64,000 nt of DNA from Methylobacterium terrae. Lineage in GTDB: Bacteria > Pseudomonadota > Alphaproteobacteria > Rhizobiales > Beijerinckiaceae. Within the stretch, counting starts at the first letter, position 1. Every line of letters begins with the position of its first letter. The position numbers and the translations under genes are program-made. Below, one piece after another: positions 1 through 64,000 of this stretch. The notes under the pieces were generated by a model. That model was not told the origin of the DNA. It searched no databases and saw only the letters and a list, made by a program, of their open reading frames with translations. The DNA lies in NCBI RefSeq assembly GCF_003173755.1, contig NZ_CP029553.1, positions 5,026,001-5,090,000 on the forward strand, read 5' to 3'.

Positions 1-1170
1 CTCGCCTGGCCGCGGGGCGGCGAGGCGGTCGAGGTCTCGGTCGCCGAGACGCTGCTCTCCGCTGACGGCGCCTCCCACCTGCGGATCGAATCCCTGCGCC
101 TCGCCATGGCCCGCGGCGACCTGGTGAGCGTGCGCGGCGGGCGCGACGTGGTGATCGCCGACAGCGTGCTCGGCCCCTCCGGCGGACGCGGCGCGGTCTT
201 CTCGGGCGCAACGGAGGGCGGCGTGACGCGCAGCGACCTCTCGGGCGCTGGCGCCGAGGCGGTGGTGCTCACGGGCGGCGAGCGCCGCACCCTGACCCCC
301 GGCGGCCTGTTCCTGCGCGACAGCCGGCTGACCGGGTACGCCCGGCGCCGGCCGACGCAGCACCCGGCCGTCGCCCTCGACGGGGTCGGGGCCGAGGTCG
401 CGGGAAACTACATCCACGATTCGCCGGCCTACGCGGTCCATCTCCGCGGCAACGACCACCGGATCACCGGCAACGAGATCGCGAACCTGCTCGCCGGCGC
501 CACCGATACCGGCGCGATCTATGCCGGCCGCGACTGGACCGCGCGGGGCAGCGTGATCGCCGGCAACTTCCTGCACGACGTCCGGGGCGATGCCGGGCAC
601 GAGGTCAAGGGCGTCTACCTCGACGACATGGCGAGCGGCTTCACGATCGCCGGCAACCTCTTCCTGCGGGTCGACCAGCCGATCTTCATCGGCGGCGGGC
701 GCGACAACCGGATCGAGGGCAACGTCCTCGTCGCCTCGAGCCCGGCGCTCCACGTCGATTCCCGCGGGCAGACCTGGGCCCGCGACGCGGTCGCGGATCC
801 GCAGTCGGAGCTGCGCGCCGCCTACGCGGCGATGCCGGTGGAGTCGGGGCCCTGGCGCGCGCGCTATCCGGGATTGCCGGGCCTGCTCTACGACCGACCG
901 GGCGTCGCGACCGGCAACGTCGTCACCGACAACCTCATGGCCCTGAGCGCGCCGTTCCGCTTCACCGACGGCGGCAGCCAGGCGGAGCAGACCCTCGCGC
1001 GCAACCGCGGCCCGGCCCATCCCCCGCCGAACCTCGCCGACCTCGCGCAGGCCTCCGTGAAGCCCGAGGATTTCGCCACGCTCGCCGACGGCACCGGGCT
1101 CAGGCTGCCGACGATCCCGTCCGCCCGGATGCGCCGGTCCCTGCTGGCCGGGGCGCCTTTCGGGCGCTGA
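1..1170 (+). CDS. Right-handed beta-helix repeat protein, 5'-truncated
   Basis: The reading frame is open from the first base, so the N-terminus lies outside the window. The visible ~389 residues carry repeated short strands with Asn/Gly turns (G-N-x-I, V-x-D-N, I-x-G-N patterns, e.g. RITGNEIANLLAG), as in right-handed parallel beta-helix proteins of the pectate-lyase/polysaccharide-active superfamily. The last ~70 residues are less regular. It may bind or cleave a polysaccharide, probably outside the cytoplasm, but no catalytic residues can be assigned and the signal peptide is not in view. Two glycosyltransferase genes follow on the opposite strand, which suggests an exopolysaccharide locus. 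Its 3' end overlaps the WecG-like gene tail-to-tail by 71 bp. Confidence 0.75.
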   Translation, partial: LAWPRGGEAVEVSVAETLLSADGASHLRIESLRLAMARGDLVSVRGGRDVVIADSVLGPSGGRGAVFSGATEGGVTRSDLSGAGAEAVVLTGGERRTLTPGGLFLRDSRLTGYARRRPTQHPAVALDGVGAEVAGNYIHDSPAYAVHLRGNDHRITGNEIANLLAGATDTGAIYAGRDWTARGSVIAGNFLHDVRGDAGHEVKGVYLDDMASGFTIAGNLFLRVDQPIFIGGGRDNRIEGNVLVASSPALHVDSRGQTWARDAVADPQSELRAAYAAMPVESGPWRARYPGLPGLLYDRPGVATGNVVTDNLMALSAPFRFTDGGSQAEQTLARNRGPAHPPPNLADLAQASVKPEDFATLADGTGLRLPTIPSARMRRSLLAGAPFGR

Positions 1171-1930
1171 GCGCGTCGCGGGCCGCGATCAGGAGGAAGC
1201 GCGGGATGGTGTCGAGGTAGCGCCGCCACAGGCGCCGCGGCTCGCGGGCGACCCGGTAGGCCCATTCGAGGCCCGCCACCTGGAGCATCCGCGGCGCCCG
1301 CGGGATGCGGCCGGTCGCGACGTCGAAGGCCGCGCCGACGCCCATGGCGATCGTGCCCGGCAGGTGGGCGGCGTGGGCCGCCATGAACAGTTCCTGCTTC
1401 GGCGTGCCGAGCCCGACCCAGACGATCTGCGCCCCCGAGGCGCGGATGCGCGCGCGCATCGCCTCGGTCTCGGCGGCGTCGAGAGCGCGGAAGGGCGGCG
1501 TCTCGATCCCGGCGACCTGCAGCCCCGGCACCCGGGCGCGCATCGTCGTCGCGAGCAGGTCGGCGACGCCCTCGCCCCCGCCGAGGAAGTAGTGGCGCCA
1601 GCCCTCCGCCGCCCCGGCCCGGCAGACCGCCTCGACCGCCTCGATGCCCGGCACCTGCTGCATGGCGGAGAGCCCGCGCCAGCGCCCGATCCAGCTCAAG
1701 GGGCGGCCGTCGGCGCAGACGAGGAGCGCCTCGTGGTGGGCGGCGCGAAGGCCCGCCTCCCTCTGCGCCCGCACCACGCCGTGGGCGTCGCGAAAGACCA
1801 CGAAGGTACCGGCCTGCCCCGGCCCGGCGGCGAGCCGCCGCCCCACCGCCGCGATCAGCCCGTCCATGTCGGTGGCCGAGACCGGCACGCCGCCGATCTC
1901 GAAGGAGGGGACGAGGGGGTCGTGCGCCAT
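1100..1930 (-). CDS. WecG/TagA/CpsF-family glycosyltransferase
   Basis: A 276-residue protein of the WecG/TagA/CpsF family (GT26), which transfers a sugar (ManNAcA in WecG, ManNAc in TagA) to a lipid-linked precursor at the cytoplasmic membrane. Family features visible are the VWVGLGTPKQELFMAAH motif, the preceding small-residue/Asp-rich segment and GVGAAFDVATGRIPRAPRMLQ with the following EWAYRV. The acceptor cannot be read from the sequence. ATG 1930 has an AGGAA ribosome-binding site and lies 3 bp after the stop of the upstream GT4 gene, so the two are co-transcribed. The C-terminal ~20 residues are low-complexity and overlap the beta-helix gene on the other strand. Confidence 0.9.
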   Translation of the reverse strand: MAHDPLVPSFEIGGVPVSATDMDGLIAAVGRRLAAGPGQAGTFVVFRDAHGVVRAQREAGLRAAHHEALLVCADGRPLSWIGRWRGLSAMQQVPGIEAVEAVCRAGAAEGWRHYFLGGGEGVADLLATTMRARVPGLQVAGIETPPFRALDAAETEAMRARIRASGAQIVWVGLGTPKQELFMAAHAAHLPGTIAMGVGAAFDVATGRIPRAPRMLQVAGLEWAYRVAREPRRLWRRYLDTIPRFLLIAARDALSARKAPRPAGTGASGRTGSSAA

Positions 1931-1933
1931 GAA

Positions 1934-3130
1934 TCAGGTTCCTGTCGGTGAAAGGGACGCGTCGGCCGCCCGGGCGGCGACGGCGTCGCGGTAGATCTCG
2001 AGGAGGGCGCGCGTGGTGACGTCCTCGCGCCACTCGCGCTCGTAGACGGTGCGGGCGGCGCGCCCCATGGCGGCCGCGGCCGCGGGGTCGCCCGCGATGC
2101 GGGCGAGCGCGGCGGCGAGGTCGGCGGCGTCGCCCGGCTCCGCGAGGAGGCCGGTCGCGCCCTCGCTCACGAGGCTCGCCAGCGCCCCGATCCGCGAGGC
2201 GACGACCGGGGTGCCGGCGGCGAAAGCCTCCGCCACCACCATCGGCAATCCCTCGTACCAGAGCGACGGCACCACGACCGCGGCCGCCCGCGCCATCGCG
2301 GCCTGGACCGCGTCGGGGGCGAGGGCGCCCCTGAGGTCGAGGCCCGGATGGTCGGCGAGCACGCCTGCGAGCGGCCCCTCGCCGATCGCCGTGACCCGAA
2401 TTCCGGCTCGCGCCGCCGCCTCGGCGAGGACGGGCACGCCCTTCTCAGGGCTCAGCCGGCCGACATAGAGGAGGCCGCTGCGCGGTCCGCCGGGGGGCTC
2501 GCCCGGATCGGGCAGGCCGTTCGGGCGGATGCGGATCTTGTCCGCCGGGAAGCCCGCCGCGACGAAGCGCTCGCGGGCGAAGGGGGTGAGCGCCACGAAT
2601 CGGTCGACGTCGCGTCGCCAGGTTCCGGCCCGGCGATGCCGGTCGACCATCCGGGCGACGGCGAGGGAGCCGATCCGCGAGCCGCGATAGCAGGCGAACC
2701 GCACCGCCTGGTAGGGCGAGCCGGTGACGCAGACCTCGCACGGCGCGCCGTCGCGCATCAGGAAGGCGCCCGGGCAGATCAGGCGGTAGTTGTGCAGGGT
2801 CTGCACCGTGGCGCAGCCCGCCGCCCGCGCCGCGGCGTGGATGCCCGGCGAGAGGAGCGGGAAGAAGTTGTGGACGTGGACCACGTCCGGGGCGAAGCGG
2901 CGCACGGCCGCCATCACCCGGGCGATGCCCTCCGGCGCGTGCGTCGCCGCGAAGGCCGCCCGCAGGCGGGCGAGGCCGGAATCGATCGCGCCGTTGTCGA
3001 GGCACACCGCCTCGACCGCGCAGCCGGCTCGTTCGAGGGCGGCGAGGTCGCGGGCCACCGCCGCGTCCTCGCCGCCGCGGACCTGGTAGCGGTTGTGGGC
3101 GACGAGGACGCGCAGGGGAGGGGCGCTCAT
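1934..3130 (-). CDS. GT4-type (GT-B) glycosyltransferase
   Basis: A 398-residue cytoplasmic glycosyltransferase. The N-terminal Rossmann half begins LRVLVAHNRYQVRGGED, a glycine-rich acceptor loop, and the C-terminal half has LLYVGRLSPEKGV, VVPSLWYEGLPMVVAEAFA and GTPVVAS, the classic GT4 nucleotide-sugar site with its E-x7-E motif. A Cys-rich insert (ICPGAF...CEVCVTG, about residues 120-140) occurs in some GT4 enzymes for surface polysaccharides. ATG 3130 was chosen because the frame upstream encodes Arg/Pro/Ala-rich filler unlike any GT4 N-terminus. It is the first gene of a two-gene operon with the WecG-like gene. Donor and acceptor are unknown. Confidence 0.88.
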   Translation of the reverse strand: MSAPPLRVLVAHNRYQVRGGEDAAVARDLAALERAGCAVEAVCLDNGAIDSGLARLRAAFAATHAPEGIARVMAAVRRFAPDVVHVHNFFPLLSPGIHAAARAAGCATVQTLHNYRLICPGAFLMRDGAPCEVCVTGSPYQAVRFACYRGSRIGSLAVARMVDRHRRAGTWRRDVDRFVALTPFARERFVAAGFPADKIRIRPNGLPDPGEPPGGPRSGLLYVGRLSPEKGVPVLAEAAARAGIRVTAIGEGPLAGVLADHPGLDLRGALAPDAVQAAMARAAAVVVPSLWYEGLPMVVAEAFAAGTPVVASRIGALASLVSEGATGLLAEPGDAADLAAALARIAGDPAAAAAMGRAARTVYEREWREDVTTRALLEIYRDAVAARAADASLSPTGT

Positions 3131-3750
3131 CGGCGCCGCCCGCCGGCTTCCGGCCTCGGCGCGAGGGGCCGTTTCGGCCGGCGCCCGGACCGGAGCGCAC
3201 CGTCCCGGCCGACGAGGCCGCCGACCCGCGACGTCCCGCTGCTCATCCGTCGCAAAGCCCCCAAAGCCCGAGCCCCCAAGATCCGACGTCTCCCTCCGCG
3301 GCGTCACGCCGGGGACCGCGCGCCTCGCCCGCCTGTTCCGTTACTCCCGAAGTACAACGCCAGCCTTGGCGGGCCGGCGCGTCCCCGTCCCGAGACCAGG
3401 CGGTCCGGGGAGCCGGCGATCGTCAGGAGATTCGGGTCGAGGCTCGACGAACCTGCGTGGAGATAACGTGTTTCCCGTGGATCTTCAGCCGCGGAGAACT
3501 ACCGACCCCAGCCGGCCTGGGCGGTTCGACAGGACACGTCGTGGCAGGTCGAGATGAGACCGGCGGCTGTTCTGGAGCACGTCAGAAATCGACGAGCGAA
3601 CGGGATTGTGCTGCGATCGCAGCGGCCTGGGCGGCGCCGGGTGCCGGCGCGGCGACGCGCGCTCGCCCGCCGCAGCCGCGTCCCGCGGGGCACGGGGGTG
3701 TGACGCGATGTCCGGGCCGGTCGGCGTCTCGCTTGTCAGCGCCTCGCCGG
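3131..3750. other. Intergenic stretch, no gene recognised
   Basis: About 620 bp between two minus-strand genes. Open frames here have no recognisable domain and look like shadows of GC-rich DNA. The part next to 3130 should hold the promoter and leader of the glycosyltransferase pair, but no convincing -35/-10 pair was seen. The length would fit a decayed gene; nothing in the sequence proves it. Confidence 0.4.
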
Positions 3751-4746
3751 TCAGCCCCGGGCCGATCCGCCCGGCGCCAGGATCGCCTCGACGACCTCCT
3801 GCACCTCCAGCGCCTCCGCCAGGGTCGCGAGGTGGTGCGCCTCGCCGGCATTCATCCGCACCACGCCCTCGAGCTGGCGGCGCAGGGCGATCGGCCGGGC
3901 GCGCTCGTTCGGCATCGCGTCGGGCGCCGCCTCGAAGCGGCCGTCCGGCCCCCGCCGCTCGGCGATCGCCCAGTCGCGCAGGCGGACCGCGCCGGCCTCG
4001 CCCTCGAGGGTCCAGGTGTTGTGGTCGTCGTGCGGCGTCCCGCCGACCCGGCCGCGCAGGACCACCGGCACGTCGCCGGCCCGGAACGCGGCCTCGATCG
4101 CGCGCTCGGACCGGCCTGGCTCGGGGAATTCGGCCCGCGCCGCGAGCCCGCGCAGCGGCCCGAGCAGGCGGCGGCTGAGGAACAGGAAGTGCGACACCAC
4201 CTCGCGGGTGAAGCCGCCCTCCTGCGGCGCGTCGAGCCAGGCCGCGGCATCGGCCTGCCAGGGCCGCGGCCAGAGCGCGAAGGCGACCTCGATGGTGAGC
4301 TGCCGCGGCGCGCCGACCGCGCCCTCGGCGATCCACCGGGTCAGCGCGGCGACCCCGAGGGAGGAGGCGAACGGGAAGTTCACGGCGCCACGGCCGCCTG
4401 CCTCCGCCACGAAGGCCCGCGCCTCGGCGAGGTCGACGGCGAGGGGCTTCTCGCAGAACACGCTGCGGCCCGCCGCCAGGGCCGCCCGGGCGTGGCCGAG
4501 ATGCGAGGCGGGCGGGGAGGCGACGTAGACGCAGTCGCTCGCCGCCACGACGGCGGCGGCATCCGCCACCACGGGGACGGACGGGAAGGCGGCGGCGATG
4601 CGGCCTCGCGCCGACGGGCTCGGATCCCACAGCGCCGCGACCCGGACGGGCGCGCCCTCCTGCCCGAGGACGGCGCTCAGCATGCGCTCGCCCATGATGC
4701 CGGCGCCGATGATGCCGAGGGCGAGGGGTTCGGTGGGCGTGCGCAT
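3751..4746 (-). CDS. Gfo/Idh/MocA-family NAD(P)-dependent oxidoreductase
   Basis: A 331-residue protein with an N-terminal Rossmann fold: GIIGAGIMGERML at residues ~10-22 is the dinucleotide-binding glycine motif, and YVASPPASHLGHARAALAAGRSVFCEKPLA carries the family EKP signature (shown here in part; the Lys-Pro pair is the catalytic-site marker). The C-terminal half is the usual alpha/beta sheet domain with THDDHNTW-like strands. Members oxidise or epimerise sugars, inositols or related alcohols, and the substrate cannot be predicted. ATG 4746 is placed just before the Rossmann motif; the longer frame upstream reads as Arg-rich filler. The gene stands alone, about 230 bp from a divergent small membrane-protein gene. 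Confidence 0.88.
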   Translation of the reverse strand: MRTPTEPLALGIIGAGIMGERMLSAVLGQEGAPVRVAALWDPSPSARGRIAAAFPSVPVVADAAAVVAASDCVYVASPPASHLGHARAALAAGRSVFCEKPLAVDLAEARAFVAEAGGRGAVNFPFASSLGVAALTRWIAEGAVGAPRQLTIEVAFALWPRPWQADAAAWLDAPQEGGFTREVVSHFLFLSRRLLGPLRGLAARAEFPEPGRSERAIEAAFRAGDVPVVLRGRVGGTPHDDHNTWTLEGEAGAVRLRDWAIAERRGPDGRFEAAPDAMPNERARPIALRRQLEGVVRMNAGEAHHLATLAEALEVQEVVEAILAPGGSARG

Positions 4747-4974
4747 CTGTGGGGGATCCTGGTGCCGTGCGCGCTCCTCATAAGGCCGAACAGGCGGCGG
4801 GGGAACGTGATGGCGTCCGCTCGCGGTCATTGCCTGGCGCGGGCGAGAGGCCGCACGCGTTAGATCTTGACCGTATTGCTGACGTATCCTTAAAGCGGGC
4901 CGTCCACCGGCACGCCGCTCGCACCGCATTCCCGTGAACGGGGCACGATGTCCCAGACCGGGAGAAATGTTCGC

Positions 4975-5220
4975 ATGTGGCACAGTGCCGTCGGTTTCCT
5001 CGCCGTTGCGATTGCGGTCGCGCTGATCGTCCGGCATTTCGGGGCGCCGCGTGCCGTGATCTACGGCTTCGTGATTACCGGGCTCGGGGCCTCGCTCGCG
5101 ACGCTGCTCCTCGCCGACGCCAACACGGTCGATCCCGGGAAGAGCCGCGCCCCGGCCTTCACGGCGCAGACCGCGCCGGTGCCTGGGCGCGACGTGCGCG
5201 ACACCGGCGCCTGGCGCTGA
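4975..5220 (+). CDS. Small two-helix membrane protein, unknown function
   Basis: An 81-residue protein not recognised as a named family. Two hydrophobic helices are visible (about residues 4-20 and 28-47) with a short charged loop between them, followed by a ~30-residue polar, Pro-rich tail, so it probably sits in the inner membrane. ATG 4975 is preferred over ATG 4948 because a GGGAGA sequence lies about 9 bp upstream; the longer start would add nine polar residues. It is convergent with the downstream DMT-type transporter gene. Confidence 0.55.
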   Translation: MWHSAVGFLAVAIAVALIVRHFGAPRAVIYGFVITGLGASLATLLLADANTVDPGKSRAPAFTAQTAPVPGRDVRDTGAWR

Positions 5221-5243
5221 TCCGCCTTTCGTCGGTCCGGGCC

Positions 5244-5687
5244 TCAGGACAGCGAGATCAGCGCGACGCCGGCGACCATCAGCCCGCAGCCGAGGACGCG
5301 CCACGGCCCGGCGGCGTGCTGCGCGAAGCCGACCCAGCCGTAATGGTCGAGCAGCACCGAGGTCACGAGGCCGGCGGACACCGTGAGCCCGGTGAACACC
5401 GCCGCCCCCAGCCGCCCGGCGAGGACGATCATCGCCAGCACGTAGGCGCCGCCCATCGCGCCGCCGAGCCAAGCCCACCACGGCACCTGGGCGAGGCGGG
5501 ACGTCCCCGGCCAGGCGAGCCCGAGGAAGGGCGCGGCCGCGAGGTAGACCAGCGCGTTGGCGCCCGAGACGACGAGGGCGGCGAGCACCGGCTGGCCGAG
5601 GGCCTTGGTGAGGGCCGTGTTCGCCCCCGCCTGGACGGTGTTGAGCACGCCGGCGAGGATGGCCGACAGGACGACGAGGACGGGCAT
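5244..5687 (-). CDS. DMT-superfamily membrane protein, YdcZ/DUF606 type
   Basis: A 147-residue protein with five hydrophobic helices, matching the half-size DUF606/YdcZ branch of the drug/metabolite transporter superfamily. Typical features are an N-terminal helix with a QAGANTAL segment, a PWWAWLGGAMGGAYV loop and a C-terminal GCGLMVAGVALI helix. Members are inner-membrane proteins, often arranged as tandem or paired copies and thought to dimerise. Only one copy is present here and no partner gene is adjacent. The substrate is unknown. The start is the ATG at 5687. Confidence 0.82.
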   Translation of the reverse strand: MPVLVVLSAILAGVLNTVQAGANTALTKALGQPVLAALVVSGANALVYLAAAPFLGLAWPGTSRLAQVPWWAWLGGAMGGAYVLAMIVLAGRLGAAVFTGLTVSAGLVTSVLLDHYGWVGFAQHAAGPWRVLGCGLMVAGVALISLS

Positions 5688-5756
5688 GGATGACGGGCTT
5701 TCGCGACCGGGAGCCTCGTCAACGCCGCCGGCGTCCCGGAGGTCGCGGCGCCCGGG

Positions 5757-7784
5757 TCACCGCTCCGGCAGGCCGGCGCGCCGCAAGCCGTCGTAGAGGC
5801 GCTCGCGCTGGGCGAGGAAGGTCGGCTCGGTGGAGGTCAGGCTGCGGTAGCGGGCGATCGTGTAGCCCGGCCGGAGCCTGAGGAACTCGGCGAGCGAGGC
5901 CCGCGCCTCCGCGTCGCGGCCGAGGCGCGCGAAGGCGCAGGCGAGGTAGAGGTGCGGGAAGTCGAAGAGCGGGTTCACGGCCGCCGCGCGGCGCAAGGGA
6001 TCGATCGCCGCCTCGTCCCGCCCGAGATGGAGCTTGGCCAGCCCGTCCCGCGCCAGCCAGGCGCCGAGCAGGGGATCCTTCGGGCTCAGGCGGATCGCCG
6101 CCGCGATGTCGGCTTCCGTCTCCTCCGCCCGGCCGAGGAAGATGTGGATCAGGCCCCGGTAGGCGTGGGCGCGCGCGAAGCTCGGGTTGAGGGCGAGCAC
6201 GCGCTCGAACGCCGCGAGCGCCTCCGCGTAGCGGGCGCGGGCCCGCAGGGTCTCGCCGCGCAGGTAATGCGCGAAGGGGTGGGTCGGGTCGCCGCGGAGC
6301 ACGGCGGCGACCGCCCGCTCGGCCGCGTCGAGGTCGCCGGCCCGCTCGGTCGTCCAGCCGTTCAGCACCCCGTCGACGAGCACCTCGGCGAGGCCGAGCC
6401 GGGCGTGGGTGTTGGCCGGATCGAGGGCGAGGGCGCGCTCGAACAGGGGCCGGGCCCCGGCATGGTTCTCCCGGGCGAAGGGCCGGTTGAGCAGGGCCTG
6501 GCCGCGCATGACGAGGTCGACCGCGTCCGCCGGGTGCCCCGCCCGCGCCTGCGTCTCGGCCTCCAGCAGGCGCACGCCGAGCGCCCGGCCGACCTGGGCG
6601 ACGAGGGCGTCCTGCGCCGCCGCGAGGTCGCCCCGCGCCCCGTCGTAGCGGTCGGCCCAGAGGGCGGCGCCGGTCTCGGCGTCGGTGAGATGCACGGCGA
6701 AGCGCACCTGCTCGGCGCTCTGCCGCAGGCTGCCCTGCACGACGTAGCGCACGCCGAGCTCCCGCCCGACCGCCCGGGGCTCGACCGGCCGCCCCTTGTA
6801 GGATTGCGCGGTGCCGTGGGCGATGACGAAGGTGCCGGGCGCCCGGGCGAGGTCGGCGGAGAGGTCCTCGGCGAGCTGCTCGGCGAGGTAGTCCTGGTCC
6901 GCGTCGCCGCTCTGGTTCACGAGCGGCAGGACGACGAGCGAGAGGCGCGGCCGCGCCGGCTCGCGGATCTCCTCCGCCCGCTCGGGGCCGGCGAGCCGCG
7001 ACCAGCCGAGCGCCAGCCCGGCGGCGAGCGCCAGGGTGAGGAGCGCCAGGGTGACGATCCGCGAGGTGATGATCCGCGAGGCGACGATCGGTAGGGCGGC
7101 GACGGCACCGAGGGCGGGCCGCAAGGCCCGTCCGTCCGGCGGCGGCACGGCGTAGACGCGCATCGGCCGGGCGATGTTCTTCAGCCGCTGGAGCCCGTGA
7201 TCGACGAAGCGCAGGTCGGGCAGGCCGCGCGCGTGCCGGTAGGCGGCCTCCGACAGCCGCAGCGCGCCGGGCTCGGCCATCGCCTGCAGCCGGGCCGCGA
7301 TGTTGACGCCGTCGCCGAACAGGTCGCCCTCGTGCACCATGACCTCGCCGACGTGGATGCCGATGCGCAGGCGGAACCGGCCGGCGTCGCCTTCGGCCTC
7401 CGCCAGCATCCGCTGGATCGCCGTGGCGCAGTGCACCGCGTCCGCCACCGAGGCGAACTCGGCGAGCACGCTGTCCCCGGCCGTGTTCGCGATCCGCCCG
7501 CGCCGCGCCGAGACGAGGCGGTCGACGATCCGCCGGGTCGCCTGGAGGGCCCGCATCGCGCCGCTCTCGTCGGCATGCATCGCCTTGGAATAGCCGGCGA
7601 TGTCGGCGGCGAAGATCGCCGCCAGCCGGCGCTCCGGCACCGGCCACTCCGCCGCGGGGGACCGCTTCGTGCGCGCGCTCACGGCGCGCCGCCCGCGCCG
7701 CTCCCGAGACCGGACGGGCGGCGGGACGAGCCATTGCACGAGAAAACATCGATCGATGCGACGATCATCGAAAGCGCCCTCCAT
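5757..7784 (-). CDS. Class III adenylate/guanylate cyclase with membrane segment and TPR-like repeats
   Basis: Up to 675 residues. The N-terminal class III cyclase domain (about 50-215) has [17 protein letters not shown] with the first metal-binding Asp, [11 protein letters not shown] with the second, and GIHVGEV and NIAARLQ further on, so it probably makes cAMP or cGMP from the NTP. One hydrophobic segment (about 235-262) is followed by a FlgO/TolB-like sensory stretch ([11 protein letters not shown]...) and TPR-like helical repeats to the C-terminus. This architecture is common in rhizobial genomes. The start is uncertain: GTG 7682 would give 641 residues beginning just before the cyclase domain and is preceded by a GGGAGCGG sequence. 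Divergent from a chemoreceptor gene across ~500 bp. Confidence 0.85.
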
Positions 7785-8290
7785 TGTCTTCGCGGGATCG
7801 ATCCCGGTCGAGATCCAGCCCGACGCGAGCGTCGGGCCGGACCGGTGCCGAGGCCGCGGGCCGGACGGACCGGCGCATCGATCCCCGATCCTCGCCCGGA
7901 TCCGAGCGTGGCGCGTCAGCTTGGCGGGCGGTTAGCAGGACGGGAATTCAGGAAGATTGCTTCCCGGACACGGTTCCCGCCGACCTGCGGCGAGGCGAAC
8001 GCTCGCCGCGCCCGCACGTCGGGTCGGCGACCTCGCCCCGCCGCTGCAGCCGCAAAGCAATCGCGAACCCGGCCCGGCCGTGCCGCCCGGTTCACCCGGT
8101 GGATCGGCCCGAGATCCGGAACATTGTCCTACGCGCCGACCCGGCGAGGCGCGGATCCACTATCGGTTCCCTTTGTGCGAAAAAACATTTCGGCTGTCTC
8201 TCTTGTGCGCGACAAATCTTTCTTAACGGGGTGACCCTAGGCGTTAGACCGTTCCAGTCTTCGGTCTCCTCAGGGGAAACGAGTCCTACG
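7785..8290. other. Divergent upstream region of the cyclase and chemoreceptor genes
   Basis: About 500 bp with no convincing gene. Base composition falls at 8160-8240, directly before the chemoreceptor, which marks a likely promoter zone. No clear sigma-28 or sigma-70 pair could be fixed. The cyclase promoter should lie near 7785-7850. Confidence 0.4.
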
Positions 8291-9979
8291 ATGTTCAGGC
8301 TCAGCATCGGAAGCAAGCTTGCCTTGTCGTCGGCGGTAACCGCGCTGTTTGCCGCCGGCGCGATCGCCAACCAGTGGTCCAGCAACGTCGAAGTGCGCGC
8401 CGCGAACGAGGCGGTCGCGCGCGAGGCGACGATCCTGCGCGGGATCTCGCAGGCGCAGCTCGCGGTCACCCGGATCCAGCTGAGCCAGAAGACCGTCGAG
8501 CTGGCGCGCGACGCGGCGGCCGCCGACGCCGCCGTGACCGCGGCGCGCGAGGAGGCGAGGGCTGCCGCCGCGAGCCTCGCGCGGCCGATCGCGATCGCCC
8601 TCAAGCCGGACGTCCTGCGCGACAGCGAGCGCAACGTGCACGACCTCGCGGCGGCGGTGAGCCGGTACGCGCAAGCCGGCCGGGCCGACCTCTACGGCCG
8701 GCCGGTCGACGCCGCGGCGGCGGGTGCGGCCCGCCACGAGATCGCCGCCCTGACCGGGCGCGCGGAGAAGACGATCGGCGAATCGGTTGCGAACGCCAAC
8801 CGCTTCACCCAGGAGGCGATGGAGGCGGCCTCCGAGCGGATCGCCGCGGCGACGCGGGTCGGCCTCGTCGTCGGCGCCGCGATGCTGCTGAGCCTGCTCG
8901 GCGCGGTCGTCGCGCTGATGTTGAACATCCGGCGGCCGATCACCCGGCTGGTCTCCGTGCTGGAGCGGATGGCGGCGGGCGAGATCGACGCCGAGATCGC
9001 CGAGAGCCGGCGCGGCGACGAGATCGGGGCGCTCGGCCGCGCCGTCGACAGCATCAAGGCCATGGTGGCGCGCAAGGCGGCCGAGGATGCCGAGCGCCGC
9101 CAGATCGCCGATGCGGCCGCGGCCGCGGCGCGCCAGCACGCCATGATGGAGCTCGCCGACAGCTTCGAGGCCGAGATCGGCGGCATCGTCGGCTCGGTGT
9201 CGTCCTCCGCCACCGAGCTGCAGGCCACCGCCCGCTCGATGTCCGCGACCGCCTCCGAGACGGCGGCGCAATCGTCGAGCGTCGCCGCCGCGGCCGAGGA
9301 GGCGGCGGCGAATGTCGGCACGGTGGCGGCGGCGGCCGAGGAACTCGGCGCCTCGATCTCCGAGATCGGCCGCCAGGTGTCCGGCTCCGCCGGCCTCGCC
9401 CAGCGGGCGGTGGCGGAAGCCGACCAGACCACGCTCTTCGTGCAGGCCCTCAGCCAGACCTCGGCGAAGATCGGCGACATGGTCGGGCTGATCTCCAACA
9501 TCGCCAGCCAGACCAACCTCCTGGCCTTGAACGCCACCATCGAGGCGGCCCGGGCCGGCGAGGCGGGACGCGGCTTTGCCGTGGTCGCCGCCGAGGTCAA
9601 GGAACTGGCCAACCAGACGGCCCGGGCGACGGAGGAGATCGCGCGCCAGATCGGCGAGGTGCAGGGCGTGACGACGCAGACCGTGGGGGCGATCGGCGCG
9701 ATCACCTCGCTGATCCGCGAGATCGACGCGGTGGCCGCCTCGATCGCCGCGGCCGTCGAGCAGCAGGGAAGCGCCACCCAGGAGATCGTGCGCAACGTCT
9801 CGCAGGCCTCGATCGGCACGAGCGCGGTGACCGGCAACGTCGCCGGGGTGGCCCAGGCCTCCGAGACGACCGGCCTGGCGGCGACCCAGGTTCTCGCCTC
9901 GGCCTCCGAGCTGTCGCGTCAGTCCGAGCACCTCTCGGGCGAGGTGCACCGCTTCCTCGCCACCGTCCGGGCGGCCTGA
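8291..9979 (+). CDS. Methyl-accepting chemotaxis protein
   Basis: A 562-residue transmembrane chemoreceptor. Helix 1 (about residues 8-27) is followed by a ~165-residue mainly helical, Ala/Arg-rich sensor region of four-helix-bundle type. Helix 2 (about 194-216) leads to a HAMP domain ([20 protein letters not shown]...[11 protein letters not shown] region) and a long methyl-accepting signalling domain, whose tip contains [20 protein letters not shown] and [20 protein letters not shown], the CheA/CheW contact hairpin. No C-terminal pentapeptide tether for CheR/CheB is present. ATG 8291 gives a signal-anchor directly at the N-terminus. No che genes are nearby, so it probably feeds a chemotaxis array encoded elsewhere. 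The ligand is unknown. Confidence 0.94.
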
Positions 9980-10082
9980 CCGGCGCCGGGCGGCCGCGAA
10001 CGGGGCGCGATGACGCGGCGCGCTCCGTGGGATAGGGCATGCGGGCCGGACGGTCGTCGATCGGTCCGGACGGAGCAGGCGC

Positions 10083-10970
10083 ATGACGGCACGCGACCCC
10101 TTCCTCCCGGGCTTCACGCTCCACGACATCGACGCCGACGGCGTGCGGATCCGGGCCGCCGCCGGGGGCAGCGGACCGCCCGTCCTGCTGCTGCACGGCC
10201 ACCCGCAGACCCATGCGACCTGGCACGCCGTGGCGCCGCGCCTGGGCGAGCGGTTCTCCGTCGTGGCGATGGACCTGCGCGGCTACGGCGATTCCGACAA
10301 GCCGCCGGGCGGCGAGGGGCACGCGGCCTACGCCAAGCGCGCGATGGCGGCGGACGCGGTGGCGGTGATGCGAGCCCTCGGCCACGAAAGCTTCGCGGTG
10401 GTCGGGCACGACCGGGGCGGGCGGGTGGCGCATCGGCTCGCCCTCGACCACCCGGCCGCGGTCTCGCGGCTCGCGGTCTTCGACATCGCGCCGACCGCGA
10501 CGATGTACGCGCGCACCGACAAGGCTTTCGCCACCGCGTATTTCTGGTGGTTCTTCCTGATCCAGCCGGCGCCTCTCCCGGAGCGTCTGATCGGCGCCGA
10601 TCCGGAATTCTTCCTGCGCACCCATCTCGAGGGTCAGTCGAAGACGCCGGGCTGCCCGAGCCCGGAGCTGTTCGCCGAGTACCTGCGGGTCTACCGGGAT
10701 CCGGCGACCCGCCACGCCATCTGTGAGGATTACCGCGCGGCTGCGACGATCGACCTCGCGCACGACGCGGCCGATGCCGAGGCGCGGATCGCGGCGCCGC
10801 TGCTCGCCCTGTGGGGCGCCCGGGGCATCGTCGGCCGGACCTACGACGTGCTGGAGACCTGGCGCGAGAAGGCGCGCGACGTGCGCGGGCGCGCCCTCGA
10901 TTGCGGCCACACCCTGCAGGAGGAGCGCCCGGACGAGGTGAGCGCGGCGCTCCTCGACTTCCTGGGCTGA
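10083..10970 (+). CDS. Alpha/beta hydrolase of the haloacetate dehalogenase type
   Basis: A 295-residue alpha/beta hydrolase, collinear with fluoroacetate/haloacetate dehalogenases. The nucleophile elbow GHDRGG places Asp110, with Arg111 and Arg114 in the positions that bind the substrate carboxylate. The acid Asp134 (VFDIAPT) and base His276 (CGHT) complete the triad, and a Tyr sits at DYRAA (217). In the halide pocket the characterised enzyme uses His155-Trp156-Tyr219; here the segment reads AYFWWFF, so His155 is replaced by Trp. It may therefore dehalogenate a different haloacid or be an epoxide-hydrolase-like enzyme. It stands alone, is probably cytosolic, and is convergent with the next gene, leaving 4 bp between the stops. 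Confidence 0.82.
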   Translation: MTARDPFLPGFTLHDIDADGVRIRAAAGGSGPPVLLLHGHPQTHATWHAVAPRLGERFSVVAMDLRGYGDSDKPPGGEGHAAYAKRAMAADAVAVMRALGHESFAVVGHDRGGRVAHRLALDHPAAVSRLAVFDIAPTATMYARTDKAFATAYFWWFFLIQPAPLPERLIGADPEFFLRTHLEGQSKTPGCPSPELFAEYLRVYRDPATRHAICEDYRAAATIDLAHDAADAEARIAAPLLALWGARGIVGRTYDVLETWREKARDVRGRALDCGHTLQEERPDEVSAALLDFLG

Positions 10971-10974
10971 GTCC

Positions 10975-11607
10975 TCAGGTCTGGGGCTCCGGATCCTCGG
11001 GTTCGGGGTTCTTGGGCCCGGAATCCTTGGGCCCGGAATCCTTGGGCCCGGAATCCTTGGGCCCGGAATCTTCGGGCCCGGAATCCTTCGGCTCTCCGCC
11101 CTCGGGCGGGGCCGGCGGGACGTGGTCCTTGCGCCACTGGGCGAACAGGCTCTGGAGCACCGCGACGGTGTCGCGCACGGCCTTCGCCTCGTCGTCGACC
11201 GAGACGCCCTCGGAGACGGAGTTGCGCGTCGTCAGCACGGCACGGTCCTCGATCTCGGTCAGCCGCTCGAGGAAGTCCGGCCGCGCGGCGAGAAGGTCGA
11301 GGGCGTCGCCCATGGCGGTGGCCAAAGTGGTGGCCAGCAGCCCCGCCGTCGCGACGTCGCCGACCGAGGCCTCGTAGGGCTCGGGGGCCTCGTCGTCGTC
11401 CTCGTCCTCCTCGGCCGCCGCCTGCAGGCCCTCGACCAGGGCCTCGACGATCTCGACCGCGGTATCCTCCGGCACGGCGAGCTTGACCGCGACCTCGACG
11501 TCCTCGCCGCTGAAGCCGGCGGTGCCGAGGGTCACCTGAAGGATGCCCGGCCGGCGCAGGCTGAGGGCCATCAGGGTGTTGGCGTAGATGGTGGGGGCGT
11601 CCGGCAT
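10975..11607 (-). CDS. Hypothetical acidic protein with PKDSG tandem-repeat tail
   Basis: A 210-residue protein that I do not recognise. The first ~165 residues look globular, with an acidic run (AAEEDEDDDEAPEPYEAS, about 75-92) and helical segments after it. The tail is a tandem repeat of the pentapeptide Pro-Lys/Glu-Asp-Ser-Gly, encoded by 15-bp direct repeats. No signal peptide or membrane helix is evident, so it is probably cytosolic. ATG 11607 was chosen because GGAAGAGG lies at the right distance upstream; the longer frame adds a basic stretch. It follows minE on the same strand after ~100 bp and could be read through from it. Confidence 0.6.
   Translation of the reverse strand: MPDAPTIYANTLMALSLRRPGILQVTLGTAGFSGEDVEVAVKLAVPEDTAVEIVEALVEGLQAAAEEDEDDDEAPEPYEASVGDVATAGLLATTLATAMGDALDLLAARPDFLERLTEIEDRAVLTTRNSVSEGVSVDDEAKAVRDTVAVLQSLFAQWRKDHVPPAPPEGGEPKDSGPEDSGPKDSGPKDSGPKDSGPKNPEPEDPEPQT
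11011..11085. repeat. 15-bp tandem repeat, five units
   Basis: The unit CTTGGGCCCGGAATC occurs four times exactly (11011-11070), then once with two changes (11071-11085). It lies in the coding frame of the gene above and keeps frame, so copy-number changes would lengthen or shorten the protein tail without a frameshift. Confidence 0.95.
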
Positions 11608-11707
11608 GACCTCGACCTCTTCCGGGCAGGCGCGGGACTCGAACGGTCCCCGTGCCTGCCCGGTCTGTATCGCGCTCCGGCACCGTCGGCGACCGCGCAC
11701 GTGGCGG

Positions 11708-11977
11708 TCACGCGCTGGCGAGCCGGGCGACCTTGTTGTCGGGGAGCTCGATGTCGACGCCGAGGGTCGAGACGGCGTCGCCCCGTTCCATCGTGACCTT
11801 CACCTTCTCCTGGTCGATCGCGACGTGCTTGGCGATCACCGCCAGGATCTCCTCGCGCAGGATCGCCACCAGGTCCGAGCGGCCGAAGGCGGTGCGCTCG
11901 TGGGCCAGCAGGATCTGCAGGCGCTCGCGCGCCACCGGCGCCGTCCCGCGCCGCGACAGGAAGCTCAGCAGGTTCAT
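11708..11977 (-). CDS. minE: Cell division topological specificity factor MinE
   Basis: An 89-residue MinE. An N-terminal amphipathic membrane-targeting stretch (MNLLSFL) and the anti-MinCD region (RLQILLAHER) are followed by the dimerisation/topological domain (REEILAVIAKHV... to ELPDNKVARL). It stimulates MinD ATPase and drives pole-to-pole Min movement so the Z ring forms at mid-cell. Its ATG overlaps the minD stop (ATGA), so it is translationally coupled as the last gene of minC-minD-minE. Its length matches the family. Confidence 0.97.
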   Translation of the reverse strand: MNLLSFLSRRGTAPVARERLQILLAHERTAFGRSDLVAILREEILAVIAKHVAIDQEKVKVTMERGDAVSTLGVDIELPDNKVARLASA

Positions 11978-12789
11978 GCCGCCCTCCGGGTGAACAGCTT
12001 GCCGAGCAGGGAGCGCTTCTCGGACGGCACCGTCATCGCGACGGTCTCGCCCTTGAGGCGGCGCACCGCGTCCGCGTAGGCCCGCGCCGGGGCGCTCTGG
12101 GGCGCGTTCAGCGTCACCGGGCTGCCGAGGTTCGAGGCCTTCAGCACCTCCTCGCTCTCCGGGATCACCGCGAGCAGCGGGATCGACAGGATCTCCAGGA
12201 CGTCGTCGATCTTCAGCATCTCGCCGCGCTCGGCCCGGCCGGGGTCGTAGCGGGTCAGGATCAGGTGCTTGTCGAGCCGCTCGCCCTTCTCGGCGCGCTC
12301 GGTCTTCGAATCGAGCAGGCCGATGATCCGGTCGGAATCGCGCACCGAGGACACTTCGGGGTTCGTCACCACGACCGCGATGTCGGCGTGGCGCATGGCC
12401 AGCGTCGCGCCACGCTCGATGCCGGCCGGGCTGTCGCAGATCACCCAGTCGAACTTCTCGCGGAGTTCCCCGATCACCCGGGCGACGCCGTCGTCGGTGA
12501 GCGCGTCCTTGTCGCGGGTCTGCGAGGCGGGAAGCAGCGAGAGGGTGTCGAGGCGCTTGTCGCGGATCAGGGCCTGGGGGAGCTTGGCGTCGCCCTGGAC
12601 CACGTTGATGAGGTCGTAGACGACGCGGCGCTCGGCCCCCATGATGAGGTCGAGGTTGCGCAGGCCGACGTCGAAGTCGACGACGCAGACGCTCTGGCCC
12701 GTCTTGGCCAAGGCCGCGCCGAGCGCCGCCGTCGTGGTGGTCTTGCCCACCCCTCCCTTGCCGGATGTCACCACGATGACTTTGGCCAT
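11974..12789 (-). CDS. minD: Septum site-determining ATPase MinD
   Basis: A 271-residue ParA/MinD-superfamily ATPase. The deviant Walker A motif is in VVTSGKGGVGKTT near the N-terminus with the signature Lys, and switch residues include DFDVGLRNLD and DSPAGIE. The C-terminal end is basic and amphipathic (SLLGKLFTRRAA) as the membrane-targeting sequence. It recruits MinC to the membrane and is released by MinE. ATG 12789 places the Walker motif at the standard position, whereas the longer frame has no MinD-like residues. It lies 120 bp downstream of minC and overlaps minE by 4 bp. Confidence 0.97.
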   Translation of the reverse strand: MAKVIVVTSGKGGVGKTTTTAALGAALAKTGQSVCVVDFDVGLRNLDLIMGAERRVVYDLINVVQGDAKLPQALIRDKRLDTLSLLPASQTRDKDALTDDGVARVIGELREKFDWVICDSPAGIERGATLAMRHADIAVVVTNPEVSSVRDSDRIIGLLDSKTERAEKGERLDKHLILTRYDPGRAERGEMLKIDDVLEILSIPLLAVIPESEEVLKASNLGSPVTLNAPQSAPARAYADAVRRLKGETVAMTVPSEKRSLLGKLFTRRAA

Positions 12790-12909
12790 TGGTCCCCCCT
12801 GAATCGGTCGATTGCGAATTCGCGACCGGCGCGGTCCCTGCGTATGTTTTTTCATGATGTTTTTCACCCTGTCCGCGGAATGTTGCTGCGGGGCCCCCAG
12901 GGCGGTGAA

Positions 12910-13614
12910 CTAGTCCAGGGCTGCGGTGCGCATCGCGTCGCCGTCGAGCCAGACCTGCACGGCACGGCCGCGCAGGCTCGGGTCGATGTCGTCGGCGATG
13001 CGGTAGAGCCCGTCGATGGCGAGCAGTTCGGGCTCGAACTTGCGGCAGAAGATGCGCGCGCCCGGCGAGCCGGCGGCGCCCGCGATGGCGCGGCCGCGCA
13101 GGGCCCCGTAGATGTGGATCGAGCCGCCGGCGATGACCTCGGCGCCGGACGCCACCGAGCCCATCACGGTCACGTCGCCCTCGGGGAAGAGGATCGCCTG
13201 GCCGGAGCGCACGGGGCTCTCCAGCATCAGCGACTTCGCCCCGGTCACGCGCTCGACGGGGGCGGCGGCCGGGGCCTCGCCCGGCATCGCCACCTCGCCG
13301 GAGGGCCGGCCGCCGTTGAGGGGCGGGGGCATGCCCGGGCCGAGCGCGCCGGCTCCGGCGCCCTCGATCCCCATGATCGGGATCTCGCGCTCGTTGAGGG
13401 CGGCGACCAGGCCCGCAAGCGCGTCCCGGCTCGGCGCCAGGGCGGTCACGTCCAGGATCACGGCGCGGCCGGCGAAGAAGGCCGGAGAGCGCCTGGCAAG
13501 GGCGTCGAGATCGGCGAGCCAATCCTCGATCGGCACCTCGGGGGCCAACACGACCGCCAGGAACGAGCGGCCACGAAAGCGGATCGGTGGGCGGGTTTGG
13601 GTCTGGCTGGTCAC
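12910..13614 (-). CDS. minC: Septum site-determining protein MinC
   Basis: A 234-residue MinC. The N-terminal FtsZ-inhibiting domain (about 1-105, containing the conserved VILDVTAL strand) is joined by a Pro/Gly/Ala-rich linker (about 110-125) to the C-terminal beta-helix domain (about 125-225). That domain has the family repeats SGQAIlfPEGDVTVMGSV, GAEVIAGGSIHIYGALRGRA and GARIFCRKFEPELLAI. The start is GTG 13614. It heads the minCDE operon. A perfect 20-bp palindrome and a CtrA-type sequence lie within 60 bp upstream, so it is probably cell-cycle controlled. Confidence 0.96.
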   Translation of the reverse strand: MTSQTQTRPPIRFRGRSFLAVVLAPEVPIEDWLADLDALARRSPAFFAGRAVILDVTALAPSRDALAGLVAALNEREIPIMGIEGAGAGALGPGMPPPLNGGRPSGEVAMPGEAPAAAPVERVTGAKSLMLESPVRSGQAILFPEGDVTVMGSVASGAEVIAGGSIHIYGALRGRAIAGAAGSPGARIFCRKFEPELLAIDGLYRIADDIDPSLRGRAVQVWLDGDAMRTAALD

Positions 13615-13636
13615 GGGTTTACGACTCGTTACCAGC

Positions 13637-13656
13637 CCATCAGGCGCGCCTGATGG
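13637..13656. promoter_or_regulatory. Perfect 20-bp palindrome upstream of minC
   Basis: CCATCAGGCGCGCCTGATGG, a perfect inverted repeat 23 bp before the minC GTG. It could be an operator for an unknown dimeric regulator or fold as a hairpin in the minC leader. No T-run follows on the minC strand, so it is not an obvious terminator. Confidence 0.6.
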
Positions 13657-13671
13657 TTAGCGAATGGTTAA
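13657..13671 (-). promoter_or_regulatory. Candidate CtrA binding site at minC
   Basis: On the minC strand the sequence reads TTAACCATTCGCTAA, which is TTAA, seven bases, then CTAA. This is one mismatch from the CtrA consensus TTAA-N7-TTAA and includes the half-site TTAACCAT. It lies about 45 bp before the minC start. CtrA control of min genes is reported in Sinorhizobium; here it is inferred from the motif only. Confidence 0.5.
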
Positions 13672-13688
13672 CGTGCGTAACGAAGTCT

Positions 13689-14501
13689 TCACCTTTGCGA
13701 CGCCGCGGAGGCGAGCGTGGCCTCGATGTGTCGCACCAGGCCCGGATCGAGCGAGAGGCTGCGGGCGAGGTGGTCGAGATAGGCCCGCTCCTGGGGCGTG
13801 TCGACGGTGATCGCCATCAGGGAGGCGGCGTAGAGCTCGGTCGCCTGCTCGGGGTTGCGGGCCAGCCGCGCCACCGCCTCGACGTCCACGGGCGCGCGCA
13901 GCGCATCCATCAGGAAGGCCTTGTCGTCGGCGTCGAGCGTGTGGCGGTCCATCTCGCCGAAGATGCGGCCCTGCTCCTCCGCATCGATATGGCCGTCGGC
14001 CTTGGCGGCGGTGATCATCGCGATCAGGAGCGCACGGGCGCGGTCCTGCTCGTCGGCGGCGGAAGCCGGCGCGAAGCGCGTGCCGCCGAGCATCCGGGCC
14101 GCCTCGTCGGCGGAGGGGATGAAGCCCGCCGCCCGGCCGGTGGGCGGGGCGCCGCCTTGGCCGTGCTTTGGCTGTCCCTGGTTCGCCTGCCAGTTCTGGT
14201 AGGCCTGGTAGGCGAGGGTCGCGATCAGGGCGAGGCCGCCGGCCCGGCCGGCCCCCATTCCCGGCATCCCGCCGCCGGGCATCCCGAATCCGCGGCCGCG
14301 CCGTCCGCCGAGGACCAGCGAGGCGAGGCCGCCGAGGATCGCCGCCTTGCCGCCCCCGCCGCCGAGCGAGCGGGCGACCTGTTCGAGGGGGGAGGGCGCG
14401 TGTCCGTCGGGCGCCCGATGGCCGGGATGGCCGCCGCCGAAGCCGCCTCCCCGCGGCGAGCCGCCGAGGAACTGGTCGAGCAGGCGCTTGGCATCGAACA
14501 T
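13689..14501 (-). CDS. DUF533 / TerB-like tellurite-resistance family protein
   Basis: A 270-residue protein. After a conserved start (MFDAKRLLDQFLGG) comes a Gly/Pro-rich low-complexity stretch (about 12-85) with one hydrophobic Gly-rich segment, then a TerB-like helical domain (about 150-265). That domain has RALLIAMITAAKADGHIDAEEQ and YLDHLARSLSLDPGLVRHIE, typical of the DUF533/YebE family. The role is unknown; YebE homologues are envelope-associated. ATG 14501 is preferred because the family begins with Met-Phe-Asp at this point. It ends ~75 bp from the start of minC and reads the same way, but the palindrome region between them suggests separate promoters. Confidence 0.85.
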   Translation of the reverse strand: MFDAKRLLDQFLGGSPRGGGFGGGHPGHRAPDGHAPSPLEQVARSLGGGGGKAAILGGLASLVLGGRRGRGFGMPGGGMPGMGAGRAGGLALIATLAYQAYQNWQANQGQPKHGQGGAPPTGRAAGFIPSADEAARMLGGTRFAPASAADEQDRARALLIAMITAAKADGHIDAEEQGRIFGEMDRHTLDADDKAFLMDALRAPVDVEAVARLARNPEQATELYAASLMAITVDTPQERAYLDHLARSLSLDPGLVRHIEATLASAASQR

Positions 14502-14820
14502 CGGGGGCACCCTCCGGCACGAGCCGTCGAGATGGTGTGGCACGCCGCTCCCGCAAGGGGAGGGGACGGGAGCGGTGGCGGATATTTTCCCCTTCCGATT
14601 TTCAGTCGAACGCGCCCCCCTCTCCCGTCTGGGAGAGGGGTCAGGGGTGAGGGTGCTACGGTTCCGTGTAAATCGCCAAACGTCGAGCGGCCAGCATGAC
14701 GGTCAGAGCTTTAGACTGAAGCGTGTCACCCGGCGCGATCTTCGATCGCCCCTACCTCTACTCCAGGCGGGAGAGGGGATCCCGCGACTTTCTCGTATTC
14801 ACTAGCGACAGACAGTAATC
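14502..14820. other. Intergenic stretch with palindromic debris
   Basis: About 320 bp with no gene. It holds G-rich and C-rich runs of the CCCTCTCCC/GGGAGAGGG kind found elsewhere in this window, including one clean hairpin annotated separately. The leader and promoter of the DUF533 gene should lie at its left end. Confidence 0.5.
14617..14640. repeat. Short palindrome of the CCCCTCTCCC type
   Basis: CCCCTCTCCC (14617-14626), a GTCT loop, then GGGAGAGGGG (14631-14640): a perfect 10-bp stem. Similar arms recur at 54.1-54.3 kb and 58.6 kb, which points to a dispersed REP-like family. Confidence 0.7.
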
Positions 14821-16644
14821 TCATCCCGGCCGTCGTTCCATCCCCGCCCAGCGCCGCCGCACGCTCCAGGCGTAGCGCGAATCGCCGTCGAGCAGGTGCA
14901 GGTGGTCCTGCAGCCGGTTGCGCTCCAGCCAGGCCAGCGCCGATTCCAGCTCCTCGACCGTCATCGCGGCCCGGCTCTTGTTGTTGAAGAGGCGCTTGAG
15001 CACCGCGTTGTAGCGGTGGGGCAGGGGGGCGCCGGGCCTCGCCTGCAACTCGGCCTCGTCCTCCACCGCCTGGGCCGTCACCATGGCGGCGAGGCGGGCG
15101 CGCAAAGCCCGCTCGATCCGCGAGGGCGGCACCGGCGCGGCGTCGGCCGCCTCGGGACGGGCCATCGCCACGGCGGGGCCCGGCCGCAGCATGGCGTAGC
15201 GCAGGCCGAGCGCGTTGCTCTCCAGCGGCACGATGCCGTCGTCGGTCTGCGCCGGCGGCCGCGGCTCGGCCGAGGCGGCGCCCGTCGGGCGCTTGCGGGG
15301 CCGCGTGGCGGTCGCCTGCTCGGTCTCGATCCGGGCGCGGAAGCGGGCGAAGAGCGGGTCGTCGGGGTGGAAGACCAGGGCGTGCTGGTCGGCGTAGTCG
15401 CCGGCATGGGGATCGACCCGGGTCGCCCGGGCGATCATCTGCTCGAGCCAGGGCCGCGAGCGGATATGGGTGAGGGCCGCCACCACGGCGACCTCGGGAG
15501 CGTCCAGTCCCTCGTAGGCCATCGCCACCGTCACCAGCACGGCCGGTTCGGGGGTGAGCCGGAAGGCGGCGAGCGCCGCGTGGGCGTCGGCCTCGACCGA
15601 GGTGGCGATGCGCACGTCGCGCCGGGCCTGCTCCTCGGGCATCCAGGCCTGGATCATCGCGTGGTAGCTCTGCGCGCTCGCCTGGTCGGGGGCGACGACG
15701 AGGAGCTTGCCGAGGCCCCGGACGGCGTCGCCCGCCGTGAGGCCGCGCCGGCGCCGGCGCTCGGCCCGCAGGCGGCGGGTGGCGAAGAAGGCCTCGCGCA
15801 GGAGGTCGCGGGCAAAGCCGGTGCGAAGCGCCGTGAACAGGGCCGGCCGGGTCGTGGCGCTCGGGCTCGACCCCGAGAGCCGGTGCGGGCCGACCCGGGC
15901 CTGGCCGGAGGTGCGCCCGCCCTCGAGCCAGCTCGCCTCGCCGTCGAGCGCCCCGAAATTGACCGGCAGCACGGCCTTCTCGGCGAGCGCCTCGGCGCGG
16001 GAATAGCCGATCACCGCCCAGCCCGGCGCCTCGATGTCCGGCACGGCGGAGCCGTTCTCCGTCCGGTATGGGAGCCACAGGATGCGCCGGCCGTCGGCCC
16101 GCTCGAGGGTACCGGAGAGGAGGAGCCGTAAGCTTGCCTCGCGGAACAGCGGCAGCAGGGCCTGGCTCCAGGCGGCCGCCTCGCTGTCCCGGTCGCCGTC
16201 GCCGAGGGCCGGCAGGTGGTGGACCTCGTCGACGACGAGAAGCGTGCGGTGGCGCCGCATCTCGGCGAGGTGCAGGGCGGGCGCCGCCGCCACCGCCTGG
16301 TAGGTGGTGACGTAGCCGGCCAGGCCCCGGCTCGGGTCGGGCGCGTTGTCGGCGGCCCGCACGGAGAGGGCATGACCGAGGGCCGCGCGCCAGGCCGGAT
16401 CGGCGAAGGCTTCCTCCGCCTGGAGCCGCAGGGAATCCCGGGGCACGACCCAGACCACCCGGTCGACGAGGCCGGCCGCGATCAGCTTCGACGCCGCGAT
16501 CACCGGCAGCAGCGACTTGCCGCCCCCGGGCGTCACCGCCGCCAGGATGTCGGCGATGCCCGTGGCCTCGCCCCGGGCGAGCGAGGCCACGAGCTCGGAC
16601 AGGCTGCGCTGGTGGCTGCGCAGGGGACGGGGCGGGGCGCTCAA
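14821..16644 (-). CDS. SF2 DEAD/DEAH-type helicase, stand-alone
   Basis: A 607-residue superfamily 2 helicase-like ATPase. Motif I is TPGGGKS (residues 38-44), motif II is DEVHH (about 137-141) and motif III may be LLSGTLER. The second RecA-like domain has VLVTVAMAYEGLDAPEVAVV (motif V region) and MIARATRVD (motif VI, arginine finger). The region around 415-520 is a Pro/Ala-rich linker to a C-terminal domain of unknown type, with a short helical motif near NNKSRAAMTVEELESAL. It presumably remodels DNA or RNA with ATP. No nuclease, methylase or other restriction partner is adjacent, so a defence role is not shown. It starts at ATG 16644 and follows hrcA on the same strand. Confidence 0.8.
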   Translation of the reverse strand: MSAPPRPLRSHQRSLSELVASLARGEATGIADILAAVTPGGGKSLLPVIAASKLIAAGLVDRVVWVVPRDSLRLQAEEAFADPAWRAALGHALSVRAADNAPDPSRGLAGYVTTYQAVAAAPALHLAEMRRHRTLLVVDEVHHLPALGDGDRDSEAAAWSQALLPLFREASLRLLLSGTLERADGRRILWLPYRTENGSAVPDIEAPGWAVIGYSRAEALAEKAVLPVNFGALDGEASWLEGGRTSGQARVGPHRLSGSSPSATTRPALFTALRTGFARDLLREAFFATRRLRAERRRRRGLTAGDAVRGLGKLLVVAPDQASAQSYHAMIQAWMPEEQARRDVRIATSVEADAHAALAAFRLTPEPAVLVTVAMAYEGLDAPEVAVVAALTHIRSRPWLEQMIARATRVDPHAGDYADQHALVFHPDDPLFARFRARIETEQATATRPRKRPTGAASAEPRPPAQTDDGIVPLESNALGLRYAMLRPGPAVAMARPEAADAAPVPPSRIERALRARLAAMVTAQAVEDEAELQARPGAPLPHRYNAVLKRLFNNKSRAAMTVEELESALAWLERNRLQDHLHLLDGDSRYAWSVRRRWAGMERRPG

Positions 16645-16771
16645 GGCTTCAGGGAATCACGGGCCATTCCCGGACCATGACGGAGCCCCGCCCGCTTGTG
16701 AATCCGGGGGACAAGCAGGATTTCTGCGTTCCCCACATCACAAACCGCTTGGAGCCCGGACAAAACGCTCG

Positions 16772-16791
16772 GAGCCCCGGCGGCGGGGCTC
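16772..16791 (-). terminator. Probable terminator of hrcA
   Basis: On the minus strand the hairpin GAGCCCCG / CGGGGCTC (4-base loop) begins at the hrcA stop codon and is followed by CGAGCGTTTTG. The T-run is displaced, so termination strength is uncertain. Confidence 0.45.
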
Positions 16792-17905
16792 AGACCCGCC
16801 CGCGCTCGAGCATCCGCGACACCACCCGGGCGGTGAAATCGACCATCGGGACGATGCGGGCGTAGTTGAGCCGGGTCGGCCCGATGACGCCGACGACGCC
16901 CACGATGGTCTGGCTGCCGTCCCGGAAGGGGGCGGCGATCATCGACGAGCCGGAGAGCGAGAACAGCTTGTTCTCCGAGCCGATGAAGATCCGCACGCCC
17001 TCGCCGCCCTCGGCGCGCGAGAGAAGGTCGATCACGTCCTTCTGGCTCTCCAGGTCGCTGAAGAGCAGGCGGATGCGCTCCAGGTCCTCCGCCGCGCGCA
17101 GGTCGTCGAGGAGGTTGGCCTGGCCGCGCACGATGAGCTGGCGCTCCTCGCTCGGACCGACCGAGCGGGCGAGGCCGGCATCGACCAGGCGCCCGGTGAT
17201 CTCGTCGAGCTCCTGCTTCATCGCCGCCCGGGCCGCCTCGATCTCGGTGCGGACCTCGCCGAGCGTGCGGCCGCGGATGCGGGCGTTGAGGAAGTTCGAG
17301 GCCTCCTGGAGCGCGCTCGCCGGCAGGCCGGAGGGCAGGTCGAGCAGGCGGTTCTCGACCGAGCCGTCGTCGGAGACCAGCACCACCAGGGCGCGGCCGG
17401 GATCGAGGCGCACGAACTCGATGTGGCGCAGGCGCGGGTTCTGCTTCGTCGTGACGACGACGCCGGCGCCGCGGGAGATGCCCGACAGCAGCACCGAGGC
17501 CTCGGTCAGCGCGCTCTCGAAGGTGTGGCGCGAGGCGGCGGCGCGCATCTGCGCCTCGATCCGGCCCTGCTCCTCCTGGCCGACGTCGCCGAGCTCGAGC
17601 AGCGCGTCGACGAAGAAGCGCAGGCCGTGCTCGGTGGGGAGACGGCCGGCGCTGGTATGGGGGGCGTAGATCAGCCCGGCCTGCTCCAGATCCGACATCA
17701 CGTTGCGGATCGAGGCCGGGGAGAGCGCCATCGGCAGGATGCGGGCGAGGTTGCGCGACCCCACCGGCTCGCCCGTGGCGAGGTAGCTCTCGACGATCTG
17801 GCGAAAGATTTCCCGCGAGCGCTCGTTGAGCTCGGCAATGGCACGGGCCTGTCCGGAGCCGCCCGGCAGGGGAGGCGGGAAAGGTGGAATGTCGCGCGTG
17901 TTCAT
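16790..17905 (-). CDS. hrcA: Heat-inducible transcription repressor HrcA
   Basis: A 371-residue HrcA. The N-terminal winged helix (about 15-95) contains [38 protein letters not shown] and [19 protein letters not shown], the family hallmark. A GAF-like dimerisation domain follows ([14 protein letters not shown]..., IFIGSENKL and [19 protein letters not shown] at the C-terminus). It represses groESL/dnaK-type operons by binding CIRCE inverted repeats and needs GroEL to fold; no CIRCE was noticed in this window. ATG 17905 is the family-like start. Divergent from the His-rich gene, with rph-rdgB on the same far side, an arrangement also seen in other alphaproteobacteria. Confidence 0.97.
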
Positions 17906-18124
17906 CAACCCTACGGGAGCCAAACGACCCCTTACTGTGCGGCGCGGCCGCGCCCGGCGCAAGCGGACGCGACGCCGCGCGGGGGCGGAAATTCGGAGCC
18001 TGCCCGCGCTTATCGCGTCGTGCCTGAACGGGGGCCGACACGAGGTCTCACAACCCGTTCAGCCCGCCGGCACCACTCTGACCCCATGGCCGCATCGACG
18101 CGGCGGGACGAACCGGAGGCGGAC

Positions 18125-18469
18125 ATGCTGACGAAGCGCAATCCCACGATGGCCGGCACCATGAAGGCCGGCAAGCGGCTCCTCGCGGCGGCGGCCCTGG
18201 CGGTGGGCGGTTTCCTCGCCGTCGGCGCGGCCGAGGCGGCGCCCTTCGCGCCCGGCGCGAACCCGGCTCCCGCGGCCGGGGTGGTGCAGGTGCAGTACGG
18301 GCACCACCACGGATGGGGCCACCGCGGTCACCATCATCATGGCGGGTGGGGCCGGCATCATCACCATCACGGGGGCTGGGGCCATCACCGCCGCCACCAC
18401 GGCTGGGGCCACCATCACCATCGGCATTGGGGCCACCACCACGGCCGGCGTCACTACGGGTATTACTGA
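18125..18469 (+). CDS. Histidine-rich secreted protein
   Basis: A 114-residue protein. Residues ~1-40 form a signal peptide (basic start, AAAALAVGGFLAVGAAEAA core, cleavage after AEA). A short Pro/Ala spacer leads to a tail of about 57 residues with 26 histidines in His-Gly-Trp and His-run repeats (e.g. GHHHHGGWG). It is probably periplasmic or secreted and could bind Ni, Zn or Cu or buffer metals, but no fold is recognisable. Start at ATG 18125; in-frame ATGs at about residues 9 and 13 are alternatives. The stop codon lies inside the left end of a palindromic element. Confidence 0.6.
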   Translation: MLTKRNPTMAGTMKAGKRLLAAAALAVGGFLAVGAAEAAPFAPGANPAPAAGVVQVQYGHHHGWGHRGHHHHGGWGRHHHHHGGWGHHRRHHGWGHHHHRHWGHHHGRRHYGYY

Positions 18470-18686
18470 GAGCCTGTTTTATCGAAGGAACGTCATCGTA
18501 TGTGTGCATTCCATCCCATTCACGGCCTCATCCTGAGGTGCGACTGAAAGGAGCCTCGAAGGAGGGCTCCGGATATCGCACGGATTTCTGGAGCCCTCCT
18601 TCGAGGTCAGTCGATCCGCAATCGACTGACACCTCAGGATGAGGCTGAGGGTGGGGTAAAGGTGCCACGCAGATCAAACAGGCTCT
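18468..18686. mobile_element. MITE-like nested palindromic element
   Basis: A 219-bp element with near-perfect terminal inverted repeats: GAGAGCCTGTTTTATC at 18468-18483, against GATCAAACAGGCTCT at 18672-18686. Inside are three perfect inverted repeats: CCTCATCCTGAGGTG (18526-18540) with its complement at 18630-18644, CCTCGAAGGAGGGCTCC (18554-18570) with its complement at 18590-18606, and a GTCAGTCGAT hairpin (18606-18630). No transposase is encoded, so it looks like a non-autonomous repeat. It begins at the stop codon of the His-rich gene. Confidence 0.7.
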
Positions 18687-19007
18687 GAGATCTGATCGAA
18701 GCCGGACGACGATCGGAAGCCCGGGATCTCCGACCCGCCGCATCGTCCCGGGGATCGCCGGAGGCGAGAGACCGGGATCCGGCACGCGGGCGATGGAGGA
18801 TCAGGCGAATACCGTTCCGATGGCTTCCGAAACACCTGCGGTCCTGGGTGTGCCTTCGGCACTCCGGGCTCCGCTGCGCGGCCCCGGGATGACCGGGACC
18901 GCCTCCGTCCCCTTGCCGCCCCCGGCGCCAGCGCCTAAGAGCGCGCGGCCCTTAGCGGATCTCAGCGTCGCGCCGGTCACGCGCGGCGCCCTGGACAGGA
19001 GTTGCCC
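18687..19007. other. Intergenic stretch before rph
   Basis: About 320 bp with no gene recognised. It contains CCGGGAT / ATCCCGG-type short palindromic debris (around 18719-18780 and 18860-18900) like repeats scattered in GC-rich alphaproteobacteria. The rph promoter should be near its right end, but no clear -35/-10 pair was found. Confidence 0.4.
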
Positions 19008-19721
19008 ATGCGCCCCTCGAAGCGCGCCCCCGACGAGCTGCGCAAGGTCACGCTGGAGCGGGGCGTCTCGCGCTACGCCGAGGGCTCGTGCCTCGTCTCC
19101 TTCGGCGAGACCAAGGTCTTGTGCACCGCCTCGCTCGAGGAGCGCGGCCCGTCCTGGCTGCGCGGCTCCGGCAAGGGTTGGGTCACCGCCGAGTACAGCA
19201 TGCTGCCGCGCGCCACCCACGACCGCAACCGGCGCGAGGTCAATGCCGGCAAGCCGTCCGGCCGCACGCAGGAGATCCAGCGCCTCATCGGCCGGTCGCT
19301 GCGCGCCGTCGTGAACCTGCCGGCGGTGGGCGAGCGCCAGATCGTGGTCGATTGCGACGTGCTCCAGGCCGATGGCGGTACCCGCACGGCGGCGATCACC
19401 GGCGCCTGGGTCGCGCTGCACGAGTGCTTCACCTGGATGCGCGGCCGCTCGATCATCTCGGTCGACCCGATGCGCGACCACGTCGCGGCGATCTCCTGCG
19501 GCATCCACAAGGGCGCGCCGGTGCTCGACCTCGACTACGCCGAGGATTCCGGCGCCGAGACCGACGCCAACTTCGTCATCACCGGCAGCGGCGGCCTCGT
19601 CGAGGTGCAGGGCACCGCGGAAGGAAAGCCGTTCTCGGAGGAGGAGTTCATCGGCCTCCTGCGCCTCGCGAAGTCGGGCGTCGCCGAACTGGTGGCGCTC
19701 CAGAAGCAGGCGATCGCCTGA
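19008..19721 (+). CDS. rph: Ribonuclease PH
   Basis: A 237-residue RNase PH, a phosphate-dependent 3'-to-5' exoribonuclease that trims tRNA 3' ends and forms a hexamer. Family motifs are [67 protein letters not shown] and [15 protein letters not shown], which includes the phosphate-binding arginine region. The length matches the usual ~238 residues. ATG 19008 has AGGAG 7 bp upstream. The stop overlaps the rdgB ATG by one base (TGATG), so the two are translationally coupled. Confidence 0.97.
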
Positions 19722-20353
19722 TGGGCCGCCTTCTCACCGGGCGGGTCGTGATCGCGACCCACAATGCCGGCAAGCTGCGCGAGATGCGCGAGTTGCTGGC
19801 GCCCTTCGGCGTCGAGGCGGTCTCGGCCGGCGAACTGAACCTGCCCGAGCCGGACGAGACCGGCACGATGTTCTCCGAGAACGCCGCCATCAAGGCGCGG
19901 GCGGCGACGAAGGCCACCGGCCTACCGGCCTTCGCGGACGATTCGGGGCTCTGCGTCGATGCCCTCGACGGGGCGCCGGGGCTCTTCTCGGCCCGCTGGT
20001 CCGGCGGATCGAAGGATTTTTCCGGCGCGATGGCGCGCATCGAACGCGAACTGGCCACCCGGGGCGCCACGAACCGGCGCTCGCACTTCGTCTCGGCCCT
20101 CGTCCTGACCTGGCCGGACGGGCACGAGGAGCTGTTCGAGGGCCGCGTGTTCGGCGAGCTGGTCTGGCCGCCCCGCGGCGACAAGGGCTTCGGCTACGAC
20201 CCGATGTTCAGGCCCGACGAGAGCCCGCTCACCTTCGGCGAGCTCTCCTCGGAGGAGAAGCACGGCATCGACTGGACGAAGCGGGAGGCCCTGTCGCACC
20301 GCGCCCGCGCCTTCCTGGCGCTCGCGGCCGCCTGCCTGCGCCGGCCCGAATAG
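19721..20353 (+). CDS. rdgB: Non-canonical purine NTP pyrophosphatase (RdgB/HAM1)
   Basis: A 210-residue RdgB that hydrolyses dITP, XTP and ITP to the monophosphate, cleaning the nucleotide pool. Motifs are ATHNAGK (substrate-binding T/SHNxGK), FADDSGL with the metal-binding Asp pair, [11 protein letters not shown] and [11 protein letters not shown]. The length is normal. Its start codon is coupled to the rph stop. A run of GCCCGCTC/GAGCGGGG just after the stop could form a weak hairpin before the convergent ohr gene. Confidence 0.96.
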
Positions 20354-20428
20354 AAAAAGGCGCCCGCTCCGCAAGGAGGGGCACCGCGAGAGAGCGGGGG
20401 CGGCTCGAACGCCGCCCCGCCTCGACGG

Positions 20429-20854
20429 TCACGCGATGGTCAGGCCGACATCGACGTTGCCGCGGGTGGCGTTCGAGTACGGGCACACCTGGTGGGCCTT
20501 CTCGACCAGCGTCTCGGCGGTCGCCTTGTCGAGGCCCGGCAGCGAGATGGTCAGGTCGGCGGTGATGCCGAAGCCGCCCTCGGAGCGCGGGCCGATGCCG
20601 ACCTTGGCGGTCACGGTGGTGTCGGCCGGGACGGCGATCTTCTCCTGGCCGCCGACGAACTTCATCGCGCCGAGGAAGCAGGCGGCGTAGCCGGCCGCGA
20701 AGAGCTGCTCCGGGTTGTTGCCGGCGCCGCCGGCGCCGCCGAGTTCCTTGGGGGTCGACAGCTTGACGTCGAGGCTGCCGTCCTGGGTCTGGGCGCGACC
20801 GTCGCGACCGCCATTCGCCGTGGCCTGGGTGGTGTACTTCACGTCGACGGACAT
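20429..20854 (-). CDS. ohr: Organic hydroperoxide resistance protein Ohr
   Basis: A 141-residue Ohr peroxidase of the OsmC/Ohr family. It reduces organic and fatty-acid hydroperoxides using a reactive Cys in GYAACFLGAM and a resolving Cys in HQVCPYSNATRGN, with the Arg and Glu that activate it (GRDGRAQ, NPEQLFAAG). It is a cytosolic dimer recycled by lipoylated proteins. ATG 20854 gives the family N-terminus; the longer frame is unrelated. It is divergent from ohrR across 173 bp holding a good promoter and an operator-like site, so it is probably repressed by OhrR and induced by peroxide. Confidence 0.96.
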   Translation of the reverse strand: MSVDVKYTTQATANGGRDGRAQTQDGSLDVKLSTPKELGGAGGAGNNPEQLFAAGYAACFLGAMKFVGGQEKIAVPADTTVTAKVGIGPRSEGGFGITADLTISLPGLDKATAETLVEKAHQVCPYSNATRGNVDVGLTIA

Positions 20855-20900
20855 GGGGCTCTCCTCGGGTCGGGGCGGCGTGGCGCCGCCCGCTGGATCC

Positions 20901-20929
20901 TTCATAGACCGAATTTCGATTGTGCGCAA
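20901..20929 (-). promoter_or_regulatory. Sigma-70-type promoter of ohr
   Basis: On the minus strand TTGCGC (-35), a 17-base spacer and TATGAA (-10), about 47 bp before the ohr ATG. The -35 box overlaps the OhrR-like operator, which fits repression by blocking RNA polymerase. Confidence 0.6.
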
Positions 20930-20930
20930 T
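20919..20930. promoter_or_regulatory. Candidate OhrR operator
   Basis: ATTGTGCGCAAT, with ATTG/CAAT arms, lies in an AT-rich patch between ohr and ohrR. MarR-type OhrR proteins bind short AT-rich palindromes of this general form. The assignment rests on position and symmetry only. Confidence 0.5.
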
Positions 20931-21027
20931 TTGTTTTTGCGCCAACGCGAGGGTATGAGTGTCTGAGCCGCGGGTCGAGACAGGGCCGGGCCCCCTGACG
21001 TGCGAGCCAAGTGCGAGGAAGTGGCAC

Positions 21028-21540
21028 ATGTCCGAGCCCGACCGCGACGCGACCGCCGGCAAAGCCGCCGATACGGCCGCCGACAAGTTCGACGCCCTGC
21101 ACCTCTCCAGCCAGATCTGCTTCGCGGTCTACTCGGCGGCGCACGCCTTCAACCGGATCTACAAGCCCCTGCTCGACCGGCTCGGCCTGACCTACCCGCA
21201 ATACCTGGTGCTGCTGCTGCTCTGGGAACAGGACGGGCAGACGATGAAGACGCTGGGCCAGCGCCTCTACCTCGATTCCGGCACCCTGACGCCGCTCCTC
21301 AAGCGGCTGGAGGCGGCGGGCCTGGTCAGGCGCGCCCGCGACATCCACGACGAGCGACTGATGCGCATCAACCTCACGGAATCCGGCGCGGCCCTGCGCG
21401 ACAAGGCGATGCCGTTCCCCAACGAGATCGTCTGCGCCTCCGGCCAGCCGGCGGAGCGGCTGGTCGCCTTGCGCGACGAGATCCTGGCCCTGCGCGACAG
21501 CCTGCACGCCAGCGCGGCGCCGGATCGCGGGGCGGCGTGA
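21028..21540 (+). CDS. ohrR: OhrR-type MarR-family peroxide-sensing repressor
   Basis: A 170-residue MarR-family regulator. The sensing region LSSQICFAVYSAAHAFNRIYK (about 28-48) carries the N-terminal Cys and Tyr residues typical of OhrR. The winged helix contains LTYPQYLVLLLLWEQDG, TMKTLGQRLYLDSGTLTPLL and RLEAAGLVRR, and the DERLMRINLTESG wing. A second Cys follows (IVCASGQP). Cysteine oxidation releases it from ohr-region DNA. ATG 21028 is chosen for the GAGGAA 10 bp upstream; ATG 20959 is possible but would extend into the promoter region. Confidence 0.93.
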   Translation: MSEPDRDATAGKAADTAADKFDALHLSSQICFAVYSAAHAFNRIYKPLLDRLGLTYPQYLVLLLLWEQDGQTMKTLGQRLYLDSGTLTPLLKRLEAAGLVRRARDIHDERLMRINLTESGAALRDKAMPFPNEIVCASGQPAERLVALRDEILALRDSLHASAAPDRGAA

Positions 21541-21555
21541 GCCGGGGCGAGCGCG

Positions 21556-22395
21556 TCAGAGCATCGGCAGGTGCCGCGGCTCCGGTCCGCGCGGGAAGGC
21601 GGCATCGATCCGGGCGAGTTCGGCGTCGCTCAGGGTCAGGCTGCCGCCGCCGGCATTCTCCGCCGCGTGGGCGGGGCTCGAGGCCTTCGGGATCGTCAGC
21701 ACGCCCTCCCCGCGGGTGAGCGCCGCGAGCGCCACCTGGCGCGGCGTGGCGTCGTGCCCTTGCGCGATCTCCGCCAGCACCCGCCCGCCCGGGGTGCCAG
21801 GCCCCGGAAAGCTGTCGTGGCCGAACGGGCTGTAGGCCACCACCGCGACGCCGTGGCGCCGGCACCAGGGCAGGACGGCGTGCTCGATCGCCCGCTCCTC
21901 CAGGTGGTAGAGCACCTGGTTGCAGGCGATGCGGTCGGGTCCGGCGACCGACAGGGCCTCGTCGAGGTCGCCGGCGTCGAAGTTGCTCACCCCCCAGGAC
22001 AGGATCTTGCCCGCCCGCACTAGGTCCTCGAAGGCCGCGAAGGTCTCCTCCAGCGGATGCGGGCCGCGCCAGTGCAGCAGGTAGCAGTCGAGCCGGTCGG
22101 TGCGCAGGCGGCGGAGCGAGCGCTCGCAGGCCTCGATCGTGCTGCGGCGGGAGGCGTTCCCGGGCAGCACCTTCGAGACGAGAAACACCTCGTCGCGCCG
22201 GTCGCCGATGGCCTCGGCGACCAGGGGCTCGGCCTCGCCGTACATCTCGGCGGTGTCGACGTGGCTCATGCCGACGTCGAGGCCGCGATTCAGGGCGGCC
22301 GCCGCCACGGTCGGCTCGCCCTCGTCGAGGTACCAGGTTCCCTGCCCGATCACCGGCACCGCGGGCCCGGTGCGTCCGAAGGGTTGCCGTCGCAT
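21556..22395 (-). CDS. Aldo/keto reductase
   Basis: A 279-residue aldo/keto reductase with the TIM-barrel tetrad visible: Asp and Tyr in HVDTAEMYG, Lys in VSKVLP and His in [14 protein letters not shown]-binding segments include [17 protein letters not shown] and [16 protein letters not shown]. It reduces carbonyl compounds with NAD(P)H in the cytosol, and the natural substrate is not predictable. ATG 22395 is the family-like start ([20 protein letters not shown]); the longer frame is filler. Convergent with ohrR (15 bp between stops) and divergent from the met operon, so it may serve in carbonyl or peroxide detoxification alongside ohr. Confidence 0.92.
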
Positions 22396-22548
22396 CGCGC
22401 GCTCCTGCGATCTCCGCCGTCCTGGGCCGCGCAAGGCCCGGAGGGCAAGGGCAGAGCACGGAGAATGCACGGTTTTTTGCGGATCGTCGCGGGCGCGGGG
22501 GTGAGACTGCGGCGGCCCGATCAGGAAAAAAGACCTTCTCCCCACACG

Positions 22549-22566
22549 TGTTCTTCAAAAAGAACA
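22549..22566. promoter_or_regulatory. Palindrome before metNIQ
   Basis: TGTTCTT-CAAA-AAGAACA, perfect 7-bp arms. It lies just upstream of a TTGACA -35 element (22573-22578) with a weak -10 about 17-18 bp further on. An activator or repressor site for the methionine importer is likely; the regulator is unknown. Confidence 0.55.
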
Positions 22567-22572
22567 TTCCGA

Positions 22573-22602
22573 TTGACAGAAAGTCCGCTTCTGGGGTTCT
22601 GT
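22573..22602 (+). promoter_or_regulatory. Candidate metNIQ promoter
   Basis: Consensus -35 TTGACA at 22573-22578. The best -10 is TTCTGT with an 18-base spacer, a poor match, which suggests dependence on an activator at the palindrome next to it. Confidence 0.4.
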
Positions 22603-22672
22603 GCCCCCGCCAGCCGGTTTAAGACGCCCGGCGCAACGCCTCTGGCCCGAGAGACCCGGACGAAGGACACCG

Positions 22673-22717
22673 ATGACCGCTTCCGCCTTCCCGCCCGCCC
22701 GGAGCCGCGCGCCGTGA
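22673..22717 (+). CDS. 14-residue leader ORF overlapping the metN start
   Basis: ATG 22673 follows GAAGGA by 6 bases and reads [14 protein letters not shown] before TGA at 22715-22717. That stop overlaps the metN GTG (GTGA). It could be a translational-coupling leader for metN. It contains no Met codon run and no Cys, so a classical attenuator peptide is not evident. A sequencing frameshift joining it to metN is the main alternative. Confidence 0.4.
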
Positions 22718-23880
22718 CGGCCCCCGTCCGCGTGCCGGTGCCGGCGGACCTGAGCGACCGGATCGACGCGTCCGAGGCGCTGGTGCGCCTCGAGGGCGTC
22801 GCGAAGACCTACACCGCCCGCCGGGGCGCGGGCGCCGTGACGGCGCTCGAGGACATCAACCTCACGGTGCCGCGCGGCCGGGTGCTCGGCGTGATCGGCC
22901 GCTCGGGTGCGGGCAAGTCGACGCTGATCCGCCTCGTCAACGGCCTCGAGCGGCCGAGCCGCGGCCGGGTGATCGTCGGCGGGGCCGAGATCTCGCGGCT
23001 GCCGGAATCCGCCCTGCGGGCCGAGCGCCGCGGCATCGGCATGATCTTCCAGCATTTCAACCTGCTCTCGGCCCGCACCGCCGCCGGCAACGTCGCGCTG
23101 CCGCTCGAAGTGGCGGGATACGACAAGGCCGCGATCCGGACCCGGGTCGCCGAGCTCCTCGACCTCGTCGGGCTGACGGCTCAGGCCGATCGCTACCCGG
23201 CCGAACTGTCCGGCGGCCAGAAGCAGCGGGTCGGCATCGCGCGCGCGCTCGCCACGAACCCGAAGGTGCTGCTCTCCGACGAGGCGACCTCGGCCCTCGA
23301 TCCCGAGACGACCCGCTCGATCCTCGACCTGCTCGGCCGGATCAACCGCGAGCTCGGCCTGACGATCCTCCTCATCACCCACGAGATGGCGGTAATCCGG
23401 GCGATCGCCCACGAGGTCGCGGTGCTCGACAACGGCCGCATCGCCGAGAGCGGCGACGTGTTCGAGGTCTTCACCCGGCCGCAGGCCGCGATCACCCGCA
23501 CCTTCCTCGACGAGGAGACCGGCCGCACCCTGCCGCCGGCGCTCGCCGCCCGCCTCACGCCCGGCCCGGCGACCGCGGGAGAGGGCAAGCAGGCGGTCCT
23601 GCGCATCACCTTCCGCGGCCCGCACGCCACCGACCCGGTGCTGGCCCAGCTCACCCGCGACGCCGGCATCCCGGCGGGCATCCTCTCGGGCACCGTCGAC
23701 GAGATCGCCGGACGTCCCTTCGGCACCCTGGTGGTCGGGATCCCGTCCGAGCCCGAGACGGTGCGGCGGGCGCGGGACTTCCTGGCCGCCCGCGGCCTCG
23801 ACGTCGAGCTGCTCGGCACCCTCGACCTCGCCGGCTGGCAGCGCACCGCCCTCGCCACGGATCTCCACCATGTCGCCTGA
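22714..23880 (+). CDS. metN: Methionine ABC transporter ATP-binding protein MetN
   Basis: A 388-residue ATPase of the D/L-methionine importer. Walker A (GRSGAGKST), the Q-loop ([14 protein letters not shown]), the signature [16 protein letters not shown], Walker B with D-loop ([13 protein letters not shown]) and the H-loop (ITHEMAVI) are all intact. The C-terminal ~90 residues form the NIL ligand-sensing domain, through which internal methionine inhibits transport. GTG 22714 is the only plausible start in frame, with GGAG 9 bases upstream and a leader ORF whose stop overlaps it. It is the first gene of metN-metI-metQ. Confidence 0.95.
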
Positions 23881-24535
23881 GCTCGTCCGCCTGCTCGTCC
23901 AGGCCACCCTCGACACGCTGCAGATGGTGGCGGTGGCAGCCTCCCTCGGCACGCTGATCGGCCTGCCGCTCGGGGTGTTCCTCGCCACCAGCGGCCGGGG
24001 CGAACTCCTCGCCGCGCCCTGGCTCAACCGGGTGCTGGGCCTCGTCGTCAACGCCACCCGCTCGACCCCGTTCATCATCCTGGTGGTGGCGATCATCCCG
24101 TTCACCCGGCTGATCGCCGGCACCTCGATCGGCACCGCCGCGGCGACCGTGCCGCTGACCGTGGCGGCGACGCCGTTCATCGCCCGCCTCGTCGAGGGCG
24201 CGGTGCGGGAGGTCGATGGCGGCCTCGTCGAGGCCGCGAGGGCCTTCGGGGCGAGCCCGCTCCAGATCGTCCTCAAGGTGCTGATCCCCGAGGCCTTGCC
24301 CGGCATCGTGCTCGGGCTCACCCTGGCGGTGGTGTCGCTGATCGGCTTCTCGGCGATGGTCGGCGCCGTCGGCGGCGGGGGCCTCGGCGACCTCGGCATC
24401 CGCTACGGCTACCAGCGCTTCATGCCCGAGATGATGCTCGCGGTCGTCGTCGTGCTGATCGTCCTGGTGCAGCTGGTCCAGACCCTCGGCGACCGGCTGG
24501 CGCGGCGCATGAACAAGCGCCTGCGCCACGGCTGA
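23870..24535 (+). CDS. metI: Methionine ABC transporter permease MetI
   Basis: A 221-residue inner-membrane permease with five hydrophobic helices and the BPD_transp_1 coupling motif (about 135-160, [25 protein letters not shown] region), which contacts Met[26 protein letters not shown] is a typical MetI segment. It overlaps metN by 11 bp, so the two are tightly coupled. The substrate is inferred from the family and from metQ downstream. Confidence 0.94.
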
Positions 24536-24579
24536 CCCCTTTTCCCTTCCTCTCCAGACCGTCCTCGGAGCGTACACCC

Positions 24580-25374
24580 ATGCTGCGTACCCTGACTCTC
24601 GCGGTGCTCCTGACCGCCGCCAGCCTCCCCGCCCTCGCGCAAGGATCCCCCGCTCAAGGCCAGCGCGTGCGCGTCGGCGTGACGCCGGGCCCGCACGCCC
24701 AGATCCTCGAGGCGGTGAAGCCGATCGCCGCCAAGAAGGGCCTCGACCTGCAGATCGTCGAGTTCTCGGACTACGTCGTGCCGAACGAGGCGCTGTCCTC
24801 GGGCGAGCTCGAGGCCAACTCGTTCCAGCACCAGCCCTATCTCGACAACCAGAAGGCCGATCGCGGCTACAAGATCGAGAGCGTCGCCCAGACGGTGAAC
24901 TTCCCGATGGGCGTCTACTCGAAGCGCCACAAGAGCTTCGACGCGGTGCCGGCCGGCGGCACCGTGGCGATCCCGAACGACCCGACCAATGGCGGGCGGG
25001 CGCTCCTGCTCCTGCAGGACAAGGGGCTCCTCAAGCTGAAGCCGAATGTCGGCTTCAAGCCGAGCGTCGCCGACATCACCGAGAACCCGAAGCGCCTGCG
25101 CATCATCGAGGTCGACGCGGCCCAGACCCCGCGCTCGCTGGACGACGTCGATGCGGCGGCGGTCAACACCAACTACGCCACCGCGGCCGGCCTCAAGCCC
25201 TCCGACGCGATCCTGAAGGAGGAGCCGAAGGGCCCCTACGTCAACGTGATCGCGGTGCGTAGCGCCGACAAGGACAAGCCCTGGGTGGCGACCCTCGTCG
25301 AGTCCTACCGCTCGCCGGAGGTGAAGACCTTCATCGAGACCAAGTTCTCGGGCGCGGTTCTCACCAGCTGGTGA
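24580..25374 (+). CDS. metQ: Methionine-binding periplasmic protein MetQ
   Basis: A 264-residue NlpA/MetQ-family solute-binding protein. The signal peptide is residues 1-20 with an ALA|Q cleavage site. There is no lipobox Cys, so it is probably soluble rather than a lipoprotein. The binding domain shows VRVGVTPGPHAQILEAVKP, LEANSFQHQPYLDNQ and VAIPNDPTNGGRALLLLQ, with VNTNYATAAGLKP near the C-terminal hinge. It delivers methionine to MetI. The gene ends the operon just before a strong terminator. Confidence 0.94.
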   Translation: MLRTLTLAVLLTAASLPALAQGSPAQGQRVRVGVTPGPHAQILEAVKPIAAKKGLDLQIVEFSDYVVPNEALSSGELEANSFQHQPYLDNQKADRGYKIESVAQTVNFPMGVYSKRHKSFDAVPAGGTVAIPNDPTNGGRALLLLQDKGLLKLKPNVGFKPSVADITENPKRLRIIEVDAAQTPRSLDDVDAAAVNTNYATAAGLKPSDAILKEEPKGPYVNVIAVRSADKDKPWVATLVESYRSPEVKTFIETKFSGAVLTSW

Positions 25375-25401
25375 GCCGGCCGAAGGGCCGAAGCGCGGAG
25401 G

Positions 25402-25427
25402 GGTCCGGCCGCCGGCCGGACCTTTAT
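25402..25427 (+). terminator. Rho-independent terminator of metNIQ
   Basis: GGTCCGGCC, a GCC loop, GGCCGGACC, then TTTAT, 28 bp after the metQ stop. Confidence 0.85.
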
Positions 25428-25534
25428 CCACAGGCGCGCCGCAGAATGAAGCGGGGCCATGAAACCAAACGAGGCCGTGCGCGTCTTCTCAGCACGGCCC
25501 GAGTGACGGGCTGCCTATTGTCTCGAGGTGCCCG

Positions 25535-25792
25535 ATGAAGATCCTGAGTTCCTGCCTGGTCGCGGCCGTCCTCACCGTCGCCGCCGTTCCGGCCTTCGCC
25601 CAGGGCGGCTCGCCCTACAACAACTCGGGCTCGCAGGCCGGCGGCCCGCTCGGCGGCGTGCAGCGCGAGATGGGGGCTCCGGGCGGCGCCCCGGCCATGG
25701 GCGCGGCCCCGCGCCAGACCATGCAGCCGACCATGCGCAAGAAGCGCATGATGAAGCACCGCCGCATGCACCGTCACCACCACGCCCGCTGA
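25535..25792 (+). CDS. Small secreted Met/His/Arg-rich protein
   Basis: An 85-residue protein with a clear signal peptide (1-22, AFA|Q). The mature part is Gly/Pro/Ala-rich and ends in a very basic Met-His-Arg tail (e.g. MMKHRRMHRHHHAR). No family is recognised. The tail could bind metal or a polyanion. Expressed alone after the metNIQ terminator; a CGAGGTG ribosome-binding site precedes ATG 25535. Confidence 0.6.
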   Translation: MKILSSCLVAAVLTVAAVPAFAQGGSPYNNSGSQAGGPLGGVQREMGAPGGAPAMGAAPRQTMQPTMRKKRMMKHRRMHRHHHAR

Positions 25793-25903
25793 TCCGGCAT
25801 CCCGGATTCCAGCACGCCCTACGGTTAGTCAGGCGCGTTCGTCCGGCGGCTCGCTCCGCCCGGCGGGCGCGCCTTCGCGTATCGCCCTTCCGACGTCGGA
25901 GCG

Positions 25904-26116
25904 TCAGAATCCCCCGGTGCGCCACAGGGCGATCGCCGCCGCGACCAGGCCTGCGACCCAAAATCCGGCGACGAGCGCCAGGTGTCGCCGCCTCCCCGGT
26001 TCCGGCCGGTTGTCGTTGGCGGCGCGCCGCAGACGCAGGGCTGCGGCGGCGTAGCCGTGGGTGGCCGCGGCGATGGTCGCCGGGCGGGCAGGAGCGGTCT
26101 TGCGCAGGCTCGTCAT
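25904..26116 (-). CDS. Small single-helix membrane protein
   Basis: A 70-residue hypothetical. The first ~45 residues are polar and Arg-rich (AANDNRPEPGRRRHL), and a C-terminal hydrophobic helix (VAGFWVAGLVAAAIAL) points to an inner-membrane anchor. No family is recognised. There is no clear ribosome-binding site before ATG 26116, so the call is weak. Confidence 0.4.
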   Translation of the reverse strand: MTSLRKTAPARPATIAAATHGYAAAALRLRRAANDNRPEPGRRRHLALVAGFWVAGLVAAAIALWRTGGF

Positions 26117-26208
26117 GGCGAATCGTGCTCGTCGCCATCGTGATAGCACGCGGACGCGCCGAACGTGAGCCGCCCGAACGACGCAAGCGGGAGCGGCCGG
26201 ATGGCGCC

Positions 26209-26454
26209 TCAGGGCCGGAGGCGCATCGGGCGCGCCGCGCTGCGCGGCGCGTGGCCGTCGATCCAGTGCGGGCTGAGCACGTCGCCGTCCGCGGTCACGA
26301 TCCACGGCAGGGTCTCGGGATCGTCCGCGCCCGCCGCCGCCGCCAGGGCGGCGCGCAGGGTGGGAAAGCGGCGCGTCTCCCGCGGGCCGGGGGCGGCCCG
26401 CGCCCCCTGCCACACCATCAGCTCGGCCGGACGCTCCATCTGCGGCTGCGCCAT
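26209..26454 (-). CDS. Hypothetical protein, 81 residues
   Basis: A small soluble protein not matched to a named family. It is compact and contains a LPWIVTADGDVLSPHWIDGH segment that looks like a folded beta structure. It could be a short accessory domain. It lies between a small membrane-protein gene and the Kef antiporter, both on the same strand, but 119 bp from the latter with a hairpin between. Confidence 0.5.
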   Translation of the reverse strand: MAQPQMERPAELMVWQGARAAPGPRETRRFPTLRAALAAAAGADDPETLPWIVTADGDVLSPHWIDGHAPRSAARPMRLRP

Positions 26455-26462
26455 CGTCGGGT

Positions 26463-26513
26463 CCCCTCATCCTCGCCCCCACCGGGCGAGGATGGCGCCG
26501 GCGAGGTGAGGGG
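26463..26513. repeat. Nested inverted repeat between the antiporter and a small gene
   Basis: Inner hairpin CATCCTCGCCC (26468-26478) with GGGCGAGGATG (26484-26494), and outer CCCCTCA (26463-26469) with TGAGGGG (26507-26513). It is similar in style to the other C/G-run palindromes in this window. Confidence 0.6.
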
Positions 26514-26573
26514 GCGATGGCCGGAAGGTTGCGGTTTCGTCATCCGCGCCGTCGTCCCGAGCCCCGGGCGGCG

Positions 26574-28397
26574 TCACGATTCCGCCGACGCCTCGCGGTG
26601 CGGCCGCAGCTCCGGGGCGCCGAGCTCCGGCTCGGCCTCGGCGACCGGCTCGGCCCGGCTCTCGGCCCGGCTCGTGTCGATGAACAGGCGCGCCTCGCCC
26701 TCGCTGAGGCCCAGGCTGCGCAGGGCGTAGAGCGCCATGCCGAACCCGACCTCGCGCTCGGCCATCAGCACCAGGCCGACCTTCTCCTCCTCGAGGTTGC
26801 GCCGCTCGGTGTCGCTGTGGGTGCGCACCACCGTGTCGATCCTCGGATTGGCCTCCCGGGCGATCTCGATCAGGCGGCGGGCCTGGTGCGCGTCCGGGCT
26901 CGCCACCACCAGGAGGCGCGCCCGCCCGATATCGGCCGCATCGAGGATCCCCGGCGCCCCGGCATCGCCGAACACCGCCGCGATGCCGGCGGCGCGCAGC
27001 TCCTCGACCCGGCGCCGGTCGCGCTCGACCACCACGAAGGGCAGTTCCCAGGTCGCCAGCGCCTTGCCGATGGCGCCCCCCACCCGGCCGTAGCCGATCA
27101 CCACCGCGTGGCCCTCGCGGCGCTTGGCGTGGGCGACGACCGCGATCGGGCTGGTTCCGCGCGCGAACCGGGCGGCGAGCGCCGGCCGGCCCTCGATGAT
27201 GCCGTTGAGGCGGCTCAGGGAGGCGAAGATCAGCGGGTTGAGGGTGATGGAGAGGAGTGAGCCGGCCAGGATCAGGTCGCGGCCCTCCGGCGGCAGCAGC
27301 TTCAGGCCGATGCCGAGGCTCGCCAGGATGAACGAGAACTCGCCGATCTGCGCCAGGCTCGCCGCGATGGTGAGCGCCGTCGAGAGCGGGTGGCGGAAGG
27401 CCAGCACGATGGCGACCGCGGCGAGCGACTTGCCGACGAGGATCACCGCCAGGGTCGCGAGCACGGCCAGCGGCTCGCGCAGCAGGATGGTCGGGTCGAA
27501 CAGCATGCCGACCGAGACGAAGAACAGGACCGCGAAGGCGTCCTGCAGCGGCAGCGAATCCGCGGCGGCCTGGTGGCTGAGATCCGATTCCGCCAGCACC
27601 ATGCCGGCGAAGAAGGCGCCGAGCGCGAAGGAGACGCCGAACAACTCCGCCGAGCCGTACGCGATGCCGAGCGCCAGCGCCAGGACCGCCAGGGTGAACA
27701 GCTCGCGCGAGCCGGTGCGGGCGGCCTGGTCGAGGATCCAGGGCACCACCCGGCGGCCGCCGGCCAGCATCAGGGCGGCGAAGGCCGCCACCTTGGCGAA
27801 GGTCAGCCCGAGGGTGAGCCAGATGTTGCCGTCGCCGGCGATGCCGTGCGCCGCGCCAGCGCTCTCGCCGCCGAGCGGCCCGGCGAGCGCCGGCAGCAGC
27901 ACCAGCGCCAGCACCATCGCCAGGTCCTCGACGATGAGCCAGCCGACGGCGATGCGGCCCTTGTCGGAATCGAGCAGGCTGCGCTCCTCGAGCGCCCGCA
28001 GCAGCACCACCGTCGAGGCGACCGAGAGGGCGAGGCCGAAGACGAGGCCCGCCCCGAGGCCCCAGCCCCAGGCGACGCTGAGCGCCAGACCCATCAGGGT
28101 GGCGACCGCGATCTGCACCACCGCGCCGGGCAGCGCGATGGCGCGCACCGACATCAGGTCGCCGATCGAGAAGTGCAGGCCGACCCCGAACATCAGCAGG
28201 ATCACGCCGATCTCGGCGAGCTGACCGGCCAGTTCCGCGTTGCCGACGAAACCCGGCGTGTGCGGGCCGACCGCGACGCCCGCGAGGAGGTATCCGACGA
28301 GAGGCGGGAGCTTGAGCCGCTGCGCGAGCATGCCGCCGACGAACGCGAAGACGAGCCCGAGGGCGATGATGGCAATCAGCTCGGAGGCGTGCGGCAC
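26574..28397 (-). CDS. Kef/YbaL-type monovalent cation:proton antiporter
   Basis: A 607-residue CPA2-family antiporter with about 12 hydrophobic helices (residues ~5-395). LPPLVGYLLAGVAVGPHTPGF and LSVASTVVLLRAL match the Kef/Ybal transport domain. A RCK/TrkA-N domain follows (about 415-535) with the NAD-binding VVIGYGRVGGAIGKAL. The C-terminal ~40 residues are acidic and variable. It exchanges K+ or Na+ for H+ at the inner membrane, perhaps for pH or electrophile stress. GTG 28397 is the start. No KefG/KefF-type ancillary gene is adjacent. Confidence 0.93.
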   Translation of the reverse strand: MPHASELIAIIALGLVFAFVGGMLAQRLKLPPLVGYLLAGVAVGPHTPGFVGNAELAGQLAEIGVILLMFGVGLHFSIGDLMSVRAIALPGAVVQIAVATLMGLALSVAWGWGLGAGLVFGLALSVASTVVLLRALEERSLLDSDKGRIAVGWLIVEDLAMVLALVLLPALAGPLGGESAGAAHGIAGDGNIWLTLGLTFAKVAAFAALMLAGGRRVVPWILDQAARTGSRELFTLAVLALALGIAYGSAELFGVSFALGAFFAGMVLAESDLSHQAAADSLPLQDAFAVLFFVSVGMLFDPTILLREPLAVLATLAVILVGKSLAAVAIVLAFRHPLSTALTIAASLAQIGEFSFILASLGIGLKLLPPEGRDLILAGSLLSITLNPLIFASLSRLNGIIEGRPALAARFARGTSPIAVVAHAKRREGHAVVIGYGRVGGAIGKALATWELPFVVVERDRRRVEELRAAGIAAVFGDAGAPGILDAADIGRARLLVVASPDAHQARRLIEIAREANPRIDTVVRTHSDTERRNLEEEKVGLVLMAEREVGFGMALYALRSLGLSEGEARLFIDTSRAESRAEPVAEAEPELGAPELRPHREASAES

Positions 28398-28563
28398 GGT
28401 CGGATCGGCTCCTCGGAATCGGCGGCGCCGCGAGGGCAGCGGCTCACTGTCCGAAGTCTAGCAGCCTTTCCGGGTTCCTGCCGTGCCGCGCCGCACGAAA
28501 AACCGCGGCAACATCCGGAAATCTCCCCGAAATCCCCGCGAGCGGGGAAGGCCGGGACCGCCC

Positions 28564-28713
28564 TCAGCGTCCCGCGGGCCGGCGGGCGGCGCCGGCAGCG
28601 CGGGGCAGACGCGGCAGGCTCGCGCGCAGGCTCGCGCCCGGCCGGGCGGCGAGCACGATGACGATCGCCCCGAGGACGGCGGAGATCATCACGAGGAGCT
28701 CGGTCGTGAACAT
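28564..28713 (-). CDS. Small single-helix membrane peptide
   Basis: A 49-residue protein with an N-terminal transmembrane helix (ELLVMISAVLGAIVIVLAA) and a basic tail. Too short for family assignment. It starts at ATG 28713 with a weak AGGG upstream and shares the strand with the antiporter. Confidence 0.4.
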   Translation of the reverse strand: MFTTELLVMISAVLGAIVIVLAARPGASLRASLPRLPRAAGAARRPAGR

Positions 28714-29011
28714 GCGGCAGCCCTGGGGTTGAGCGGACGCCGCTTTGCGGCAGTCGAAAATATCGGCGTTTCGTGCCGTTCGGACGATTGCCGACCGGCG
28801 CCGCTGCTCTAGCTCGCCGCAGGAGCGGCCGACTATGTGACATCCGGCCATGTGACAACCGGGCATGTGACATCCCGCCGTGAGGCCGCATGTTCGCGTC
28901 GGTCGCCCACGATTCCGACGCAATGGGCCGGCCTCTGGCTTCCGGCCGCGCGATGCGGCATCAGCGACGGACAGTGTTGTGCGCGGGCCGCACCAGACGA
29001 GGGTGTACAGT

Positions 29012-29599
29012 ATGAAGAAGGTCCTGACCGGGGCGCTCGTTGCCCTCGGCCTGTCGTCGGGAGCGGCGCTCGCCGCCCCGAAAGACCCGAGCGGGACGTG
29101 GTTGACCGAGGACGGCCGGGCCCGCATCCGGATCGAGAAGTGCCCGAGCCGCGCCGACCGGGTCTGCGGCTACGCCGTCTGGCTCAAGACCCCCAACGAC
29201 GACAAGGGCCAGCCGCGGGTCGACTTCAAGAACACCGACGCCAAGAAGCGCAGCCGACCCTCGCTCGGCCACCAGCTCATCATGGGGCTCAAACCCAACG
29301 CGGATAACCGTTACGAGGGGCAGATCTACAACGCCGACGACGGCAAGCTCTACGACGTCTCGATCTGGACCGAGGAGCCGGGCGAGCTCAACGTCCGGGG
29401 CTGCCTGATGGGCTTCCTGTGCGGATCGCAGACCTGGACCCGCGTGAACGACACGCTGCCCGGTCAGCTCACCGCCCCGACCGGCGCCCCGAACGGCCCG
29501 CGGCCGGACGCGGAATGGGCTGCGGCGCCCAAGGCCGCCCCGGCCTCGGCCCCGGCCGCCGCCAAGCCCACCGCTCCGGCGGCGGCGCCCAAGCCCTGA
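29012..29599 (+). CDS. DUF2147-domain secreted protein
   Basis: A 195-residue protein. Signal peptide 1-21 (ALAA|P) is followed by a DUF2147 domain (about 25-140), recognised by DPSGTWLTEDGRARIRIEKC, CGYAVWL and NVRGCLMGFLCGSQTW. Two Cys pairs may form disulfides. The tail is Pro/Ala-rich (KAAPASAPAAAKPTAPAA). It is probably periplasmic or outer-membrane associated, of unknown function. ATG 29012 was preferred because a GAGGG lies upstream and the signal peptide starts there. Ends before a strong terminator. Confidence 0.88.
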   Translation: MKKVLTGALVALGLSSGAALAAPKDPSGTWLTEDGRARIRIEKCPSRADRVCGYAVWLKTPNDDKGQPRVDFKNTDAKKRSRPSLGHQLIMGLKPNADNRYEGQIYNADDGKLYDVSIWTEEPGELNVRGCLMGFLCGSQTWTRVNDTLPGQLTAPTGAPNGPRPDAEWAAAPKAAPASAPAAAKPTAPAAAPKP

Positions 29600-29630
29600 G
29601 CGCGGGGACCTGACCCCGCAATCGCGACCC

Positions 29631-29651
29631 GGCCCCGCACGATGCGGGGCC
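29631..29651. repeat. GC-rich hairpin after the DUF2147 gene
   Basis: GGCCCCGCA, a CGA loop, TGCGGGGCC, with no T-run. It could be an mRNA end-stabilising hairpin. Confidence 0.5.
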
Positions 29652-29699
29652 GCGGCCTAACCCGTCCCCCCGATCGGGGCCGGCGCACCGTTCGTCAAA

Positions 29700-29737
29700 G
29701 GGCACCCGTCGGCCGCGACGGGTGCCCTTCTTCGTTT
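29700..29737 (+). terminator. Rho-independent terminator
   Basis: GGGCACCCGTCG, a GCCG loop, CGACGGGTGCCC, then TTCTTCGTTT. It should end transcription of the DUF2147 gene. Confidence 0.8.
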
Positions 29738-30133
29738 CCAGAGCCGCGATCGGCAAATACATCTTCAGGTTGCATCGTTCGATCGAACGAGCTTGTTCCG
29801 GCCCTGCTACCGGCGGGGAGGAATCGGAAGCGTCTTACAACTTCAAGTATTGTTTCTTAGTTTGTGCCGCTGTGCGCCATCCCTTGCGTCATCCTGGTGG
29901 CTCATGAGGCTTAGGCCGAACGCCCTGGCCAGCCTGAAAATCAAAGATTGAGGAAATATTCCTTATACAACCACCCATCGCCGTGACAGAACTTGGGTTG
30001 GAAGCAGCGTCCGTCCCTCAAACGGGTGACGTACGCTATCGGTTGACGCACTCTACTCGCGAATTAAAAATTTTCATTGACTGTTAGGGATTTTGCCCAC
30101 ATGTGCAAAGAAGTATTCCATGAGGGGGAACTC
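29738..30133. other. AT-rich upstream region of the first MucR-like gene
   Basis: About 400 bp with clearly lower GC than its surroundings. A candidate -35 TTGACG (30043-30048) lies about 17 bases before AAAAAT (30066-30071). MucR-type proteins bind AT-rich DNA and usually repress their own gene, so autoregulation here is plausible. Confidence 0.5.
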
Positions 30134-30631
30134 ATGAGCGCCGACGAGCAGGCATCGACCTCGGACCTGATCAATCTTTCGGCCGACATCGTGTCGGCCT
30201 ACGTGTCGAAGAACTCTGTGCCGGTCGGGGAGCTTGCGAGCCTCATCGCCTCCGTGCACGCCTCGCTCGAGCGCGTGGCCGCGCCGCCGGCACCCGAGCC
30301 CGAGAAGCCCGCGCCGCCGGTCCCGATCCGCAAGACCGTCACCCCGGACCACATCATCAGCCTGGAGGACGGCAAGCCGTACAAGTCGCTCAAGCGCCAC
30401 CTGACGACTCGCGGTCTGACGCCGGACCAGTACCGGCAGAAGTGGGGCCTGCCGCACGACTACCCGATGGTTGCCGCGACCTACGCCGCCCAGCGCTCGG
30501 AACTCGCCAAGAGTCTCGGTCTCGGCCAGATCCGGCGCGACCGCGCGGCCGCGGCCCGGCTCGCGGCGGAGAGTACCGGCGAGGGCGAGAAGGCTCCGGC
30601 CCGCCGCGGTCGCCCGCGCAAAGGCGAGTGA
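30134..30631 (+). CDS. MucR/Ros-family regulator lacking zinc ligands
   Basis: A 165-residue MucR/Ros-type protein. The N-terminal oligomerisation region contains LSADIVSAYVSKNSVPVGELA, and the DNA-binding core contains EDGKPYKSLKRHLTTRGLTP and YRQKWGLPHDYPMVAATYAA. Where Ros has Cys, Cys, His, His, this protein has Ser, Asp, His, Arg, so the zinc site is missing. Related proteins act as H-NS-like binders of AT-rich DNA controlling surface polysaccharides, motility and symbiosis or virulence genes. The C-terminal tail is basic (RRGRPRKGE). ATG 30134 has GAGGGGG upstream; ATG 30101 is an alternative. Confidence 0.9.
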   Translation: MSADEQASTSDLINLSADIVSAYVSKNSVPVGELASLIASVHASLERVAAPPAPEPEKPAPPVPIRKTVTPDHIISLEDGKPYKSLKRHLTTRGLTPDQYRQKWGLPHDYPMVAATYAAQRSELAKSLGLGQIRRDRAAAARLAAESTGEGEKAPARRGRPRKGE

Positions 30632-30929
30632 GGGGAGAAGGGGCGGCCGAGGGCCCGCGGGAAGCGAGCCCCCTGCGCCGTCCGGTCCGGATCGCTCCGC
30701 ACGCCTGAGCGAGGCCGCGTCGCGCGGAGCGCGGCGCGGCCGCACGCGGGCGATCGCATCCCGGTCGGGATCGCGGGGGCGGCCCGGAACGCGAAACCCC
30801 CGCCGGGGCCTCGCGCGGCACGAGAGCCGCGGGGTCCGACGGGGGTTGCGAGAAGGGACGGTTCCCATGACGGGAACCGGAATGCCTGCCGATCCGGCAG
30901 CCCGCCTACTTGCCGGCCTACTTGCCGGC
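30632..30929. other. Convergent intergenic region between the MucR-like and DUF6481 genes
   Basis: About 300 bp without a gene. It contains the long hairpin at 30795-30847 and short GC palindromes. Confidence 0.5.
30795..30847 (-). terminator. Terminator of the DUF6481 gene
   Basis: A long imperfect hairpin (outer AACCCCCG / CGGGGGTT) that on the minus strand is followed by TTTCGCGTT. It may also stop transcripts from the MucR-like gene on the plus strand. Confidence 0.6.
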
Positions 30930-30940
30930 CTACTTGCGGC
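30905..30940. repeat. 12-bp tandem repeat over a stop codon
   Basis: CCTACTTGCCGG occurs twice, then a variant third copy. On the minus strand each unit holds AAG-TAG in the DUF6481 frame, so the gene ends in three in-frame copies of Lys-stop. Confidence 0.85.
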
Positions 30941-31277
30941 GCGCCTTGCGGGCGGCGTAGCGGGCGTCGCGGGCGGCCTTGCGCTCGGCCTCCATGGCCG
31001 CCTCGCGCTCGGCCGCGTCGGCCGCGTCGCGCTCGGCCCGGGCCTTGGCCTCGGCCTCCTCGGCGGCGCGGCGCTCGGCCTCGGCCTGCTTGGCCGCCTC
31101 GCGCTCGGCGGCGCGGGAGGCGCGGGCCTCGGCGATCTTCTGCCGCTCCGCCAGCCGGGCCTGGACCTCCGGGTCCTCCGTGCTGGGCCGAGCCCGGAAC
31201 TTCTCCAGCAGGGCCTTCTTCGCGTCCGCGGACGTGCTCCGCCGGTCGTTGAAGTTCTGGTCCTTGAAGCCGGCCAT
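30930..31277 (-). CDS. DUF6481-family helical protein
   Basis: A 115-residue protein. The start [20 protein letters not shown] and [22 protein letters not shown] are typical of DUF6481. The rest is one long Ala/Glu/Arg/Lys coiled-coil helix ending [14 protein letters not shown]. Small soluble proteins of this kind are common in Hyphomicrobiales, and their function is unknown. ATG 31277 is the family start. Divergent from the HD-GYP regulator gene. Confidence 0.85.
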
Positions 31278-31582
31278 CGTGTTGGTCTCGTCTGTCCTGC
31301 GTGAGAAGGCGCGCCTGTCGCTCAGGCCGCGCCGGGATCCGTGCTGGGCTGCACCGCACCCGCTCCTCGGAGCGAGGTGCCTTCGCACGTGCTCTAGCGC
31401 CGCCGGCGTCCGGATTCAAAGCCAAAGACGCCGCAAGCGGTCCGCCAACCACCGGAACCTTGCCGCGGAACCCGGCGCGGAGCCCGCCCGTCGCGCGAAA
31501 TCGCGGTGGGCGGGGAGGGGATTGTCAAGGTTTCGCCACCATCATCACCGGGCGGCGGCGCACTCTCGCCGGAGGAGACCTC
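31278..31582. other. Divergent promoter region of the DUF6481 and HD-GYP genes
   Basis: About 305 bp, no gene. Must hold both promoters; no clear boxes were fixed. Confidence 0.4.
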
Positions 31583-32629
31583 ATGCGTGCGATCGTCCTC
31601 GACGATGCGGAGCTGAACAACCTGCTGATGCTCGAGGCGCTGCGTCCGATCCCGGATTGCCGGCCGCAGAGCTTCACCCGGCCCGCCGACGCCCTCGCCT
31701 TCGCCGAAGCCCATGCCGACGAGATCGGCATCGTGCTCACCGATTACGAGATGCCGGGCATGGACGGCCTCGCGGTGATCCGGGCCCTGCGGGCGCTTCC
31801 GGGCTTCGCCCACGTGCCGATCGTGATGGTGACGAGCTTCGACCAGCGTGCCCTACGCCGCTCGGCCCTGGAAGCGGGCGCCACCGACTTCGTCAACAAG
31901 CCCTGCGACCCGGTCGAGATCCGGGCCCGCGTCACCAACCTGCTGGCGCTCCGCCGCGCCCATCGGAGCGAGCGGGCCCACGCCGCGCGCCTTGCCGAGG
32001 AGGTCGCCGCCGCGGTGGCCCAGGTGGAGGCGCGCGAGCGCGAGATCGTCAACGTGCTGATGCGCGCGGCCGAGCACCGCGACACCGATACCGGCGACCA
32101 CGTCGCCCGGGTGGCGAACTACACCGCCCTGATCGCCGAGGCCCTCGGCCTGCCGCCCGACCAGTGCCGGCGGATCAGCCTCGCCTCGACGATGCACGAC
32201 GTCGGCAAGATCGCGATCCCCGACGCGATCCTGCTCAAGCCCGGCCCCCTGACCAGCGAGGAGCGCCGCGAGATGGAGCGCCACGCCGAGCGGGGCGCCC
32301 GGATCCTCGCCAACAGTTCCTCCGACGTGGTGCGGCTCGCCGCCGAGATCGCCGTGAGCCACCACGAGCGCTGGGACGGCAAGGGCTATCCCAGCGGCCT
32401 GTCCGGCGCCGACATCCCGCTCCCCGGCCGCATCGTCGCGGTGGCGGACGTGTTCGACGCCCTGACCAGCGACCGGCCCTACAAGCGCGCCTGGACCCTC
32501 GAGGCCACGCACGCCTTCCTGCTGCGCGAGGCGGGCGCGCATTTCGATCCGGCGGTGGTCGAGGCCTTCCTCTCCCGCTGGGACGTCGTCGTGGACCTGG
32601 TCGGCCAGGCCGCGAGCCGGGCCGCCTGA
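31583..32629 (+). CDS. HD-GYP response regulator, RpfG type
   Basis: A 348-residue response regulator. The receiver domain (1-120) has Asp54 as phospho-acceptor ([12 protein letters not shown]) and the Lys in [10 protein letters not shown] helical linker leads to an HD-GYP domain (about 150-340): His205-Asp206 in STMHDVGK and [11 protein letters not shown] (about 260-270). HD-GYP proteins usually hydrolyse cyclic-di-GMP, lowering it to favour motility or virulence programs. An optimal GGAGGAGACCTC precedes ATG 31583. The hybrid kinase starts 14 bp after its stop, so the two are probably cognate partners. Confidence 0.94.
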
Positions 32630-32643
32630 GGGAGACGGGCGCC

Positions 32644-35634
32644 GTGACCACCGGGACGAGGCGTGCGCGGGAGCAACGAGACCCGCTGGAGGCGCCGGAG
32701 GAAGCGGGGCAGAACCGCGGCCTGCGGGCCCGGCTGATCGGCGTGCCGGACGGGGAGACTTCGGCCCCCTCGACGCCCGCTGCCAGACGCGGCGAGGCCC
32801 GCGATCCCGGGATGCGCGACCCCGTCGGCGGAATCTCCGACGCGGACCCCGGCGCGAAGCCGCGTCCGGTCGGCCGCCTGCGCCTGCGACGTCGGCGCCC
32901 GACGAAGCCGGCAGTTGCCGCTCCCGCCGCTCCGGCGCGGGCGAGCGCGAGCCTCGCGGTCCGCCTCGGCCGGGCGGTGCTCGGCGCGGTCATCGTCGCG
33001 CTCGCCGCCGGCACGGCGATCGGCGCCTGGTCCGAGGTCAACCTCTACGGCGCCGACACCCGCCGGTCGCTGAAGGGCCTCGCCGCCGTCTTCGCCGCCT
33101 CCTCCGCCGGGGCGGCCGCCGCGGACGACGCGGCCGGCGCCCACGCGGCGCTGCGCGCGATCGCCCGCCAGGAGGGGATCGTCTATGCCGGGCTCACGCG
33201 CCCGGACGGCTCGGCGCTGGCAGAGCAGGGCACCGGGCTGCGGCTCGCCGGCGACCTCGACCTCGACCAGGGCGACAGCATCACGCCGCTCGCCCTCCTC
33301 ATGGCCCACACCGTCAAGGTCAGCGTGCCGGTGGTGGAGAATGCCCGCGTGGTCGGGCAGGTGACCCTGATCGCCGACACCGCGAACCTCGTCGACCGCC
33401 TCTGGAAGGTGGTGCGCAACGCCCTCATGGCGGCGGCCCTCGCCATGGTGGTGGGCTTCGCGGTGGCCTGGCGCGTCGGCCGCGCCCTGACCCGGCCGCT
33501 CTCCGCGCTCGCCCGCACGATGGACGCCGTGCGCGAGAACCACGACTACGCCCGCCGCGCCGACCTGCCGTCCGGCACCGCCTCCGCCGACGAGGTCGGC
33601 CGGCTGGCGACGAGCTTCAACGGCCTCATCGACGCGGTGCGCGAGCGCGACCACCGCCTCGTCGAGCACCAGGGCCGGCTGGAGCAGGAGGTGAGCGAGC
33701 GCACCCACGACCTCAGCGAGGCCAAGGAGGCGGCGGAGGCCGCCAACAGCGCCAAGTCGTCGTTCCTGGCGACGATGAGCCACGAGATCCGCACGCCGAT
33801 GAACGGCATGCTGGTGATGGCCGAGCTCCTGGCCGCCGCCGACCTGCCGGCGCGCCAGCGCCACTACGCCGAGGTGATCGCCCGCTCAGGGCAAAGCCTG
33901 CTCGCGATCATCAACGACATCCTGGACTTCGCCAAGGTCGAGGCCGGCAAGCTCACCCTGGAGCGCATCCCCCTCGACCCCGCCGAGGTCGCCGACACCG
34001 TCGTCACCCTGTTCGGCGAGCGGGCCCGGGCGAAGGGGCTCGACCTCGCGGCGGTCGTCGGGCCGGACGTGCCGCGCGCGATCGCCGGCGATCCGGTGCG
34101 GCTCGGCCAGGTGCTCGGCAACTTCGTCAACAACGCCCTGAAATTCACCGAGGCCGGCCACGTCCTGGTGCGGATCGAGACCCGCGACGGGGGCGGGACG
34201 TTGCGCCTGAGCGTGTCCGATACCGGCATCGGCATCCCGGCCGAGACCCTGCCGACGATCTTCTCCGCCTTCTCGCAGGCCGACGGCTCGACGACCCGGC
34301 GCTTCGGCGGCACCGGCCTCGGCCTGTCGATCGCCGAGCGCCTCGTCGCCGCGATGGGCGGGCGGATCGGCGTCGAGAGCGAGGTCGGCCGGGGCTCGAC
34401 CTTCTGGGCCGAGATCCCGGTCGAGGTCCCGGTGGGCATGCTGGCCGCGGCCGAGCCTCCGCGGCGCGAGCCGGGCATCGTGCCCGCGGTGGTGCTCGCG
34501 GTCGCGGGGCCCGCGACGGGCCTGGCCCTGGCGGAGAGCCTGATCGCCGCCGGCTTCGCGCCCGGGCAGGCGGGGGAGGGCGCGCACCACATCGTCGAGG
34601 CCCGCGACCTCGCCCGGGCCGGATGCCGTCCCGCGGGCGCGGGCCGCGTCCTCGCCCTCGCGCCGATGGGCGAGCCGAGCGGGGCCGCCGTCCTGTCGTC
34701 GCGCCTCGCCGACGCCCTGCTGCGCTGGCCGCTGGCGCAAGGGGAATGGCGCCCGGCCCTGGCGGCGCTCGCCGCCGGCGGGAGCCTTTCGGGCATCGGG
34801 GCCGAGGCCGGCCCGGTCGCGGCCCTGCCGCGCTTCCCCGGCGCCCGGGTGCTGGTCGCGGACGACAACCCGGTCAATCGCGAGGTCGCGGTCGAGGCGC
34901 TGGGCCGCCTCGGCGTGACCCGCGTCACGACCGTGGAGGACGGCTACCAGGCGCTCGAGGCGGCGCGCGACGGCGGGTTCGACCTGATCCTGATGGACGG
35001 CAGCATGCCGGTCCTCGACGGCTTCGACGCCGCCCGGGCGATCCGGCAATGGGAAGCCGCGGAAGGACTGGCCCGCACCTACATCGCGGCGGCGACCGCC
35101 CACGTCGTCGGCACCGCCGCCGAGGCGTGGCGCGAGGCCGGGATGGACGGCATGCTCGCCAAGCCCTTCACCCTCGGCGATCTCGCCCGCACCCTCGCGG
35201 CGGCCGTCGGCGAGGCCGGGGCGGCGCCGGAGTTCGAGGCGGAGCCGGCGGGGCCGGCCGCGTCGCTTCTCGACGCCGACACCCTGGCGGGGCTCGCCGA
35301 GATGGCGGAGGGCTCGGGCTCGGCCTTCGTCGAGCGGATACTCGGCCTGTTCACCGCCCACGCTCCCGACGGGCTGGCCGCGCTGCGGGCGGCCGCCGAT
35401 GCCGACGCCGCGGGCCGGGCCGCCCACGGGCTCAAGTCGATGAGCCTCAACGTCGGCGCCGCGTCCCTCGCCGCGCGCCTGCGGGAGATAGAGCACGCCG
35501 CCCGGGTCGACGGAGTGGTGCCCGACGAGGCGGCGCTCGCCCCGCTCGAAGGCCTGCTCGCAGACACGATCGCGGCCCTGCACGGGCATTTCGGCCTCCC
35601 GGCCCCCGCGATCCCCCTCCGCGACGCGGCGTGA
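32644..35634 (+). CDS. Hybrid histidine kinase with receiver and HPt domains
   Basis: A 996-residue membrane sensor. An Arg-rich cytosolic lead (1-95) precedes a first helix near 100-120, a periplasmic domain (~120-255) and a second helix (about 260-280). A HAMP and short coil follow, then the HisKA domain with His380 in [10 protein letters not shown] and the ATPase with [20 protein letters not shown] and [13 protein letters not shown] degenerate receiver-like stretch (about 610-700) is followed by an intact receiver with Asp785 ([12 protein letters not shown]) and a C-terminal HPt with His928 (AAHGLKSMS). It can run the full His-Asp-His-Asp relay to the neighbouring HD-GYP regulator. GTG 32644, with GGGAG upstream, is the likely start. 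Confidence 0.92.
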
Positions 35635-35740
35635 GGCTGCGAGACATCGTCGCGGGCGGGCCGGACCCATCCGGCCATTCTCGGCGTTACTCCGGTCAGC
35701 CACGGCCACGCTCGCCGGGCGGCGGGAGCGCGACACCATC

Positions 35741-36724
35741 ATGGCACACGAGAGCAGCGGCGCGATCTACACCGCGGCCGGCGCGAACCTGGCGATCGCC
35801 GCGGCGAAGTTCCTCGGCGCCTTCCTCACCGGCTCCTCGGCGATGCTGGCCGAGGGCGTCCACTCGGTGGTCGACACCGCCAACCAGATCCTGCTCCTCG
35901 TCGGCCTGAAGCGGGCGCAGCGGCCGGCGGATGCCCGCTTCCCGTTCGGCTACGGCCGCGAGGTCTACTTCTACGCCTTCCTGGTCGCCCTGCTGATCTT
36001 CCTCGGCGGCGGCGCCTTCGCGGTCTACGAGGGCATCCACAAGCTCCAGCATCCGGAGCCTGCCGCCGACGCGGTGATCCTCGGGCGCACCATCCCGGGC
36101 TTCGTCGTCAACCTGGCCATCCTCGGCTTCGCGGTGCTCGCCGAGGGCTATTCATGCTTCGTCGCCCTCAAGGCGTTCTGGGGCGAGAAGGGCGAGCGGC
36201 CGCCGATCACCGCGGTGCGCCGCAGCAAGGACCCGGCCCTGTTCACGGTGCTGGTGGAGGATGTGGCGGCGCTCGCCGGCCTCGTCGTGGCGCTGGCCGG
36301 CGTGATCCTGGCCGAGACGCTGAAGCAACCCGCCTTCGACGGCGCCGCCTCGATCGTGATCGGCCTGATCCTGATCGGCATGGCGATCTTCCTGATGATC
36401 GAGACCCACGGCCTGCTCGTCGGCGAGGCGGCGGAGCCCGAACTGGTCGCCGGCCTGCACGAGATCGTGCGGTCCGAGCGCGGGGTGGAGCACGTCAACG
36501 AGGTGCTGACCCAGCATCTCGGTCCGGCCGACATCCTGGTCAACGTCAGCCTCGACATCGACGACGCGCTCACCGGCGGCGAGGTCGAGGGGCTGGTCGG
36601 CCGCCTCGAGAAGCGGATGAAGGCCCTGAGCCCCAAGGTCCGCCGCGTCTTCGTCGAGATCCAGGCCCGCCAGGACTCGGCGTCACGCCGGCCGGACCGG
36701 CTGCAGGCGGAGCCGGCCGCCTGA
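35741..36724 (+). CDS. Cation diffusion facilitator (zinc-type) transporter
   Basis: A 327-residue CDF-family metal exporter with six hydrophobic helices, a short His-poor loop and a C-terminal cytosolic metal-sensing domain (about 215-300). The first metal motif is HSVVDT (helix 2), and helix 5 reads VLVEDVAALAG, where the usual HxxxD is replaced by Glu-Asp as in the ZnT9-like branch. The metal may be Zn2+, Mn2+, Co2+ or Fe2+. Start ATG 35741. It follows the kinase gene by ~105 bp on the same strand but probably has its own promoter. Confidence 0.88.
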   Translation: MAHESSGAIYTAAGANLAIAAAKFLGAFLTGSSAMLAEGVHSVVDTANQILLLVGLKRAQRPADARFPFGYGREVYFYAFLVALLIFLGGGAFAVYEGIHKLQHPEPAADAVILGRTIPGFVVNLAILGFAVLAEGYSCFVALKAFWGEKGERPPITAVRRSKDPALFTVLVEDVAALAGLVVALAGVILAETLKQPAFDGAASIVIGLILIGMAIFLMIETHGLLVGEAAEPELVAGLHEIVRSERGVEHVNEVLTQHLGPADILVNVSLDIDDALTGGEVEGLVGRLEKRMKALSPKVRRVFVEIQARQDSASRRPDRLQAEPAA

Positions 36725-37123
36725 GGCGATCGAGCGGAACCCGGGCGGGCTGGTCCCGCAGCGATCGGCACCGGCCCGCCCCGGCAACAGACCAGCATCA
36801 CGGCACTCCGCTCGAACGACCCACCACCGATAGGTTTTTATGCAATTATCGGCCACGTAAAATTGCCGATTGCAACCTTGAGTGTACTTTGCGCGGTTGT
36901 ACGGCGTTGAAATCCACAAGAACTACCTGATTTTATCGCCACGTTGCTGCTACCAGCTTGCGGACCGGAACGAGAATTGCCACCAAGTCTGAGGGACCGG
37001 GCGATGGCCCGCGCGTAGTTCGTACGTGACGGCCCCAAGAAGACCGAGAGGCGGCGCGAAGCCGGGCTGGCCCGCTTCAAAGCCTCCGTCGTCCACCTCA
37101 CTCTCGAAGCGGAAGCCCCCATC
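36725..37123. other. AT-rich upstream region of the second MucR-like gene
   Basis: About 400 bp. GC falls clearly at 36830-36950 (TTTTTATGCAATTATCGG and later stretches), as at the first mucR-like gene. This fits a MucR-bound, autoregulated promoter; no -35/-10 pair could be fixed with confidence. Confidence 0.45.
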
Positions 37124-37549
37124 ATGTCAGACGTGGAAACTCAGGATCAGGAGCCGGGCGAACTCGTCATGCTCACGGCCGACATCGTATCGGCCTACGT
37201 GTCGAAGAACTCGGTTCCGGTCGCGGAGCTCGCGAACCTGATCGCGGCGGTCCACACCTCCCTCGAGCGCGTCGCCGCTCCGCCGGCGCCTGAGCCCGAG
37301 AAGCCCACGCCGCCGGTCCCGATCCGCAAGACCGTCACCCCGGACTACATCATCAGCCTGGAGGACGGAAAACCCTACAAGTCGCTCAAGCGGCACCTGA
37401 CGACCCGCGGATTGTCGCCGGACCAGTATCGTCAGAAGTGGGGCCTGCCGCACGACTACCCGATGGTCGCCGCGACCTACGCCGCCCAGCGCTCGGAGCT
37501 CGCCAAGAGCTCGGGCCTCGGCCAGCAGCGCAAGAACCGCGGGCGGTGA
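37124..37549 (+). CDS. MucR/Ros-family regulator, second copy, lacking zinc ligands
   Basis: A 141-residue paralogue of the MucR-like protein at 30.1 kb. They are nearly identical from LTADIVSAYVSKNSVPV to the end of the YAAQRSELAKS segment. It lacks the same zinc ligands (ISLEDGKPYK, RHLTTRG). It is shorter at the C-terminus, ending GLGQQRKNRGR as in canonical Ros/MucR. ATG 37124 has GGAAG upstream. The two copies probably have overlapping targets and may form mixed oligomers. Confidence 0.9.
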   Translation: MSDVETQDQEPGELVMLTADIVSAYVSKNSVPVAELANLIAAVHTSLERVAAPPAPEPEKPTPPVPIRKTVTPDYIISLEDGKPYKSLKRHLTTRGLSPDQYRQKWGLPHDYPMVAATYAAQRSELAKSSGLGQQRKNRGR

Positions 37550-37604
37550 GACGGCCGACGCCCATCCCGACGGGGCGGGCTCTCGTTTCGTGACGCCATC
37601 AAAG

Positions 37605-37646
37605 GCAGAGCCTGTCCGACGGATTGCCGGGCAGGCTCTGTCTTTT
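37605..37646 (+). terminator. Terminator of the second MucR-like gene
   Basis: CAGAGCCTG (37606-37614), a 17-base loop, CAGGCTCTG (37632-37640), then TCTTTTCG. The arms resemble the ends of the MITE-like element at 18.5 kb. Confidence 0.7.
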
Positions 37647-37875
37647 CGTGAGTCGGCCGGCGAGATCCCAGCCTCGATCGTCGTCCCGGGGCCGCGATAG
37701 CGACACTCGGGATCCCTGACCGCTGACGGCGCAGAACCCGGCGGATCGCGTTCCGCCTCACCCGGGGACCAGCGGTCATGGATCCCGGGTTCTCGCCTGC
37801 GGCGCGCCCCGAGAGGACGGGGAGGACGTGACGGACGCGTTGCGACGCGACGGGATCTCGCGGCTCGCGGCCCCC
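37647..37875. other. Convergent intergenic region after rimM
   Basis: About 230 bp between the MucR-like terminator and the rimM stop, with no gene. It contains CGGGATCC-type short palindromes. trmD and rplS, which commonly follow rimM, are not here. Confidence 0.5.
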
Positions 37876-38571
37876 TCAACCCTCGTCCGGGTCCCGCGGC
37901 GCAGCCGGCGCGAACAGGTCCTCGGGCGGATCGACGATCACGCGGCGCGCCGCCACGTCGATCTCCGGTACGAAGGCCTTGGTGAAGGGCAGGAGGGCGG
38001 GACTGCCGCCGGAGGCCGGGGCGATCTCCAGGAGGTCGCCGCCACCGTAATTCGGTACCGCCCGCACCGTGCCGACGAGGCTGCCGGCGCGGTCGACGAC
38101 GGCCATCCCGACGAGGTCGGCGGCGAAGAACTCGTCCTCGTCCTCCGGCGCGCCGAGGCGCTCGCGCGCGACGTAGAGGGCGAGCCGGTTCAGGCCCTCG
38201 GCCCCGGTCCGGCCGGACACGCCCGCCACGCAAGCGATCAGCATGTCGGGGGCGCCCGCGGCGGGACGCAAGGACGCGATCTCGACCGCGCGCCCGTCGG
38301 CCCCGGTGAGCGGGCCGTAGGACCCGATCGCCGTGGGATCGGCGGTGTAGGATTTCAGCCGCACCTCGCCGGCGAGGCCGTGGGCGCGACCGAACTCGCC
38401 CAGCAGCACGAAACCGGGATCGGTGGCGATCCCGGTTTCGGTGCGCGCGGGCGCGGTGATGGAACGCTGCGGCGCGGGCGCGCCGGCGCCCCGGCGCTGG
38501 TCGGGGCCCCCGCGGCCGGGTCCCTTGGGGACCCGACCGCCAGGGGGGCGGGCGTCGGGGCGGCGCGCCAC
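37876..38571 (-). CDS. rimM: Ribosome maturation factor RimM
   Basis: A 231-residue RimM. A ~45-residue Pro/Arg-rich N-terminal extension precedes the RimM N-domain ([19 protein letters not shown]) and the PRC-barrel domain ([50 protein letters not shown]). It helps assemble the 30S head and binds S19. GTG 38571 lies 9 bp after the rpsP stop. An internal GTG nearer the RimM domain is possible, since the extension is not conserved in the family. Confidence 0.93.
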
Positions 38572-38580
38572 GGCCGAGGC

Positions 38581-38940
38581 TTACTCGGCCGAGTCGGCGG
38601 CGGCGCCGGCCTTCTCGGCGCGGGCGGCGGCGCGCTCCTTGGACTTGGTGCCCGGCTCGGCCTTCTGCGGGTTGTTGCGGGTCGGGCGCTTGGCGAGGCC
38701 GGCGGCGTCGAGGAAGCGCAGGACGCGGTCGGTCGGCTGGGCGCCCTTGGCGAGCCAGGCCTGGACCTTCTCGGTCTCGAGGATGACGCGGGCCGGATCG
38801 TCCTTCGGCTTCATCGGGTCGTAGGCGCCGACCTTCTCGATGAAGCGGCCGTCGCGGGGAGAGCGGGCGTCGGCGACGACGATGCGGTAGTACGGGCGCT
38901 TCTTGGCGCCGCCGCGGGTGAGGCGAATCTTGAGGGACAT
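38581..38940 (-). CDS. rpsP: 30S ribosomal protein S16
   Basis: A 119-residue S16. The family core (1-80) has [38 protein letters not shown] and [14 protein letters not shown]. The ~40-residue Ala/Lys/Glu tail is an alphaproteobacterial extension. It is in the operon ffh-rpsP-rimM, 77 bp downstream of ffh. Confidence 0.98.
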
Positions 38941-39017
38941 GGGTCTCTTCCTGTTCTCTGGGGTTCGAGGATCGTTCGACGTCGCGGGCGGGAGGGGCCT
39001 TCAGGCCCCCGATCCGC

Positions 39018-40625
39018 CTACTTCTTCTTGCCGAAGGGGAGGCCGCCGAGGCCGGGCAGGCCCGGGAGCTTGCCGCCCAAGCCCGGCAGGCCGGGGGCGG
39101 CGGGAGGCGCCTTGGCGGGGCCGCCGGGCGCCTTCGCACCGCCGAGGCCCGGAGGCATCGACGGAAGGGTGGTGCCGGGCGGCAGCGACTTCTGCAGCTC
39201 GGCGAGCATCTCGGGAGTGGGCTGGGGCATGCCGCCCATCATCTTGCCCAATCCGCCCATTCCGCCGCCCATGCCGCCGCCGCCGAGCCCGAACATGCTG
39301 CCGAGCGCCTGGCCGATGCCGCGCTTGCCCGAGCCCATGGCCTTCATCATGTCGGCCATGGTGCGGTGCATCTTGAGGAGCTTGTTGATCTCCGAGACGT
39401 CGACGCCGGCGCCCTTCGCCACGCGCTTCTTGCGCGAGGCCTTGAGCAGGTCGGGGTTGCGGCGCTCCCCGGGGGTCATCGACGAGATGATGGCGCGCTG
39501 GCGCTTGAACATCGTCTCGTCGAGGTTGGCGCCCTCGACCTGCTTCTTGATCTGGCCCATGCCGGGCAGCATGCCCATCAGGCCGCCGATCCCGCCCATC
39601 TTCTCCATCTGGGCGAGCTGCATCGACAGGTCGTCGAGGTCGAACTTGCCCTTGCGCATCTTCTCGGCGACGCGAAGGGCCTGCTCCTGGTCGATGGTCT
39701 CGGCCGCCTTCTCGACGAGCGAGACGATGTCGCCCATGCCGAGGATGCGGTTGGCGACGCGGGCCGGATGGAACTCCTCGAGCGCGTCGACCTTCTCGCC
39801 GGTGCCGACGAGCTTGATCGGCTTGCCGGTGACCGCCCGCATCGAGAGCGCCGCGCCGCCGCGGGAATCGCCGTCCATGCGGGTGAGCACGATGCCGGTG
39901 ACGCCGAGCCGGTCGTCGAAGGCCCGCGCCGTGTTGACGGCGTCCTGGCCGGTGAGCGCGTCGGCGACGAGCAGAACCTCGTGCGGGTTCGTGGCCGCCT
40001 TGACGTCGGCGGCCTCCTGCATCAGCGCCTCGTCGAGGGTGACGCGGCCGGCGGTGTCGAGCATCACCACGTCGAAGCCGCCGAGGCGGGCGGCCTCCAT
40101 GGCGCGCCTGGCGATCTGCACCGCCGACTGGCCGGCCACGATCGGCAGCGATTCGACGCCGACCTGGCTCGCGAGGACCGCGAGCTGCTCCATCGCGGCC
40201 GGGCGGCGGGTGTCGAGGGAGGCGAGCAGCACCCGGCGCTTGTCGCGCTGGGTCAGGCGACGGGCGATCTTGGCGGTCGTCGTGGTCTTGCCCGAGCCCT
40301 GGAGGCCGACCATCAGGATGCCGACGGGGGCCGGCGCGTTGAGGTCGATGACCCCGGCCTCGCCGCCCAGCATCGCCACGAGCTGGTCGTTGACGATCTT
40401 CACGACCATCTGGCCGGGCGTCACCGACTTCAGCACGACCGCGCCGACGGCCTGCTCGCGCACCTTCTCGGTGAAGGAGCGCACGACCTCGAGCGCGACG
40501 TCGGCCTCCAGCAGGGCGCGGCGCACCTCGCGCAGGGCGGCGGTGACGTCGGCCTCGGTCAGGGCGCCGCGGCGGGTCAGCCCGGACAGGATGCCGGACA
40601 GGCGGTCGGAGAGGCCTTCGAACAT
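39018..40625 (-). CDS. ffh: Signal recognition particle protein Ffh
   Basis: A 535-residue SRP GTPase. The N-domain is followed by the G-domain with GLQGSGKTTTTAKIA, DTAGR, GTGEKVDALEEFHP and DTRRPAAMEQL, then a Met-rich M-domain (FDLDDLSMQLAQMEKMGGI..., GKRGIGQALG) with a Gly/Pro/Leu tail. With 4.5S RNA it targets membrane and secreted proteins to FtsY; neither ffs nor ftsY is in this window. The C-terminal GGGMGGGMGG run is an expansion seen in alphaproteobacteria. ATG 40625. First gene of ffh-rpsP-rimM. Confidence 0.97.
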   Translation of the reverse strand: MFEGLSDRLSGILSGLTRRGALTEADVTAALREVRRALLEADVALEVVRSFTEKVREQAVGAVVLKSVTPGQMVVKIVNDQLVAMLGGEAGVIDLNAPAPVGILMVGLQGSGKTTTTAKIARRLTQRDKRRVLLASLDTRRPAAMEQLAVLASQVGVESLPIVAGQSAVQIARRAMEAARLGGFDVVMLDTAGRVTLDEALMQEAADVKAATNPHEVLLVADALTGQDAVNTARAFDDRLGVTGIVLTRMDGDSRGGAALSMRAVTGKPIKLVGTGEKVDALEEFHPARVANRILGMGDIVSLVEKAAETIDQEQALRVAEKMRKGKFDLDDLSMQLAQMEKMGGIGGLMGMLPGMGQIKKQVEGANLDETMFKRQRAIISSMTPGERRNPDLLKASRKKRVAKGAGVDVSEINKLLKMHRTMADMMKAMGSGKRGIGQALGSMFGLGGGGMGGGMGGLGKMMGGMPQPTPEMLAELQKSLPPGTTLPSMPPGLGGAKAPGGPAKAPPAAPGLPGLGGKLPGLPGLGGLPFGKKK

Positions 40626-40644
40626 GCGCGTCAGTCTCCGGGAA

Positions 40645-40866
40645 CTACTCGTTCACGCCCGCGGAGGCGGCGCGGCGGGCCTGGAGGGCGCCCTCGAAAT
40701 GGGTGAGGGCCCGCTCGAACTTGTCGCGGCAATCGGGATTGCAGAAGCCAACCACCGCGCCGTTGTAGAGCGTCAGCGAGTCGGCCGCGATCGGCTTGCC
40801 CGACCAGGGGCAGAGCTCGTTCACCGCGTCCTCGATGCGCAAGCGCGCGTGGTCGGTCCTGATCAT
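40645..40866 (-). CDS. Small Cys-containing protein, possible zinc-ribbon/YHS-like
   Basis: A 73-residue protein. It has NELCPWSGKPIAAD and VGFCNPDCRDKFERAL, a C-x~25-C-x3-C spacing that recalls YHS/TRASH-type metal-binding units, though one expected ligand is not obvious. It may bind zinc or another metal. ATG 40866 was preferred. Its stop lies 19 bp before the ffh start, so it is probably co-transcribed with ffh. Confidence 0.6.
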   Translation of the reverse strand: MIRTDHARLRIEDAVNELCPWSGKPIAADSLTLYNGAVVGFCNPDCRDKFERALTHFEGALQARRAASAGVNE

Positions 40867-41144
40867 CCGGTCTCCTGTAGGCCGCCCCCGGGGGACGGCC
40901 GATCGGGAGGTTTCGCGCAACGCAGTTCGCGCCCGAGGGCGCATCGCGCTGTCGGGCGTTGACCTCCGGCCTCACGGGCCGGTCGGCGTCGAGACGAGAC
41001 CTCGTCCTGAGAGGCGCGGCCTAGCGGTCCATGAACGGATTGTCAATGCGCGGGAGGCGCCGCCCCCGGCGCGGCGGGCGGTCTTTACCGGTTCTTAACC
41101 ATGGCGGGGATTAACTCGGGGTCGAGATTCGCAGGAGACGCGGT

Positions 41145-41588
41145 GTGTCCGACCCCGCCTTGAAGACGCAGACCACCGCCGCGGCGCGGCAGCCCTCGGG
41201 CCCGCTGCAGGATTGGCTCGCGACCCTGTCGCGGATCGACGCCGCCGACCAGGCCCGCACCGCGCCGCGCCGCCCGGAGGCGCAGGCCGCCTGGGAGCCG
41301 CGCATCGTCGTCCCGGCCGAGCCGGACCCGGTGCCGGAGCCGCCGGCGCCGCGGGTGGAGGACGACGACCTCGCCGCCCTGATGGCCGAGAACATGATGC
41401 TCAAGGCGCGCCTGCGCCAGGAGAACGCCCGCTACGACGAGCTGCAGGCGCTGCTCGCCGACGAGCTGCGGGCCCTGCGCGCCCACGTGCAGCAGGAGGT
41501 CGACAAGGCCGAGGAGCTGCGCGCCGAGCGCGACCTGTGGATGGCCCGGGCCGAGGCCCTGGCCCAGCCGCTGTTCCAGCGCCGCTGA
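41145..41588 (+). CDS. Hypothetical protein with C-terminal coiled coil
   Basis: A 147-residue protein. The first ~80 residues are Pro/Ala/Arg-rich, and residues ~80-140 form a continuous charged helix (LMAENMMLKARLRQENARYD... to MARAEALAQPLFQRR) likely to be a coiled coil. No family is recognised. GTG 41145 follows GGAGACGCG. Convergent with the large glycosyltransferase, separated by a strong terminator. Confidence 0.6.
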   Translation: MSDPALKTQTTAAARQPSGPLQDWLATLSRIDAADQARTAPRRPEAQAAWEPRIVVPAEPDPVPEPPAPRVEDDDLAALMAENMMLKARLRQENARYDELQALLADELRALRAHVQQEVDKAEELRAERDLWMARAEALAQPLFQRR

Positions 41589-41615
41589 GGCGACGCGTCT
41601 TCCCGACGCCCTGAA

Positions 41616-41660
41616 ACGAGAACGCCCGGCATCGAAGGGGTCGATGCCGGGCGTTCTCGT
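41616..41660. terminator. Bidirectional terminator
   Basis: A perfect 20-bp stem (41616-41635 with 41641-41660) around AGGGG, between two convergent genes. The arm ACGAGAACGCCCGGC..., with TCTCGT on the far side, provides a short T-rich end for each strand. Confidence 0.8.
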
Positions 41661-41709
41661 GCGCGCAAGGCGCTGCGGCCGCCCCGGGCGGGGCGACGGC
41701 GGAGCCCGC

Positions 41710-44700
41710 TCAGGCCCGCGTCGCGTCGAGGATCTCGCCGTAGATGACCGCCAGCTCCTCCGCCTGCCGGTGGGCGGTCCGGATCGGGGCGGTGTAGCCG
41801 GGCGAGCGCAGGTGGATGTCCGGGTTGTCGTCGATGAAGCGCAGGGCCGCCAGGAGGCCCGCCTCGTCGGCGACGTCGACGACGTAGCCGTTCCGGCCCT
41901 CCACGACGCAATCGCCGACCGCGCCCCGGTCCGAGGCGACGACCCAGCAGCCCGCGGCGAGCGCCTCCCGGGTCACCAGCCCGTAGCTCTCCGGCCAGAT
42001 CGACGGCGCCAGGAGCACGTCGATATGCGCGTAGAGGCCGCCAACCGTCGATTGCGGGAACTTGCCCCGGATCTCGACCGGCACGCTGCCCCACTCCTCC
42101 TCCACCCGCTCGCTCGGGTGCATGGCGTGGTCGATCAGCAGCAGGCCGAGGTTCCTGAACGGCTCGTTGAAGAGCACGTTCCGGATCAGCCCGTAGCCCT
42201 TGTGGTCGGCGAGCCCCCCGATGAAGCCGAGGCGCACGCGACCGGTCGGGCTCGCAGTCCGGACGACCTCCGGCAGGCGGGACACGCCGTTCTCGACCAC
42301 CTCGATCTCGCCGAGGCCGACGCCGCGGCACAGGGCGCCGAACGGCTCGGACACGGTCAGCACGCGCGCGGCGCCCCTGATGCAGCGCAGGAGCGTCCGT
42401 GCGCGGACGTAGGCGTCGCTCATGAAGGCGTCGCGACCGGCCCCGCCATTGAAGTCGTAGGTCTCGACCTGGCGGTTCCCGTTGGTCAGGAACTGGTGCG
42501 GCGAGATCCACCATCCGTCGTGCATCGTGATCAGGTAGGGGATCCGGCGGCGGGTCGCGGCGGTGACGCAGGTCGTGGTCAGCCGCTGGATGCAGTGGAA
42601 ATGGATCAGGTCCGGCTCGATCCGGTCGAGGACGCGGTCGAAGGCGCCCCCCATCTCGGGATCCTCGACGAGGCTGTCGAGACCAGGGTGTTTGCCGGCC
42701 GTGATGCAGAACACCCGCACGCCGTCCTGGACGTACCAGTCGACGGCGTAGGGCGTCCGTCCGCCCTCGAGGGTGCAGATCACGTCGATCTGCCAGTCCG
42801 GCCCGAGGATCGTGCGCAGCGAGCGGACGTTGTCGTACACGACCCGGGTCGCGCCGCCGATCGCCTGCGGCGGGTAGAACACGTTGACGATGACGAGCTT
42901 CCGGCGCGGCGCGAGCTGGCGCGCGCTCGTCCGGTCGATGGCCTCGGACAGGCGGCCGGCCTGCCGCTCCAGCCCGTAGGCCTCGAGCACGACGCGCCTC
43001 GCCGCCGCGCCGATCCGGTGCCGCTCCTCCGGCGAGCGCACCAGGCGGTCGAGGGCGGCGTAGAACGCCTCGCTCGTCTCGCACAGGAAGCCGGTCTCGC
43101 CCTCGACGATCGCCTCGCGATGGGTCTGCGTGCTGCTCACGACGGAGGGAATGCCGAACATCGCGGCCTCCATCCACTTGATCTCGCTCTTGCAGTCGTT
43201 GAACGCGTCCGGCACCAGCACCGAGATGTTGATGTCGGCCTCGCGCAGCAGGTCCCAGTAGGAGGCGACGTTGGCGATCGGCCGCGAGGCGATGATCGCG
43301 TCCGCCCAGGGGCGCAGCAGGTCCGAGATCGTGATCTCGCCGATCACCACGACGCGGATGCGCGCACCGTGGGCCTCGAACAGGCGCGCCAGGGCCGGCT
43401 CGATCAGCCGCTCGAAGTCGAGCTTGTGGGCCTTGGTGCCGGAGCCGTAGAAGACCGTGACGACGTCCCCGGGCGGGGCCGCCCGCTCCTGCCGCAGGCT
43501 GACCATGTGGGCGCCGCTCAGCGCGTTCGGCTGGTGGAACACGGTCCCCGTCCGGACCCGGCGCTCGAGGTGCCGGGCGAGGCTCGCCGTCGAGGCCATG
43601 CCGTAGTCGCACAGCCCGGCGGCCTCGGCGAACAGGCTGACGCCGCACGCCATCGCGGCGTGTTGGCGAGCATCGATCAGGCCGACATAGGTCTCGAAGC
43701 CCGGCGGAAAATACGCCGAGTCGAAAACCAGATCGTCGATGTCGTAGATCGTCACGATGCCGATCTCGGCCGTCTTCTCGATGGCATCGACGACGTCCGG
43801 GAATGCCGGCACTCTGTAGAAGATCGTGTAGTCGATCTTCATCAGGTCGGCCATGTATTTGTCGTGATCCTTCGTGTAGTCGTAGACCGTGACCTCGTAG
43901 CCCGCCGCCACGAGCTGCTCGGCCCGCTGGTCGACCCGGTAGAAGCGGCATTGCGCGAGATCGCAACTGGCGTAGACGGCGACGCGGCGCACGCGCCCGG
44001 CGGCGACGACCGGCCGCTCCTCGTCCCGAGCGAGGCAGCGCGCCGCCCCGGTCACGCGGGCGCGGGCCTCGTCGTAGCCCAACTCGAGGGCGACGTCGGC
44101 GCTCCTCTCCCAGATGTCGTGAAAGTACTTCTCCTGAATGCCGCGGAGCTGCAGGCGCAGGGCGACGTCCCCCGGATACTTCGCCGCGCCCGCCGCCAGG
44201 GCGCGCTCCGCGGCCTTCGACTCGCCGAGTTCGAGCAGGCCCTCGGCCAGATGGACGTAGGTCCACTCGTTGCCGCGGTCGAGCGCGACGATGTGCCGGC
44301 GCAGGCGGGTGGCCAGGCCGAGGTTGCCGCCGCGATGGACCAGATCCGCCCGATGGTTGAGGCCGCGCGGGTGATCGGGAACGTGAATCAGGGCGCGGGC
44401 GTACAGTTCGGCGGCCTCGACGCTCCTGCCCTGCCGCGCGCAGGCATCGGCGACCTCGACGAAGAAGCCGGCGAGCGCGGGATCGTCGAGGTCGAGCGTC
44501 CAATCCAGCAGATCCCGGACGATCCGGCTCGGCTTCGCCGGATCCGCCCCGTCCGCCGCCTGCCGCACGCGCGCCGCGATGGCTTCCACGACCCGGCGCG
44601 GCAGCCGCGCACCGTGGTCGAGGTGCGCCAGCACCCGCAGGTTGGGCGAGCGCGGCTCGTCCGCGTCGCTTCTGAGCCAGCGCTCGTAGCGCTCCTGCCG

Positions 44701-45579
44701 CGACGAGCCGCTCGCGGGACGGCGGGTGCCGTACTCCGCGCGAAAGAAGTCGTCATCGAAGGCGCCGTCGAGCGAGATGTCGAACTGCTCGTGCTGGCCG
44801 ACCTCGCAGAAATGACGGATGCACTCGGCCCTGTTGAGAAACTTGCCGCCATCTCTCGTGTATTTGTAGCGATAGAAGTCGTGATCGAAATACTCAGAAA
44901 AATAGGGAATGTTTATATTGTGAGCGCGCGCGATTTCGTCTTCGTTGAAATAGATGAACTGATCGTCGGCAGGGCGCAGCGCCTGCTTGACGGCGACGAC
45001 CGCCTCGTCCGGGTTCGATTCCGGCGGGACCGTCACGCCGTACAATTGCGAGATGAACGTGGCGTCGTAGAAGAGGGGAGTGTAGCTCCGCTTCTCCGCA
45101 CGGCCATACTCGAAATAGTGCTTCAGGCGACCGACATTCGACGTGATCACGCGGGCGATGTCGGGATTGCAGGCGACGTAGCTCGCGAGGTTGAAGCCTC
45201 GCGGGAGGCCGAACCCGGCGGAGTCGAGCGCCGTCGCGCGCGACGGATCGGCATGCAGGCGGCGTTCGGCCCGGCCGTGTTCCAGGTAGTGATGGACGGC
45301 CTGGAAATCCCACCTGATCGCGTCCGCAACGTCCGGGTTCAGACGAAGGTACGTCCGGACGTCGAATTCCTTCGGCAATCCGCCGGTGGCCAGGGCGGCC
45401 GCCAGCGCGGCCGCCTCGCTGGCGAACCGGCCCTCGGTCCGACCGAACGTCTCCCAGTGCGTCGCGATCTCGTCGTCGCTCGCACCGCTCATGTCCGTGT
45501 AGTAATCGCGATAAAAATCGACGTCGAGCGCCGCGTCCTTCGCCCGGCTCCTGCGGCGCAATAGCCTGAATACATTCAT
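41710..45579 (-). CDS. Large two-domain glycosyltransferase with N-terminal repeats
   Basis: A 1289-residue protein. The N-terminal ~280 residues hold at least three repeats of a unit ending HY/HW...G..E.R (about 20-51, 71-107, 128-164, e.g. YLRLNPDVADAI...HYLEHGRAERR), seen before other proteobacterial glycosyltransferases. A TPR-like region (about 360-510) is followed by a first GT-B module (about 540-890, with FYGSGTKAHKLDFERLI and EAAMFGIPSVVSS). The second, GT4-type, module (about 905-1289) has VNVFYPPQAIGGATRVVYDN and EALAAGCWVVASDRGA. Probably a cytosolic enzyme that adds two sugars to a surface glycan or protein. ATG 45579 has GAGGGG upstream. Confidence 0.88.
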   Translation of the reverse strand: MNVFRLLRRRSRAKDAALDVDFYRDYYTDMSGASDDEIATHWETFGRTEGRFASEAAALAAALATGGLPKEFDVRTYLRLNPDVADAIRWDFQAVHHYLEHGRAERRLHADPSRATALDSAGFGLPRGFNLASYVACNPDIARVITSNVGRLKHYFEYGRAEKRSYTPLFYDATFISQLYGVTVPPESNPDEAVVAVKQALRPADDQFIYFNEDEIARAHNINIPYFSEYFDHDFYRYKYTRDGGKFLNRAECIRHFCEVGQHEQFDISLDGAFDDDFFRAEYGTRRPASGSSRQERYERWLRSDADEPRSPNLRVLAHLDHGARLPRRVVEAIAARVRQAADGADPAKPSRIVRDLLDWTLDLDDPALAGFFVEVADACARQGRSVEAAELYARALIHVPDHPRGLNHRADLVHRGGNLGLATRLRRHIVALDRGNEWTYVHLAEGLLELGESKAAERALAAGAAKYPGDVALRLQLRGIQEKYFHDIWERSADVALELGYDEARARVTGAARCLARDEERPVVAAGRVRRVAVYASCDLAQCRFYRVDQRAEQLVAAGYEVTVYDYTKDHDKYMADLMKIDYTIFYRVPAFPDVVDAIEKTAEIGIVTIYDIDDLVFDSAYFPPGFETYVGLIDARQHAAMACGVSLFAEAAGLCDYGMASTASLARHLERRVRTGTVFHQPNALSGAHMVSLRQERAAPPGDVVTVFYGSGTKAHKLDFERLIEPALARLFEAHGARIRVVVIGEITISDLLRPWADAIIASRPIANVASYWDLLREADINISVLVPDAFNDCKSEIKWMEAAMFGIPSVVSSTQTHREAIVEGETGFLCETSEAFYAALDRLVRSPEERHRIGAAARRVVLEAYGLERQAGRLSEAIDRTSARQLAPRRKLVIVNVFYPPQAIGGATRVVYDNVRSLRTILGPDWQIDVICTLEGGRTPYAVDWYVQDGVRVFCITAGKHPGLDSLVEDPEMGGAFDRVLDRIEPDLIHFHCIQRLTTTCVTAATRRRIPYLITMHDGWWISPHQFLTNGNRQVETYDFNGGAGRDAFMSDAYVRARTLLRCIRGAARVLTVSEPFGALCRGVGLGEIEVVENGVSRLPEVVRTASPTGRVRLGFIGGLADHKGYGLIRNVLFNEPFRNLGLLLIDHAMHPSERVEEEWGSVPVEIRGKFPQSTVGGLYAHIDVLLAPSIWPESYGLVTREALAAGCWVVASDRGAVGDCVVEGRNGYVVDVADEAGLLAALRFIDDNPDIHLRSPGYTAPIRTAHRQAEELAVIYGEILDATRA

Positions 45580-45908
45580 GTCGCCCCTCACCACGGTCGA
45601 TCGCTTCACGAAAAACCCATGCAATATGCTTCACCATTCGAGCAATATCCAATGAGAGAACGAAAATACTTCCAAATTGATCCCAAAATCACTGATCAAT
45701 ATTTCTTTTATCGTAAAAAATCGAGAGGATCTACGGGCGGCCCGGCAACGATGTCAAGCCGCCCGTCTCACCCGAGGGCCGGCGGAGCCCCGCCGCGCCG
45801 GCCCCCGCCGACCTTGACGAGACCGGCTCGCGCCGCCCCGGCCCACGGGACCATTTCCCGTCCGGCGCAAAATGCTCTAGAGCGGCCGCGTCCTATCGCG
45901 CAGCCACC
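45580..45908. other. AT-rich divergent region between the glycosyltransferase and aroC
   Basis: About 330 bp. 45600-45730 is far richer in A+T than the rest of the window (e.g. CAATATTTCTTTTATCG), while 45740-45905 returns to high GC. The AT-rich part is the likely promoter of the large glycosyltransferase and a potential MucR/H-NS-like target. No gene. Confidence 0.6.
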
Positions 45909-47024
45909 ATGTCCCATAACAGCTTCGGCCACCTCTTCCGCGTCACCACCTTCGGCGAGAGCCACGGCCCGGCCCTCGGCTGCGTCGTCGACGGCTGCCC
46001 GCCGCTCATCCCGCTCGATGCGGCGGAGATCCAGGCGGAGCTCGACCGCCGCCGGCCCGGCCAGTCGCGCTTCACCACCCAGCGCCAGGAGCCGGACCAG
46101 GTCCGCATCCTCTCGGGCGTCTTCGCCGACGATCGCACGGGCGGGCGCCCGCTCACCACCGGCACGCCGATCGCGCTGATGATCGAGAACGTCGACCAGC
46201 GCTCGAAGGACTATTCGGAGATCCGCGACAGCTACCGGCCGGGCCACGCCGACTACGCCTACGACGCCAAGTACGGCATCCGCGACTATCGCGGCGGCGG
46301 CCGCTCCTCGGCCCGCGAGACCGCCGCCCGGGTGGCGGCGGGCGCGGTCGCCCGCAAGGTGCTCCCCGGCGTCACGATCCGGGGCGCCCTGGTGCAGGTC
46401 GGCCCGCACGCGATCGACCGCGCCCGCTTCGATTGGGACGAGGTGAACGAGAACCCGTTCTTCTGCCCGGACCCGGTCGCCGCCGCGCAATGGGCGGAGT
46501 ATCTCGACGGCATCCGCAAGGCGGGCTCGTCGGTCGGCGCGGTGATCGAGGTGGTGGCCGAGGGCGTGCCCGTCGGCCTCGGCGCGCCGGTCTACGGCAA
46601 GCTCGACGCCGATCTCGCCGCCGCCATGATGTCGATCAACGCCGTCAAGGGCGTCGAGATCGGCGACGGCTTCGCGGCTGCCGCCCTGCGCGGCGAGGAG
46701 AATGCCGACGAGATGCGGCCCGGCAACGACGGGCGCCCGATCTTCCTCGCCAATCACGCGGGCGGCGTGCTCGGCGGCATCTCGACCGGCCAGCCGCTGG
46801 TCTGCCGCTTCGCCGTCAAGCCGACCTCGTCGATCCTGACCCCGCGCGCCAGCGTCACCCGCGACAACCGGCCGGTCGACGTCATGACCAAGGGCCGCCA
46901 CGATCCCTGCGTCGGCATTCGCGCCGTGCCGGTGGGCGAGGCGATGATGGCCTGCGTGCTCGCCGACCACGTCCTGCGCCACCGCGCCCAGGTCGGGGAG
47001 GGGGCAACCTTTCAGCCGGAGTGA
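45909..47024 (+). CDS. aroC: Chorismate synthase
   Basis: A 371-residue chorismate synthase, the last shikimate step (5-enolpyruvylshikimate-3-phosphate to chorismate, reduced FMN required). Signatures are [53 protein letters not shown] and [17 protein letters not shown]. The length matches the family. ATG 45909. The riboflavin gene starts 35-53 bp after its stop. FMN use links the two, though they appear to have separate promoters. Confidence 0.97.
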
Positions 47025-47036
47025 ACGATCGCGCCG

Positions 47037-47053
47037 TTTCAGTTTGACTGAAA
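47037..47053. promoter_or_regulatory. Perfect palindrome before the HTH-ribB gene
   Basis: TTTCAGTTTGACTGAAA: 7-bp arms with a 3-base centre. It overlaps the -35 of the promoter below and sits 24 bp before the HTH-encoding start. It is a candidate operator for the HTH domain of the same gene. Confidence 0.6.
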
Positions 47054-47071
47054 TCACCCGTGGGTTATGAC
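47044..47071 (+). promoter_or_regulatory. Candidate HTH-ribB promoter
   Basis: TTGACT (-35, 47044-47049), a 16-base spacer and TATGAC (-10, 47066-47071). Transcription would begin about 47078, at the GTG itself, so the mRNA may be leaderless or nearly so. Confidence 0.5.
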
Positions 47072-47077
47072 GGTGGG

Positions 47078-48394
47078 GTGAAACTCGGCGACTGGCTCCG
47101 ACAGCAGGGCGTGACCCGCCTCGACTTCGCGCGGCGCTGCGGGCTCTCGCCGGCGGCGGTGACGGGGTTGTGCAACAACCCCGAACCCTGGCTCTCGCGG
47201 GAGACGGCGGCCGCCGTGGCGCGGGTGACCGGCGGCGCCGTCACCCCCAACGACTTCCTGGGACTGGATTCTCCGGGGCTCGCTCCCCCGGGACAGGAGA
47301 TGCCCGTGACCCACGCATCGATCATCGAGGCCCTCGACGCCTTCGCCCGCGGCGAGATCGTGGTCGTCACCGACGACGACGACCGCGAGAACGAGGGCGA
47401 CCTCGTCGTCGCCGCCTCGCTCTGCACGCCGGAGAAGATGGCGTTCATCATCCGCAACACCTGCGGCATCGTCTGCGCGCCGATCACCGTCGCGGAGGCC
47501 AAGCGCCTGCGCCTCGAGCCGATGGTGGCCTCGAACGACGCGCCGCTCGGCACCGCCTTCACGGTCACGGTCGACGTCAAGCACGGGCTGACCACCGGCA
47601 TCTCGGCCGAGCAGCGCTGCAACACCGTGCGGGCGCTGGCCAACGGCAACATGGGCGCGACCGACTTCGTGCGCCCGGGCCACGTCTTCCCGCTGATCGC
47701 CAAGGACGGCGGCGTGCTGATGCGCTCCGGCCATACCGAGGCGGCGGTGGACCTGTGCCGGCTTACGAAGCTCCCGCCCGTCGGCGTGATCTGCGAGCTC
47801 GCCAACGACGACGGCACCGTGATGAAGGGGCCGCAGATCACGGCGTTCGCCGAGAAGCACGGCCTCAAGCAGATCTCGGTCGCCGAGCTGATCTCCTACC
47901 GCCAGGCGCGCGAGAAGCTGGTCGAGCGGGTCGGCAGCTTCCCGGTCAAGACCGAGTGGGGCGAGATGACCGGCTACGCCTACACCACGCCGTTCGAGCC
48001 GATGCAGCAATTCGCCTTCGTGCACGGGCGCATCGGCGAGGGCCGCGACGTGCTGGTGCGGCTGCACCGCTCGAACGTGGTGGCGGACGTAATCGAGGGC
48101 GGGCGCACGATCGAGGCGGTGATGCGCCGCTTCGCGCAGGAAGGCCGCGGGGTTCTCGTCTACCTGCGCGACGGCACCGCCGGGGTGCCGCTGTCGCAGC
48201 TGCCCGACGGGGCCGGCGAGGACGGGGCGGAAGCCGCACGCGTGCGCCAGTGGCGCGAGGTGGGGCTCGGCGCCCAGATCCTGCGCGACCTCGGCGTGGT
48301 CTCGATCCGCAACATCTCGAGCGCGGCACGCTCCTATGTCGGCCTGTCGGGCTTCGGCATCGAGATGGTCGGCGACGAGCCGCTGGAGGGGTAG
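47078..48394 (+). CDS. ribB: HTH-fused DHBP synthase with degenerate cyclohydrolase-II-like domain
   Basis: A 438-residue three-part protein. Residues ~1-65 form a YdaS/Cro-like helix-turn-helix (LDFARRCGLSPAAVTGL, then VTGGAVTPNDFLG). From ~75 comes DHBP synthase (RibB) with DDDDRENEGDLVVAA, RPGHVFPLIAKDGGV and RSGHTEAAVDL, making 3,4-dihydroxy-2-butanone 4-phosphate from ribulose-5-phosphate. Residues ~290-438 resemble GTP cyclohydrolase II but lack the CDCG-type zinc site, as in RibBX proteins. Starts: GTG 47078, GTG 47060 (6 residues longer) or GTG 47306 (RibB only, with AGGAG). It is not preceded by an FMN riboswitch; the palindrome suggests self-control. Confidence 0.88.
   Translation: MKLGDWLRQQGVTRLDFARRCGLSPAAVTGLCNNPEPWLSRETAAAVARVTGGAVTPNDFLGLDSPGLAPPGQEMPVTHASIIEALDAFARGEIVVVTDDDDRENEGDLVVAASLCTPEKMAFIIRNTCGIVCAPITVAEAKRLRLEPMVASNDAPLGTAFTVTVDVKHGLTTGISAEQRCNTVRALANGNMGATDFVRPGHVFPLIAKDGGVLMRSGHTEAAVDLCRLTKLPPVGVICELANDDGTVMKGPQITAFAEKHGLKQISVAELISYRQAREKLVERVGSFPVKTEWGEMTGYAYTTPFEPMQQFAFVHGRIGEGRDVLVRLHRSNVVADVIEGGRTIEAVMRRFAQEGRGVLVYLRDGTAGVPLSQLPDGAGEDGAEAARVRQWREVGLGAQILRDLGVVSIRNISSAARSYVGLSGFGIEMVGDEPLEG
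47295..47308 (+). promoter_or_regulatory. Internal ribosome-binding site and start for RibB without the HTH
   Basis: AGGAG (47295-47299), a 6-base spacer, GTG 47306-47308. It starts at the RibB domain (VTHASIIEALDAF). If used, one mRNA yields both an HTH-RibB and a free RibB-RibX form. Confidence 0.5.
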
Positions 48395-48467
48395 GGGGCG
48401 CCCGGGCGCCGATGTCCACTCCTCGGCGGCACCGGACCTCGTCGCGGGCCCGGCCCCGGCCGAGCCC

Positions 48468-49397
48468 TCACCGCCCCATCAGCGTCTCGACATGGGCGGC
48501 GACCGACTTCGACAGTCCGATCAGGTCGTAGCCCCCCTCCAGCAGCGAGACGATCCGGCCGCCGCAGCGGCGATCGGCGATCCCCATCAGCTCCCGGGTC
48601 GCCCAGGCGAAATCGGCTTCCGTCAGCTTCAGGTTGGCGAGCGGATCGCGCCAATGGGCGTCGAACCCGGCCGAGATCACGATCAGGTCGGGCCGGAACG
48701 CCTCGAGCCGCGGCAGCACGCCGTGCGTGAAGGCCTCGCGGAAGACGTCGCCGTCGTCGCCCGCGTGCAGCGGCACGTTGACGATGGTGTCGTGATCGCC
48801 GCGCTCGGACGCGGCGCCGGTGCCGGGAAAGAGCGGCATCTGGTGGGTCGAGGCGTACATGACGCTCGGATCGTCCCAGAAGATGTCCTGCGATCCGTTG
48901 CCGTGATGGACGTCCCAATCGACGAGCGCCACCCGGGCGGCACCGTGGCGCTCTCGGGCGTGGCGCGCCGCCACCGCCGCGGTGTTGAACAGGCAGAAGC
49001 CCATGGCGCGCTCGCGCTCGGCGTGGTGGCCGGGCGGGCGCATCGCCGCGAAGGCGTTGGCGACGCGGCCCTCCATCACCTCGTCGACGGCCCGCACGGC
49101 GGCGCCGAGCGCGCGGCGCGCCGCCTCGAGCGAGCCCCGGGACATCACCGTATCGGAATCGATGACCGTCAATCCCTCGTCCGGCGCCGCCGCGGCGATC
49201 GCCGCGACGTAGTTCTCCGGATGGGCGAGGCCCGCCACCGCGAGGTCGGCGAGCGGCGCCTGCTCGCGCACCAGCGCGGCGAAGCGCTCGTCCTCCAGGG
49301 CCCGCTCGATCACCCGGATGCGGTCGGCCCGCTCGGGGTGGCCCGGCGGCGTGTCGTGGTCGAGGGAGGCCGGATGGCAGAGATACAGCGTCGTCAT
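48468..49397 (-). CDS. Histone-deacetylase-family hydrolase (class II type)
   Basis: A 309-residue member of the arginase/deacetylase fold. RPPGHHAER carries the tandem His, DWDVHHGNGSQDIFWDD the metal-binding Asp/His pair, and ISAGFDAHWRDPL the second Asp, so the zinc site is complete. Bacterial members deacetylate small molecules or acetyl-lysine proteins, and the substrate here is unknown. ATG 49397 gives the normal N-terminus (TTLYLCHPASLDHDTPPGHPER). Convergent with the riboflavin gene, 73 bp between stops. Confidence 0.93.
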   Translation of the reverse strand: MTTLYLCHPASLDHDTPPGHPERADRIRVIERALEDERFAALVREQAPLADLAVAGLAHPENYVAAIAAAAPDEGLTVIDSDTVMSRGSLEAARRALGAAVRAVDEVMEGRVANAFAAMRPPGHHAERERAMGFCLFNTAAVAARHARERHGAARVALVDWDVHHGNGSQDIFWDDPSVMYASTHQMPLFPGTGAASERGDHDTIVNVPLHAGDDGDVFREAFTHGVLPRLEAFRPDLIVISAGFDAHWRDPLANLKLTEADFAWATRELMGIADRRCGGRIVSLLEGGYDLIGLSKSVAAHVETLMGR

Positions 49398-49605
49398 CGT
49401 GCCCGCTTCAAGCGTCCCGTCGGGCGCGTCGCGCGACGGCCCGTCCCCGCCCGCACCGTGGCAGGGCCATGGCCGGGACGCAACACAGGCCGGGCATCGT
49501 GCACAGAGGCGCGGCTCCCCGCTTCGCGCGCCAACGGCCACGCTTTACGGTCGGGGAACGACTGATTCGCGGGCCAGCCCGCCGCCTTGCCAAGGGTTCT
49601 CCCCG

Positions 49606-50205
49606 ATGCGCCGCCCCCGCCTCGCCCTCTCGCTCGCCCTGACGGGGGCCGTCCTGGCGCTGCCGGGCTGCATGTACAAGGCCACCCCCGATCCCGAACT
49701 GTCGGCCAAGGACAAGGAGTGGATGGCGCTGGTGCCGGAGCCGGAGATCGACCGGCGCTTCGCCCGCTACATGATCGAGGACCCGACGGGTGAGGCTCCC
49801 GGCACCATCGTGGTCGAGACGCGCGAGCGCCAGCTCTACTACGTCCTGCCCGACCGCAAGGCGATCCGCTACGGCGTCACCGTCGGCGACGAGGCGTACG
49901 GCTGGTCCGGCACGGCGCGGATCTTCCGCAAGGCCGCCTGGCCGGACTGGCACCCGCCGGCCGAGATGATCAAGCGCTGGCCCCACGTCCACGCGATGCA
50001 GGGCGGGCCCGCCAACCCGCTCGGCGCCCGCGCCCTCTACCTGGCGGACGGCACCGGCAAGGACACGCTCTACCGCATCCACGGCACCAACGAGCCGGAG
50101 CGGATCGGCCAGGCGGCGTCCTCGGGCTGCATCCGGATGCGCAACATCGACGTCGTCGACCTGTACAACCGGGTGGGCGCGGATGCGCGGGTGATCGTGC
50201 GGTGA
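49606..50205 (+). CDS. L,D-transpeptidase lipoprotein
   Basis: A 199-residue YkuD-domain protein. Residues 1-22 are a signal peptide ending in the lipobox LPGC. The YkuD domain has VVETRERQLYYVLPDRKAIRYGVTVG and the catalytic HGTNEPERIGQAASSGCIRM with the nucleophile Cys. It cross-links peptidoglycan (3-3 links) or attaches a lipoprotein to it, in the periplasm. The MKxxxD-type extra loops are absent. ATG 49606; the longer frame adds filler. Confidence 0.95.
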   Translation: MRRPRLALSLALTGAVLALPGCMYKATPDPELSAKDKEWMALVPEPEIDRRFARYMIEDPTGEAPGTIVVETRERQLYYVLPDRKAIRYGVTVGDEAYGWSGTARIFRKAAWPDWHPPAEMIKRWPHVHAMQGGPANPLGARALYLADGTGKDTLYRIHGTNEPERIGQAASSGCIRMRNIDVVDLYNRVGADARVIVR

Positions 50206-50218
50206 AGCGGGCGGAGGG

Positions 50219-50893
50219 ATGAGCGTCCCGGTCTGGTTCCGGATGCTGGTCTGGCAGCTCCGGAATGTCGGGCCGGTGCGCCGGTCGCGGGATCGGCGCT
50301 CCGACATCGAGCAGCGCGCGATCGACGCGATGATCGGCGATTACCGCGGGCAGCGCTTCAGGGAGATCCCCCCGGATCCGCGCCGCGTCGATCCGATCCG
50401 CCTCCGCGCCCTGAGCGAGCGGCTGTCCGACCCATACGCCTATCGGTGGCGCGAGACACAGGCCAACGCGGAACTCGTCGATGCCCTCTTCCACACCATC
50501 CCGTCGTCGAACGGCGCCCGTTGGGGCCTGTGCCTCGACAAGCTCGCGCACGACGAGGGCCAGGGCCCGACGATCGCCGTCGCATCCGGAGGGCCTGCCC
50601 GGATGTTCGCCTGGGGCATGTTCGAACCGCACCACTGCGTGACCGCCTGCGGCATGAGCGTGCGCGACTTCATCACCTCCTACGACGAAGCGGTCCGACT
50701 CCTCGACAAGGTGCTGCCCGGCCACGGATTCACACTGCAGCGCACCGGTCGCGCCACGACGGTCCGGCTCGAGAAGGACGGCTCGATCGGCCCCCGGATC
50801 ACCGGCAGCCACGCCGCCCTGGCCCTCGTGCTCGCCATCCTCGACCACCTGGAGCAGGCCCCGCACGCGGCCGCCCCGTGGCGGACGATCTGA
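50219..50893 (+). CDS. Hypothetical protein, 224 residues
   Basis: Not recognised. Arg-rich at the start (WFRMLVWQLRNVGPVRRSRDRR), then a mixed alpha/beta sequence with FEPHHCVTACGMSVRDFITSYDEAV and a conserved-looking GHGFTLQR strand. No signal peptide and no full transmembrane helix. ATG 50219 is 13 bp after the L,D-transpeptidase stop and is preceded by GGAGGG with a very short spacer, so the two are likely co-transcribed. Confidence 0.6.
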   Translation: MSVPVWFRMLVWQLRNVGPVRRSRDRRSDIEQRAIDAMIGDYRGQRFREIPPDPRRVDPIRLRALSERLSDPYAYRWRETQANAELVDALFHTIPSSNGARWGLCLDKLAHDEGQGPTIAVASGGPARMFAWGMFEPHHCVTACGMSVRDFITSYDEAVRLLDKVLPGHGFTLQRTGRATTVRLEKDGSIGPRITGSHAALALVLAILDHLEQAPHAAAPWRTI

Positions 50894-51085
50894 GCCCGCG
50901 GGCGCTCAGTGGTCCGCATCCGACAGATCCTCGCAACGCTTTGGCAACGCCGTCCCGTTGCCGGGCTTTAACCTGAACAGGGATTCAGATCCCGTCGTTA
51001 ACCTGTCAGAGCCACCCCGTGCCGCATAGTCCTCCTCACACAGGGACAAGCACCGGCACAACAAAAGCCGGGGAGGCAGAGACAG

Positions 51086-51535
51086 ATGATCAACGCTTCG
51101 CTGCAACACTTCTGCAACCGTATCATCGCCGCCGGCACCATCGGCCTGGAGGACGTGCGCGAACTGAACCGCGCGGTGCTGCCCGACGGGCTCACCCACC
51201 GCGAGGAGGCCGACATGCTGTTCGGCCTCGACCGGGCGATCCCGGAGGCCGACGCGGCCTTCGGCGACTGGCTGGTGGCGGCGACCGTCGATTTCGCGGT
51301 GTGGGGCGAGCGCCCGACCGGCCACATCGACGCCGACACCGCCCACTGGCTCGCCGCGTCGCTGGCTTGCGGCCGCGGCCCGACCGCGACGGGGGCCCGC
51401 ATCGCTGTCGAGGTGGTGCGCGAGGCCGAGACCAACGACCCGGCTCTCATCAGCTTCGCCCTGAAGGCCAACCGGGCCCGGGCCGGGGCCGAGGACGCCG
51501 TCGAGGAAATCCTGTCCTACGCGGTCGCCGCGTGA
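51086..51535 (+). CDS. Hypothetical protein, 149 residues
   Basis: Soluble, mainly helical, acidic. It contains EDVRELNRAVLPDGLTHREEAD followed by WLVAATVDFAVWGERPTGHI, a pattern I associate with small conserved alphaproteobacterial proteins of unknown function, without a confirmed name. No signal peptide. GGGGAGG lies 12 bp before ATG 51086. It lies alone upstream of pccA. Confidence 0.65.
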   Translation: MINASLQHFCNRIIAAGTIGLEDVRELNRAVLPDGLTHREEADMLFGLDRAIPEADAAFGDWLVAATVDFAVWGERPTGHIDADTAHWLAASLACGRGPTATGARIAVEVVREAETNDPALISFALKANRARAGAEDAVEEILSYAVAA

Positions 51536-51663
51536 GCGGCGGCTTCGCCCGTTTGACCGAGAACAGCCGGCTTTGCGGCGCGCCCGCCATGCTTTAACGG
51601 GGATGAGCTTGGGTGTGTCCCACCCCGGCCCGGCTCCCCCTCAAGGCTCGAGTGCGCGCTCCG

Positions 51664-53664
<2,001 letters not shown>

Positions 53665-53674
53665 ACCGTCGTTC

Positions 53675-54091
53675 GTGCCGCTCTACTTCGCCTACGGCTC
53701 CAACATGGACCGGGCCGCCATGGCCCGGCGCTGCCCCGCCTCGCGGGTCCTCGGCCTCGGCCGGCTCAACCGCCACCGCCTCGTCATCATGCGCGAGGGT
53801 TACGCCTCGGTGGAGCGCTCCCCCACCGGGACGGTCTGGGGCGTGCTGTGGGATCTGGCGCTCTCCGACGTGCCGGCCCTCGACCGCTACGAGGGCGTGG
53901 CGAGCGGGCTCTACGTCAAGGCGCAGCAGCCGGTCTCGACCGAGGGCGGGGTGCGGCGGGCTCTGGTGTATCTGGGGCGCGGCAACGGTGGCGTGCCGCG
54001 GCCGGGCTACCTCGAGGGCGTGATCGCGGCGGGCCGGGAGAACGGGTTGCCGGAGATGTATCTGAAGGGGTTGATGGCGCTGAAGCGGTAA
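53675..54091 (+). CDS. Gamma-glutamylcyclotransferase-like protein
   Basis: A 138-residue GGCT-fold protein with the substrate loop LYFAYGSNMDRAAMARRC and the strand GVLWDLALSDVPALDRYEGV, which carries the acidic catalytic-position residue. Such proteins cyclise gamma-glutamyl amino compounds or act as butirosin/alkyl-amine related enzymes. GTG 53675 is 10 bp after the pccA stop, so it is co-transcribed. Confidence 0.85.
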   Translation: MPLYFAYGSNMDRAAMARRCPASRVLGLGRLNRHRLVIMREGYASVERSPTGTVWGVLWDLALSDVPALDRYEGVASGLYVKAQQPVSTEGGVRRALVYLGRGNGGVPRPGYLEGVIAAGRENGLPEMYLKGLMALKR

Positions 54092-54108
54092 AGGCCCGCA
54101 CCGCCTGA

Positions 54109-54280
54109 ACCCTCCCCGCTCTGCGGGGGAGGGTGCCCGGCGAAGCCGGGCGGGAGAGGGGAACCCCGCTTCCGGACGAAGCGAAACCGTTCTGAAGGAC
54201 GCCAAGTCCTAAAGCGTCGCGCCGCCCCTCTCCCGGCTCGCTCCGGTCGCCACCCTCCCCCGCAGAGGGGGGAGGGTTGA
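54109..54280. repeat. 172-bp palindromic element, REP/MITE-like
   Basis: AACCCTCCCC...GGGGGAGGGTG on the left (54109-54135) matches CACCCTCCCCC...GGAGGGTT on the right (54251-54278) as an inverted repeat. Inner GGGAGAGGGG / CCCCTCTCCC runs and about 65 bp of unique centre follow. No gene inside. Sits between convergent ggct and hisI. Confidence 0.65.
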
Positions 54281-54291
54281 GCCGCGGCGCT

Positions 54292-54710
54292 TTAAGAGGC
54301 GCGGGGAGCCAGCCTTACCGTTCCAGTCTCCGGATCATAGTTCACGCCCCGATAGAAGCAGTCGCGCCGCCCGGTATGGCAGCACCCGCCGTCGCCGCCG
54401 ACGCGCACCCGCAGCAGCAAGGCGTCCTGGTCGCAATCGACCCGCATCTCGACGAGCGTCTGGATCTGCCCGCTGGTGGCGCCCTTGTGCCAGAGCTCCC
54501 CGCGCGAGCGCGACCAGTACCAGACCTCGCCAGTCTCAAGCGTGCGCGCCAGCGACTCGGCGTTCATGTGGGCGAGCATGAGGACCGCGCCCGAATCGGC
54601 ATCGACCGCGATCGCGGTGATCAAGCCGTCAGACCCGAAGCGCGGGGTGAAGGCCTCGCCCTCTTCCAGCGCCCGCTTGTCGCCGGGCGGGGCAAAGGTC
54701 GGAAGCGGGG

Positions 54711-54714
<4 letters not shown>
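54292..54714 (-). CDS. hisI: Phosphoribosyl-AMP cyclohydrolase
   Basis: A 140-residue HisI, the third histidine step (PR-AMP to ProFAR). Motifs are [39 protein letters not shown] and [16 protein letters not shown], with zinc-binding Cys residues ([11 protein letters not shown]). Its ATG overlaps the folE stop (ATGA), so it is coupled as the second gene after folE. Confidence 0.96.
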
Positions 54715-55370
<656 letters not shown>

Positions 55371-55638
55371 CACGCCTCCAAGATCTGGGCCACCACGACC
55401 AGGGTCGGCCCACGGGGCCAGCCATGCCGGGACCAGAGATGCGCCCCGATCCGGCCGCGCCTCGCGCCGCCGGGCAACCGTGCCTATATCGGGAATCCCG
55501 CCTGCGCACGCAATGCGCGGCGCGCGCAGCAGGTCACCGCGTTCCATCGTCCGTCCCAACGTCAAGCCCAAGTCAGACCCGTCTGGTCAAGCCCGTTTCG
55601 TCCGTCCCGCGGCCCCTCTCGTCCAAAGTACGAATGCC

Positions 55639-56097
55639 ATGCTCGACGACATCTACAACGCCCGTATCCTTTCCCTCGCGGCGGACATCCCGCGCCTCGG
55701 CCGGCTGGCGAGCCCGGGGGCGAGCGCGTCCAAGCACTCGAAGCTGTGCGGCTCGACCGTGACGGTGGACCTCGTCACCGAGGGCGGCACGGTCACCGAC
55801 TTCGCCCACGACGTGAAGGCCTGCGCGCTCGGCCAGGCGGCGTCCTCGCTGATGGCCCGCCACGCGGTCGGCGCGAGCGCCGAGGACCTGCGCACCTTGC
55901 GGGAGACCGTGCGGCGGATGCTGAAGGAGGGCGGGCCGGCGCCCGCGGGCAAGTTCGCGGATTTCGCCGTGCTGGAACCGGTGCGGGACTTCAAGGCGCG
56001 CCACGCCTCGACGCTGCTCACCTTCGACGCGGTGGTCGACGCCCTCGACCAGATCGCCGCCGGGGACGTGTCGAAGAGCGAGGCGGTGCCGGCGTGA
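55639..56097 (+). CDS. IscU/NifU-N-like iron-sulfur scaffold homologue
   Basis: A 152-residue IscU/SufU-type protein. Cys37 (SKLCGSTV) and Cys62 (VKACALGQAASS) match two cluster ligands, and the downstream segment has DFAVLEPVRDFKARHASTLL with His122. The third Cys is replaced by Ala123, so it may not build clusters like IscU. No cysteine desulfurase is adjacent. ATG 55639 gives the family start. It overlaps yidD by 4 bp. Confidence 0.88.
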   Translation: MLDDIYNARILSLAADIPRLGRLASPGASASKHSKLCGSTVTVDLVTEGGTVTDFAHDVKACALGQAASSLMARHAVGASAEDLRTLRETVRRMLKEGGPAPAGKFADFAVLEPVRDFKARHASTLLTFDAVVDALDQIAAGDVSKSEAVPA

Positions 56098-56411
56098 ACC
56101 CGACCCGCCGCGCGGCGCATCTCGCCATCCGCGGCTACCAGCTCACCCTGTCGGGCCTCGTCGGGCGGCAATGCCGGCACTGGCCGTCCTGTTCGGCCTA
56201 TACCGACGAGGCGGTCCAGCGCCACGGCCTCTGGGCCGGCGGCTGGATGGGATTCGCCCGGATCTGCCGCTGCGGCCCGTTCGGCACCCACGGCATCGAC
56301 CTCGTGCCGGAGACCGCACCGCCCGGCGCCGCCTGGCACCGCCCGTGGGCCTACGCCCGCTGGCGCGGGGTCAACGCCCCGCCGCCGCTCTGCGAGAGCG
56401 TCGAGGGCTGA
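56094..56411 (+). CDS. yidD: Membrane protein insertion efficiency factor YidD
   Basis: A 105-residue YidD. CRHWPSCSAYTDEAVQRHGLWAGGWMGFARICRCGPFG is the family signature with its Cys set (shown in part). It assists YidC-dependent membrane protein insertion. GTG 56094 overlaps the IscU-like stop (GTGA), so the two are translationally coupled. The C-terminal part is slightly longer than in E. coli. Confidence 0.93.
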   Translation: MNPTRRAAHLAIRGYQLTLSGLVGRQCRHWPSCSAYTDEAVQRHGLWAGGWMGFARICRCGPFGTHGIDLVPETAPPGAAWHRPWAYARWRGVNAPPPLCESVEG

Positions 56412-56585
56412 GGCGACACGTTTTCGTCGACGCGAAGGCGTCCGGCTGTGTCTGTCATTTCCCGCCATCGCTGGTATACGGCGCCGGTCCGGTGCGCGGC
56501 CGCCTGAAGCCCGCCGGACGTGTGTCCACCACCCCGCTTACCTGCACCGTGCGCAGGAGTGAGCCCCGAGGAGTCTTTCAGACCC

Positions 56586-58598
56586 ATGCCGATCCTGACA
56601 TTTCCCGATGGCGCCACGCGGTCCTTCGACGGCGCCGTGACCGGCCGTGCGGTCGTCGAGGGCATCGCCAAGTCGCTCGCCAAGCGCACCGTGGCGATGG
56701 CTCTCGACGGGACCGTCCGCGACCTCGACGACACGATCGCGGCGGATGCCCGCATCGAGTTCCTCGACCGCACCGACCCGCGGGCACTGGAATTGATCCG
56801 GCACGATTGCGCCCACGTGCTCGCGGAAGCCGTGCAGTCGCTGTGGCCGGAGACGCAGGTCACGATCGGCCCGGTGATCGAGAACGGCTTCTACTACGAC
56901 TTCCACCGCGAGACCCCGTTCTCGCCGGAGGACTTTCCGGCGATCGAGGCGCGGATGCGCGAGATCATCGCCCGCGACGCCCCCTTCACCAAGGAGGTCT
57001 GGGCCCGCGACGACGTGCGCAACCTGTTCGTGGAGAAGGGCGAACACTTCAAGGTCGAGCTCGTCGACGCGATCCCGCCGGGCGAGGACCTGCGGATCTA
57101 CCGCCAGGGCGAGTGGTTCGACCTCTGCCGCGGCCCGCACATGACCTCGACAGCCAAGATCGGCAGCGCCTTCAAGCTGATGAAGGTGGCGGGCGCCTAC
57201 TGGCGCGGCGATTCGACGAAGCCGATGCTGAGCCGGATCTACGCCACCGCCTGGGCCAATCAGGCCGATCTCGACGCCTACCTGAACCGCCTGGCGGAGG
57301 CCGAGCGCCGCGACCACCGTAAGCTCGGCCGCGAGATGGACCTCTTCCACTTCCAGGAGGAGGGGCCGGGCGTGGTGTTCTGGCACCCGAAGGGCTGGAC
57401 GCTGTTCCAGTCCCTCATCGCCTACATGCGCCGGCGCCTCAAGGGCGATTACGCCGAGGTGAACGCGCCGCAGATCCTCGACAAGGCGCTGTGGGAGACC
57501 TCGGGCCACTGGGACTGGTACCGGGAGAACATGTTCGTCACGAAGACCGAGGACGAGCGCGTCTTCGCGATCAAGCCGATGAACTGCCCCGGCCACGTGC
57601 AGATCTTCAAGCACGGGCTCAAGTCCTACCGCGACCTGCCGCTGCGGCTCGCCGAGTTCGGCTCGGTCTCGCGCTACGAGCCGTCGGGCGCGCTGCACGG
57701 CCTGATGCGGGTGCGCGCCTTCACGCAGGACGACGCCCACGTCTTCTGCACGGAGGACCAGCTCGCGGCCGAGTGCCTGAAGATCAACGACCTGATCCTC
57801 AGCACTTACGCCGATTTCGGCTTCGACGAGATCGTGGTGAAGCTCTCGACGCGGCCGGAGAAGCGGGTCGGGTCCGACGCCCTGTGGGATCACGCCGAGG
57901 AGGTGATGACCCGGGTGCTCGCCCAGATCGAGGAGCAGTCGGGCGGGCGGATCAAGACGGCGATCAACCCCGGCGAGGGCGCCTTCTACGGGCCGAAGTT
58001 CGAGTACGTGCTGCGCGACGCGATCGGCCGCGACTGGCAATGCGGCACCACGCAGGTCGACTTCAACCTGCCGGAGCGGTTCGGCGCCTTCTTCGTCGAT
58101 GCCGACGGGCAGAAGAAGACCCCGGTCATGGTCCACCGGGCGATCTGCGGCTCGATGGAGCGCTTCACCGGCATCCTGATCGAGCATTTCGCCGGCCATT
58201 TCCCGCTCTGGCTGGCGCCCCTGCAGGTGGTCGTCGCGACGATCACCGGCGAGGCCGACCCCTACGCCCGCGAGGTACTGAAGGCGGCGGACGCGGCCGG
58301 CCTGCGGGCCGAGGCCGATCTTCGCAACGAGAAGATCAACTACAAGGTCCGCGAGCATTCCCACGCCAAGGTGCCGGTGATGCTGGTCGTCGGCCGCAAG
58401 GAGGGCGAGGAGCGCACCGTCTCGATCCGCCGCCTCGGCAGCCCGCAGAGCCGCACCCTGCCGCTCGACCAAGCCCTGGCCGAGCTGGTGGCCGAGGCGA
58501 CTTTTCCGGATCTGCGCCGGGCGGCAGCGGTGGCGGACAGCGTGCCGAGCGCGGGCGTGACGCTCGACGGGCAGCACGACGAAGCGCCGGTGCCGTAA
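56586..58598 (+). CDS. thrS: Threonyl-tRNA synthetase
   Basis: A 670-residue class II ThrRS. TGS domain (1-63, [12 protein letters not shown]), editing domain (about 65-230), catalytic core (about 240-535) with motif 1 region [25 protein letters not shown] (zinc/ATP Cys), motif 2 [26 protein letters not shown] and [11 protein letters not shown], and the anticodon domain to the end. It charges tRNAThr and edits Ser. ATG 56586 with GAGGAG upstream. Ends before a strong hairpin. Confidence 0.97.
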
Positions 58599-58606
58599 GG
58601 CGCTGT

Positions 58607-58641
58607 GTGAACCCTCCCCCCCTCCGCGGGGGAGGGTTCAC
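58607..58641. terminator. Hairpin between convergent thrS and the emrB-like gene
   Basis: GTGAACCCTCCCCC (58607-58620), a 7-base loop, GGGGGAGGGTTCAC (58628-58641), a 14-bp perfect stem. There is no T-run. It could terminate either gene or be a REP-like copy of the C/G-run family. Confidence 0.6.
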
Positions 58642-58671
58642 GCGCGCGAGCCCTGCGTGACATCGACGTCC

Positions 58672-60231
58672 TCAATGCGCCTCGACCGGCCCCGCTACCC
58701 GCGGCGGCTTCTTCAGCACCGCCACCACGGCGAGGCTCAGCACGAGGCTCACTCCGACGAGCCAGAATCCGTCGGCATAGGCCATCACGTAGGCCTCGCG
58801 CCGGACCTGTTGCGCCAGCATCCCGACCGCCGCGGCCTTCGCGGCGATCGGATCGGCGATGTGGCCGTGCAGGCCCGCCGCCAGGGCGGAGAGTCGCGCC
58901 TGCGTCCGGGTCGCGTTGACGGTGATCGCCTCGGCGAGCACCGAGAAGTGCATGTGCTCGCGCCGGTCGATCATCGTCGACAGCATGGCGATGCCGATCG
59001 AGCCGCCGAGGTTGCGCATCATGTTCGACAGGGCCGAGGCATCCGCCGTGTCGCGGGGCGCCAGCCCCGCGGTCGAGAGCTGCGACAGCGGGATGGTGAA
59101 GAGCGGCTGGCCGATGGCGCGCATCAGCTGCGGCAGGATCAGCTGATCGGCGCCGACGTCGTGGGTGAGGCCGACATTGATCCAGCAGCTCGCGATGAAG
59201 AACAGCGTGCCGGTGATGACGAGGAGCCGCGCATCGACCGCCCGCATGATCAGCGGCATCATCGGAAACAGCACGAGCTGCGGCAGGCCCGACCACATCA
59301 CCACGTAGCCGATCTGCTGGGCGTTGTAGCCCTGGATCTGGGCGCAATAGACCGGGATGATGTAGATCGAGCCGAACGAGACGGCGCCGAGCACCGTCAT
59401 CAGCACGCAGGCGCCGCCGACCGAGCGGTTGGCGAGCACCCGCAGGTTGATGAAGGGCCGCTCCGCCGTCAGCTCGCGGATGATGAAGCCGGCGATGCCC
59501 AGCACCGCCAGCAGGCTCGCCTTCACGATGATCGGCGAGCCGAACCAGTCCTTGCGCTGGCCTTCCTCCAGCACGAAGGTCAGGGCCGGCAGGCCGGTCG
59601 CCATCAGGCCGATGCCGATCCAGTCGCCCTTGAGCAACTCGCCCCAGCGCGCCGGCACCGATTCGAAGGCGCCGAGCTGGATCGCGGCGGCGAGCGGGCC
59701 GAAGATCAGGTTCAGGTAGAAGATGTAGTGCCAGGACAGGTTGTCGGTGAGCCAGCCGCCGACCGCCGGTCCGATCGCCGGCGCGAAGGTGGCGGTGAGG
59801 CCGAACAGGGCGATGCCGACCGGCTGCTGGCTCTTCGGCAGGCGGGTGCGGACGATGACGATCGCCGTCGGGATCAGCACCCCGCCGGTGAAGCCCTGTC
59901 CGGCCCGGAACAGGATCATCTGGCTCAAGTTCGTCGAGAGCGCGCAGGCGAGCGAGAAGCCGGTGAACAGGATCGTGTTGACCGCGAGGTAGCGGCGAAG
60001 CCCGATCACCGAGGAGAGCCAGCCGGTGAGCGGGATCACGATGATCTCGGCCATCAGGTAGGCGGTCGAGATCCAGCTGCCCTCTTCCGTCGAGGCGCCG
60101 AGCGCGCCCTGGATGTCGGCGAGCGAGGCGTTGGTGATCTGGATGTCGAGGATCGCCGTGAAGGCGCCGAGGATCGCCCCGAACACCGCGAGCCAGTCGC
60201 GCCCGCTCGCCCTGACCTCAGCGGCGCTCAT
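58672..60231 (-). CDS. DHA2/EmrB-family drug efflux MFS transporter
   Basis: A 519-residue 14-helix major facilitator of the EmrB/QacA branch. DWLAVFGAILGAFTAILDIQITNASLADI, GWLSSVIGLRRYLA and LIFGPLAAAIQLGA are typical, with the loop motif A-like GRR sequence and the 14-TM spacing. It exports drugs or other toxic compounds in exchange for protons, with the HlyD partner reaching the outer membrane. ATG 60231 overlaps the stop of that partner by 4 bp (ATGA). It is the second gene of the operon. Confidence 0.93.
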   Translation of the reverse strand: MSAAEVRASGRDWLAVFGAILGAFTAILDIQITNASLADIQGALGASTEEGSWISTAYLMAEIIVIPLTGWLSSVIGLRRYLAVNTILFTGFSLACALSTNLSQMILFRAGQGFTGGVLIPTAIVIVRTRLPKSQQPVGIALFGLTATFAPAIGPAVGGWLTDNLSWHYIFYLNLIFGPLAAAIQLGAFESVPARWGELLKGDWIGIGLMATGLPALTFVLEEGQRKDWFGSPIIVKASLLAVLGIAGFIIRELTAERPFINLRVLANRSVGGACVLMTVLGAVSFGSIYIIPVYCAQIQGYNAQQIGYVVMWSGLPQLVLFPMMPLIMRAVDARLLVITGTLFFIASCWINVGLTHDVGADQLILPQLMRAIGQPLFTIPLSQLSTAGLAPRDTADASALSNMMRNLGGSIGIAMLSTMIDRREHMHFSVLAEAITVNATRTQARLSALAAGLHGHIADPIAAKAAAVGMLAQQVRREAYVMAYADGFWLVGVSLVLSLAVVAVLKKPPRVAGPVEAH

Positions 60232-61358
60232 CGCGGCAGCGCCTCGCTGACGAGAGCGGTACCCGGGAGGCGCTCGCCGGGCTCGATCGTGCCGTGGGTA
60301 TGGACGGTCGCCTCGACCGAGAGACCCGGGCGCAGGCGGGGAAGCAGGGGATCGTCGGCGTCGAGCGCGATCCGCACCGGCACGCGCTGCACCACCTTGG
60401 TGAAGTTGCCGGTGGCGTTCTCCGGCGGCAGCAGGGCGAATTGCGCGCCGGTGCCGGGGGAGAAGCTCTCGATCCGGCCGCCGAACTCGTGCTCGCCGAG
60501 GGCATCGACCGTGAAGGTGACGGGCTGGCCCTCGATCATGCGGCCGGTCTGGGTCTCCTTGAAGTTCGCCACGAGGTAGATGTCGCGGCCCATCGGCACG
60601 ACGGTGAGGAGCCCGGTCCCGGCCGACACGAACTGCCCGACCCGCAGGGAGCGGTCGCCGACCGTGCCGTCGATCGGGGCGGCGACGGTCGTGTAGCTGA
60701 GATTCAGCCGGGCCTGCTCGACCTTGGCCTGCGCGCCCTCCAGGGTGGCGCGGGCGCTCGCCTCCAGCGCGCGAAGGCTCTCGACCTGCTTCCTCGACGC
60801 CTCGAGCGAGGCCACCGCCTTGTCGCGCGCCGCCCGCTTCTGGCGCAGGTCCGCATCGGCCTGCTGCTGGCGCTGCACCGTGCCGGAGCCGGTCTGGAGC
60901 AGGTTGCGGTAGCGGTCGTACTCCTTGGTCGAGAAGTCGAGTCCGGCCTCGGTGTTCTCGATCTCGGCCTTCGCCGATTCGACCTGCGCCTTCGCCTGGG
61001 TGATCGCGGCGGCCGTGCCGAGGATCTGGGCCCGCGCCTTCTCGACCTCGGCCTCGGCCTGCTTGAGGGCCACCCGGTACTCGCGGTCGTCGAGGCGGGC
61101 GAGCACCGTGCCGGCCTTCACCGGCTGGTTGTCGCCGACCAGCACCCGCGCCACGTATCCGGCGATGCGGGGGGCGACCGTGACCTTGTCGGCCTGAAGG
61201 TAGGCATCCTCGGTCGTCTCGAGGAAGCGCCCGGTCGTCCACCAGTGCCAGCCCCAGGTGCCGCCGCCACCCACAGCCGCGAGCAGGACGAGGCCGAGGA
61301 TCAGCCGGCCCTTGCGCCGTTTGCGGGGCGCCGGGGAAGGAGAGGGGGATTGCTGCAT
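60228..61358 (-). CDS. HlyD/EmrA-family periplasmic adaptor
   Basis: A 376-residue membrane fusion protein. One N-terminal transmembrane helix (about 15-35) is followed by lipoyl/coiled-coil regions (VAPRIAGYVARVLVGDNQPVKAGTVLARLDD, then a long helical hairpin from ~90 to 210) and the beta-barrel domains (YTTVAAPIDGTVGDRSLRVGQFV). It bridges EmrB-type transporters to TolC. ATG 61358 is preferred; the longer frame is not family-like. Divergent from the tetR gene across 76 bp. Confidence 0.93.
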   Translation of the reverse strand: MQQSPSPSPAPRKRRKGRLILGLVLLAAVGGGGTWGWHWWTTGRFLETTEDAYLQADKVTVAPRIAGYVARVLVGDNQPVKAGTVLARLDDREYRVALKQAEAEVEKARAQILGTAAAITQAKAQVESAKAEIENTEAGLDFSTKEYDRYRNLLQTGSGTVQRQQQADADLRQKRAARDKAVASLEASRKQVESLRALEASARATLEGAQAKVEQARLNLSYTTVAAPIDGTVGDRSLRVGQFVSAGTGLLTVVPMGRDIYLVANFKETQTGRMIEGQPVTFTVDALGEHEFGGRIESFSPGTGAQFALLPPENATGNFTKVVQRVPVRIALDADDPLLPRLRPGLSVEATVHTHGTIEPGERLPGTALVSEALPR

Positions 61359-61377
61359 GGCGGCTGGCCGGTAACGA

Positions 61378-61394
61378 AACGATACGGTATCGTT
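61378..61394. promoter_or_regulatory. Candidate TetR operator
   Basis: AACGATACGGTATCGTT, 8-bp arms around a single central base, in the 76-bp gap between the efflux operon and tetR. It is likely bound by the TetR protein to control both directions. Confidence 0.7.
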
Positions 61395-61434
61395 GTGATA
61401 TTCCGGACGGTGGAGCCGGGCAAGGAGACGACCC

Positions 61435-62127
61435 ATGACCCAGGCGGTGCTCGCCGATGCGAGGGACGCGGGGCGGCGCAGCGGCGGGCGCCCGACCCGC
61501 GAGGAGGCGGCGAAGCGCGACGCGCGGCTCGTCGCGGTCGCGACGCAGCTGTTCATGGAGCACGGCTTCGACGCGACCTCGATCGACGCGGTCGCGCAGG
61601 CGGCGGGCGTGAGCAAGCCGACGCTCTATGCCCGCTACCGCGACAAGCGCGCCCTGTTCGCGGCGGTGCTGGAGGAGCGGATCCGCGAGTGGCTGGCGCC
61701 GCTCTCCGCGGCCGCGGAGGCGCAAGGCGCGCGAGGCGCGGCCCGGGAGGCCGGGGAGGTGCTGGAGGAGCTGAGCCGTACCCTGCTCGCCCGCGCCCAG
61801 GCGCCGGGCGCGGCGGCGCTCAACCGCTGCATCGTCGCGCAGGCGCTGCACTTTCCCGAGCTCGCGCGGCTGGCCTACGAGGAGGGATGGCTGCGCGGCG
61901 TGCGGGCGGTGGCCCGCCTCCTGGAGGTGCTGGCCGCGCAGGGCCAGATCGCGGTCGAGGATCCGGAGGTCGCCGCCGACCTCTTCCTCAACCTCGTCCT
62001 CGGCAAGGCCTCGCGGCAGGCGCTCTACGGCATCCCGGCCGATCCGGAGGCGCAGGAGACGCGCCGCCGGGCCGCGGTGGCGCTGTTCCTCGCCGGCACC
62101 CGGCCCGGCCCGGGCCCTACTGGGTGA
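61435..62127 (+). CDS. TetR-family regulator of the efflux operon
   Basis: A 230-residue TetR/AcrR-type repressor. The N-terminal HTH (about 24-72) has FMEHGFDATSIDAVAQAAGVSKPTLYARY with a classic helix-turn-helix, followed by an all-helical ligand domain (about 90-220) with a Cys in ALNRCIVAQALHFPELA. It probably binds an efflux substrate and releases the operator at 61378. ATG 61435 has AAGGAG upstream. Overlaps the convergent tadG-like gene by 11 bp at its end. Confidence 0.93.
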   Translation: MTQAVLADARDAGRRSGGRPTREEAAKRDARLVAVATQLFMEHGFDATSIDAVAQAAGVSKPTLYARYRDKRALFAAVLEERIREWLAPLSAAAEAQGARGAAREAGEVLEELSRTLLARAQAPGAAALNRCIVAQALHFPELARLAYEEGWLRGVRAVARLLEVLAAQGQIAVEDPEVAADLFLNLVLGKASRQALYGIPADPEAQETRRRAAVALFLAGTRPGPGPTG

Positions 62128-63553
62128 GGCGGGCGACCTTGAGCGCCTGGTCGAACATCGCCTTCAAGGCGGCGGTGATGTCGTCCGGTGTGTTGGCGGT
62201 CTTGAAGTAGCCCGGCGAGGCGCAGGCCTGGAGCGGCGTCGCCAGGGTCGGGCTGAAGCCGTTGACCCGGTTGTTCTCCCAGGCGATGCCGCCGCCCTTA
62301 TCGACGAAGCTGATCTGGTTGTAGGGGATGTAGAGGATCGAGATCGTCGCGCCGGCCGCCTTCAGGGCGTCGCAGTTCTTGGAATCGATCTGCGAGGGCT
62401 GCGAGCCGTCCCACCAGGCATCGGCGTAGCCCGCGAACTTCGACGGATTGCCCGGATAGGCGTACTTGCCGTTGCTCGACGTGAAGAAGTGTTGCCCGTT
62501 CTGCATCCCGTCGGTGACGAGGAAGACGAACGGCTTGCGGCTGGCGCTGGTTGAGCCGTCGCCGAACCCGCCCTGGCCGACGATCGTCTTCATCTGCGGG
62601 AAGGAGGTCTCGAAATGGGTGCCGCCGGAGCCGATGCCGGTGGTCGGGTCCTTGGGGGCGTTGAGCTGCGTCGCCCCGGTATCGAGGAGGTTGGTGAAGG
62701 CGAGCGGCCAGGTCTGCGAGCACTGGGCCGAGGTCTTGAGCGAGGTCACGTCGCTGGTGAGGGCGGCGAGCGTCGCGAGCTGGTTGATGAACGGGAAGAT
62801 CCCGATCCGGTACTGGTTCGGCACGGTCGGGTAGGAGGCCCGCTGGAGCAGCGCGCAGACCGCGTTGTTCACCGCGTCCGACCGCAGCTGGATCTTGCCG
62901 GCGGCCAGGCCCCAGCCCTTGTAGCCGGGGAAGTGGCAGGCGAACTGGCAGCCCTGCTGATAGTCCGACCACATGTCGTTGTTGTCCTTGGCGAGCTGGG
63001 TCATGCCCGCCGCCGTCGTCGGCAGGCCCATCGAGCCCGACACGTCGACCATCAGGTAGAAGTCGAGGTAGGTCGGCAGGTCGACCGAGGCGGTGATCGT
63101 GTTGCCCACCGTCGAGGTCGGCACCATGAAGAGCTTCGAGAAGCTGTTCTGGATCGTCGCCGTGTAGCTCACCGAGGAGTTGATCGTCTGGCCCGAGGCG
63201 GTGACCTGCGGCGGCTGGAGCGTCACGCTCGACATCGGCACGCTGCCGGCATTGACGTTGAAGGTGTTGATCGCCTGGGTCTTGCCCGCCGCGAGCGCCG
63301 AGGCCAGCACGCCGTTCTGGGCGGAGTTGGCGGCGATGTAGGCCTTGGCGGTGACGACCGCGGCGATCGCCGCCGCGTCCGCCGCCCGGTCGAGCCGGGA
63401 CCGGTTCGTGACCGCCACGCCGTAATCGACGCCGAGCCCGATCAGGCCGACCATCGGGATCAGGCTGAGCCCGAACAGCATGTTGATCCCGCCGCCGCGG
63501 GCGCGAAGGAAGGACGCCGCTCCTGCGGCGAGCCGGGATGCGCGGGTCAGCAT
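62117..63553 (-). CDS. TadG-type pilus assembly protein with VWA domain
   Basis: A 478-residue TadG-family protein. An N-terminal transmembrane segment (GGGINMLFGLSLIPMVGLIGLGVDYGVAV) acts as the Tad pseudopilin-like anchor, and a VWA domain follows with the MIDAS motif DVSGSMG. The rest is periplasmic and contains several Cys (GCQFACHFPG, SKNCDAL). It takes part in Tad/Flp pilus assembly or adhesion. It starts at ATG 63553, overlapping the upstream TadE-like stop by 7 bp, so the two are co-transcribed. Confidence 0.9.
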   Translation of the reverse strand: MLTRASRLAAGAASFLRARGGGINMLFGLSLIPMVGLIGLGVDYGVAVTNRSRLDRAADAAAIAAVVTAKAYIAANSAQNGVLASALAAGKTQAINTFNVNAGSVPMSSVTLQPPQVTASGQTINSSVSYTATIQNSFSKLFMVPTSTVGNTITASVDLPTYLDFYLMVDVSGSMGLPTTAAGMTQLAKDNNDMWSDYQQGCQFACHFPGYKGWGLAAGKIQLRSDAVNNAVCALLQRASYPTVPNQYRIGIFPFINQLATLAALTSDVTSLKTSAQCSQTWPLAFTNLLDTGATQLNAPKDPTTGIGSGGTHFETSFPQMKTIVGQGGFGDGSTSASRKPFVFLVTDGMQNGQHFFTSSNGKYAYPGNPSKFAGYADAWWDGSQPSQIDSKNCDALKAAGATISILYIPYNQISFVDKGGGIAWENNRVNGFSPTLATPLQACASPGYFKTANTPDDITAALKAMFDQALKVARLTQ

Positions 63554-64000
63554 TTCGAGGCGATTCCGTCGTTGTTCGTGATGTCGTAGTCGACGAGCGT
63601 GGCGTAGCGCGGCTGGACGTAGGCCGAGCGCGAGATCGTCAGGGAGGGCAGGTAGCGGGCGCCGAAGGTCGGCGTGAAGGCGAACACGACGTCGATCACC
63701 ACCACCCCGGCGGGGCCGAAGATCGAGCGCGGCAGGGCCGTCCGGCTCGGGGGGGCGGTGTTGGCCGCCGCGATCTGCGGCGTGCCGCAGGGCCGGTAGG
63801 CCGCGCCGCTCGCCGGCTGCTGCGTGCCGGTGCTGGTCCAGACCACGTCGGCGCGGTAGCAGGCGCTCAGGTCGGTGCTGTCGGAGCAGTTCGTCGCGGT
63901 CTGGGTGAACTGGATGCTGGCATAGTTGATCGTGATGACCTGCGACCAGGCGGTGTTCCGCCGCTTGCCCTCGACCATCAGGTAGGGGAACAGGACCAGG
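63547..64000 (-). CDS. TadE-like pilus assembly protein, truncated at the window end
   Basis: The frame is open to the last base and continues beyond the window. About 150 residues are visible; the part nearest the N-terminus reads LVLFPYLMVEGKRRNTAWSQ, and the rest is a periplasmic domain with Cys residues (NCSDSTDLSACY) and a strand-rich region (GVVVIDVVFAFTPTFG, SLTISRSAYVQPRYATL). It fits a TadE/TadG-family minor pseudopilin upstream of the tadG-like gene. The true start and signal anchor are not visible. Confidence 0.75.
   Translation of the reverse strand, partial: LVLFPYLMVEGKRRNTAWSQVITINYASIQFTQTATNCSDSTDLSACYRADVVWTSTGTQQPASGAAYRPCGTPQIAAANTAPPSRTALPRSIFGPAGVVVIDVVFAFTPTFGARYLPSLTISRSAYVQPRYATLVDYDITNNDGIASKC

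Follow-up and report, generated by a model that had tools for sequence, protein, structure and literature searches.

A helix-turn-helix fused to the riboflavin enzyme RibB in Alphaproteobacteria: probable control of the fusion's own gene and, in one family, of a riboflavin importer gene

Within the 64,000-nucleotide stretch of the Methylobacterium terrae genome that was analysed as a whole (the window; contig NZ_CP029553.1, positions 5,026,001 to 5,090,000), the list of open reading frames contains a single plus-strand frame that runs from a GTG at 47078 to the stop at 48394 and encodes a protein of 438 aa, here called hth-ribBX. Only 53 bp separate the stop of the upstream gene from this start, and they hold the main operator, the promoter and the end of a second operator-like site. 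The features of the locus are:

45909-47024, plus strand: upstream neighbour in the list of open reading frames, putatively aroC (chorismate synthase) by the look of its sequence
47010-47026, no strand assigned: O2, auxiliary operator-like site, TTTCAGCCGGAGTGAAC, 27 bp upstream of O1 and overlapping the end of aroC
47037-47053, no strand assigned: O1, main operator, perfect palindrome TTTCAGT-TTG-ACTGAAA, covering the -35 element
47044-47049, plus strand: predicted -35 element TTGACT, read from the sequence, inside O1
47066-47071, plus strand: predicted -10 element TATGAC, read from the sequence, ending 6 nt before GTG 47078
47078-48394, plus strand: hth-ribBX, with a helix-turn-helix (HTH; residues 1-62), a linker (63-79), a DHBP synthase domain (80-277) and a GTP-cyclohydrolase-II-like X domain (278-438), the boundaries being set by us
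47078-47263, plus strand: HTH domain of Cro/C1 type (HTH_3), predicted recognition helix about SPAAVTGLCN, with G as residue 30
47295-47308, plus strand: predicted internal ribosome-binding site AGGAG (47295-47299) with a start at GTG 47306 (ATG at 47300), for a short, HTH-less RibBX

A family search with the window protein returned DHBP_synthase (PF00926) at residues 84-274 (E 8.8e-79, 263.9 bits), GTP_cyclohydro2 (PF00925) at residues 284-433 (E 9.4e-26, 90.8 bits) and HTH_3 at residues 7-52, the latter with 23.7 bits against a gathering score of 23 (25.8 bits when the N-terminal 76 residues were searched alone). The columns of the DHBP synthase motif DDDDRENEGD were invariant or at least 90% kept among 38 aligned sequences, and the X domain, which looks inactive, lacks the cysteine zinc motif, with 'eggrtieavm' in the window protein aligned opposite 'DCGPQLDAAL' of 4i14. 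The search and this alignment bear out the original prediction, made from the letters of the DNA, that an HTH, a DHBP synthase and a cyclohydrolase-II-like domain devoid of its zinc motif share one frame. That prediction had called the HTH 'YdaS/Cro-like': the Cro/C1 part stood, given the HTH_3 match, whereas the YdaS part did not, as the YdaS model PF15943 gave no match to the window protein at E <=1. Weak, below-cut-off matches to PF15943 were obtained for three fused relatives. The closest solved structure by sequence was the phage Cro protein 8co2 (E 0.0086), and the recognition helix was placed on the assumption of an analogy with Cro/C1. The ribA model TIGR00505 scored only 36 bits with the window protein (cut-off 205.85), and a better RibA-type match lies elsewhere in the genome (C1:4489105, 175.6 bits, itself below the cut-off). 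Since hth-ribBX is a single-copy gene in this 6.16 Mb, single-contig genome and the RibA-type match elsewhere is much better, we regard the gene as a RibBX to which an HTH has been added.

Searching with the 76-residue N-terminus (E <=0.01) gave matches in 71 of the order's 297 genomes; the best 46 were all in frame with RibB, and the window-type HTH-RibB fusion was read in these 46/297. Among the best 80 of 303 relatives of the HTH, at loci of named organisms, the domain was fused in frame to RibB in every case, the carriers including Methylobacterium, Bosea, Phreatobacter, Rhodoblastus, Ancylobacter, Azorhizobium, Alsobacter, Stappia, Pannonibacter, Pseudovibrio, Zavarzinia and others. The closest named relatives at the locus are Methylobacterium (L077-L089), with 82-98% identity over the HTH. 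A class-wide search gave HTH matches at E 1e-4 in 30 of 367 genomes, and among these two genomes of family f94, outside the order (G338, G560), were read as HTH-RibB. In 33 sequences the mean majority frequency was 0.74 for the HTH, 0.26 for the linker and 0.85 for RibB. Conservation of the HTH in homologues was one of the grounds on which the original prediction had proposed to be judged, and with the domain kept at 80/80 named loci the claim survives. Four genomes of the window's own genus encode a RibBX 83-85% identical but with neither the HTH nor the operator at ribB, which indicates that the HTH device is dispensable and has been gained or lost.

The palindrome over the promoter, singled out in the original prediction, was confirmed to be perfect. 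O1 is the sole match with <=2 mismatches in the whole genome, but a backward control pattern also gave one match, so the rarity of the site proves little by itself. Within the order, TTTCAGT-N3-ACTGAAA (<=2 mismatches) was found upstream of 43 of the 46 HTH-RibB genes, being weak in the other 3, and of none of 48 HTH-less RibBX genes (Fisher 1.3e-23, a value that ignores kinship and compares against controls picked by hand). These 48 controls, a minority of the HTH-less genomes, comprise 40 hand-picked among the matches listed, for which 'HTH-less' means without a window-type HTH, plus 8 others; when their whole regions were scanned, the best operator-like site had 3 mismatches and occurred in one of them. 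Among the named genes, 62/80 carried the operator (<=2 mismatches) within 150 bp upstream, against 0.05 in shuffles. A consensus-free palindrome score separated the groups poorly, a perfect repeat with 7-bp arms being present in 25/46 HTH-RibB promoters and in 4 of the 16 HTH-less promoters (out of 48) that were readable. Many of the deviant sites are still palindromic, as TTTTAGT...CTAAAA in Rhodoblastus and Chelatococcus-like genomes or TTTAAGT...CTTAAA in Zavarzinia. O2 is a weaker site, with 3 mismatches to the palindrome; an equivalent (<=4 mismatches) was present at 13/13 loci of named Methylobacterium (L077-L089), and 39/80 named loci showed paired sites at a distance of 26-29 bp, vs 0.0 in shuffles.

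Additional sites with 1 mismatch were detected in six HTH-bearing genomes (L179-L183, L187 and L188; G237, G116, G254, G041, G147 and G042) and also in two genomes without the fusion (L184, L185); in the subset of sites that was read, no riboflavin gene beside them was recognised by eye. A palindrome TTTCATTTGCAATGAAA (or its reverse) recurs at equivalent positions in two genomes from the family of the window (L187 around 1672, L188 around 1511), where no neighbouring riboflavin gene was recognised either, and perhaps belongs to another regulator. Among operator targets beyond ribB, ribN alone stood out in the sites read.

This second target came to light in a family that we call Stappia-like, a label judged from tree neighbours, which was examined because one of its genomes had a perfect operator just upstream of an FMN riboswitch. 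The HTH was matched in 86 of the 87 genomes of the family; in the loci fetched, the fusion and the operator at ribB were both present in 30/30, and an FMN riboswitch was found in 58/87 genomes. The operator (<=2 mismatches) accompanied 50 of 52 FMN-riboswitch loci of ribN type and none of 14 ribH loci, these 66 loci being the 67 above the cut-off minus L268 (truncated contig), with 4 weak matches outside the count. Loci were classed as ribN or ribH by sequence motifs, and one unclassed Stappia-like locus was read as ribH by eye. In a family search, the ribN-like protein of L160 matched EamA and the ribH of L161, from another family, matched lumazine synthase; the name ribN rests on the combination of riboswitch and EamA (compare the available part of PMC4418817). 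In genomes without the fusion the operator was found at 0/28 FMN loci, 18 of them ribN; this hand-picked control comes from 27 genomes, and inspection by eye assigned 9 of its 10 loci unclassed by motifs to ribN and the remaining one to a ribD operon. At the ribN sites the spacers vary and the arms are kept, operator and riboswitch are stacked upstream of the same gene, and at some loci the operator abuts the riboswitch start (-14). The two ribN loci without an operator are those of G670 and G708. G717 (90% complete), the sole genome of the family with no HTH match, nevertheless has the operator at ribN.

Stacking of the two devices bears on the suggestion, made in the original prediction, that the HTH might stand in for a missing FMN riboswitch. 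Upstream of hth-ribBX no riboswitch was indeed seen, RF00050 remaining below the Rfam threshold throughout the window; under the stricter filters applied in searching the order, none was found anywhere in this genome or in the 11 further genomes of its family that were searched. Overall, 7 of 54 HTH-RibB genomes had an FMN riboswitch against 92 of 243 others, in raw counts that ignore kinship. A simple replacement would agree with these figures. However, in the genomes compared by eye, among the matches listed, the riboswitch lies away from the RibBX gene, HTH or no HTH; in classifiable loci it accompanies ribN, ribH or a rib operon (the class of L163 is uncertain), and the Stappia-like family keeps both devices on one gene. 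Part of the suggestion stands, the riboswitch being rarer where HTH-RibB occurs, but the term 'replacement' holds only loosely, and we consider it unlikely that the HTH simply replaces the riboswitch. The sole Rfam match in the window at the gathering threshold was an ffh sRNA (40922-40973, minus strand, 60 bits).

Whether the fused HTH itself reads the operator was approached by comparing HTH types. The RibB proteins of family f23 bear a more distant HTH, and there a different palindrome, TATTAGCA-N-TGCTAATA, was present in 6/6 fusion carriers and 0/5 non-carriers; among the latter only G163 has a RibBX-length match (no HTH) among the matches listed, G186 being RibBA-like, G104 and G264 having no RibBX match at E 1e-30 and G280 not appearing among the matches listed. 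Within the window type, HTH residue 30 tended to follow operator position 4: at named loci, A or G went with C in 60/60 and Q or H with T or A in 19/20 (15/16 without the four weak Q-type sites of L105, L109, L124 and L131), and a second, partly overlapping set gave 42/42 and 5/6. A tree of 117 different RibBX parts offered only 4 supported independent contrasts, with a mean of 2.8 in the same direction and 0 opposite (p 0.25), and the covariation is thus suggestive but not significant, resting on few independent events. One case is a Bosea metagenome bin (L117:2501-3775) in which RibB falls among Bosea but HTH and operator alike belong to the other (Q, TTTTAGT) type, an apparent joint swap of domain and operator.

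Unrelated XRE-type HTHs were also found on RibBX, in what look like independent events. In G029 (L067:28-1383, minus strand, family f30) the fused gene has yet another palindrome, GTTGCCA-AAA-TGGCAAC, which forms a further line of evidence on operator reading by the fused domain, and in G255 (L073:364-1671, plus strand, the window's own family), with another such HTH, no clear palindrome was seen upstream. Counting the window type and these two, an HTH has apparently been attached to RibB several times.

These data also speak to the idea that the palindrome belongs to some other, separate transcription factor and that the fused HTH is a relic or serves another role. The genome of the window does contain another weak HTH match (C1:2917658, a frame of 155 aa, E 0.0038), small unfused HTH frames of 66-100 aa match in relatives, and G717 shows an operator at ribN with no HTH match. 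Such a factor would nevertheless have to account for an operator that tracks the presence of the HTH on RibB for two HTH types with different palindromes, for operator letters that follow the recognition residue of the fused domain, the Bosea bin included, and for an HTH sequence that is kept while the linker is not. We regard a separate factor as very unlikely. The central proposal of the original prediction, that the enzyme may regulate transcription directly, finds good support at the level of sequence comparison in the co-occurrence of HTH and operator, the tendency linking helix and operator letters and the sites at the importer gene, from which we infer actual DNA binding.

The -35 and -10 elements of the promoter are 16 bp apart in the window, and across the 80 named relatives the dominant letters are T at -12 (53), A at -11 (65) and T at -7 (50). 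Shine-Dalgarno cores before the HTH start were not in excess (4/80 vs 7.4 in shuffles). Given a -10 element that ends 6 nt before the start codon and this lack of enrichment, the hth-ribBX mRNA is predicted to be leaderless, beginning at or next to the start codon. The open frame extends further upstream, to a GTG at 47060; this candidate start was rejected because the codon falls between the inferred -35 and -10, leaving 47078 as the likely start.

A second start signal lies inside the gene, at the junction of HTH and RibB, where the protein sequence is poorly kept. An in-frame start with a Shine-Dalgarno-like core 4-11 nt upstream was found in 80/80 named genes (10.6 expected, judging by stretches of equal length in other parts of the gene), in 44 of 45 readable genes of the order (4.3 expected), 30/30 Stappia-like genes (3.2), 5/6 of family f23 (0.2) and 1/2 with other HTH types (0.2), sets that overlap in species. 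With a stricter five-base core the counts were 53/80 (4.4), 37/45 (3.0), 29/30 (1.6), 5/6 (0.2) and 0/2, respectively. A relic of an unfused start should decay, yet the signal has been retained, a hint that cells produce a short RibBX too and that the start at 47306 is probably used as well. One might go further and suppose that only this internal start is used, the HTH stretch being untranslated or seldom translated. The AGGAG and start in the window, their counterparts in all 80 named relatives and the HTH-less relatives, which make RibBX without any HTH, would fit such a scheme, but not the conservation of the HTH as protein across families or the -10 element 6-7 nt before the HTH start codon; we judge exclusive use of the internal start extremely improbable.

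On these grounds we consider it highly probable that hth-ribBX is at once an enzyme and a transcription factor that represses its own gene, acts also at ribN in the Stappia-like family, and is translated from two starts. RibB enzymes are dimers. The DHBP synthase domain would make the four-carbon precursor of riboflavin, and the RibB dimer would pair the N-terminal HTHs and present two of them to the palindrome; bound to O1 over their own promoter, the paired HTHs would repress ribB. In the Stappia-like family the same protein would bind the operator before the riboswitch-controlled ribN, and synthesis and uptake could be adjusted together. The leaderless mRNA would yield the HTH form and the internal ribosome-binding site the short, enzyme-only form, and the ratio of long to short chains, or mixed dimers, may set the degree of repression. 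As to the signal, either the X domain or the DHBP synthase site is a candidate sensor, with FMN or a pathway intermediate as the likely ligand; the X domain, which is reported to regulate RibB in Shewanella, may read it.

An operator over a -35 element, or abutting the riboswitch start, is in a position typical of repression, and from site position alone we infer the sign of the regulation. Since binding to O1 would block the -35 element, the likeliest output is repression, both of ribB and of any ribN that carries a site. Alternatively, the fusion could activate transcription of ribB, or regulate its own gene with no metabolite signal involved. The second site, at -68 and upstream of the -35, would suit activation; the main site covering the -35 in the window and those ribN sites that abut the riboswitch start would not, and we find this alternative distinctly unlikely. 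Returning to the repressor-enzyme, we judge about as likely as not a broader reading, according to which one gene gives two proteins, a leaderless repressor-enzyme and a bare enzyme from the internal ribosome-binding site, with dimerisation linking the amount of enzyme to repression, and 'plug-in' self-repression of cofactor enzymes is recurrent in Alphaproteobacteria.

HTH fusions were also noticed on other cofactor enzymes. Family f32 has three genomes in which CoaBC, of coenzyme A synthesis, bears a similar short HTH (L057:452-1882, minus strand, and L059:498-1964, plus strand, by family search; L058:498-1937, plus strand, by resemblance); a palindrome ATATTAC-N7-GTAATAT stands just before the start codon in L058 and is less clear in L057 and L059. 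In family f60 an HTH is fused to the GTPase MeaB (L209:481-1677, minus strand, by family search; L217:484-1680, minus strand, by resemblance); at both loci the palindrome TTAACC-N5-GGTTAA immediately precedes the start codon.

By comparative analysis, a conserved enzyme and HTH in one chain and a predicted cognate operator at ribB and ribN were found, features expected of an enzyme-regulator. PutA and NadR are enzymes that double as transcription regulators, and the archaeal RbkR is a bifunctional riboflavin kinase and regulator of riboflavin genes. RbkR resembles HTH-RibB in being a riboflavin-pathway enzyme with a DNA-binding domain, and differs in that it is a kinase of archaea whereas here the enzyme is a DHBP synthase of Alphaproteobacteria. 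PutA, NadR and BirA likewise join an enzyme and a DNA-binding domain in one chain, although in other pathways, and we know of no enzyme-only form made from an internal start for any of these three. BirA is described as a ligase and repressor in abstracts. On the enzyme side, the nearest systems are the RibBX proteins of Shewanella, Aeromonas and Bradyrhizobium, which have the same two domains with the zinc cysteines missing; according to the available part of PMC10012899, citing others, the Shewanella X domain has no cyclohydrolase activity, yet it regulates RibB activity. To this the window type adds the N-terminal HTH, the operator, the predicted leaderless promoter and the link to ribN, none of which is mentioned in the available parts of the papers.

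The FMN riboswitch (RF00050) also controls genes of riboflavin synthesis and import, and stands behind the operator at ribN in the Stappia-like family; unlike HTH-RibB it is an RNA, and it was not found in the window's genome. In the available parts of the respective papers, just one synthesis gene, ribB or ribH2, is said to be FMN-controlled in most Proteobacteria (PMC3766115), and a 2026 review describes bacterial riboflavin genes as controlled mainly by the FMN riboswitch (PMC13028884); the term 'DNA-binding' is absent from the available part of PMC12542839. No description of an HTH-RibB fusion appeared in titles and abstract openings among the matches listed, in a literature coverage that leaves out most subscription journals.

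For many Hyphomicrobiales and for Zavarzinia, the role of transcription factor seems to fall to an enzyme of the riboflavin pathway. If true, the control of ribB in genomes with no riboswitch at that gene would be accounted for, and one protein would tie riboflavin synthesis to import. The circuit would be a small one, made of one protein, one or two operators, a predicted specificity residue and a gene with two predicted products.
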